A stretch of DNA of 37,325 nt. It comes from Frateuria hangzhouensis. GTDB taxonomy: Bacteria; Pseudomonadota; Gammaproteobacteria; Xanthomonadales; Rhodanobacteraceae. How positions within the stretch are numbered: position 1 is the stretch's first letter; the number at the start of each line of letters is the position of its first letter. A program made the position numbers and the translations under genes. Positions 1-37,325 of this stretch are shown here, piece by piece. Under the pieces are notes generated by a model. That model saw only the letters and a program-made list of their open reading frames with translations, was not told where the DNA came from and made no database searches. The stretch covers positions 1 through 37,325 of the forward strand of contig NZ_JAPMIU010000019.1 in assembly GCF_026410505.1 (NCBI RefSeq), read 5' to 3'.

Positions 1-102
1 GCCGCGGTCATGCGCGGCGGAAAACAACGCGCGCGATTGCCGAACGTGGGCCTGGTGGTCGCCCGACACGCCCTTGCCGTGCTCAAACCGGTCCGTTTTT
101 AA
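1..102 (+). pseudogene. C-terminal tail of an ORF cut by the left edge
   Basis: An open frame enters from the left edge and runs 33 codons to a TAA at 100-102. The peptide is basic and ends in VLKPVRF. It could be the C-terminus of a transposase or other mobile-element protein, given the repeats that follow at once, but I do not recognise the family from so short a piece. Whether it is coding at all cannot be decided inside this window. Confidence 0.25.
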
Positions 103-131
103 AAGGCGATGGTTGATCAGACCATCCTTAG

Positions 132-322
132 GGAGATTGGCTTCGAGATCGATGAGCTATCCACAGCGCCGGTTAACCAACCAAAAGGGATCAGGTTCAC
201 TTACACCAAGCGATAAGTGAACCTGACCCCGTTAGCAACCGACCCCGTTAGCTACCTATTGACCCCAGCGGCGCAATGGTGGCCCCGTTAGTTGCCGTTA
301 ATTCCCTCCGTCCCCTTTATTT
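132..322. repeat. 191-bp direct repeat, copy 1, with REP-like hairpin
   Basis: By eye this is identical to 444-634. It holds a perfect 13-bp inverted repeat (191-203 and 214-226) with a 10-nt loop, then several short motifs of the type GACCCCGTTAG, ending in GTCCCCTTTATTT. Such motifs are typical of REP/RAYT-associated or MITE-like elements. The frame that starts at ATG 109 runs through the left part and stops at the TAA 214-216, giving a 35-residue peptide ending GIRFTYTKR, so this may include the tail of a degraded mobile-element gene. Only the duplication and hairpin are seen directly; the RAYT link is inference. Confidence 0.85.
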
Positions 323-443
323 GTCCCCTTTATTTCCTTTATTTACCTGTCTATCGCTGACGTGTTTTTGGAAGGCCCTAAAAAGGGGTTGAAACTTTAT
401 CTTTTCAACGTGGCTGAATGATGGATATTGGATTTCGAATTAA

Positions 444-634
444 GGAGATTGGCTTCGAGATCGATGAGCTATCCACAGCGCCGGTTAACCAACCAAAAGG
501 GATCAGGTTCACTTACACCAAGCGATAAGTGAACCTGACCCCGTTAGCAACCGACCCCGTTAGCTACCTATTGACCCCAGCGGCGCAATGGTGGCCCCGT
601 TAGTTGCCGTTAATTCCCTCCGTCCCCTTTATTT
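444..634. repeat. 191-bp direct repeat, copy 2, with REP-like hairpin
   Basis: This is the second copy of the element at 132-322, offset by 312 bp. The hairpin arms are at 503-515 and 526-538. A short frame from ATG 418 or 421 reads into the repeat and ends at the same TAA (526-528), so both copies finish with the same 27-residue peptide but have different N-termini. After position 634 the copies diverge, although both continue with further CCCCTTTATTT motifs that reach the 3' end of the neighbouring AraC-type gene. Confidence 0.85.
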
Positions 635-648
635 ACCGTCCCCTTTAT

Positions 649-1641
649 TTATTTACGTTTATTGCCCTTTGGAGATGCGCGCCGCTCCATCCGGTAACGT
701 GCCGGCGGAAGCTCGAATTCACGCTTGAACGCGCGATTGAAAGCCGCCTCGGACTCATAGCCCGCATTGAGTGCGACCTGGAGCACGGTATCGTCCGTCG
801 TCTCGAGCAGCCGCGCACCCAACTGCATGCGGCAGTGCGACACGTAGGCAAGCGGCGCCTCGCCGAGCAGACGCGTAAAGCGCTCCGCAAAGACGGTGCG
901 GGACAATCCCGCTTGCTCGGCCAGCGAGGCGACGGTCCACCCACGCGCAGGCTCGCGATGGATCGCAGCGAGCGCCCGGCTCACCGCCGAATCGCGCGCG
1001 GCCGCCAGCCAGCCGATCCGCCGCGGCGGGAGTTCGGCCATGTAGCGGCGCAATGCCTCGATGAACAGTGCCTCGGCCAGCTTCGCGAGCAAGGCGCCCC
1101 GGCCTGCACCATCCGGTTCGCGCCCCGCTGCGAGGTGGCGGATCGTGTTTTCCAGCCACTCGCCAGAGGGGCCACGACGAATGTTCGTCTTGAACAGCGG
1201 GGGCAACCCTGCAAGGAAGTAGCGGGTGGCTTGGCGTTCGCAGCCGATATAGCCGCAGATGAATTTGGTGAGGCGGCCGCCACCGCCACCACGTTCCGAG
1301 ACGATCTTTCTTTCGAGAATCTTCGGCAGCAGCGAGGACGAGTCGGTCAGTTCGGCTCCGCGGCCGTTCCAAAGCTCGTGAGCATCCCCCATCGGCAGGA
1401 TCGCGATGTCGCCCGGGCGCAGGGGCACGCCGGCCAAGCCGGGAATGCGCGCCGTCGCCTCGCCCTCCACCAGCAGGTGAAACAGGATCAGGTGCTCCGC
1501 CGAGGGCGCCATGAGTCGCGCGCCCGTGCTCGCCGCCGGTGCGGCAAACCCCCACGGAGCGCTCAGTTCCGCGTCGAGAAAGATGGCGCCGGTCAGGCTT
1601 ACGCTGCGCAACGCTTCGGAAAGGGGATCGGGCAGGTTCAT
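649..1641 (-). CDS. AraC-family transcriptional regulator with N-terminal cupin domain
   Basis: A DNA-binding regulator of about 330 residues. The N-terminal half is a cupin-type sensor (GAIFLDAELSAPWGF, then HLILFHLLVEGEA and RPGDIAILP), typical of the AraC-type cupin family. The C-terminal 100 residues carry the two helix-turn-helix motifs (WTVASLAEQAGLSRTVFAERF and VALNAGYESEAAFNRAFKREF). I chose the ATG at 1641; a TTG nine bases upstream is less likely, and no strong ribosome-binding site is visible for either. It is divergent from the SnoaL-like gene at 1729 and probably controls it. Its stop codon lies in the CCCTTTATTT-type repeat motif at the left, so the natural C-terminus may have been altered by the repeat. 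Confidence 0.85.
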   Translation of the reverse strand: MNLPDPLSEALRSVSLTGAIFLDAELSAPWGFAAPAASTGARLMAPSAEHLILFHLLVEGEATARIPGLAGVPLRPGDIAILPMGDAHELWNGRGAELTDSSSLLPKILERKIVSERGGGGGRLTKFICGYIGCERQATRYFLAGLPPLFKTNIRRGPSGEWLENTIRHLAAGREPDGAGRGALLAKLAEALFIEALRRYMAELPPRRIGWLAAARDSAVSRALAAIHREPARGWTVASLAEQAGLSRTVFAERFTRLLGEAPLAYVSHCRMQLGARLLETTDDTVLQVALNAGYESEAAFNRAFKREFELPPARYRMERRASPKGNKRK

Positions 1642-1672
1642 GGAGTGCAAAAGAATCCGGACGCCCGATCAG

Positions 1673-1685
1673 GTGGTCGGACCAC
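1673..1685. promoter_or_regulatory. 13-bp palindrome in the divergent regulator/SnoaL intergenic region
   Basis: GTGGTC-G-GACCAC is a perfect inverted repeat in the 87-bp gap between the divergent AraC-type and SnoaL-like genes. Its position suits an operator for the adjacent regulator, but AraC proteins often bind direct repeats, so this is only a candidate. I see no convincing -35/-10 pair in the gap. Confidence 0.3.
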
Positions 1686-1728
1686 GCGCGACCCATGCTG
1701 CGGCCGTCGAGAACACGGAGACACGGTC

Positions 1729-2499
1729 ATGTCGGATGCTCATGGTTTCACATTCATCGACCCCACGACGACGAAGGCCACGGCAGAGGTCGTGCGGCGT
1801 TTCATTTCCGCGTTCGAGCGCAGGGACGCCACGGCGATCCCCGACCTGGTCGCTGCGGATTGCGTAATGGAGGCGCTCCAACCCGCGCCCAATGGGTTGC
1901 GCGTCGAAGGCTACGACGCCAATGTCGCCTTCTGGCAGGCGATGGTCAAGGACCCGCAGGGTTCATTCGAAGTCGAGGACGTGATCATTTCTGGCGACCG
2001 CGCGATCAATCGTTGGCGCTACCGTTTCGGCACGGGTGCGGAAGACTACCTGCGGGGAGTCACGCTGATCACGGTGCGTGACGGTAAGGTCACGCAAGCG
2101 CTGGGATACGGCAAGACTCCGCAGGTGTCGGATCTGGGCCAGGCAAGCGACACCACCGCCAGCGTCATCCGGCGCTACAACGACGCTTTCCAGAGGCACG
2201 ACCCCGCAGCGCTGGCCGAACTAGTCGCCGAGGACTGCGTGATTGAGAACTCGAACCCTGCCCCGAACGGGTCGCGCCACGTGGGCCGCGAAGAATGTCT
2301 TGCGCTGTGGGGGCGGATCGCAGGAAATCGGGACATCTGGTTCGAGATCGAAGACGTGGCAATCGCCGGCAGCAGCGCGACGATCCAGTGGCGGCTGCGC
2401 TGGGGGGAGAGCGACGAGACGTCGGTGCGTGGGGTCAACCTGATGCAGGTAGAGAACGGCCAGATCGTGAAGGCCCTCGGCTACGTCAAAGGTACCTGA
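1729..2499 (+). CDS. Two-domain SnoaL-like (nuclear transport factor 2 fold) protein
   Basis: A 256-residue protein made of two similar SnoaL-like halves. Each starts with a helix of the type VVRRFISAFERRDATAIPDLVAADCVME or VIRRYNDAFQRHDPAALAELVAEDCVIE. Each then has an APNG..R..G segment and ends in a strand of the type RGVxLxxVxxGxxxxALGY. This internal duplication shows two NTF2-like domains (about residues 15-125 and 135-255). Members act as polyketide cyclases, isomerases or small-molecule binders; the substrate cannot be read here. The start at 1729 follows GGAG by nine bases; the frame is open much further upstream but lies opposite the AraC gene. Probably regulated by the divergent AraC-type gene. 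Confidence 0.85.
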   Translation: MSDAHGFTFIDPTTTKATAEVVRRFISAFERRDATAIPDLVAADCVMEALQPAPNGLRVEGYDANVAFWQAMVKDPQGSFEVEDVIISGDRAINRWRYRFGTGAEDYLRGVTLITVRDGKVTQALGYGKTPQVSDLGQASDTTASVIRRYNDAFQRHDPAALAELVAEDCVIENSNPAPNGSRHVGREECLALWGRIAGNRDIWFEIEDVAIAGSSATIQWRLRWGESDETSVRGVNLMQVENGQIVKALGYVKGT

Positions 2500-2714
2500 G
2501 TGAACCAGCGCATCTGCCCTGCACGCGGCCTCACTGAGAAGAACGACGCTGCAACACTGCATCCAGACCTTACGTTCGGCAGCCGGCGTTTGGGATCCGC
2601 ATTTCCGCCAGATGCCCTTCTGGCCAAAAGCCGTTCGTGGCTTGTCGCCAGGGTGCCGGCCGGGTTTCCACGCCTTTGCCCGCAAAGGCTCCACCGCAAC
2701 GCCAGAGGTTTTAC
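2500..2714. other. Intergenic spacer with no supported gene
   Basis: A 215-bp gap between the SnoaL-like and reductase genes. Short frames exist on both strands, but none has a ribosome-binding site or a recognisable protein. No clear terminator or promoter is visible. Confidence 0.5.
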
Positions 2715-3305
2715 ATGAGAAGTCTCAAGCTTATCGAACACATTTCCCTGGACGGCGTGGTTCAGCACGGCACCGACGAGAACGGTTTTCCCTATGAAGG
2801 ATGGATCGATCCCTATCGGACGCCCCAGGGCCTGAATGCGCTCCTGGCCGCGCAAGGTCACCGGTTCGATCTGCTGCTTGGCCGCCGCACCTACGATATC
2901 TGGTCGGACTCCTGGGGAAAGGCCGCCGGCAGCCCGATGGCCGACGGCATCAATGCGGCAACAAAATATGTTGCCACCCACCATCCGGACGATCTTCGAT
3001 GGGGCCCGTTCGAGGCCGTCGGCCCCGATCTCAGGCAGGATGTGTTGCGCTTGAAAGCGCAGACCGGCCCTGAGCTTGTTGTCTGGGGCAGCTCCACACT
3101 GACATCGACACTGCTCGAATACGGACTCGTGGATGACATCCTGCTGATCGTCTATCCGGTATGGCTGGGCACCGGGAAACGCCTGTTTGCAGAAGGCACG
3201 CCCGCTCACTCCTTCGAGCTCGTCGGCACGCAGGCCATGCCCTCGGGCATCCTCTTCAACACCTACAAGAGCGCCGGACCTTTGAAGGCAAGCGGGGGCG
3301 ACTGA
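2715..3305 (+). CDS. Dihydrofolate reductase-like / RibD C-terminal domain protein
   Basis: A 196-residue protein of the DHFR/RibD-C fold. It starts MRSLKLIEHISLDGVVQ, has the GRRTYDIWSDSW motif (residues about 56-67), the strand-loop LVVWGSSTLTSTLLEYGLVDDILLIVYPVWLGTGKRLF typical of the family's C-terminal half, and ends in an NTYK strand. Such proteins are NADPH-dependent reductases of unknown substrate; they are not the essential FolA enzyme. The ATG at 2715 follows AGAGG with suitable spacing; an upstream in-frame start at 2637 has weaker support. It runs in the same direction as the SnoaL gene, 215 bp downstream, so co-transcription is possible but not shown. Confidence 0.85.
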   Translation: MRSLKLIEHISLDGVVQHGTDENGFPYEGWIDPYRTPQGLNALLAAQGHRFDLLLGRRTYDIWSDSWGKAAGSPMADGINAATKYVATHHPDDLRWGPFEAVGPDLRQDVLRLKAQTGPELVVWGSSTLTSTLLEYGLVDDILLIVYPVWLGTGKRLFAEGTPAHSFELVGTQAMPSGILFNTYKSAGPLKASGGD

Positions 3306-3332
3306 GCGAGCGCCCGGCAAGGTGACGGCGGG

Positions 3333-3359
3333 AATTAATGTGCTGCGACCCCATTAATT
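3333..3359. repeat. REP-like palindrome at the left border of the RT module
   Basis: AATTAATG (3333-3340) and CATTAATT (3352-3359) form an 8-bp stem with an 11-nt loop that contains CGACCC. The right arm overlaps the stop codon of the minus-strand gene ending at 3354. The ACCCCATTAATT wording resembles the ACCCCGTTAG motifs at 222-300, which suggests related repeat families. It may also act as a weak terminator between convergent genes. Confidence 0.6.
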
Positions 3360-4661
3360 GGCCCGGCGTCTCGGCGGCTCGCGATCAAAGTATTCTGGAT
3401 ACGGTAAGCCGAGGGCACGAAGTGTCGGAGCGAAATAGAAAGGCACCTTTGCGGCCAGCTTTGCCGCCTCAGGACATGGCCTCAATGAAGGCTTTGACTC
3501 ATGACCCGCTCGCACTATTTCCCAAGCTTTGCACATGTACGTGCCGGCGCTGTCAAGCAAATTCACGTACAACTCCTCGCCCGTGATCGGCATTTCCTTG
3601 ATAGGGAGATAATGATAGCCACTCATATCCCTTATCCACGCCTCGCCAATTGTTACGATGATGGTCGCTCTGTTAGCAATAACTCTGTCTGCTACATTCC
3701 GCCAAAAGATAAACTTTTCCGCTTGGTCGCTCCAGTGCACGGATATCCCATCTACGCTCTTGAAATCCTTGTCGTAGAGGAAAAGCATTGGAATGTGGTA
3801 TCCGTCGCGCTCAAACGTTTGCTGGGCCATCGCCGCAAGTGCCGCGTGGAGTTTCTCGTTGGAGTCCGCCTGGGACATCCTTTCCCGAAGTTCGTAGATC
3901 GCGCCGCTCATTGAAGCGGGCGGTGTTAAATCGGGGTCGGCGCGAACGCGCTCCATTTTCTGGTAGTAGATTTTGAGGTCTGATAGCTTTACGTAACAGA
4001 CTCGCCGCGTAATTTCACGCGCCGCGTATAGCGCAGTCGGATCTGGAATTGATTGTTCAATTTCCCCTCCAAGATGGAATGCTAGTCCCCGGCAGACGCG
4101 ATAGAGGGTCGTGTAGACGTAACTCAGGGCTTGCAGCAACTCAAGGTTCGGCAACGAGTTGGCGATCCAGACACGTTCTATTTTTATGGCAGACGAGCCG
4201 ATAACGTGAGATGGAAGCTTCTTCTGGGCAATACGAACGAGGCGCTTCGCCCCCGCGTGCAGAAGCTCCTCACGGCCTGTGGCCAGCTTCAAATCTTGCT
4301 CCGCCAAGTATGAGAACAACAGGGTTAACTCAAGAGTGCTATGCAGCTCAAGGTCACCCTCCTTCTCGATGGCATTCCGCGAATCCTTAGCCCACTCCAT
4401 GACCTCGTCCGACGCCCACTCCGCCACAATAGGACGATACCAAGAGTCGAAGTCAGGAATAGAAGGTTTGTTTTTTTGGATAATGAAGGTGACGGTTCGC
4501 GCCGTCTGCAGGAATTGGTTGGTGTTTAGTCGGAAAAGTTCCGGCTCCATGTAAGTGAGATGGCACCGCTCCAGAAGAAGCCAGAGATCACCGAGTCGCC
4601 TTTCCCAAGGTTGCATGTTTGGCTCATCCCTTCTGAGCAGACGGAGTCCGTGGCTCGCCAC
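3354..4661 (-). CDS. Unrecognised 435-residue partner of the reverse transcriptase
   Basis: I do not recognise this family. The GTG start at 4661 has an almost perfect ribosome-binding site (TAAGGAGG, seven bases upstream). An ATG 15 codons in (4616) has AGAAGGGA ten bases upstream and is the alternative. The N-terminal 200 residues look all-helical, with the motif SRNAIEKEGDLE at 94-105. The R-N pair recalls the RNxxxH signature of HEPN-type RNases, but the histidine is absent. A region at about 286-385 (FLYDKDF, W310, WRNVADRVIA, IIVTIGEAW, ELYVNLLDSAG) looks like a compact alpha/beta domain. There is no signal peptide or membrane segment. It starts 59 bp after the RT stop, same strand, and shares its low GC, so the two are probably one operon. 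Its job may be effector or cofactor of the RT; that is inference from position. Confidence 0.8.
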   Translation of the reverse strand: MASHGLRLLRRDEPNMQPWERRLGDLWLLLERCHLTYMEPELFRLNTNQFLQTARTVTFIIQKNKPSIPDFDSWYRPIVAEWASDEVMEWAKDSRNAIEKEGDLELHSTLELTLLFSYLAEQDLKLATGREELLHAGAKRLVRIAQKKLPSHVIGSSAIKIERVWIANSLPNLELLQALSYVYTTLYRVCRGLAFHLGGEIEQSIPDPTALYAAREITRRVCYVKLSDLKIYYQKMERVRADPDLTPPASMSGAIYELRERMSQADSNEKLHAALAAMAQQTFERDGYHIPMLFLYDKDFKSVDGISVHWSDQAEKFIFWRNVADRVIANRATIIVTIGEAWIRDMSGYHYLPIKEMPITGEELYVNLLDSAGTYMCKAWEIVRAGHESKPSLRPCPEAAKLAAKVPFYFAPTLRALGLPYPEYFDREPPRRRAN

Positions 4662-4720
4662 TTGACGGCCTCCTTAGGATACTGAGACGGCGCCCCGACA
4701 TAGGTCAAAGATACACCTAA

Positions 4721-6274
4721 TTACGCCGGTGCTTTCTTTCCAGAAACACTAGCCATTACCCAACTCGCCACCCACCTTTCAAGCGGTGAAACCGAATTCT
4801 GGATCACTAACTTCAGCCAATTGTTTCGTTCGTCGCTAGGCAATACCTTGGACGAGTGAATTATGGCTCGCCGCGCGCGGCTACCGACATTATAAATATT
4901 CGCCTTTTGAGACCGGACCCACGCTAGGTCCTTTGATGTTATTGCGGCGAGTGCCTTGTGTTCCATATTGCTGCCTTGGAACACAAATCCTTTGAGCTTC
5001 GGCACACTAAGAAATCTTGGTTGTGTCGCGATGAAAAATTCCAACCAGTATTTGACCAGGGAACACCTAGCGACGTCGGCAGAGCAAAGAGCACTTACCG
5101 CAGGGCACAGATCCATAGCCAGCGCGTCATCAGTTACCTCCAAGAGATAGATGAATACATCTGGAGTTACTGGCGCGAAAAAATCAAAGTTCTCCAACAG
5201 CATACCGGCTAAATCGTCAACGTCATGACGCCGCGCAGTTCGGATTATGCTACGAGCAATCCCAACGTCTATATGATCCAACTTCAACAGCTTATCGAAG
5301 GCCGCTATTAAGCTCGACGCGACCTCATCCTCCTCGCCAAGGTCGTCGATCTCCGCGTCCCAGTCGAAATCCTCAAAGCTGCCATACGGTCCAAAGGTTT
5401 CCAGCGAATCAAGCAGCTCGTCTTTATCTTCGATGTATTGATTATGTAGATATTTTTCAGTGAAACTCGCCGCTGTTAAAAGCTCAGTTTTATCTGTTGC
5501 CAATGTCAGTCGATGGTTCTCGTATAGGTACAGCGTCAAGGCCTCAAGCGCGCTCTCAAGCTCCCTCGCGGACTCACCGAACATGCGTATATCATCCACA
5601 TATCTCGTGTGGCTCACACCGCATTGTTCGATGAAGCTGTCGACATCCATCATTACAGCCTCAGCCATAATGATGCTAGCCGCGGGACCAACCGGCACGC
5701 CCTGCGACGCTTTATTGTTTAACGTCGTGATGAACGACTCGATCTCTACAGACATGGGTTTTAGCTTGGCGTCTGCAGCTTCTATCGCGTTCTGAAGCCT
5801 ATGCAAATATATTTGATTATAAAAATCTGATATATCGGTAACTAGAGCGTACTTGTGTGCCTTCGAGAGCTGCTCGCTCTTTGTGCGAAAGTCATCCCAC
5901 CCTGAGCCACCGTCGAAGAAGCTCCCGTCGGCAATCTTTATTCGGTACGAGCACGCTATGCCTGCCTCTGGCTTGGGGCGACAAGCTTCTACTGAACCGG
6001 CGACCTCAAATGCGAGCGCTGTGTAAATTAACGCCTCCATGGGGTCCAACTGATGCACAACGCGGTAGCCGCCTTTTGGCTTCAAAACTGTCAGCGCGTG
6101 CGGCAGTGTTAGCTGGAATTTAGAAACGTTCTTAGACAGAAGCTCCTTTTTCACCTCTTCCCAGCTGTGCCACAAGGCTTCGAATTCAAAAGCCTTTGGG
6201 AAAAAATCCGAGTCATAGAACTTCGATATATGCTCTCGAGCAAAATCAATAGCTTGCTCAGATAGAATTGCCAT
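4721..6274 (-). CDS. Reverse transcriptase, UG/Abi/DRT-like (putative antiphage)
   Basis: A 517-residue RNA-directed DNA polymerase. Motifs in order: a pre-catalytic segment RVVHQLDPMEALIYTALAFE (71-90); motif A VTDISDFYNQI with D147; motif B QGVPVGPAAS (191-200); motif C YVDD (225-228); motif D with ATDKT (K262). All three catalytic aspartates (D147, D227, D228) are present, so it should be active. After an acidic stretch (about 300-317) the remaining 200 residues look helical, as in defence RTs whose C-terminal half is a helical repeat. There is no maturase (X) or HNH domain, and no intron is recognisable, so it is not a group II intron protein; no retron msr/msd space is visible. GC is clearly lower than in the neighbours, which supports horizontal transfer. 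The exact DRT/UG class cannot be assigned by eye. Confidence 0.88.
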   Translation of the reverse strand: MAILSEQAIDFAREHISKFYDSDFFPKAFEFEALWHSWEEVKKELLSKNVSKFQLTLPHALTVLKPKGGYRVVHQLDPMEALIYTALAFEVAGSVEACRPKPEAGIACSYRIKIADGSFFDGGSGWDDFRTKSEQLSKAHKYALVTDISDFYNQIYLHRLQNAIEAADAKLKPMSVEIESFITTLNNKASQGVPVGPAASIIMAEAVMMDVDSFIEQCGVSHTRYVDDIRMFGESARELESALEALTLYLYENHRLTLATDKTELLTAASFTEKYLHNQYIEDKDELLDSLETFGPYGSFEDFDWDAEIDDLGEEDEVASSLIAAFDKLLKLDHIDVGIARSIIRTARRHDVDDLAGMLLENFDFFAPVTPDVFIYLLEVTDDALAMDLCPAVSALCSADVARCSLVKYWLEFFIATQPRFLSVPKLKGFVFQGSNMEHKALAAITSKDLAWVRSQKANIYNVGSRARRAIIHSSKVLPSDERNNWLKLVIQNSVSPLERWVASWVMASVSGKKAPA

Positions 6275-6300
6275 GAGACGCGCCCCGTCAAATCGACAGC

Positions 6301-6329
6301 AAAAAGAAAGGCGGCTGATACCGGCCGCC
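6301..6329 (-). terminator. Rho-independent terminator after nrdJb
   Basis: On the minus strand GGCGGC (6329-6324), an 8-nt loop and GCCGCC (6315-6310) are followed by TTTCTTTTT (6309-6301). It lies 26 bp after the nrdJb stop and 27 bp before the reverse-transcriptase start, so it separates the two transcripts. The RT must have its own promoter in a very short space or depend on readthrough; no convincing promoter was found. Confidence 0.8.
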
Positions 6330-6354
6330 TTCTTCTTGCAACTAAATTAACGCC

Positions 6355-7089
6355 TCACCCACACTTCGAATACCCACAATTCAAACAAGTCTGGCACCCA
6401 TCCATCAGCACCAGCGCCTGCGTATTGCACTTGGCGCACAAGGTCGCCCCCGGCGGAAACCCACTGGCATTGCTCTCGCTGCTGGAAGCCACCTCAGCCG
6501 CCTTCTTCCCCGCCGAAGCCGCCTCATACGCCGCCCGCTTCTCGGCAATGAGCTTCTTCTGCGTCTCATCCATCTCCGGATCATGGATGAGCCCGATGTT
6601 CTTCATGTGCTGCTCGATCACCGCGCCAATCTCGGCCACGATGCTCGGCATGTAGACGCCGCCAGCCTTGAAGTACCCACCCCGCGGATCGAACACGGCC
6701 TTCAGCTCCTCGACGATAAACGTCACATCTCCGCCCTTGCGGAACACGGCCGAAAGAATGCGGGTGAGCGCCACGATCCACTGGAAGTGGTCCATGTTCT
6801 TCGAGTTGATGAAGATCTCGAAAGGGCGGCGCTGTTCGTGCGGGGTGCCGGCGTTGAGCACGATGTCGTTGATGGTGACGTACAGCGCGTGCTCGAACAG
6901 CGGCGACTTGATCTTGAAGGTGGAGCCGACGAGCGATTCGGGGCGCTCGACGCTTTCGTGCATCTGGATGATTTCGGCCTGGCGCGGCTCGGCGGCCTTC
7001 TTCTCCGGCGCGGCGGCGGCCGGGGCGGCCTTGTCTTCGGGCTTGACGACCTGGTAGCCCTTGATCTTCTTTTCGATCTTGATCGTCAT
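6355..7089 (-). CDS. nrdJb: NrdJb: C-terminal part of class II ribonucleotide reductase (TSCPD domain)
   Basis: A 244-residue protein corresponding to the C-terminal portion of adenosylcobalamin-dependent RNR. After a basic, Ala/Pro-rich leader (to about residue 40) comes a TSCPD-type domain (about 55-165) with PFEIFINSKNMDHFQWIVALTRILS. The end is a cysteine cluster: C218, C221, C232, C235, C238 and C243, finishing CGYSKCG. In class II enzymes such C-terminal cysteines bind zinc or shuttle reducing equivalents from thioredoxin to the active site. Pseudomonas aeruginosa has the same NrdJa/NrdJb split. The gene lies downstream of nrdJa on the same strand with the H1-like gene between, and ends in a rho-independent terminator. 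Confidence 0.85.
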   Translation of the reverse strand: MTIKIEKKIKGYQVVKPEDKAAPAAAAPEKKAAEPRQAEIIQMHESVERPESLVGSTFKIKSPLFEHALYVTINDIVLNAGTPHEQRRPFEIFINSKNMDHFQWIVALTRILSAVFRKGGDVTFIVEELKAVFDPRGGYFKAGGVYMPSIVAEIGAVIEQHMKNIGLIHDPEMDETQKKLIAEKRAAYEAASAGKKAAEVASSSESNASGFPPGATLCAKCNTQALVLMDGCQTCLNCGYSKCG

Positions 7090-7280
7090 GGGTATGGGTT
7101 CTCTTTGAGCTGGGGCGTCGCTCGGGCGACAGCCGGTGGTGGGCGATACGCGTGTCGCGAAAGGAGAAATCCATCTGGTGCAGCGCGCGGGAGATGGATT
7201 TCCGCTTTGGCGGTGCGGCGGCGCAGGCTCGTGGCAGGCCGTAAGTCCCTGGCGGGAGGCGGTGCACGGCGGGCGGAAGC

Positions 7281-7319
7281 TTGAAGAAGACTCCGGCCCG
7301 GGCAGCGCCCGGGCCGGAG
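7281..7319 (-). terminator. Strong hairpin after the H1-like gene
   Basis: Perfect 13-bp arms (7291-7303 and 7307-7319) with a 3-nt loop, followed on the minus strand by TCTTCTTC. It begins 11 bp after the stop of the H1-like gene. The tail is only moderately T-rich, so it may act as an attenuator or mRNA-stabilising hairpin and not as a full terminator before nrdJb, which begins 190 bp further on. Confidence 0.65.
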
Positions 7320-7329
7320 CCGGTGCTGC

Positions 7330-8082
7330 TTACTTGCGGCGGGCAGCCTTTTTCGGCGCCGCCTTCTTGCTGGCAGTGGACCGCTTGTTCACCGACGCCT
7401 TGGCGACGGTCTTCTTGCTGGCGGACTTCTTCCCTGCCGCCTTCTTCGGAGCGGCCTTCTTCATGGCCGTCTTTTTGCTGCTGGCCTTGCTGGTCGCCTT
7501 CTTGACGGCCTTGGCAGGAGCTTTCTTCACCGCCTTCTTGCTGGCGGCCTTCTTCGGAGCGACCTTCCTGGCGGCAGCCTTCTTCGGTGCAGCTTTCTTG
7601 GCGACGGCCTTCTTCGGTGCGGCCTTCTTGGCCGCAGCCTTCTTCGGTGTGGCCTTCTTGGCAGCGGCCTTCTTCGGCGCGGCCTTCTTGGCAGCAGCCT
7701 TCTTCGGCGCCGCCTTCTTGGCAGCGGCCTTCTTCGGTGCAGCCTTCTTGGCAGCGGCCTTCTTCGACGCGGCCTTCTTGGCAGCAGCCTTCTTCGGCGC
7801 CGCCTTCTTGGCAGCGGCCTTCTTCGACGCGGCCTTCTTGGCAGCAGCCTTCTTCGGCGCCGCCTTCTTGGCAGCGGCCTTCTTCGGCGCCGCCTTCTTG
7901 GCAGCGGCCTTCTTCGGCGCGGCCTTCTTGGCGGCAGCCTTCTTCGGCGCCGCATTCTTCGCCGGAGCCGCCTTCATCGGCGTCTGCGGGGCGGGCGAGC
8001 CCACCGGAGCTTCGGCGGACGGCGGATCGCCGACGGGCGGCATGGAACTGTTCTGCGCTTCGACTTCGGTATCGATGGACAT
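7330..8082 (-). CDS. Histone H1-like / AlgP-like Lys-Ala-Pro-rich protein
   Basis: A 250-residue, extremely basic low-complexity protein. The first 43 residues are acidic and proline-rich. Residues 44-183 are about 14 tandem copies of [10 protein letters not shown] with few changes. The remaining residues keep the KKA/KAS pattern and end KKAARRK. Such proteins (AlgP, bacterial H1/Hc1-like) bind DNA non-specifically and may compact the nucleoid or act as regulators. I chose the ATG at 8082 because it has GGAGG about ten bases upstream; an in-frame start at 8124 would overlap the nrdJa stop region. The gene lies 45 bp downstream of nrdJa and upstream of nrdJb, an unexpected place for a chromatin-like protein. 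Confidence 0.8.
7534..7953 (-). repeat. About 14 x 30-bp in-frame tandem repeat
   Basis: The DNA repeats a 30-bp unit encoding [10 protein letters not shown], with P/S/T changes at the third residue and a few silent differences. The unit number was counted from the protein. Several units in the middle are almost identical, so copy number is likely to vary between strains through slippage or recombination without breaking the frame. Confidence 0.85.
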
Positions 8083-8127
8083 CTGGACTTCCCCTCCGAC
8101 TCTGGTTTTGTATGGGACCCGCAATGG

Positions 8128-11100
8128 CTAGAACTTGCCGTAATAGCCTTCCTTCAGGGCATCGAACAGGTTGGCGGCGGTATGCATTTCGCCGTCATAT
8201 TCCACCTGCTCGTTACCCTTCAGTTCGATAACGCTACCGTCTTCCAATTCGAAGCGGTAGAGGGTGCTTTCCAGGTCGGCTTCCTTGACCAGCACGCCCT
8301 GGAAGGCGGCCGGGTTGAAGCGGAAGGTGGTGCATCCCTTCAGGCCCTGCTTGTAGGCGTAGAAGTAGATGTCCTTGAAGTCTTCGTAGGGGTAGTCGGT
8401 GGGCACGTTGGCGGTCTTGGAGATCGACGAATCGATCCACAGTTGCGAGGCCGCCTGGATGTCCACGTGCTCCTTCGGGCTGATGTCGTCGGCGGCCACG
8501 AAGTACTCGGGCAGCTTGTTGGCCGCCTCGTCGGTGAACGGCAACGCGTTGGCGTTGATGAGGGCGCGGTAGGCGAGCAGCTCGTAGCTGTAGACCTCGA
8601 CCTTTTCCTTGGACTTCTTGCCCTCGCGGATCACGTTGCGCGAGTAGTGGTGGGCGAAGCTGGGCTCGATGCCGTTGGACGCGTTGTTGGCCAGCGACAG
8701 CGAGATCGTGCCGGTGGGCGCGATCGAGCTGTGGTGGGTGAAGCGCGCGCCGCTCTCGGCCAGTTGCTCGACCAGCTTCGGTGCGACCGTGGCGATGCGC
8801 TGCATGTAGCGGCTGTACCTGGCGTGCAGCACGCGGCCGGGGATGGCGTCGCCGACCTTGTAGCCGTCGGTGACCATTTCCGGGCGCTTGCGCAGCATGT
8901 CGCCGGTGACGGTGTAGTCCTTGGCCAGCACCGGCGCGGCGCCCTTTTCCCTGGCCAGGTCCAGTGCGACCTCCCAGCCGGCCACGGCCATCTCGCGCGA
9001 GACGTCCTCGGTGAAGGCGACGGCCGGCTCGGTGCCGTAGCGCATCTTGAGCATGGTCAGGGTGGAACCCAGGCCCAGGAAGCCCATGCCGTGGCGGCGC
9101 TTGCTCATGATCTCGTTGCGCTGCTGCTCCAGCGGCAGGCCGTTGATCTCCACCACGTTGTCGAGCATGCGGGTGAACACCTTGACCACCTCGCGGTATT
9201 CATCCCAGTCGAAGCGGGCCTTGGGGCCGAACGGGTCGCGCACGAAAGTGGTCAGGTTGATCGAGCCGAGCAGGCAGGAGCCGTAGGGCGGCAGCGGCTG
9301 CTCACCACAGTTGTGCGCGTGCAGTCCGTTGCCGTCGAAGGTGTTGATGCCCGGCACCTGCACGTCATAGACATCTTCGGTGCCGTCGGCTTCGAGCGAA
9401 GCGACCGTGGCGACGAAGCGGGTGCGGTTGAGGGTGCGGCGGTAGCCGGCCAGCAGGGCCTTCAGGCGCGCGGCCTTGTCGCTGTCGGCAAAACCGATCA
9501 GCTCGCCGAAGCGGGCCAGCGATTCACCGGCGATGACCAGCTCGTGCTGGGCCTGTGTGACGTAGGCGCGCGAACCGCCGTGGCCATCGGGCAGCACCGA
9601 GCTGCCGGCGACGCGGCGGTCGCGGTAGATGCGCGAGGGGATGCCCAGGCGCAGCAGCATGCGTTGTACCGCTTCCAGGCGCGGCAGGTCCGACTGCGCC
9701 AGGCGCACGGAAACGCCCTTGGCCTGGCTGCCCTGCGCCGAACCGTCGGCATCGAAGAAGCCACGCAGGAAGCCGCGGTAGGCGTCGCTCGAAGTCTGTT
9801 CGAGCGCCGGGGTGATCGCCTTGTCGCCAGACGCCATGCCCAGCTCGAAAGCCAGGTCGCGCAACGAGGCGGACTTCAGGCGGAATTCGTTGCGGCCAGC
9901 CACTTCCGACCAGCCTGCGAAGTCGGCGCGGTGCGGCAGCGTTTGCGCGCAACGCAGCGCCTCGGCCATCAGCGCCTGCGCACCACAGCCGCCCGTGGCG
10001 TTGACGGCAGCGGCCTGCGGCCAGACCGACAGCACGGCCGCTTCCTGCTTGAGCGTGCCGTCGCCGACCAGCAGGCCGAGCAGATAGCCCTGTTCCTCGC
10101 TGAGCGCGCCCGCCCACTGCGCGTTGGCGCGATGGTCGTTGAGCAGCACGCGGTCGCCGGGCTTGAGGTGCTGCGCTTGGCACCACTCGGTGTCCACGCT
10201 CCAGCGGGTGAGTCGCGAGACGCGGCGCACGCGATGGTCGTCGGTGAGGCGCAGCCGGTAGCCTTCCTCGGTCTGCAGCGCCAGCACCGGCTTGGTGGCG
10301 GTACGGAAGAAGCCTTCGGCGCCGGTGGCGTGGTCCTGGCCGTCGACGCGGGCCAGGAAGCCGGTGCCCAGCAGGTCGCTGACCTGGCGCGGGCCTTCGG
10401 CGGTCTGCACCCAGGTGTCGGCAGTGACGCAGGGGTTGGTGGCGCGGATGTGCTCGCACCACCAGTTGTTGTTCATCTCGTTGACCTTGTCGATCAGGAT
10501 GAACCCGGGCTCGGCGTAGTCGTACGTCGAGACCATGATCATGTCCCACAGGTGCCGCGCGCGGATCTGTCCGTAGATCTTGCAGGCGACCAGGCCGTCC
10601 TCGCGGTCGACGTAGTTCTCGTGAGTGGGCCACTCGCGCCAGACGACCTTGCTCGGGTCGTCCAGGTCGATCTCGCCCTGCTCCTTGACGTGGACCGGGA
10701 ACACCAGCGGCCAGTCCTGGTCGTGCTCGACCGCCTGCATGAAGCCGTCGGTGATCAGCAGGGAGAGGTTGAACTGGCGCAGCCGGCCGTCCTCGCGCTT
10801 GGCGCGGATGAATTCCTTGGCGTCCGGATGGGAGATATCGAACGTGCCCATCTGTGCGCCGCGGCGACCGCCGGCGGAGGAGACGGTGAAACACATCTTG
10901 TCGTAGATATCCATGAACGACAGCGGGCCGGAGGTGTAGGCACCGGCGCCGGAAACGTACGCGCCGCGCGGGCGCAGCGTGGAGAATTCATAGCCGATGC
11001 CGCAGCCGGCCTTCAGGGTCAGGCCCGCCTCGTGGACCTTTTCCAGGATGTCGTCCATCGAATCGCGGATGGTGCCCGACACGGTGCAGTTGATCGTGGA

Positions 11101-11400
11101 GGTGGCCGGCTTGTGCTCCAGCGCGCCGGCGTTGGAGGTGATGCGGCCGGCCGGGATCGCACCGCGGCGCAGCGCCCACAGGAAGCGCTCGTACCAGTGC
11201 GCGCGCAGTTCGTCGGTGGTCTCCACGTCGGAGAGGGCGCGCGCGACGCGCTGCCAGGTCTCGTCGACGGTGGCGTCGACCGGCTCGCCCGACTTGGTGC
11301 GCAGGCGGTACTTCTTGTCCCAGATGTCGTAGGAGGCCGGCTGCAGCGGAATGGCTGCGGCATCACGGTTGGCGGCGTGTGGTGCGCGCGCGGTGCTCAT
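8128..11400 (-). CDS. nrdJa: NrdJa: adenosylcobalamin-dependent (class II) ribonucleotide reductase with intein
   Basis: It reduces ribonucleotides to deoxyribonucleotides with a cobalamin-derived radical, independent of oxygen. The precursor is 1090 residues; removing the 374-residue intein leaves 716, the usual size for this subunit. Recognisable RNR segments include STINCTVSGT (first redox cysteine), LKAGCGIGYEFS, AGGRRGAQMGTF, then NP/CGEQPLPPYGSCLLGSINL, MGFLGLGS, and GTISLSLANNASNGIEP. The N-C-E triad of NPCGEQ matches the catalytic N-x-C-x-E of E. coli NrdA, so the cysteine after the intein is the predicted thiyl-radical residue. I chose the ATG at 11400, preceded by GGAGG 11 bases upstream; the frame extends to 11487 without comparable support. 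No separate NrdB-type gene is present, as expected for class II. Confidence 0.93.
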   Translation of the reverse strand: MSTARAPHAANRDAAAIPLQPASYDIWDKKYRLRTKSGEPVDATVDETWQRVARALSDVETTDELRAHWYERFLWALRRGAIPAGRITSNAGALEHKPATSTINCTVSGTIRDSMDDILEKVHEAGLTLKAGCGIGYEFSTLRPRGAYVSGAGAYTSGPLSFMDIYDKMCFTVSSAGGRRGAQMGTFDISHPDAKEFIRAKREDGRLRQFNLSLLITDGFMQAVEHDQDWPLVFPVHVKEQGEIDLDDPSKVVWREWPTHENYVDREDGLVACKIYGQIRARHLWDMIMVSTYDYAEPGFILIDKVNEMNNNWWCEHIRATNPCVTADTWVQTAEGPRQVSDLLGTGFLARVDGQDHATGAEGFFRTATKPVLALQTEEGYRLRLTDDHRVRRVSRLTRWSVDTEWCQAQHLKPGDRVLLNDHRANAQWAGALSEEQGYLLGLLVGDGTLKQEAAVLSVWPQAAAVNATGGCGAQALMAEALRCAQTLPHRADFAGWSEVAGRNEFRLKSASLRDLAFELGMASGDKAITPALEQTSSDAYRGFLRGFFDADGSAQGSQAKGVSVRLAQSDLPRLEAVQRMLLRLGIPSRIYRDRRVAGSSVLPDGHGGSRAYVTQAQHELVIAGESLARFGELIGFADSDKAARLKALLAGYRRTLNRTRFVATVASLEADGTEDVYDVQVPGINTFDGNGLHAHNCGEQPLPPYGSCLLGSINLTTFVRDPFGPKARFDWDEYREVVKVFTRMLDNVVEINGLPLEQQRNEIMSKRRHGMGFLGLGSTLTMLKMRYGTEPAVAFTEDVSREMAVAGWEVALDLAREKGAAPVLAKDYTVTGDMLRKRPEMVTDGYKVGDAIPGRVLHARYSRYMQRIATVAPKLVEQLAESGARFTHHSSIAPTGTISLSLANNASNGIEPSFAHHYSRNVIREGKKSKEKVEVYSYELLAYRALINANALPFTDEAANKLPEYFVAADDISPKEHVDIQAASQLWIDSSISKTANVPTDYPYEDFKDIYFYAYKQGLKGCTTFRFNPAAFQGVLVKEADLESTLYRFELEDGSVIELKGNEQVEYDGEMHTAANLFDALKEGYYGKF
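9310..10431 (-). mobile_element. 374-residue intein with LAGLIDADG homing endonuclease, in NrdJa
   Basis: An in-frame insertion that splits NP from CGEQPL. The splicing blocks are intact: Cys1 in CVTADTWVQT (block A), RLTDDHRV with the TxxH-like histidine at 66 (block B), EDVYDVQVPGINTFDGNG (block F), and the terminal H-N followed by the +1 cysteine (block G). Two dodecapeptide motifs, LLGLLVGDG (117-125) and FLRGFFDADG (221-230), keep their aspartates (D124, D229), so the endonuclease may be active. It occupies precursor residues 324-697. Because the +1 residue is the predicted catalytic cysteine of the reductase, the enzyme cannot work until splicing. Composition is host-like, so the insertion need not be recent. 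Confidence 0.93.
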
Positions 11401-11552
11401 CGGATTGTTGTCCTCCGGCCTTGCGACCCGTCTAGAGTGGTTCCATCGACGCCACGCGACAGCCACGGCGTCCCTTGCGGACGGCACGGCGGCCTGTGCG
11501 TTCTGTTGATCTTTCCGGCTTTACGACGCCCTCCCCCGAGGTTGCCACAGCG

Positions 11553-11568
11553 ACACAGCACTTGGGAG
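11553..11568 (-). promoter_or_regulatory. Weaker NrdR-box-like site (box 2)
   Basis: The minus strand reads CTCCCAAGTGCTGTGT, a partial match to the NrdR-box consensus acaCwAtATaTwGtgt. It starts 32 bp from box 1, the helical phasing usual for paired NrdR boxes. On its own it would not be convincing. Confidence 0.45.
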
Positions 11569-11584
11569 AGCGACCGAACGACTC

Positions 11585-11600
11585 ACACAAGATGTTGTGG
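11585..11600 (-). promoter_or_regulatory. NrdR-box-like site (box 1) upstream of nrdJa
   Basis: The minus strand reads CCACAACATCTTGTGT, close to the NrdR consensus (CwA...TwGtgt kept). NrdR is the ATP/dATP-sensing repressor of ribonucleotide-reductase genes. The site lies just downstream of a sigma70-like promoter and about 185 bp before the nrdJa start, in a position to block transcription. Confidence 0.65.
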
Positions 11601-11615
11601 TGCGACCGGGCATGA

Positions 11616-11644
11616 ACGGTAGCTCTGGCCTGCGTAGTCGTCAA
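11616..11644 (-). promoter_or_regulatory. Putative sigma70 promoter for nrdJa
   Basis: On the minus strand TTGACG (11644-11639), a 17-bp spacer and TACCGT (11621-11616). The -35 is a five-of-six match; the -10 is weak. Transcription would start near 11609, just before the NrdR-like boxes, giving a leader of about 200 nt. The rest of the gap 11401-11810 shows no gene or clear riboswitch. Confidence 0.5.
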
Positions 11645-11810
11645 CTGAAAAATCGATCATCCAGCGCCTACGCGGCCCGGCGCTGGGTGCGCGCAGAGCG
11701 CCGGTGCCCTGGCTGGCGCCGATTGCCGCCGAGGAGGCGCCCGTGGCGGTCGAACGGCTGCCCCGGAGTCCGCATGGGACGCCCGGCGAGGCGCGGAAGC
11801 GGACGCCACG

Positions 11811-12341
11811 CTACCCCGACGTGGGCGCCGGCTCGACCGCGCGCATGCGCAGCACGCGCGCCGGGATGCCGCCGACGGTGGCGCCGGCGGGCACGTCTTC
11901 GAGCACCACGGCATTGGCGCCGATGCGCACGTGGTCACCGATGGTCACGGCGCCGACGATCTTCGCGCCGGCGCCGATGAAGACGTGATCGCCCAGCCGC
12001 GGCGACTGGTTCTTTTCCGCGCCGATGGTGACCTGGTGTTCGATGTAGACGTGGCGCCCGCCCTGCACGCTGCCATTGATCACCACGCCCTGGCTGTGGA
12101 TCAGCACCAGGCCTTCGCCGAACTCGGCGCCGCGGCCGATGATGCACTGGCCGAACACTGCATTGAGCTTGTTGAAGAACATCGCCAGCGGCGCCAGTCG
12201 ATGGCGCTGCGACCATTGCATCAGCCGGTAGCAGCCCATCGCGAAGGTGCCGTCGGTGAGCAGCGTTTTCAGCCGTGTCCGCCGGTCGTCGCGGCCGTAA
12301 CACCAGCGCGCCTTGGCGGCGAGGTCGATGGCGAACTTCAT
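11811..12341 (-). CDS. Serine acetyltransferase-like hexapeptide-repeat acyltransferase
   Basis: A 176-residue left-handed beta-helix acetyltransferase. The hexapeptide region runs from about residue 66 to the end (IIGRGAEFGEGLVLIHSQGVVING, then VTIGAEKNQSPRLGDHVFIGAGAKIVGAVTIGDHVRIGANAVV). It is shorter than biosynthetic CysE, which has a large N-terminal helical domain. It resembles the serine-acetyltransferase-like proteins of exopolysaccharide clusters. Its ATG overlaps the glycosyltransferase stop in ATGA, so translation is coupled. That pairing suggests it modifies a glycan, but a cysteine-biosynthesis role cannot be excluded. Confidence 0.8.
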   Translation of the reverse strand: MKFAIDLAAKARWCYGRDDRRTRLKTLLTDGTFAMGCYRLMQWSQRHRLAPLAMFFNKLNAVFGQCIIGRGAEFGEGLVLIHSQGVVINGSVQGGRHVYIEHQVTIGAEKNQSPRLGDHVFIGAGAKIVGAVTIGDHVRIGANAVVLEDVPAGATVGGIPARVLRMRAVEPAPTSG

Positions 12342-13510
12342 GGCGTCGGGGCCTTTGCGGGCAGCAGCGACAGCAACTGCCCGGCGTTGTTGCGCCACTG
12401 ATGGTGGGCGACGATGTTGGCGCGCGCCGCGGCGCCGGCCCGGCGCAGGTCGTCCGGTTGCTGCGCGAGCTTGAGCACCAGCCCGGCGCAGGCATCCACC
12501 TGGCCACGCGCGAACAGCCAGCCGTCGGCGCCGTCGGTGACCACTTCGGCGATCGGCGCGTAGTCGGGCGCGACCACCGCCACTTCCATCGCCATCAGTT
12601 CGAACAGCTTCATGGGCGAGCCGTATTCGTTGGAGTCGGCCAGCACCGCGTAATCCATGCAGGCGATCCACGCGGCCACCTCGGCGTGCGCCACGCGTCC
12701 GGGCAGGCGCACGCGGTCCTGCATGCCGGCGGCCTCGATGGCGGCGGCCACCGCCGGAAGGTCGACGCCATCGCCCACCAGCAGCAGGGTCAGATGGGGG
12801 GTTGCGTGAAGACGTGAAACAATGGCGCGCACGAAGGCGGCGATGCCGTGCCAAGGCACGAACGCGCCGACGTAGCCGCACACCACTCGGCCTTCCAGCC
12901 CGCGCTCGCGGCGCAGCGCGTCGCGATCGAAACGCGCCGGGTCGAAGCGCTGCAGGTCGGCCGCGTTGGGCGAGATCACCGCGGGCGCGATGTCACCGTA
13001 GGCCTCCCGCGCGGTGTCGTGGAACCAGTGCGAGATGAACACCAGCCCGGTGGCCTGGCGCAGGCACCATCGCTCGATGCGGCGGGCCAGCCGGCGCAAG
13101 GTGAGCGAGCGCACCCGCGGCACCAGCGCCGAATCGTTGATTTCCAGGATCACCGGGATGCCGCGCCGGCGCGCCAGCCACACCGTGACGAACAGGAACA
13201 GCGCGTAGCGCTCGTAGATCATCTGCGGCTGCAACCGCCGCAGCGTCCGGCCGACGCGGAACAACGTGACCAGGTTGTAGCCCAGCTCCAGCAGCTCGAA
13301 CAACACGCCTGGCGCGCGCGCCAGCAACGGACCGAAGCGGCCCGGCTTTGCGCTCGCGCTGGCCTGCTGCGGCTCCTGCTCCGGGTCGGCGCCAGGGAAG
13401 GAAAGGATCTCCACCTCGTGGCCCAGGTCGCGCAGCGCGTGCACGATGCCGCGGATATGCACGCCCTCGACCTGGCGGCCCTGGGTGCGGTGGTGATAGA
13501 GGATTCTCAT
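12338..13510 (-). CDS. GT4-family glycosyltransferase
   Basis: A 390-residue GT-B glycosyltransferase. It starts MRILYHHRTQG with a GVHIRG segment of the donor/acceptor cleft. The C-terminal half has VCGYVGAFVPWHGI, HLTLLLVGDG and RVRLPGRVAHAEVAAWI, and the motif EYGSPMKLFELMAME, the E-x7-E region that binds the nucleotide sugar. It probably adds a sugar to a lipid-linked or polysaccharide acceptor at the cytoplasmic face of the membrane. The start at 13510 was chosen because the protein there begins with the canonical MRILY strand; upstream codons to 13591 look non-coding. It is the first gene of a two-gene operon with the acetyltransferase. Confidence 0.85.
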   Translation of the reverse strand: MRILYHHRTQGRQVEGVHIRGIVHALRDLGHEVEILSFPGADPEQEPQQASASAKPGRFGPLLARAPGVLFELLELGYNLVTLFRVGRTLRRLQPQMIYERYALFLFVTVWLARRRGIPVILEINDSALVPRVRSLTLRRLARRIERWCLRQATGLVFISHWFHDTAREAYGDIAPAVISPNAADLQRFDPARFDRDALRRERGLEGRVVCGYVGAFVPWHGIAAFVRAIVSRLHATPHLTLLLVGDGVDLPAVAAAIEAAGMQDRVRLPGRVAHAEVAAWIACMDYAVLADSNEYGSPMKLFELMAMEVAVVAPDYAPIAEVVTDGADGWLFARGQVDACAGLVLKLAQQPDDLRRAGAAARANIVAHHQWRNNAGQLLSLLPAKAPTP

Positions 13511-13875
13511 AGGGCCACCCGATCCCATCCTCGCGCGCGCCACGGTGTGTGGCGTGCAGGTCGGTGCACCGTCCCCAAGGCACGATCGCAACCCATGACT
13601 TCACCTTGTCGAGTGATGCCTTGCCCAATGATGGCCCGCGGGCCGCTGCGGCAGCGGCCTCGACCGAGCTAGCGTAGTGGCCGCACCTGGCTTGCGCAAC
13701 GCACGGGCGGCGAAGCCTGGCGCGCTTGCGCGGCCGATCGAAAATGCCATCGGCCGCCGCCCGGCGGCGAGGGCAGATGCGTGCGGGAGCCCGCCCTCGT
13801 GGGCATTGCCGCAGGCCACGGAACCCGCCGGCGTGTTTGCAGTCAGAGCGTCGTCACGAAAGCCATGGAGCGCAC
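13511..13875. other. Divergent intergenic region between glycosyltransferase and Do-family protease
   Basis: 365 bp with no supported gene. It contains a near-perfect palindrome, GGCCGCTGC-G-GCAGCGGCC (13641-13659), which could form a hairpin. Promoters for both flanking genes should lie here, but I cannot pick a convincing -35/-10 pair on either strand. Confidence 0.5.
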
Positions 13876-15258
13876 ATGAAACTTCACCTGCGTCGTATCA
13901 CCGTTGCCCTGGCGTGGGGTTGCGGCTTGCTGCTGTTCGGCTGCTGGCCGGGCGTCACGCGCGCGGCCCTGCCCACCGCGGTCGCCGGCGAGCCGCTGCC
14001 GTCGCTGGCGCCGATGCTGCAGAAGGTGACGCCGGCGGTGGTGAACATCTCGACCAAAACGCGGGTGGCGGTGCGCGATCCGTATTTCGACGACCCGATC
14101 TTCCGCCAGTTCTTCGGGCTGCCCTCCTCGCCGCGCCAGCGGGTGGAGCAGAGCCTGGGCTCGGGTGTGATCGTGGACGCAGCCAAGGGCTACGTGCTGA
14201 CCAACAACCACGTGGTCGGCGGCGCCGACGACATCACCGTGACGCTGCAGGACGGGCGCACCTTCAAGGGCAAGCTGATCGGCACCGATCCGGACACCGA
14301 CGTGGCGGTGGTGCAGATTCCGGCCAAGAACCTCAAGGCACTGCCGGTGGCCGATTCGGCCAGGCTGCGCGTGGGCGACTTCGTGGTGGCGGTGGGCGAT
14401 CCGTTCGGGCTGGGGCAGACGGTGACCTCGGGCATCGTCTCGGCACTCGGCCGGTCCGGCCTCGGCGGCTCGGGCTACCAGAACTTCATCCAGACCGACG
14501 CGTCGATCAACCCGGGCAATTCCGGCGGTGCGCTGGTGAACTTGAACGGCGAACTGGTCGGCATCAACACGATGATCCTGTCGCCCTCGGGCGGCAACGT
14601 GGGCATCGGCTTCGCCATCCCCAGCAACCTCACCGCGCAGGTGATGGGCCAGTTGATCGCGCACGGCAAGGTGGTGCGCGGCAGCCTGGGCGTGCAGACC
14701 CAGGACATCACCCCGCGCATCGCCCGGCTGCTGGGGCTGTCGGCCAGCGAGGGCGTGGTGGTGACGCGCGTCGCACCCGGCTCGGCGGCGGCCAACGCCG
14801 GCCTGGCGCCCGGCGACGTGCTGCAGGCGATCGACGGCAAGCCGCTGCACGACAGCGACGAACTGCGCAATGCCGAGGGCCTGCTGCCGCTGGGCAGCCA
14901 GGTGACTTTGAAGATCTCGCGCAACGGCGACCTACAGCAGGTCAAGGCGACGCTGACGCCGGAAAAGCTCGCCACGCTTGATGGCGCCACGCTCGACCGC
15001 CGCCTCGCCGGCGTGCGTTTCAGCGAACTGTCGATGGCCCAGCGCAGCCAGGGCGCCGCCGGCGTGGCGGTCACCGGCGTGCAAGGCGGCAGCCGCGCCG
15101 CGCGCATGGGGCTGGATGAAGGCGACATCGTGATTGGCGTGAACAACCGCCGCGTCACCAGCCTGCGCGAACTGCGCGGACTGGTGGCGATGCAGCCACG
15201 GCAACTGGTGCTGGTGGTGGAAAGCGACGGCGGCGTGCGCTACCTGCCAATGGATTAG
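13876..15258 (+). CDS. Do-family (DegQ/MucD-like) periplasmic serine protease
   Basis: A 460-residue HtrA-type protease. An N-terminal signal sequence (about 1-30, cleavage likely after TRA) exports it. The trypsin-like domain has the triad H112 (TNNHVV), D142 (TDVAVV) and S216 (NPGNSGG). Two PDZ domains follow (about 267-355 and 373-455). It degrades or refolds misfolded envelope proteins. The ATG at 13876 has GGAG five bases upstream and gives a clean signal peptide; longer frames from 13726 do not. A CCCTCTCCC-type palindrome follows the stop. It could be the MucD-type or the DegQ-type paralogue; there is no rpoE or muc gene beside it to decide. Confidence 0.92.
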   Translation: MKLHLRRITVALAWGCGLLLFGCWPGVTRAALPTAVAGEPLPSLAPMLQKVTPAVVNISTKTRVAVRDPYFDDPIFRQFFGLPSSPRQRVEQSLGSGVIVDAAKGYVLTNNHVVGGADDITVTLQDGRTFKGKLIGTDPDTDVAVVQIPAKNLKALPVADSARLRVGDFVVAVGDPFGLGQTVTSGIVSALGRSGLGGSGYQNFIQTDASINPGNSGGALVNLNGELVGINTMILSPSGGNVGIGFAIPSNLTAQVMGQLIAHGKVVRGSLGVQTQDITPRIARLLGLSASEGVVVTRVAPGSAAANAGLAPGDVLQAIDGKPLHDSDELRNAEGLLPLGSQVTLKISRNGDLQQVKATLTPEKLATLDGATLDRRLAGVRFSELSMAQRSQGAAGVAVTGVQGGSRAARMGLDEGDIVIGVNNRRVTSLRELRGLVAMQPRQLVLVVESDGGVRYLPMD

Positions 15259-15270
15259 GCGCGCCGCCGC

Positions 15271-15312
15271 CCGGCTCCCTCTCCCCTGCGGGAGAGGGCC
15301 GGGGTGAGGGGC
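15271..15312. repeat. CCCTCTCCC-type intergenic palindrome, copy A
   Basis: CCCTCTCCC (15277-15285), CTGC, GGGAGAGGG (15290-15298), followed by GGGGTGAGGGG. It lies just after the protease stop. The rest of the gap 15259-15607 shows no gene and no clear promoter. Same family as copies at 17641, 25457 and 25555. Confidence 0.85.
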
Positions 15313-15607
15313 CGCTCTAGCGCTGTCGCCTGTTCGTGCCCAGGACCCATGCTTTTTCCCCTTGCCCCGTGGCGACGTTCCCACGAGCCCCGCATTCATT
15401 CGCTCCGCTCTTGATAGAGGACGCGGGAGAGCGAGCCGAAGCGCCGGCATCCATGCGGCCGTTCTCCGCCTTTGCTTAACGCCAACCTGTGACCGCGCTT
15501 GATGTTTGGCGACGGGACCGATGAAATACCGGACTCCCATCACTGCGCGCATGCCGCCTTTCACGGCACGCTCACGTCATCATCGAAGCCGTAGGTCGTA
15601 CCCCGCC

Positions 15608-16897
15608 ATGCCCGTCCGTTCCGTCCGCCTGTTCGTCGCCGCCCTGTTCGGCGCCTGCCTCACGTCCGTCGCCCTGGCGGCCGGGCCTACGCTGGTTCTG
15701 CGCGGCGACGTGGCCACCACGCGCGGCCTGATGCAGGACGTCGCCACGGCCTGGACCAAGGGCGGCCATGGCAAGGTCGACGTGCAGCCGTTCAATACCG
15801 CCTCGGGCCTGGATGCGCTGCGCGAGGGCAGCGCCGACATCGCCGGCAGCGCGCGTCCCGGCAACGGTAGCGCGAAGGAAGCCGGGCTGGTGTTCACGCC
15901 GGTGGCATGGGATGCGCTGGTGATGATCACCCACCCGAAGAACCCTGTCGGCAGCCTCACCCTGAAGCAGTTGCACGACATCTACTACGGCAAGATCACC
16001 AACTGGAGCGAAGTCGGCGGCCGCAACGAGCCGATGCACGTGTACGCGGTGGCCAGCCCGGGCGATGGCGTCGAATTCAGCCTGCGCAAGCTGCTGTTCG
16101 GCCGCGGCAACCAGCCGGTGGCCGCGCCGCGGCTGTACGTCAATACCGCCAAGCTGGAAGAGGCGGTGACGCTCGATCCGAAGGCGATCGGCGTGACCGC
16201 GCTCTCGCGCGTGGCCGACAACCACAAGCTCAAGATGATCCGCATCGACGGCATCGCGCCCAGCGCCGCCACCGTCGCCAGCGGCAGCTACAAGCTGTAC
16301 ACCCCGCTCTACCTGGTGACCAACCCGTCCAGCCCGCACGCCGCCGAGGCGCAGGCGTTCGTCGAGTTCGCCAAGGGCGACAAGATGGCCGCGATGATCC
16401 GTCGGGACGACGCCCTGCCCTATGACGCCGGCAGCGCGCTGGCCGCGGCCGATGCCTCGCGCCGGGCCCAGATCCTGGCCGCGGTGGGCGCGCGCGCAGC
16501 GCCGCAGACGCGCCCGGCTACCGCACCGGTCGCCGCGCCGGGCGCCACCTACGCCTCGCGCGTGGCCACCGCGCCGACCTCCGAGCGCACCGCCAAAGCC
16601 AGGCAGGCGCTGGAAGAGCGCCAGGCCAAGGCGGCTGCGAGGGCGAGCCTGAAGGGTATCGAGGGCCAGGCCACCACCGTCGCCGCCGCGCGCGGCCCGT
16701 CCTTCGCCAGGGTCACCGCCAGCGCCTCGGTCAAGGCCACCGCTGCCCACGCGCGTACCTACAAGGTTGCCCGGGGCGACACGCTGTCCTCGATCGCCCA
16801 CGCGCACTCGGTGGATGTGTCCGACCTGCGCAGCTGGAACCACTTGAAGGGCGACGAGCTGAAGGCCGGCCAGGTGCTGCGCGTCGCCGAGCGCTGA
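15608..16897 (+). CDS. PstS-like substrate-binding protein fused to a C-terminal LysM domain
   Basis: A 429-residue exported protein. The signal peptide ends near residue 24 (VALA/AG). Residues 26 to about 300 resemble the phosphate-binding-protein superfamily: LVLRGDVATTRGLMQDVATAW, EGSADIAGSARP, and the segment LKQLHDIYYGKITNWSEVGG that marks PstS-like proteins. An Ala-rich linker leads to a LysM domain at 384-429 (TYKVARGDTLSSIAHAHSVD, ending GQVLRVAER). LysM binds peptidoglycan, so the protein may sit at the cell wall and bind phosphate or another small anion. There are no pst transport genes nearby. The start at 15608 gives the signal peptide; the ribosome-binding site is weak. The HAD gene follows after 12 bp. 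Confidence 0.82.
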   Translation: MPVRSVRLFVAALFGACLTSVALAAGPTLVLRGDVATTRGLMQDVATAWTKGGHGKVDVQPFNTASGLDALREGSADIAGSARPGNGSAKEAGLVFTPVAWDALVMITHPKNPVGSLTLKQLHDIYYGKITNWSEVGGRNEPMHVYAVASPGDGVEFSLRKLLFGRGNQPVAAPRLYVNTAKLEEAVTLDPKAIGVTALSRVADNHKLKMIRIDGIAPSAATVASGSYKLYTPLYLVTNPSSPHAAEAQAFVEFAKGDKMAAMIRRDDALPYDAGSALAAADASRRAQILAAVGARAAPQTRPATAPVAAPGATYASRVATAPTSERTAKARQALEERQAKAAARASLKGIEGQATTVAAARGPSFARVTASASVKATAAHARTYKVARGDTLSSIAHAHSVDVSDLRSWNHLKGDELKAGQVLRVAER

Positions 16898-16909
16898 GCC
16901 GGCGCGCGC

Positions 16910-17611
16910 ATGCGCATCCTCGCGCTCACGCTGGACCTGGACGACACCCTGTGGCCGGTGCTGCCGGCACTGGAATGCGCCGACCGCGAGGTGGACGCCT
17001 ACCTGCGCACGCATCATCCCGAGGTCGCCACGCGCTGGCCGATCGCCGCCATGCGGCAGTTGCGCGCGCAGGTCGCCGCCGAGCGGCTGGACCTGGCGCA
17101 TGATTTCACCACCCAGCGCCACCTGACCATGCAACGCGCCTTCGCCGCCTGCGGGCTGGACGAGGCGCCGATCGAGGCCTTGTGGGAGGTCTACTACGCC
17201 GCGCGCAACCGAGTCGAGCTTTTCGCCGACGCGTTGCCGGCGCTCACGCGGATCACCGCGCGCTGGCCGGTGGCCAGCCTGACCAACGGCAACGCCGATC
17301 TGGAGCGGATCGGCATCCACACGCATTTCCATTGTCACGTCTGCGCGCGCGATACCGGCGTGGGCAAGCCGCATGTGCGGATTTTCCAGGCTGCGGCGCA
17401 GCGGCTCGGGGTGGCACCGGAGCACATCCTGCACGTGGGCGACGATCCGGAGCTGGATGTGTGCGGCGCGCGTGACGCGGGGCTGCGCACGGCGTGGATC
17501 AACCGCGAGAGGAAGGTCTGGCCGCCGGGATTGGGCGCACCGCCCGACCTGGACTTGCCCGACATGGGCGCGTTGGTCGACTGGCTGGAGCGCAGCCAAG
17601 GGGCGGGCTAG
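16910..17611 (+). CDS. HAD-superfamily hydrolase, YigB-like
   Basis: A 233-residue phosphatase of HAD subfamily IA. Motif I is LDLDDTLW (nucleophile D9, acid D11), motif II SLTNGN, motif III the lysine in GKPHVRIF, motif IV VGDDPELD. The helical cap lies at about 17-110. The closest recognisable relatives are YigB-type enzymes, which hydrolyse FMN or the riboflavin precursor 5-amino-6-ribitylamino-uracil phosphate; the substrate is inferred only. It starts 12 bp after the PstS-LysM stop, so the two are probably co-transcribed. Confidence 0.85.
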   Translation: MRILALTLDLDDTLWPVLPALECADREVDAYLRTHHPEVATRWPIAAMRQLRAQVAAERLDLAHDFTTQRHLTMQRAFAACGLDEAPIEALWEVYYAARNRVELFADALPALTRITARWPVASLTNGNADLERIGIHTHFHCHVCARDTGVGKPHVRIFQAAAQRLGVAPEHILHVGDDPELDVCGARDAGLRTAWINRERKVWPPGLGAPPDLDLPDMGALVDWLERSQGAG

Positions 17612-17640
17612 CGTCCTTCGCCCTTGCAGGCATCATCGCG

Positions 17641-17686
17641 AGCCCCGGCCCCTCACCCAACCCTCTCCCGCAGGGGAGAGGGCTCA
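17641..17686. repeat. CCCTCTCCC-type intergenic palindrome, copy B
   Basis: CCCTCTCCC (17661-17669), GCAG, GGGAGAGGG (17674-17682), preceded by GCCCCTCACCC. It is in inverted orientation relative to copy A and lies 50 bp after the HAD gene. Confidence 0.85.
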
Positions 17687-17756
17687 GTTTCACGTCGCGG
17701 CCGCCCTCCTCGCCGTAGCCATCCCCCGTGACGCCGACGTCACCCCACGGCTTTTG

Positions 17757-17806
17757 CTCCCTCTTCCTCGGCACCGCCGGGTGGAGAGGGCCGGGGGAAG
17801 AGGGAG
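17757..17806. repeat. Diverged palindrome next to copy B
   Basis: CTCCCTCTTCC (17757-17767) and GGAAGAGGGAG (17796-17806) are perfect 11-bp inverted arms around a 28-nt loop. It resembles the CCCTCTCCC family and may be a second, diverged unit, so the pair would form a two-unit cluster. Confidence 0.6.
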
Positions 17807-17905
17807 TCCTTTCGCCACCTTGCTGCAAACCGAACCACCCGTTTGGCATACCCTCTCCATCGGCGCATCATGTTCGACTCGCCGAACGCAACGAGGCACA
17901 GAGCC

Positions 17906-19303
17906 ATGCCGGAGAGTTCCACCTCTGCCCTGATCGAACGCAAGGCCGGCAAGGCCCAGGGCACTCCCGTCGAAACCATCGATGCCGCGCACTACAAACA
18001 GGCTTTGCGGCGCCTGGACGCGGCCCAGCGGCGCTGGCTCGAACAGACCGGCTTCGAGCCCAAGGCCGGGCGCTTCGCCCTGCTGCCCGACGCCAACGGC
18101 AAGCTTGCCCGCGTGCTGGTGGTGATCGATCCGGCGGAACCGCAGGCGGCCCTGGCCGGCTTGCCGTACGCCCTGCCGCAAGGCACCTACCACCTGGCCG
18201 ATGAAGGCACGCCCCCGGCCGATTCCGGCCTGGCCGCGCTGGGCTGGGCGTTGGGCGCCTACCGTTTCACGCGCTACCGCAAGAGCGAGCGGGCATCTGC
18301 CACGCTGGCCGTGCCGGCGGCGGAGCTGGCCGTGCTGGCGCCCCTGGTCGAGGCCAGCGCGCGCGTGCGCGACCTGGTCAACACGCCCACCGAGGACATG
18401 GGTCCGGAGCAACTGGCCGACGCCATCAAGCAACTGGCCAGGGCGCACAAGGCCAAGCTTCGCGACTGGATCGGCGACGAATTGCTCGCGGCCAACTTCC
18501 CGACCATCCACGCGGTCGGCCGCGCCAGCCATCGCGCGCCGCGGCTGGTGGAGCTGAGCTGGGGCAAGCCGTCCGATCCGAAGCTGGTACTGGTCGGCAA
18601 GGGCGTGTGCTTCGACACCGGCGGGCTGGACCTGAAGCCCTCCGAGGGCATGCGCAACATGAAGAAGGACATGGGCGGCGCGGCGCACGCGATCGCCCTG
18701 GCCGGGCTGGTGATGCAGGCAAAGTTGCCGGTGCGCCTGACCCTGCTGGTGCCCGCGGTGGAAAACGCCGTCGCCGGCAACGCGATGCGCCCCGGCGAGG
18801 TGATCACCACCCGCGCCGGCCACACGGTGGAGGTGGACAACACCGACGCCGAGGGCCGCCTGATCCTGTGCGACGCGATCGCCTACGGCGCCGAGCAGCA
18901 GCCGGACCTGCTGCTGGACTTCGCCACCCTCACCGGCGCGGCGCGGGTGGCGCTGGGACCGGACCTGCCGGTGCTGTTCGCCAACCAGGACGCCATCGCC
19001 GAGCAGTTGCTGGAGGCCGGACGCGCCGTGGCCGACCCGCTGTGGCGGCTGCCGCTGTGGCGGCCCTACCGCAAGATGCTGGACTCGTCGGTGGCCGACT
19101 TCGCCAACTCGGGGCCGTCACGGCATGCCGGCGCGATCACCGCGGCGCTGTACCTCGAGCGCTTCGTGCCGGACGGCTTGCCGTGGCTGCACCTGGACAC
19201 TTATTCCTGGAACGACACCGACCGCCCCGGCCGGCCGCGCGGTGGCGAGGCGCAAGGGTTGCGGGCCTGCTTCGCCTTCCTGCAGCGGCGCTACGCCCTC
19301 TAG
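17906..19303 (+). CDS. M17-family leucyl aminopeptidase
   Basis: A 465-residue cytosolic metallo-aminopeptidase. The C-terminal catalytic domain has VGKGVCFDTGGLDLKP (K232, D237), NMKKDMGGAA (D255) and NTDAEGRLILCDAIAYG (D314, E316, R318), the complete two-metal site. The N-terminal half is the divergent alpha/beta domain of the family. It removes N-terminal residues from peptides for turnover. I chose the ATG at 17906, which has GAGG nine bases upstream; earlier in-frame starts at 17843 and 17870 lack support. It resembles the family branch distinct from E. coli PepA, so I give no symbol. Confidence 0.9.
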   Translation: MPESSTSALIERKAGKAQGTPVETIDAAHYKQALRRLDAAQRRWLEQTGFEPKAGRFALLPDANGKLARVLVVIDPAEPQAALAGLPYALPQGTYHLADEGTPPADSGLAALGWALGAYRFTRYRKSERASATLAVPAAELAVLAPLVEASARVRDLVNTPTEDMGPEQLADAIKQLARAHKAKLRDWIGDELLAANFPTIHAVGRASHRAPRLVELSWGKPSDPKLVLVGKGVCFDTGGLDLKPSEGMRNMKKDMGGAAHAIALAGLVMQAKLPVRLTLLVPAVENAVAGNAMRPGEVITTRAGHTVEVDNTDAEGRLILCDAIAYGAEQQPDLLLDFATLTGAARVALGPDLPVLFANQDAIAEQLLEAGRAVADPLWRLPLWRPYRKMLDSSVADFANSGPSRHAGAITAALYLERFVPDGLPWLHLDTYSWNDTDRPGRPRGGEAQGLRACFAFLQRRYAL

Positions 19304-19304
19304 A

Positions 19305-19374
19305 AGCATCGCCCGCCAGCGGGCTCCCACGGGTGCGCCAGTTCTTCCGTAGGAACCCGCTTGCGGACGATGCT
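19305..19374. repeat. Inverted-repeat pair (GTAGGA...GATGCT type)
   Basis: Arms at 19305-19330 and 19349-19374 are near-perfect inverted copies with a few mismatches: AGCATCGCCCGCCAGCGGG on the left, CCCGCTTGCGGACGATGCT on the right. It begins immediately after the aminopeptidase stop. It could fold as a long hairpin and act as terminator or mRNA 3' end. Related GTAGGAGC motifs occur at 21298 and 37117. Confidence 0.75.
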
Positions 19375-19452
19375 CTCCACCATGACTTCTGGCGATCCCG
19401 CCCGTTCCGCCAAACAGGCATGCTCCGGAGGTTGAATCCGACGGAGTCCCCC

Positions 19453-21192
19453 ATGCATCGCCGCTTGCTCGCCCTCAGCCTGAGCCTCGCCCTCGCCGGC
19501 ACCCTACACGCCGCCGATACCACTCCCAAGCAGCCCCCACTCACCCAGCAGACGCAGAACTCCGGCGGCACCATGCCGGTCGAGCAGGCACGCCTGCATT
19601 TCGACCACGCGGAACTGCACTTCACCGTCGACCCGGCCAAGCACCATCTCGATGGCAAGGCCACGCTGCGCTTCACCGCACGCGAGCCAACCGACGTGTT
19701 GTTGCTGGACCTGGACAAGAACCTGCCGATCCGCAACGTCGCCGTCGACGGCAAGCCGCTGTCCAAGGATGCCTGGAGCAATCCGGATGGCCGCCTGCGC
19801 ATCCAGCTGCCGCAGCCGCTGGCGAAGGGCGGCAACGTCAGCACCACCATCAGCTACGGCGGCAAGCCGCACGTGGCCAAGCATGCACCGTGGGACGGCG
19901 GTTTCGTCTGGAGCCACACCGACGACGGCCAACCGTGGATCGCCAGCGCCGTGGAAGGCGAGGGCTGCGACCTGTTCTGGCCCTGCATCGACCAGCCCAC
20001 CGGCGAGCCGGACCTGGTCGACACCTACGTGACCGTGCCCAAGGCGCTGGCCGCTCCGGGCAACGGCGTGCTGGTCGGTATCGAAAACCACGGCGCCACC
20101 CGCACCTGGCACTGGCGCATCAAGCAGCCGGACACCTACGCGATCACCCTCAACGTGGGGCCGTTCGAGGAGCTCAAGGGCGACTACAAGAGCCGCTACG
20201 GCAACACCATCCCGATGGAGCTGTGGTACCTGCGCGGGCACGAGGCCGGTGCCAAGGCGCTATTCGGGCAGTTCCCGCGGATGCTCGACTTCTTCGAACA
20301 GGAGATCGGCCCTTACCCGTTCGGCGACGAGAAGATGGGCGTGGTCGAAACACCGCACCTGGGGATGGAGCACCAGACCATCAACGCCTACGGCAACGGC
20401 TATCCGAAGGGCGAGTACGGCTTCGACTGGCTGCTGCAGCACGAATTCGCGCATGAGTGGTTCGGCAACCAGGTGACCAACCGCAACTGGGACGACATGT
20501 GGTTGCACGAGGGTTTCGGTACCTACATGCAGCCGCTGTACGGGCAATACCTGCATGGCGACATGCCGTACTTCGCGATGCTGCACACCGAGCGGATGAC
20601 GCTGGCGAACAAGGTGCCGATCGTCTCGGGGCAGCCCAAGACCGAGGAGCAGGTCTACGACGGTCAGACCGGGCCGGGCCTGGACATCTACTACAAGGGT
20701 TCGCTGGTGCTGCATACGTTGCGCGGCCTGATCGGCGACGACGCCTTTTTCGAGAGCGTGCGCCGGCTGGTCTACGGGCGCCCCGATCCGAAGCCCGGCA
20801 ACTTCAAGCCGCGCTATGCCACCACCAGGGATTACACCGGCATCGTCGACCAGGTCACCGGCAAGGACCTGAAGTGGTTCTTCGACGTGTATCTGTACGA
20901 CGCGGCGCTGCCGAAGCTCGAAACCACCCGCCACGGCGACATGCTGCAGTTCCGCTGGGTGACCGGCCACGGCGAGCCGTTCCCGATGCCGCTGGACGTG
21001 CAGGTGGACCACACCATGCACACGCTGCCGATGGCCGATGGTACGGGCGAGCTCCGCGTGCCGGAGGGCAGCCTGATGATCGTGGACCCGCGCTCGAAGG
21101 TGTTGCGGGAGATGCCGCACGTGGAGGCGTTCCAGGCGTGGAAGAAGGCGCAGGCCGCCGAGAAGAAGGGCGGTAAGAAGAAGGGCAACTGA
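19453..21192 (+). CDS. Secreted M1-family metallopeptidase (aminopeptidase N-like)
   Basis: A 579-residue zinc peptidase with an N-terminal signal peptide (LALAGTLHA/AD). A beta-sandwich N-terminal domain (about 40-240) precedes the catalytic domain with HEFAHEWFGN (H330, E331, H334) and the third zinc ligand E353 in LHEGFGTY. The exopeptidase motif usually written GxMEN reads GMEHQ here (304-308). It lacks the large helical C-terminal domain of E. coli PepN, being about 300 residues shorter, and ends in a Lys-rich tail (KKGGKKKGN). It probably trims peptides in the periplasm. The ATG at 19453 follows GGAG closely and starts a normal signal sequence. Confidence 0.9.
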   Translation: MHRRLLALSLSLALAGTLHAADTTPKQPPLTQQTQNSGGTMPVEQARLHFDHAELHFTVDPAKHHLDGKATLRFTAREPTDVLLLDLDKNLPIRNVAVDGKPLSKDAWSNPDGRLRIQLPQPLAKGGNVSTTISYGGKPHVAKHAPWDGGFVWSHTDDGQPWIASAVEGEGCDLFWPCIDQPTGEPDLVDTYVTVPKALAAPGNGVLVGIENHGATRTWHWRIKQPDTYAITLNVGPFEELKGDYKSRYGNTIPMELWYLRGHEAGAKALFGQFPRMLDFFEQEIGPYPFGDEKMGVVETPHLGMEHQTINAYGNGYPKGEYGFDWLLQHEFAHEWFGNQVTNRNWDDMWLHEGFGTYMQPLYGQYLHGDMPYFAMLHTERMTLANKVPIVSGQPKTEEQVYDGQTGPGLDIYYKGSLVLHTLRGLIGDDAFFESVRRLVYGRPDPKPGNFKPRYATTRDYTGIVDQVTGKDLKWFFDVYLYDAALPKLETTRHGDMLQFRWVTGHGEPFPMPLDVQVDHTMHTLPMADGTGELRVPEGSLMIVDPRSKVLREMPHVEAFQAWKKAQAAEKKGGKKKGN

Positions 21193-21297
21193 CGGGTTGC
21201 TGCGGAGGGCTGGCTGGGGCGGCCCTTCGACTTCGCTGCGCTATGCTCAGGGTGAACGGCTGAGGGTTTCCCTGGGCTCCCGATGGCATCCTTCGGT

Positions 21298-21372
21298 TTG
21301 TGCAGGAGCGCATCTGTGCGCTGCCACCACGCCTGATCGGTGCCGCGCGGTCGCGCACCGGTGCGCCTGCAA
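21298..21372. repeat. Imperfect palindrome (TTGTGCAGGAGCGCA type)
   Basis: The left end reads TTGTGCAGGAGCGCA and the right end GGTGCGCCTGCAA, an imperfect inverted repeat with a GC-rich centre. It resembles the GTAGGAGC-type element at 37117. It lies in the 260-bp gap between two convergent genes, which otherwise holds only the terminator. Confidence 0.55.
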
Positions 21373-21420
21373 GGCGATCGCGTGCCGGGGGACCGTTTCC
21401 CGCAGACCGGCGGGAACCAT

Positions 21421-21452
21421 AAAAAAAGCCCGGCGAGGCCGGGCTTTTTTTA
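21421..21452. terminator. Bidirectional rho-independent terminator between the M1 peptidase and prc
   Basis: A run of seven A, then GCCCGGC (21428-21434), GAG, GCCGGGC (21438-21444), then a run of T. The stem is perfect and both flanks are tracts, so it works in both directions. It ends directly at the prc stop codon. Confidence 0.92.
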
Positions 21453-23681
21453 TTAATGCGGCTGCGTGGCCGTCTTCTGCGGTGGCGTGACCGCCGCGGT
21501 CGAGAACTTGCCGCCGTAGGGCAGCACTTCGGCCGCCAGCTTGGGGTCGGCGCGGATCATGCCGATCGCATCGAACAGGATGTGCGCGGTTTCCTGCAGC
21601 TCGGGATCCTTGGCGTTCTTGGCCTTATTCTCCTGCTTGAGCTCGGCCTTGAGGCTGCGCTCGTTGGCGTTGAGGCCATCGTCCAGCACGGGCTCCTCGG
21701 CCAGGCTCGCGTCGGTGCCGTCGATGGCCTTGTGCCGCGCGCGGAAGTCGGCCTGGATGGCGTCCTGGCGCTTGCGCTCGGCCTGCCGCGCGGCAAGGTC
21801 CAGCGAGGTGGTGCTCTGGTCGCGCATCTTCTTGTACTGCGCCAGCTCGTCGAGCATCAGCTGCCAGGCGGGCGACTTGGCCACGCGCGCGTCGTGCCTG
21901 GTCTTCAGCTGTGGCAGGTAGGCGGTGAGGTCGGCGACCTGGCTGTACGGCGCGCTCTGGATCCGCGTCCACGGCAGCGCGTTGTCGTAGGTGGATTCGC
22001 CGAAGTCCTTCTCGTCGCCGTTCTTCGGGAACAGGATGTCGGGCGTGACGCCCTTCAGTTGGGTGGAGCCGCCATCGATGCGGAAGAACTCGGCGATGGT
22101 CATCTTCAGTTCGCCGAACTGCGGCTTCTCGCCGCCGCCCTGGGCGAAGCGGTCCAGGTCCACCAGGTTCTGCACGGTGCCCTTGCCGAAGGTCGGCTCG
22201 CCGATGATCAGGCCGCGTCCGTAGTCCTGGATGGCAGCGGAGAAGATTTCCGAGGCCGAGGCCGAGCCACGGTTGACCAGCACCGCCATCGGGCCGCTCC
22301 AGGCCAGGCCCGGTTCGTCGTCGCCCTGCACTTCCACCTGGCCGCGCGCGTCGCGCACCTGCACCACCGGGCCCTGGTCGATGAACAGGCCGGTCAGCTC
22401 GTTGGCCTCGGCCAGCGAGCCGCCGCCGTTGTTGCGCAGGTCCACCACCACGCCCTGCACGCCGGCGGCCTTGAGCTCGCCAAGCAGCTTGGCGACATCG
22501 CGGGTGGCGCTCTTGAAGTTCTTGTCGCCTTCGCGGCGCGCGCCGAAATCCGAATAGAACGTGGGCAGGTCGATGATGCCGATCTTGCGGGTGGTATCGC
22601 CGTCCTTGACCTCGATGATCTTTTTCTTGGCCGCCTGCTCTTCGATGCTGACCTTCTTGCGTACCAGCTTGATCAGCTCGTGCTTGCCGTCCAGGCCCAC
22701 GTCGGCGGGCAGGATCTCCAGCCGCACGGTGGTGTCCTTCTTGCCGCGGATTTTCTCGACCACGTCGTCCAGGCGCCAGCCGATCACGTCGACCATGGCG
22801 CCGTCGGCTCCCTGGCCGATCGCCACGATGCGATCACCCACGTGCACCTTGCCGGACTTGTCGGCGGGGCCGCCAGGCACCACCTCGCGGATCTGCGTGT
22901 ATTCGTCGCGTGCCTGCAGCACCGCACCGATGCCCTCCAGCGAGAGCTTCATGGCGATGTCGAAGTTCTCCGCCGCGCGCGGGCCGAGGTAATCGGTGTG
23001 CGGGTCGGTGGTCTCGGCGTAGGCGTTCATGAAGGTCTGGAAGGCATCCTCGCCGTCGAGCTGCCTCACCCGGTCGATGTAGCCGGCGTAGCGCTTGTCC
23101 AGCGTCTTGCGGATGTCCTCGTCGCTCTTGCCGGCCAGCTTCAGGCGCAGCCAGTCGTTCTTGGTGCGCTTGCGCCACAGGTTGTCCAGCGCGGCCTGGT
23201 CCAGCGGCCAGGCGGCGTTCTCGCGGTCGTAGGTGTAGTTCTCTTCTTTGGTGAGGTCGAAGCCCTGCTTCAGCAGGCCGCGCGCGTACTCCATGCGGTT
23301 GACCGCGCGCTGCACGTACAGGTTGAACACCGAGAACGGGCCGGACAGGTCCTTGTTCCAGATCGCATCGTCGAAGCGGGTCTTCAGCGGCTCGAAGCGC
23401 GCCATGTCGGCCTGGGTGAAGAACACCTTCTCGCTGTCGAGCATGTCGAAGTAGGCCTTGTAAACCTTGGCCGACATGACGTCATCGAGCGGCTTGGCGT
23501 CGTAGTGGAAGCGGGTCAGGAAACGCGCGGACAGCTGCGCGGCGTCGGCCTGGGTGGACGATGCCTTCAGCGGCAAGGTGGAAGCCTTGCGGCCTTCGTC
23601 GCCTTGCGCGCCAGGCGTTTGCGCATGCGCGACGGGCAGGACGAGGGCCAGCAGCAGGGCGAGCGTGGGGCGCAGGGTCAT
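21453..23681 (-). CDS. prc: Carboxy-terminal processing (tail-specific) protease Prc
   Basis: A 742-residue S41 protease. It has a signal peptide (VAHA/QT), a long helical N-terminal region with the NYTYDRENAAWP segment, and a PDZ domain (about 240-330). The protease core has the Ser-Lys dyad S475 (GSASASEIF) and K500 (FGKGTVQ), spaced 25 residues as in E. coli Prc. It cuts periplasmic proteins with non-polar C-termini and, in other bacteria, peptidoglycan hydrolases and PBP3. The start is 11 bp after lipA, so it is likely the last gene of the lipoate operon. Its stop abuts the strong terminator. Confidence 0.95.
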   Translation of the reverse strand: MTLRPTLALLLALVLPVAHAQTPGAQGDEGRKASTLPLKASSTQADAAQLSARFLTRFHYDAKPLDDVMSAKVYKAYFDMLDSEKVFFTQADMARFEPLKTRFDDAIWNKDLSGPFSVFNLYVQRAVNRMEYARGLLKQGFDLTKEENYTYDRENAAWPLDQAALDNLWRKRTKNDWLRLKLAGKSDEDIRKTLDKRYAGYIDRVRQLDGEDAFQTFMNAYAETTDPHTDYLGPRAAENFDIAMKLSLEGIGAVLQARDEYTQIREVVPGGPADKSGKVHVGDRIVAIGQGADGAMVDVIGWRLDDVVEKIRGKKDTTVRLEILPADVGLDGKHELIKLVRKKVSIEEQAAKKKIIEVKDGDTTRKIGIIDLPTFYSDFGARREGDKNFKSATRDVAKLLGELKAAGVQGVVVDLRNNGGGSLAEANELTGLFIDQGPVVQVRDARGQVEVQGDDEPGLAWSGPMAVLVNRGSASASEIFSAAIQDYGRGLIIGEPTFGKGTVQNLVDLDRFAQGGGEKPQFGELKMTIAEFFRIDGGSTQLKGVTPDILFPKNGDEKDFGESTYDNALPWTRIQSAPYSQVADLTAYLPQLKTRHDARVAKSPAWQLMLDELAQYKKMRDQSTTSLDLAARQAERKRQDAIQADFRARHKAIDGTDASLAEEPVLDDGLNANERSLKAELKQENKAKNAKDPELQETAHILFDAIGMIRADPKLAAEVLPYGGKFSTAAVTPPQKTATQPH

Positions 23682-23692
23682 GAAGAAGGGTC

Positions 23693-24697
23693 TCAGGCGA
23701 GCTCGGTGACGCCGGCTGCATGGGCCTGCAGGTCGGCATGGTAGGAGGAACGCACCAGCGGGCCGGAGGCGACGTGATGGAAGCCCATCGCTTCGCCGGC
23801 CTCGCGCAGTGCGTCGTATTCGTCGGGAGTCCAGTAGCGCACGACCGGGTGATGGTGCGGCGTAGGCTGCAGGTACTGGCCGATGGTGATCATGTCCACG
23901 TCATGGGCGCGTAGATCGCGTAGCGTCTCGATCACCTGTTCGAAGGTCTCGCCCAGGCCCAGCATGATGCCGGATTTGGTCGGCACCTCCGGGTGCTGCG
24001 CCTTGAAGCGCTTGAGCAGGTCCAGCGACCACTGGTAGTCGGCGCCCGGGCGCACCTCGCGGTACAGGTGTGGGACGGTTTCCAGGTTGTGGTTGAAGAC
24101 GTCGGGCGGGAAGTCCTTGAGCACTTCCAGCGCGCGCTCCATGCGGCCCTTGCCGCGGAAATCCGGGGTGAGGATCTCGATCTTGATGTTCGGGCTGGCG
24201 TGGCGCACGGCGCGGATGCAGCTGGCGAAGTGTTCGGCGCCGCCGTCGCGCAGGTCGTCGCGGTCGACCGAAGTGATCACGACATATTTCAGCCGCATGT
24301 CGGCGATCGTCTGCGCCAGGCGCGCCGGCTCCAGCGGGTCGGGCGGCTGCGGGCGACCGTGGGCGACGTCGCAGAACGAGCAGCGCCGGGTGCACACCTC
24401 GCCCAGGATCATGAAGGTGGCGGTGCCCTTGGAGAAGCACTCGTGGATGTTCGGGCAGCTGGCCTCTTCGCACACCGTGACCAGTGCGTTCTCGCGCAGC
24501 CGGGCCTTGAGTTCCTGCACGGCGTTGCCCTGCGGCAACCGCACGCGGATCCACGAAGGCTTGCGCAGGGTCGGCGCGCCGGTATCGAAACCGGCACGGT
24601 TGCGGGCGATCTTGTCGTTGCCCAGCTGCTTTTCGGCGACCGCCGCGCCAGCGTCGAGCACGCTGATCGGGATCACCCTGGAAGGAATTTCGCTCAT
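23693..24697 (-). CDS. lipA: Lipoyl synthase
   Basis: A 334-residue radical-SAM enzyme that inserts two sulfurs into protein-bound octanoyl groups. The auxiliary cluster motif is C76-x4-C81-x5-C87 and the radical-SAM motif is C102-x3-C106-x2-C109 (CTRRCSFC). The C-terminal RSSYHA supplies the conserved serine. Length is normal. It begins 10 bp after lipB, the enzyme that makes its substrate. Confidence 0.97.
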
Positions 24698-24707
24698 CTG
24701 CGACTAC

Positions 24708-25385
24708 CTAGACCGCGGCGCGCGCGGGGAGTTCGGGGAGGATGGGAGCGACCGGCACCGCATGGAAGCCGAACTGGCGGCAGAACTCATCCACCAGCAC
24801 GTCCTCGACCTGCGCCAGCTGCGACGGGCCGCCCAAGTCTAGCACCTGCGTGACAGCCAAACCCTTGTAGCCACAAGGGTTGATCCGGCCGAACGGCTCC
24901 AGGTCCATGGCCACGTTGAAGGCCAGCCCATGGAAGCTGCAGCCGCGGCGCACGCGCAGGCCCAGCGCGGCGACCTTGGCGCCGTCCACGTAGACGCCCG
25001 GGGCGCCTTCGAGGCGGACGGCAGCGATCGACCAGTGTGCCAACGTGTCGATCAGCGCCTGCTCGATGCGCTTGACCAGTTCGCGCACGCCCACGCCGGT
25101 GCGGCGTAGGTCGATCAGCGGGTAGCCGACGATCTGGCCCGGCCCGTGGTAGGTCACCTGCCCGCCGCGGTCGACCGGGATCAGCGGGATGTCGCCCGGC
25201 GCCAGCACGTGCTCCATCTTGCCGGCCTGGCCCAGGGTGAACACCGGTTCGTGCTCGAGCAGCCACAGCTCGTCGGGCGTGTCCGGACCGCGCGCGTCGG
25301 TAAAGGCGCTCATGGCCTTCCAGGTGCGCTCGTAGGGCTGGCGGCCGAGGCGGCGGATCAGGAGCGGGCGGGAATCGGGGGGCAT
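24708..25385 (-). CDS. lipB: Octanoyltransferase
   Basis: A 225-residue enzyme that moves octanoate from acyl carrier protein to lipoyl domains. It has [12 protein letters not shown] (73-84), the lysine in GAKVAALG (K137) and the catalytic cysteine C171 in NPCGYKG. It lies directly upstream of lipA. The 236-bp gap to ybeD upstream is filled with palindromic repeats, so lipB may have its own promoter there. Confidence 0.96.
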
Positions 25386-25456
25386 GGCGACGCTGTCGGC
25401 GGAAAGGAAAGCAGATGAGGCGCGCGGGAGGGATTTGCAAGCAATGCGCGGCTTTG

Positions 25457-25603
25457 AGCCCTCTCCCCTCCGGGGAGAGGGCTGGGTGAGGGGCCGGGGC
25501 TCGCGGGGATGTGGCTACTGCGGGCCTTTAGAAAGCCAAGAGCTAAAGGCCTCCCCCTCTCCCCAACCCTCTCCCCCGGCTGCGCCGGGGGAGAGGGAGC
25601 TAA
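25457..25603. repeat. Two CCCTCTCCC-type palindromes, copies C and D
   Basis: Copy C has 10-bp arms at 25459-25468 and 25472-25481, followed by GGGTGAGGGGCC. Copy D has a perfect 14-bp stem (25567-25580 and 25584-25597) with a 3-nt loop. The flanking GAGCTAAAAG/AGAGCTAAAGG words at about 25536 and 25611 are also similar to each other. The pair lies in the lipB-ybeD gap. Confidence 0.85.
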
Positions 25604-25621
25604 TGGCTCAGAGCTAAAAGC

Positions 25622-25912
25622 TCAGAGCGTGTAGCGGATCGCCGGGTCGGCGCGCAGCGCCGCGTGCGCGCCGTCGTACTGCTCGCGGTTGTCGCAGCGG
25701 AAGCTCACCGTGACCGAGACGAACTTGCCCTCGCGCGAGGCGCGCTGACTGACCGTCTCGTGCAACACATGCAGGCCCAGGTCCTGGAGGATGTGCGGCA
25801 CGCGCTTGGGCAGATCCGCGCTGGCGTCGCCCACCGCGGTGATCTCGAACTCACCGGGGAACTGGAAGCCCTTGCCTTCCTTTTTCGCCTGGCTGAAGTC
25901 GATTTCCTGCAT
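25622..25912 (-). CDS. ybeD: YbeD family (DUF493) protein
   Basis: A 96-residue ACT-like-fold protein with FPGEFEITAVGDA and an SREGKFVSVTVSFRCDNREQ segment. Its function is unknown. Its place between dacA and lipB is the same as in E. coli, which suggests a link to lipoylation or cell-wall control. Its ATG overlaps the dacA stop (TAATG). Confidence 0.93.
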   Translation of the reverse strand: MQEIDFSQAKKEGKGFQFPGEFEITAVGDASADLPKRVPHILQDLGLHVLHETVSQRASREGKFVSVTVSFRCDNREQYDGAHAALRADPAIRYTL

Positions 25913-27168
25913 TATTTTTTGTCCGCGTCAGGGGCCGTGGCCGCGGCATCGTCCTTCTTGTCGCCGTGGAACCACAGCAGGATGGAATCCCACAGGCGCT
26001 TGAAGAAGCCGCCCTGCGGGGCATCGGCGAGCGCCACCAGCGGCACGGACTGCAGCGGCTTGCCGTCCAGCGTGACGCGCAGGGTGCCCACCTGCTGGCC
26101 CTTCTTGAAGGGGGCAACCAGCGTGGCGGGAATGTCCATGGTGGCCTTGAGCCGCTCGTACTGGCCGCGCTTGACGGTCACGTCCAGCGCCTCGGTGATG
26201 CCGATCGGCAGCGTGTCACCTTCGCCCTTCCACAGCTTCGGCGTGGCCAGCGGCTTGTTGGCGCCGTAGAGTTTGTGCGTCTCGTAGAAGCGGAAGCCGT
26301 AGTTGATCAGGGCCATGGCCGAGTCGGCACGCGCCTTCTCGGAGCTGGCGCCCATCACGATGGCGATCATGCGCGAATCGCCCTGCTTGGCCGACGCGGC
26401 CAGGCAGTAGCCGGCGGCGGAGGTATGGCCGGTCTTGATGCCGTCCACGCTCGGGTCGCGCCACAGCAGCGTGTTGCGGTTGCCCTGCTTGATGCCGTTC
26501 CACTCGAACTGCTTGACCGCCGAGATCGCGTAGTCCTCGGGAAAGTCATGGATCAGCGCGCGCGAGAGGATCGCGATGTCGCGCGCGGTGGTGTAGTGGT
26601 TCTCGATCGGGTAGCCCGAGGCGTTCTCGAAGTGCGAGCCGGTCATGCCCAGTTGCTTGGCATAGGCATTCATGAGGTTGGCGAAGCTGCCCTCGGAACC
26701 GGCGGTGTGCTCGGCCAGTGCGATCGCCGCGTCGTTGCCCGACTGGATGATCATGCCGTACAGCAGATCCTTCAGCGGCACCTGGCTGTGCAGCTTGAGG
26801 AAGCTGGTGGAGCCGTCGGTGCCGGCGCCGCCGCCGCGCCAGGCGTGCTCGCTGATGGTGACCGGGTCGGTCATCTTGATCTTGCCGTTGCCGAGCTCGG
26901 CCGAGACCACGTAGTCGGTCATGATCTTGGTGATCGACGCCGGTTCCACGCGCTCGTCCGGGTTCTTGCTGGCCAGGATCTGCCCGGTGGCGTAATCCAT
27001 CAGCACCCAGGCCTTGCCGTCCACGTCCGGCGGCGGCGGCACCGGTGCCTCCGGCACGGTCGGGCGCGGCACCGGCGAAGGCTTCGGCGGCGTCTGCTGC
27101 GCGAAGGCGGCGCCGGCGACCATCGCGGCGGCGGCAAAGGTGATCAGGGTACGGCGGAAAAAGCTCAT
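25912..27168 (-). CDS. dacA: D-alanyl-D-alanine carboxypeptidase (PBP5/6-like)
   Basis: A 418-residue low-molecular-weight penicillin-binding protein that trims the terminal D-Ala of peptidoglycan pentapeptides. It has a signal peptide (AAFA/QQ), a proline-rich linker (25-48), and the S11 motifs SITK (78-81, nucleophile S78), SGN (143-145) and KTG (245-247). The C-terminal beta-domain ends near residue 370; the last residues around WDSILLWFHG look like an amphipathic membrane anchor. I chose the ATG at 27168; a TTG four codons earlier is possible. Confidence 0.95.
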   Translation of the reverse strand: MSFFRRTLITFAAAAMVAGAAFAQQTPPKPSPVPRPTVPEAPVPPPPDVDGKAWVLMDYATGQILASKNPDERVEPASITKIMTDYVVSAELGNGKIKMTDPVTISEHAWRGGGAGTDGSTSFLKLHSQVPLKDLLYGMIIQSGNDAAIALAEHTAGSEGSFANLMNAYAKQLGMTGSHFENASGYPIENHYTTARDIAILSRALIHDFPEDYAISAVKQFEWNGIKQGNRNTLLWRDPSVDGIKTGHTSAAGYCLAASAKQGDSRMIAIVMGASSEKARADSAMALINYGFRFYETHKLYGANKPLATPKLWKGEGDTLPIGITEALDVTVKRGQYERLKATMDIPATLVAPFKKGQQVGTLRVTLDGKPLQSVPLVALADAPQGGFFKRLWDSILLWFHGDKKDDAAATAPDADKK

Positions 27169-27245
27169 CGTCGGTGTCAATCCTGTGTGTGTTGGCCGGT
27201 GGACTGGTGGCCGGCGCCCCCGCGCCGACGCGAAAAAAGCATCGC

Positions 27246-28160
27246 TCAGTCTACCGCGACCTGTGGTCGCGGAAGGCCGAGCCGTTCGATCTGGGCGGTG
27301 AGCTGGTCAGCCTGGTCGACATCGTCCAGCGGACCGATCCGCACGCGACGGACCTCGCGCCCGTTGACTCGCACATCGCTTACCTGCACAGGCGCCAGCC
27401 TGGCCGAGCGGAGCCGGCGGGCCACGCGATCGGCATTGTCCAGATCCGCGAAGGCGCCCACCTGCAGCCAGATGACCGGGTGCGCGCCATTCATTGGGAC
27501 CGCCGCCTGCGCGGCCAGTTCCGCAGCGGGCGCATCGTCGTGCGGATGCGCCGGGTCGATCGCGCGCACCTCGACCAGGCCGGTGCCCTTGGGCCAGATG
27601 CCGATCTTCACGGCGGCGGCGTAGGACAGGTCGATCAGCCGGTTGTCATGGAACGGCCCACGGTCGTTGACGCGCACGATCACGCTCTTGCCGTTGGACA
27701 GGTTGGTCACCCGAGCGTAGCTCGGCAGCGGCAGCGTCTTGTGCGCGGCGCTGAAGGCGTACATGTCGTAGTTTTCCAGACTGGAGGTCTTGTAGCCGTG
27801 GAACTTGGCGCCATAGAAGGACGCGATGCCGCGCTCGTCGTAGCCGCGCGCGCTGGACAGCACGCGGTAGCTCTTGCCGCGCACGGTGTAGGGCGACTTG
27901 TTGCCGTACAGCGAACGAGGCTCGGCCCTGGGTACCGGCTCGGGGATTTTGCTCACGTCGATCGGCGGCGGCACGCTGTCGTTGCTGTCGCGGTAGCGGC
28001 TCGATTGCGGCCGGCTGATGTCGTCGCTCACGCCGCGCTCGTGGCCCGCGCCGCTGCGCGGGCCGACCGTGCCGCCGCCGTGCGAGGGCCGCGGCCGCGA
28101 ACCACCGCAACCGGCCAGCGCCAGCGCGAGCAACACCAGGGCGGCCGCGCGCCAGCTCAT
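27246..28160 (-). CDS. rlpA: RlpA septal/peptidoglycan lipoprotein
   Basis: A 304-residue lipoprotein. The lipobox LAGC puts the lipidated cysteine at 18. The double-psi beta-barrel has GIASFYGAKFHGYKTS, AAHKTLPLPSYARVTNL and VIVRVNDRGPFHDNRLIDLS. A SPOR domain occupies about 228-304 (WLQVGAFADLDNADRVARRL) and binds denuded glycan strands. In P. aeruginosa RlpA is a lytic transglycosylase. The barrel lacks the usual ANGE word, reading SSLENYD there, but the rest is intact. The ATG overlaps the mltB stop in ATGA. Confidence 0.93.
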   Translation of the reverse strand: MSWRAAALVLLALALAGCGGSRPRPSHGGGTVGPRSGAGHERGVSDDISRPQSSRYRDSNDSVPPPIDVSKIPEPVPRAEPRSLYGNKSPYTVRGKSYRVLSSARGYDERGIASFYGAKFHGYKTSSLENYDMYAFSAAHKTLPLPSYARVTNLSNGKSVIVRVNDRGPFHDNRLIDLSYAAAVKIGIWPKGTGLVEVRAIDPAHPHDDAPAAELAAQAAVPMNGAHPVIWLQVGAFADLDNADRVARRLRSARLAPVQVSDVRVNGREVRRVRIGPLDDVDQADQLTAQIERLGLPRPQVAVD

Positions 28161-29161
28161 GGCACGGCGTCCGCCGAGCGCACGCCGGCGGCAATGCCTT
28201 CGGCCAGCTGATGCACCGCCAGGGCGTACAGCGGGCTCCTGTTGTAGCGGGTGATCACGTAGAAGTTCTGGAAGGTGAACCAGTATTCCGGCCCGTTGCC
28301 GCCCTCGAGCACCTGCAGGCCGGTCATCCGGCCCGGGTCGAACGCCTGCAGCGGCGCATAGCCCCACGCCTCCAGTTGTTCCAGCGGCCAGTGCGGCTTG
28401 GTATCGGGTACATCCAGCGTCTTCGGCGCCGCATCCGGCTGCGCCCGCGCGGCCACCGGGCCGCCGCGCTCCCAGCCGTTTCCGGCAAAATAGTTGGCGA
28501 CGCTGGCCAGGATGTCCGGCAGCGAATCGTGCATGTCGATGCGCCCGTCGTGGTCGGCGTCCACGCCGAAGTCGCGGATGCTCGAGGGCATGAACTGGCC
28601 CCAGCCCTGCGCGCCGGCGTAGGAGCCGGTGAGCGTGTCCAGCGACCCGCCCAGGTGGTCGGCCGGCAGTTCCAGCAGCACCTTCAGCTGCTCGCGGAAG
28701 AACTTCGCCCGCGGCGGGTAGTACAGGCCCAGCGTGACCAGCGCGTCGAGCACCTTGTAGCTGCCGGTGTTGCCGCCGTAGAAGGTCTCCACGCCGAGGA
28801 TCGCCACCAGGTACTCGGGTGCCACGCCGTACTGCCCGGCGATGCGCTCGATCAGTTCGCGATGCTCGCGGTAGAACGCCACGCCGGCGTCCAGCCGCTT
28901 GGGCGTGATGAAGATCGGCCGGTAGTCCTTCCACGGCTTGGCCTCGGCGGGGCGATTCATCGCGTCGATGATCGACTGCTTCATCTGCGCGCCGCTGAGC
29001 AGGGCATTGAGTTCGGCCGGGCTCTTGCCCGTATCGCGGGCAACTTCGCGCACCAGTTCGGCCTGGCCGGGATGGACGGTTTTCTCCGCGTGCACCGGGG
29101 CGGTGGCCAGCAGGAGGGCGGCGAGCACGCCAGGCAGGCGGCACGATCGAAAAAGGGACAT
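28157..29161 (-). CDS. mltB: Membrane-bound lytic murein transglycosylase B
   Basis: A 334-residue periplasmic enzyme that cleaves glycan strands to 1,6-anhydro products. A signal peptide (ALLLATAPVHA) replaces the lipobox of E. coli MltB. Catalytic-domain words include YLVAILGVETFYGGNTGSY (catalytic glutamate), SYAGAQGWGQFMPSS and DILASVANYFAGNGWERGG. The ATG at 29161 was chosen because it starts the signal peptide; no strong ribosome-binding site was seen, and an ATG at 29185 is possible. Confidence 0.93.
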   Translation of the reverse strand: MSLFRSCRLPGVLAALLLATAPVHAEKTVHPGQAELVREVARDTGKSPAELNALLSGAQMKQSIIDAMNRPAEAKPWKDYRPIFITPKRLDAGVAFYREHRELIERIAGQYGVAPEYLVAILGVETFYGGNTGSYKVLDALVTLGLYYPPRAKFFREQLKVLLELPADHLGGSLDTLTGSYAGAQGWGQFMPSSIRDFGVDADHDGRIDMHDSLPDILASVANYFAGNGWERGGPVAARAQPDAAPKTLDVPDTKPHWPLEQLEAWGYAPLQAFDPGRMTGLQVLEGGNGPEYWFTFQNFYVITRYNRSPLYALAVHQLAEGIAAGVRSADAVP

Positions 29162-29252
29162 GGGGAACACTGCGGTGACCGACATCGCACCCAAGCCTAA
29201 CACGCGTGCACGGGCATTCCGTGGCGTTCCGCGGCCGGCGATGGGGCGCCGC

Positions 29253-30368
29253 TCATTCATGCATCTTGCGGTTGGCGTGGATCGACATCAGCACACCGAA
29301 ACCGCTCAACAGGCTGACCGCCGAAGTGCCGCCGTAGCTGACGAACGGCAGCGGCACGCCCACCACCGGAAGCATGCCGGCGATCATGCCGCCGTTGACG
29401 AATACGTAGACGAAGAAGCTCATCGCGATGGCCCCGGCGAGCAGGCGCGAGTAGGTGTCGCGCGCCTCCATCGCGATCCACAGGCAGCGACCGATGATGA
29501 AGGCGTACAGCGCCAGCAGGCAGGCCACGCCGACCAGCCCGAACTCCTCGGAGAACACCGCGAAGATGAAATCGGTGGTGTGCTCGGGCAGGAAATCCAG
29601 CCGCGACTGCGTGCCGTGCAACCAGCCCTTGCCGAAGACGCCGCCGGAACCGACCGCGATCTGCGACTGGATGATGTGCCAGCCGTTGCCCAGCGGGTCG
29701 GCCTCCGGATTGAGCAGGGTCAGCACGCGGTCGCGCTGGTACTGGTGCATGAAGTGCCAGCCCACCGGCACCATGGCTGCCGCGATGCCGGCCAGCAGGC
29801 CGATCCGCCACCAGGCCACGCCGGCCAGGAACAGCGCGAACGCGCCGGCGCCGGTCACCAGCAGCGCGGTGCCCAGGTCGGGCTGTTCGGCGATCAGACC
29901 GGCCGGAATGGCGATCAGCAGGCCGACCATCGCCATGTCCTTCCAGCTCGGCGGCAACTGGCGCGGGTGCAGGTACCAGGCGGCCATCATCGGCATGGTC
30001 AGCTTGAGCAGTTCCGAAGGCTGGAAGCGCATGAAGCCCAGGTCCAGCCAGCGGTACGCACCGCGGCCCTCGCCCAGGATCGCCACCAGCACCAGCAGCG
30101 CCGTGCTGCCGGCGTAGAGCCAGGGCGTCCAGCTGCGCAGCACGGTCGGCGGGATGCGCGAGATCAGCAGCAGCAGCGCGCCGCCGAGCACGAAGCGGGC
30201 CGCCTGGCCGCCGACCAGCCCCAGGTCGCGGCCTCCGGCGCTGTACAGCGTCACCAGCCCGACCATGGCCAGTACGAACAGCCCGGCCGCGAGCGGCAGG
30301 TCGATCCGCGGCCGGGTCAGGATGCGGCGCAGGAAGCGGCGCATGCGGATGTAGAGCATCTCGATCAT
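29253..30368 (-). CDS. rodA: RodA, SEDS-family peptidoglycan glycosyltransferase
   Basis: A 371-residue multi-pass membrane protein that polymerises lipid II for cell elongation. SEDS landmarks include YRWLDLGFMRFQPSELLKL, EQPDLGTALL, the loop with GWHIIQSQIAVGSGG and LPEHTTDFIFAVFSEEFG, and LPFVSYGGTSAV. It overlaps the mrdA stop by four bases, so RodA and its transpeptidase partner PBP2 are translationally coupled. Confidence 0.96.
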   Translation of the reverse strand: MIEMLYIRMRRFLRRILTRPRIDLPLAAGLFVLAMVGLVTLYSAGGRDLGLVGGQAARFVLGGALLLLISRIPPTVLRSWTPWLYAGSTALLVLVAILGEGRGAYRWLDLGFMRFQPSELLKLTMPMMAAWYLHPRQLPPSWKDMAMVGLLIAIPAGLIAEQPDLGTALLVTGAGAFALFLAGVAWWRIGLLAGIAAAMVPVGWHFMHQYQRDRVLTLLNPEADPLGNGWHIIQSQIAVGSGGVFGKGWLHGTQSRLDFLPEHTTDFIFAVFSEEFGLVGVACLLALYAFIIGRCLWIAMEARDTYSRLLAGAIAMSFFVYVFVNGGMIAGMLPVVGVPLPFVSYGGTSAVSLLSGFGVLMSIHANRKMHE

Positions 30369-32308
30369 GGCACGCCACCATTGCCCGCCACCGGCGCGCC
30401 CCCAGCCTGGGCCGGCCGGACGGGAACCGGGGTGTCGCCCGGCGATTGCGGCGCGGCCGGCACCCCGCCCTCGGCGGCCAGCCAGGCCTCCATGATCGAG
30501 CGTACGATCGGCCCGGCGGCCTCCGCGCCCCAGGCGCCGGCCTCGAGCAAGGCGACCACCGCGATCTTCGGGTCATCCGCCGGTGTGAAGGCCTCGAACC
30601 AGGCGCGGTGGCGACTGGCCAGGTAGGCGCTGCTCTTGTTGGTGTCGTAGGCCGCGGTGCTGCGCGAGTAGCGTTCCGCCGTGCCGCTCTTGCCGGCCAC
30701 CACCAGGGGAAAGCCGATGAACTGCTTTCTGCCGGTGCCGGTGGCCACGACGGCTTCCATGCCCTGCTTGATGACATCCAGATGGCCCAGGTCATTCACC
30801 AGCGATGGCCCGGTCGGCGGATTGGGTACCGACTGCTTGGGCGCATCGACGCCATCCTGGGTCGCCATCACCAGCTTCGGCGCGCGCGGGATACCGCGCC
30901 CGGCCAGGATCGACAGCGCATGCCCCAACTGCAGTGGCGTGACTGCCCAATAACCCTGGCCGATGCCGGCAATGACCGTCTCGCCCGGATACCAGGGCTG
31001 GCGCGAGTGTTCCTCTTTCCACTCACGCGAGGGCAGGATGCCGTTCTCCTCGCCGTCCAGGTCGATGCCGGTCTGCTTGCCGAAGCCGAAACGTCCCATC
31101 CACGTGCTCAACCGGTCGATGCCCAGGTCCATGGCGAGCTTGTAGAAATATGTATTGGTGGATTTCTCGATGGCCTGGACCATGTCGACCACGCCGTCGC
31201 CGCCACGCTTGTCGTCGCGATAGCAGCGCGATGCGCCCGGCAGGCAGAACTCGCCGGTGGACAGCACGGTGTCTTCCGGCTTGCGGATGCCGTAGGCCAG
31301 CCCGCCCAGTGCCAGGAACGGCTTGACCGTGGAGCCGGGCGGGTACACGCCGCGCAGCGCACGGTTGTAAAGCGGCTTGTCCGGCGCACTGGTCAGCGCT
31401 TTGTAGTCGGTGGTGCTGATGCCGTTGACGAACAGGTTGGGATCGAAGCTCGGCACGCTGACCATTGCCAGTACCCGCCCGTTGCGCGGGTCGATCGCCA
31501 CCGCCGCGCCGGCACGCCCGTCGAAAGCGCCCATGGCGGCTTTCTGGATGCGCACGTCGATCGACAGATACAGGTTCTTGCCCGGGATCGGCGGGTGGGT
31601 TTCCAGCACGCGCTGGGTGCGCCCGTCGGCGTTGACCTCGACCAGCTCGTAGCCGGGCGTGCCGTGCAGTATCTCTTCGTACGAACGCTCCAGGCCGCTG
31701 CGGCCAACGTGGCTGGTGCCCTGGTAGCGGTCGGGGTCGAGCCGCTTGAGATCCTCGGCGTCGATGCGGCCGACGTAGCCGATCACGTGCGCGAACAACT
31801 CGCCGTACGGATAGTGGCGGGTGAGATAGGGCACCACGTCCACGCCGGGGAAGCGCCAGCGGTTGATCGCGAAGCGGGCGATGTCGTCCTCGGACAGGTG
31901 CATCTTCAGTGGCACGCTTTCGAAGCGCCGGCTCTGCTTGAGGCGCTTTTTGAAGTCGGCGACGTCATCGTCGTCCAGCGGCACCACCGCGCCGATCTGC
32001 GCGAGCATCGCCTTCATGTCCGGCACCTGCTCGGCGACCACTTCGAGCCGGAATGCCGGCACGTTGTCGGCCAGCAACACGCCGTTGCGGTCGTAGATCA
32101 GGCCGCGCGCGGGCGGGATCACCTTCGGCTTGACGCGATTGTTCTCCGAGCGGGTCACGAACTCGTCGTGGCGCACGACCTGCAGGTAGAAGAAGCGTCC
32201 GGACAGCGCGAGCAGGCCCAGCAGGATCAGCGCGAAGCCGACCAGCGAGCGCCGTTGGAACAGCGCCGCCTCACCGCGCGGGTCTTTCAGGGCACGCCGC
32301 TTCTTCAT
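30365..32308 (-). CDS. mrdA: Penicillin-binding protein 2 (elongation transpeptidase)
   Basis: A 647-residue class B PBP. One membrane helix (about 22-42) anchors it. The pedestal has PPARGLIYDRNG and HVIGYVGRI. The transpeptidase domain has S326-T-V-K329, STN in EKSTNTYFYK and KSGTAE near residue 545. It cross-links new peptidoglycan with RodA. The C-terminus has a Pro/Ala-rich tail. It begins one base after the mreD stop. Confidence 0.97.
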   Translation of the reverse strand: MKKRRALKDPRGEAALFQRRSLVGFALILLGLLALSGRFFYLQVVRHDEFVTRSENNRVKPKVIPPARGLIYDRNGVLLADNVPAFRLEVVAEQVPDMKAMLAQIGAVVPLDDDDVADFKKRLKQSRRFESVPLKMHLSEDDIARFAINRWRFPGVDVVPYLTRHYPYGELFAHVIGYVGRIDAEDLKRLDPDRYQGTSHVGRSGLERSYEEILHGTPGYELVEVNADGRTQRVLETHPPIPGKNLYLSIDVRIQKAAMGAFDGRAGAAVAIDPRNGRVLAMVSVPSFDPNLFVNGISTTDYKALTSAPDKPLYNRALRGVYPPGSTVKPFLALGGLAYGIRKPEDTVLSTGEFCLPGASRCYRDDKRGGDGVVDMVQAIEKSTNTYFYKLAMDLGIDRLSTWMGRFGFGKQTGIDLDGEENGILPSREWKEEHSRQPWYPGETVIAGIGQGYWAVTPLQLGHALSILAGRGIPRAPKLVMATQDGVDAPKQSVPNPPTGPSLVNDLGHLDVIKQGMEAVVATGTGRKQFIGFPLVVAGKSGTAERYSRSTAAYDTNKSSAYLASRHRAWFEAFTPADDPKIAVVALLEAGAWGAEAAGPIVRSIMEAWLAAEGGVPAAPQSPGDTPVPVRPAQAGGAPVAGNGGVP

Positions 32309-32309
32309 C

Positions 32310-32795
32310 TCATTGCAGGCGCAGGCGCATGCGCAGGTCGTCCAGCAGCAGGAACACGAACGGCCACAGCGCGGCGCCGACGAACGGCGAGATCCACCAG
32401 CTCGCCGGCGGCAGCGCGTCGCCGGCGAACACGCGCACGATGGTCAGCAGGATGCGGTCGTTGAACAACAGCGCCAGCACCGCGAGGGTCTGCTGCCACA
32501 TCGGAAAGAAGCGCAGCCGCGAGCGGAAACGCAGCGCGATGAACACCAGCGCGGTCAGGCGCAACGCCTGTTCGCCGAGCAACACGCCGTCGAGCAGGTC
32601 GGCCGCCAGGCCCATGCTGAAGGCCAGGCCCAGCGTCACCCGGTCGCCCGATTCCAGCGACCAGTACAACAGCACCAGCGCCGGCCAGTACGGTTTGAAG
32701 GGTGCAAGCACGTCCGGCAATGGCACCAGCATCAACAGCAGTGCGATCACCAGCGTGCCGATGAACCACCACAAGCCCAGTCGTTGCCGGTTCAT
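32310..32795 (-). CDS. mreD: Rod shape-determining protein MreD
   Basis: A 161-residue inner-membrane protein with about five hydrophobic helices, including the ESGDRVTLGLAFSMGLAADLLDGVLLGEQ region typical of MreD. It couples MreB filaments to the elongation machinery. It overlaps mreC by four bases. Confidence 0.92.
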   Translation of the reverse strand: MNRQRLGLWWFIGTLVIALLLMLVPLPDVLAPFKPYWPALVLLYWSLESGDRVTLGLAFSMGLAADLLDGVLLGEQALRLTALVFIALRFRSRLRFFPMWQQTLAVLALLFNDRILLTIVRVFAGDALPPASWWISPFVGAALWPFVFLLLDDLRMRLRLQ

Positions 32796-33715
32796 CGCGG
32801 CTCCTTCGCCGGCGTGCCGGCGCCGTCGGGCGCCAGTGTGTCGGGCGGCCCCATCGGCGACGCCGGCTCGGGCGGGCCGGTCGGTTCGGCCTGGTCATGC
32901 AGCAGCAGCACGTCCTCGCTGCGGCTGATGTCCGCGCTGGGCGTTGCCTGCGCTTCCAGGAACATGCCGGTGGCGGCCGGCGTCACGCGGGCGATCTCGC
33001 CGACCGGGAAGCCGGGCGGAAAGCGCCCGCCCAGGCCCGAGGTAAGCAGCCGGTCGCCCTCGCGCACGTCGGCGGCCATCGGGATGGTCGGCAGCAGCAG
33101 ACGATCGCCGTCGCGCGAGCCGTAGGCGATGGTACGCAGGCCGGTGCGCTCGATGGTGACCGGCAAGGCGTTGTTCGGATCGGTAATCAGCATCACCACC
33201 GAGGTGGTCGGCAGGGCCTGGATGACCTGTCCCATCACGCCACGCGCATCGATCACCGGCTGCCCGGGCTTGACCCCGTCGCGCGCCCCCACGTTGAGCA
33301 GCAGGCGGTGGCGGTAGGCGCCCAGGTCCACGCCGATGACGCGCGCCAGCTGCACGTTGAGCTCGAGGCTGCGCTGGGTATCGAGCAGTTGCTTGAGGTG
33401 TTCGTTCTGTTGCGCCACCGCGGCCATGCGATTGAGCTTGGCGTTGGCCAGCAGCAGGTCCTCGCGCAGGCGCTGGTTCTGGTCGGTCAGGCGCTGGCGA
33501 TCGGCGAAGGCCACCGAGAGCGTGCGCATGCCCTCCACCGGCAGGCCGGCGAGCCGGTACAGCGGCTCGACCGCCACCGCGGCGTTGTAGCGGATGCGCC
33601 ACATCCAGCCGTTGCGATGGTCGAGCACCATCAGCACCATCGCCAGCGCGAGGTAGCCGATCAGCCGCAGGGTGCCGGTCGAGCCGGCGAACAGGGGCGA
33701 GGATTCCTGGCCCAT
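32792..33715 (-). CDS. mreC: Rod shape-determining protein MreC
   Basis: A 307-residue bitopic protein. A single membrane helix (about 17-35) is followed by a coiled coil (about 72-115) and the beta-domain with RVIGVDLGAYRHRLLLNVGARDGV and GLGGRFPPGFPVGEIARV. The last 50 residues are a Pro/Gly/Ala-rich tail. It scaffolds PBP2. The ATG at 33715 is preferred to a TTG one codon earlier. The 240-bp gap to mreB holds no gene and no clear hairpin. Confidence 0.94.
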   Translation of the reverse strand: MGQESSPLFAGSTGTLRLIGYLALAMVLMVLDHRNGWMWRIRYNAAVAVEPLYRLAGLPVEGMRTLSVAFADRQRLTDQNQRLREDLLLANAKLNRMAAVAQQNEHLKQLLDTQRSLELNVQLARVIGVDLGAYRHRLLLNVGARDGVKPGQPVIDARGVMGQVIQALPTTSVVMLITDPNNALPVTIERTGLRTIAYGSRDGDRLLLPTIPMAADVREGDRLLTSGLGGRFPPGFPVGEIARVTPAATGMFLEAQATPSADISRSEDVLLLHDQAEPTGPPEPASPMGPPDTLAPDGAGTPAKEPR

Positions 33716-33955
33716 CAACTAGAACCCGAAAAGGAAGGAGCGACGCGGACGGTCGCCATCAAGCGTGGCAGAACGCACCGGCCCGGCACAACGGATCGGC
33801 GGTTCCCCATGGTGGCATCGGCCAGGCGCGGACGGCCAGGCCAGCCTCGGTCCGAACTCAACAGCGCACCCCGCATCCCCTCCACCCGGCCTCCCCCGCA
33901 TTGCCCGGGCCCGCCAACGCAGACCGCGGGCCCGGTGAGCGGATGGAGCCTCGCC

Positions 33956-35073
<1,118 letters not shown>

Positions 35074-35243
35074 GGCCGAAGAAGTTAAGAAATCCTTGCA
35101 GAACGCGATGATGCGCGCATTTCCTTCGGTTCGACCACGGCTTCGGCACGCAAGCGGCTGTCGCCTTGAGAGACGCGCCGCGCTAAGATTGCCGGGTTTG
35201 CCGGACGAATGCCGTCCGTGCGCTCATCGGGGTTTCGTCGAAC

Positions 35244-36176
35244 ATGTCAGCCGTCATCTGCGGTTCGCTGGCCTATGACACCATCATGGTGTTCCCGGAC
35301 CAGTTCAAGAACCACATCCTGCCGGACAAGGTCCACATCCTTAATGTCTCCTTCCTTGTGCCCAAGATGCGGCGCGAGTTCGGCGGCTGCGCGGGCAACA
35401 TTGCCTACAACCTGAAGCTGCTCGGCGGCGATCCGCTGCCGATGGCCACCGTCGGCCAGGATTTCGGCCCGTACCGCGAGCACCTGCAACGCTGCGGTAT
35501 CCGCCTGGAAGGCGTGCGCGTGTTCGAGGACCAGTTCACGCCGCAGTGCTTCATCACGACGGACCTGGACAACAACCAGATCACCGCCTTCCACCCGGGC
35601 GCCATGTCCAGTTCGCATCACAACCACATCGGTGACGTGGCCGACGCGGACTTCGGCATCGTGGCGCCGGACGGGCGCGAGGCGATGCTGCAGCACACCG
35701 ACGATTTCGCGGCGCGGGGCGTGCCCTTCATCTTCGACCCCGGCCAGGCGATGCCGCTGTTCAACGGCGACGAGTTCCGCTCGATGATCGGCAAGGCCGA
35801 CTACGTCATCGTCAACGACTACGAGTCGCAATTGCTGCAGCAGCGCACTGGCTGGAACGCGGACGAGATCGCCAGCCACACGCAGGCCTATATCGTCACG
35901 CTGGGGCCGCGCGGCTCGGTGATTCACACCGACGGCCAGCTGATCGAGATTCCGCCGGCGCGCGAGCGGCAGGTGATCGACCCGACCGGTTGCGGCGATG
36001 CCTACCGGGCAGGCCTGATGTTCGGCATCATGCGCGGCTACGACTGGCCCACCATCGGCCGCATGGCGTCGCTCATGGGCGCGCTCAAGGTCGAGCACCC
36101 CGGCACGCAGAACCAGCGCTTCAGCTACGACGAGTTTGCCGAAGCCTTCCGCGAACAGTTCGGCTACGCGCTCTGA
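35244..36176 (+). CDS. PfkB-family carbohydrate / nucleoside kinase
   Basis: A 310-residue ribokinase-fold kinase. It starts MSAVICGSLAYDTIMVF, has the substrate-lid motif GGCAGNIAYNL (47-57) and the anion-hole/catalytic motif DPTGCGDAYRAGL with D252. The family phosphorylates sugars, adenosine or related nucleosides; the FGGCAGNIAYNL wording and length are like adenosine kinase-type members of proteobacteria, but the substrate is inferred. It is divergent from mreB. Confidence 0.9.
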   Translation: MSAVICGSLAYDTIMVFPDQFKNHILPDKVHILNVSFLVPKMRREFGGCAGNIAYNLKLLGGDPLPMATVGQDFGPYREHLQRCGIRLEGVRVFEDQFTPQCFITTDLDNNQITAFHPGAMSSSHHNHIGDVADADFGIVAPDGREAMLQHTDDFAARGVPFIFDPGQAMPLFNGDEFRSMIGKADYVIVNDYESQLLQQRTGWNADEIASHTQAYIVTLGPRGSVIHTDGQLIEIPPARERQVIDPTGCGDAYRAGLMFGIMRGYDWPTIGRMASLMGALKVEHPGTQNQRFSYDEFAEAFREQFGYAL

Positions 36177-36874
36177 CCCGGCCGGCTGCGGCGCACTCTC
36201 CACGCGCCGCAGCCGGCCACGCCCAGCAAGACCAGCAAGACCAGCAAGACCAGCAAGGGCAGCACGATGGCCGAAGTCGGCCAAGGTTGGTGCAGCCATG
36301 CCGTCACCAGGGCGGCCAGTCCATAAGTCGCGTACACCGCTGCCCGGACACGGCCGATGGGCAGCTCCTGCGCCGGCGTGCGGTCCACCAGCCCAGCGAC
36401 CCATTCGGTCAACGTGCCAGTGATGAAGGTGGTCCACACGCCGGACAAGTGGACCTGCCGCACGGCCGCGCTCTGCATACCCATCACCATGCCCAGCATG
36501 GAGATCAGCGCATGCATCCACGACACCGGCAGCGAAGGGTGGCCGCAGGCGCAAGCCAGCGCGGCTGTGCCCAGCAACACGGCCTCCAGCAGCAGCACAC
36601 GGTTCACCCTCGTGCTCCATCCGACCGCCTGCCCGCGCAGCAGAGCGGTGCCGGCAGCCACGCCGAGCGCGAACCCGCAGACGGCGAGCAACGAGCGCAG
36701 CGCCCGCAACGCAGTCCCCGTACCCAACGCGATCGCCAGCAGCACGGTATTACCGGTCATATTGGCGGTGAATACATGCCCGAGTGCCAGGTAGCTCATG
36801 GCGTCCAGGCTGCCACCGACCCAGGCCAGCGCTGGCAGCGACCACTCCAGCCAGCGCGCATCGGCATGTTCCAT
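36164..36874 (-). CDS. DUF1275 (YoaK-like) membrane protein
   Basis: A 236-residue protein with about six hydrophobic helices. It has the family words AWVGGSLDAMSYLALGHVFTANMTGNTVLL and GMQSAAVRQVHLSGVWTTFITGTLT. Its function is unknown. The ATG at 36874 follows GGAGG by six bases, which decides the start over an upstream GTG at 36889. Its C-terminal 13 bp overlap the kinase gene tail to tail. A stretch of leucine/valine near the end comes from a 9-bp tandem repeat. Confidence 0.88.
   Translation of the reverse strand: MEHADARWLEWSLPALAWVGGSLDAMSYLALGHVFTANMTGNTVLLAIALGTGTALRALRSLLAVCGFALGVAAGTALLRGQAVGWSTRVNRVLLLEAVLLGTAALACACGHPSLPVSWMHALISMLGMVMGMQSAAVRQVHLSGVWTTFITGTLTEWVAGLVDRTPAQELPIGRVRAAVYATYGLAALVTAWLHQPWPTSAIVLPLLVLLVLLVLLGVAGCGAWRVRRSRPGQSA
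36222..36257 (-). repeat. Four 9-bp tandem repeats inside the DUF1275 gene
   Basis: ACCAGCAAG repeats four times (the first unit with C for A), encoding an LVL-type triplet in the last membrane helix. Unit length is a multiple of three, so copy changes would lengthen or shorten the helix without a frameshift. Confidence 0.8.
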
Positions 36875-37325
36875 GGTCCACCTCCGCACGGAAATCTAGC
36901 GGGATGGGAGTCACGGGGCCGACTTCAGTTGGCCGATATGGGATGGCAGCACAAGGTCCTTGCCAGCCCCTCCACTCCGGAGAAAGATCTTTCCTTGGAG
37001 CCGAAACAAATCCCCGGACAGGCCACGAAGCAAGCCTTATCCATCCAGACAGACAGCAGCTCATCACGCCTTCGTTCCGGAGGGGAAGAGGGTCGCGCAA
37101 CGCGCATGGCCCACTCTTTGTAGGAGCGGCCTTGGGCGCGACCGCGCCGCGATGCTGGCCGTTCCCCGGCTAACCACTGCCCGCGTGGTGGCGCCCCGGG
37201 GGCGCTCCTCCAAGGGCTTTGCGCGAGTCTGTTCTTCGCGAGGAGGACTTTTGTACCAAGCGCCGGTGCTGACGATGTCGTTGCCGCCGCGAGGGCACGC
37301 ACGGCGCAAAAGAAAAACCCTCTCC
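36875..37325. repeat. Right-end intergenic region with GTAGGAGC-type palindrome
   Basis: 451 bp with no supported gene. At 37117-37212 is a REP-like pair: TTTGTAGGAGCGGCCTTGGG at the left and GGGGGCGCTCCTCC at the right. The window ends in CCCTCTCC, which may be the start of another CCCTCTCCC-type palindrome. The short frames on both strands here lack ribosome-binding sites. Confidence 0.55.

Follow-up and report, generated by a model that had tools for sequence, protein, structure and literature searches.

An Ea47-like gene beside a UG7-type reverse transcriptase gene in a putative defence hotspot of Frateuria hangzhouensis

The window, by which we mean the whole stretch of DNA that was analysed, comprises 37,325 nucleotides of Frateuria hangzhouensis (contig NZ_JAPMIU010000019.1). 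On its minus strand, a gene for a UG7-type reverse transcriptase (RT) is followed 59 bp downstream by a gene for an Ea47-like protein (Table 1). A sequence-only reading had described an intact RT with D147 and YVDD at residues 225-228 and, 59 bp after it on the same strand, a 435-residue gene, both of lower GC than their flanks; the reading frames, strand, gap, motif positions and composition were all confirmed. The GC content was 49.2% for the RT gene and 53.4% for the Ea47-like gene, compared with 61.0%, 61.6% and 67.0% in three flanking genes, and the third-position GC was 0.55 and 0.61, compared with 0.72-0.90 for flanking genes. By composition, both genes look foreign. The codon-position pattern shows that they evolve as conserved coding genes: the RT gene differs from its nearest relative (L089) at 188, 111 and 329 first, second and third positions across 507 codons, and the Ea47-like gene from its own (L021) at 135, 105 and 264 positions across 416 codons.

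Table 1. Features of the locus in the window.
Feature	Position	Strand	Details
Reverse transcriptase, UG7 lineage by profile and tree (PADLOC Drt8)	4721..6274	-	517 aa; ATG start; motif A D147, YVDD 225-228; Drt8 model, tree, alignments
Ea47-family protein (phage lambda ea47 homologue by sequence)	3354..4661	-	435 aa; GTG start; phrog_19262 and lambda matches
N-terminal domain of the Ea47-like protein	4059..4616	-	186 residues, counted from the internal ATG; bundle of helices into which strands are inserted; RNxIxKxGD
Gap between the RT and Ea47-like genes	4662..4720	-	59 bp; includes the Ea47-like gene's Shine-Dalgarno sequence (AAGGAGG, 4675-4669)
Terminator-like hairpin with T-rich tail, between the TSCPD and RT genes	6297..6332	-	stem 6332-6307, 9 pairs, 6 G-C
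Conserved TSCPD-domain gene, edge of the hotspot	6355..7089	-	homology to four genus relatives stops at its stop codon

The GTG start of the Ea47-like gene has a perfect Shine-Dalgarno sequence at a spacing of 7 nt, and the internal ATG at 4616 is closer to the start of the homologues than the GTG is. No promoter-like or terminator-like site was found in the 59-bp gap, nor any sigma-70-like or promoter-like site upstream of the RT gene. Beyond the TSCPD gene, positions 7330-8124 (minus strand) encode a protein of Lys/Ala repeats (PKKAAAKKA) that is histone-H1-like by eye and whose DNA is kept in four genus relatives. The minus-strand reading frame at 8128-11487 is ribonucleotide-reductase-like; judged by eye, it seems to be interrupted by an insert resembling an intein, with motifs that include GLLVGDGTL and GFFDADGS and with translated borders close to ATNP|C and HAHN|C. 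Near the contig start, a 195-bp direct repeat (128-322 and 440-634) has copies that are 99% identical and contain internal palindromes; short pieces resembling it are present in three genus relatives, within the variable region.

Residues 4-507 of the RT matched the PADLOC Drt8 model (PDLC03783) with E = 3e-140 and 466.8 bits, the next-best model reaching 119.8; by sequence, the protein is a UG7-lineage (Drt8) RT. The sequence-only reading had matched it to no named DRT type, a point that is now superseded, and had taken it for a UG/Abi-type RT of neither the group II nor the retron kind, which held. Both of those assignments scored far below their cut-offs (group II intron, 44.6 bits against 300; retron St85 model, 46.4 bits against 235), as did Drt4 (72.4 bits against 450), and an Rfam scan of window positions 1-8000 matched no family at E ≤ 1. 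The RT was placed with UG7-type RTs in a tree of 18 rows, made up of 17 UG7-type sequences including that of the window and a single Drt4 outgroup on a long branch, with other UG classes left out. The window RT formed a clade with L089, L052 and L054 (support 100/100), joined next by L053 and L055 (98/99); support for L089 as its sister was just 93/94. These nearest relatives share 57% identity (L089, from the same bacterial family and Drt8 by PADLOC) and 47% identity (L052) with it. The catalytic aspartates, D147 of motif A (DISDFY) and D227-D228, were invariant in both RT alignments (six rows each); the full YVDD was invariant in the closer one, and the wider one also contains FVDD and YADD. 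UG7 RTs are rare, being found in five of 398 genomes of an order sample and four of 398 of a phylum sample.

Distinct UG7-type loci numbered 21 (the window, L015-L019, L052-L060, L088-L091, L149 and L150), and PADLOC classes the window, L017-L019 and L088-L091 among them as Drt8; the others were assigned only from their resemblance to the RT of the window and from a purpose-built profile, A2. At L088 and L090, the gene that follows the RT matches the PADLOC model for RTasPDDEXK (PDLC03797). Counting also L057 and L091, detected by a purpose-built profile, an RT-associated PDDEXK gene is present at four of the 19 UG7-type loci scanned (L149 and L150 lying outside the scan); the profile was built from the same four loci that it counts, and no further locus matched. 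Three of these loci are in the tree, together in a different clade from the window RT. No RTasPDDEXK gene lies beside the window RT, and none was found in its closest relatives either. Because of the Drt8 match, the tree placement and this PDDEXK pattern, the window holds a UG7-lineage RT but no DRT8-plus-PDDEXK system: its RT groups with PADLOC-confirmed Drt8 RTs, whereas its neighbour is an Ea47-like gene. The mechanism of DRT8 is given as not established in the available part of one paper (PMC13213688), and the window RT adds a member to this DRT type in a clade where no PDDEXK partner was found. On the viral contig L052 (3964-6013), a UG7-type RT gene is followed by two reading frames of 317 and 367 aa without PADLOC match, possibly another partner set.

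The partner, which the sequence-only reading had called unrecognised, can be identified: it matched phrog_19262 with E = 8e-100 and, over residues 17-418 (92%), is 42.8% identical to Ea47 of phage lambda, with which it shares the motif RNxIxKxGD. By this similarity the protein is a homologue of lambda Ea47. Eighteen of 50,697 records in a phage database matched it, 16 of them across 80% or more of its length, and Ea47 is rare in bacterial genomes (three of 398 in the order sample and two of 398 in the phylum sample, its own genome counted). The available parts of the literature on lambda yielded no assigned function for Ea47. As far as those parts go, a CRISPRi study rated lambda ea47 non-essential (PMC10695390), and a lambda lysogen with ea47::ampR has been described (PMC11980383). 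In a yeast two-hybrid screen, Ea47 was paired with N in one vector pair and with U in two; in the same screen U was among the most promiscuous proteins and an A-Ea47 pair failed the retest (PMC3224144).

The motif lies in the N-terminal domain of the protein (R80, N81, I83, K85, G87 and D88, counted from the ATG at 4616). RNxxxK was found in 35 of 37 distinct Ea47 rows, which include lambda copies and two N-domain paralogues; the other two rows are fragments without the motif. HEPN ribonucleases carry the catalytic motif R-X4-6-H, and Tha is a prophage HEPN defence that is set off by tail proteins. A HEPN catalytic motif of this kind (RNxxxH) was not seen in any of the 37 rows. The Ea47 N-terminal domain may be HEPN-like, and would then be comparable to HEPN toxins and Tha, with RNxIxK in place of an RNxxxH-type motif; it offers a lead on an old lambda gene.

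Many Ea47 homologues come from viral contigs (13 loci in one search), some of them adjoining putative phage structural or packaging genes as judged by eye; several others are chromosomal or plasmid-borne. The lambda gene itself has ea59-ea31 upstream, whose PADLOC matches are PtuA/PDC-M01A and PDC-M01B, and no RT, whereas the window copy lies beside an RT. The sequence-only reading had also proposed a search for defence genes near homologues, and within 5 kb of other Ea47 genes we found an AbiL/RloB-like pair, PDC-S06, PDC-S31, GmrSD_N, Mrr_cat (by Pfam only) and Drt4; this check covered 11 hand-picked loci of 33, with seven clear matches, two weak or doubtful (L008, L099) and two without any (L034, L036). 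The partner links lambda ea47, an uncharacterised gene of the best-studied phage, to defence loci. Seven Ea47 contigs (L025-L031), from assemblies named Leeuwenhoekiella, Pseudomonas, Streptomyces, Chromatium, Neobacillus, Shewanella and Oceanobacillus, were rejected as natural loci since they are 99.98-100% identical to lambda over the aligned stretch, which points to contamination. The viral contig L042, 99.2% identical over 1,562 bases, was set aside as a lambda copy. The record of Campylobacter phage CJLB-4 (48,361 bases) contains an Ea47 match identical to that of lambda.

Co-occurrence of the two genes was assessed with profile scans of the retrieved flanks, RTs being sought with profile A2 at E = 1e-5. 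Distinct Ea47 loci numbered 33: the window, lambda (L010), L006-L009, L021-L024, L032-L034 (L050 being identical in sequence), L035 (the same as L003/L020), L036, L037, L038 (a fragment), L039-L041, L043-L049, L051, L098 (broken into two frames), L099 and L101-L103. Left out were the lambda copies (L025-L031, L042), the paralogues consisting of the N-domain only (L004/L005) and repeats of one place (L092/L097, L094-L096, L100 and copies of the window). Among the 21 UG7-type loci, the window alone carries an Ea47 gene, so the co-occurrence suggested in the sequence-only reading was not borne out; among the 33 Ea47 loci, an RT was found at two, the window and L039. In the flanks examined, no Ea47 lies near the closest RT relatives (L089, L052), and no RT near the closest Ea47 relative (L021). 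The counts and the nearest relatives without partner indicate that the RT-Ea47 pairing is not conserved in this sample, in which UG7 loci are few. The flanks were between about 0.1 kb and about 8-10 kb long, several of them stopping at a contig edge, so a gene farther out would be missed.

The second case, L039, has a Drt4 RT (E = 8e-213) on the same strand, 718 bp downstream of the Ea47 homologue. Drt4 (UG15) is also a UG/Abi RT, but it is of a different class from the window RT, and the gap is 718 bp compared with 59 bp in the window. It contains a stretch that by eye resembles the 3' half of a tRNA and is attachment-site-like (ARAGORN found no whole tRNA), so the two genes are probably parts of two different elements. 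We therefore did not take L039 as confirmation of an RT-Ea47 operon. A dedicated two-gene RT-Ea47 module is not supported by these comparisons.

The surroundings of the pair were compared across the genus and the bacterial family (TSCPD gene at 6355-7089 of the window with the stretch below it; L105-L108 and L115-L148). The TSCPD gene is present in four of five other genomes of the genus, with 91-95% DNA identity, and the fifth (86% complete) has no real match. In all four relatives, homology to the window stops at the TSCPD stop codon, as it also does between relatives in the five listed of six pairs, apart from short scattered repeats. The occupants of the slot behind the gene, all on the same strand, differ between the relatives: G060 has genes of the CAP12-TIR (PDC-S35) and FRG (PDC-S15) types; G046 has a RelA_SpoT gene and a Hypoth_Ymh gene whose match is PD-Lambda-3_B (E = 2.8e-14); G005 has a TIR gene with a match to Thoeris ThsB (E = 1e-122); and G031 has a gene of 339 aa without match. 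Four of the eight slot proteins tested match PADLOC, and PADLOC-type genes occur in three of the four relatives.

The same arrangement extends to the family, where 94 of 97 genomes searched have the TSCPD gene and, among the best 30 loci by score, long downstream homology was seen in just one pair. Outside the genus there were 25 loci, of which the 18 with same-strand reading frames were scanned (20 frames; at L131 and L142 the second same-strand frame), the other seven being outside the scan; ten of the 18 match PADLOC at E ≤ 1e-10 and eight do not, as a raw fraction. The matches were to AriAB (two related loci), HEC-06/Orf5, a TIR effector, PDC-M34A, type I and type II methyltransferases, NsnA, capP and an NsnB/AriA/Old-like ATPase; the match at L141 came from the second of two frames. 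By these comparisons, the 3' end of the TSCPD gene, beside the ribonucleotide-reductase-like gene, is a hypervariable hotspot in the bacterial family, with genes that are often of PADLOC type and in the same orientation. This context supports the placement of the window pair in a defence locus and makes the hotspot a practical place for finding more defence genes in the family. The sequence-only reading had proposed a mobile antiphage unit with a dedicated partner: the hotspot and the foreign composition speak for the former, and the occurrence of Ea47 at a single UG7-type locus speaks against the latter. It had also named, as signs against its proposal, homologues that rarely have this partner and never lie in defence islands; we found the rarity, and we did not find the second.

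On balance, we lean towards a two-gene defence cassette in the TSCPD hotspot, in which separately mobile and separately acting genes are stacked, probably on one mRNA. The RT is an additional member of the UG7 lineage and its partner an additional member of the Ea47 family. The two would have entered the hotspot behind the TSCPD gene as a cassette and would probably be translated from one mRNA. DRT2, DRT3 and DRT9 are ncRNA-dependent DRTs. When phages infect, the UG7 RT most likely synthesises DNA with no need of a dedicated non-coding RNA, since the non-coding sequence flanking the two genes amounts to just 80, 59 and 48 nt; an RNA overlapping the coding sequence would still be compatible with this layout. 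Either this DNA or its synthesis would halt phage growth, as in the single-gene DRT4. The Ea47-family gene is most likely a defence gene in its own right, separate from the RT and borne by phages and islands; the acting part of its product would be the possibly HEPN-like N-terminal bundle with its conserved RNxIxK motif. As the two genes are seldom found together, they were probably parked side by side. Against stacking, an operon whose genes function together would equally well explain the shared strand, the 59-bp gap, the strong Shine-Dalgarno sequence and the lack of an intervening terminator.

Such an operon could be a true two-component UG7 variant, in which the Ea47-like protein serves the RT as effector or cofactor in place of a PDDEXK nuclease. 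We regard this as a serious but doubtful alternative: it accords with the operon-like layout and with a clade in which no RT-associated PDDEXK gene was found, and Cap17(DRT8) is tabled among systems with purine nucleoside phosphorylase domains in the available part of a review (PMC10952713), so that other effectors beside a DRT8 RT have precedent. It conflicts with the absence of Ea47 from all other UG7-type loci, L089 and L052 included, and with the 32 of 33 Ea47 loci that have no UG7 RT in the flanks examined.

We consider it unlikely that the Ea47-like gene came along as a passenger of a prophage, unconnected with the RT and either neutral or acting on the side of the phage. The many homologues on viral contigs, some beside putative structural or packaging genes, and the non-essential rating of lambda ea47 would agree with such a role, but several homologues are chromosomal or plasmid-borne, some of them close to defence-type genes, and superinfection exclusion itself counts as defence. 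Quite improbable, in our judgement, is the bolder proposal that Ea47, including that of lambda, is a previously unrecognised antiphage protein, HEPN-like with Lys for the catalytic His, which, like Tha, may detect the tail proteins of phages and which here would be the effector of a PDDEXK-less UG7 RT. Very improbable indeed is an Ea47 that guards or restrains the RT, as an antitoxin-like protein or sensor with no action on phage, for which only the tight coupling of 59 bp speaks, against 20 of 21 UG7-type loci without Ea47 and 31 of 33 Ea47 loci without an RT in the flanks examined.

Finally, a gene matching PDC-S31 adjoins the second-nearest UG7-type RT gene (L052, 1152-2204) and, independently, an Ea47 homologue (L047, 1871-2839). 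Its presence beside both types of gene may mean that they draw on one common pool of mobile defence genes.
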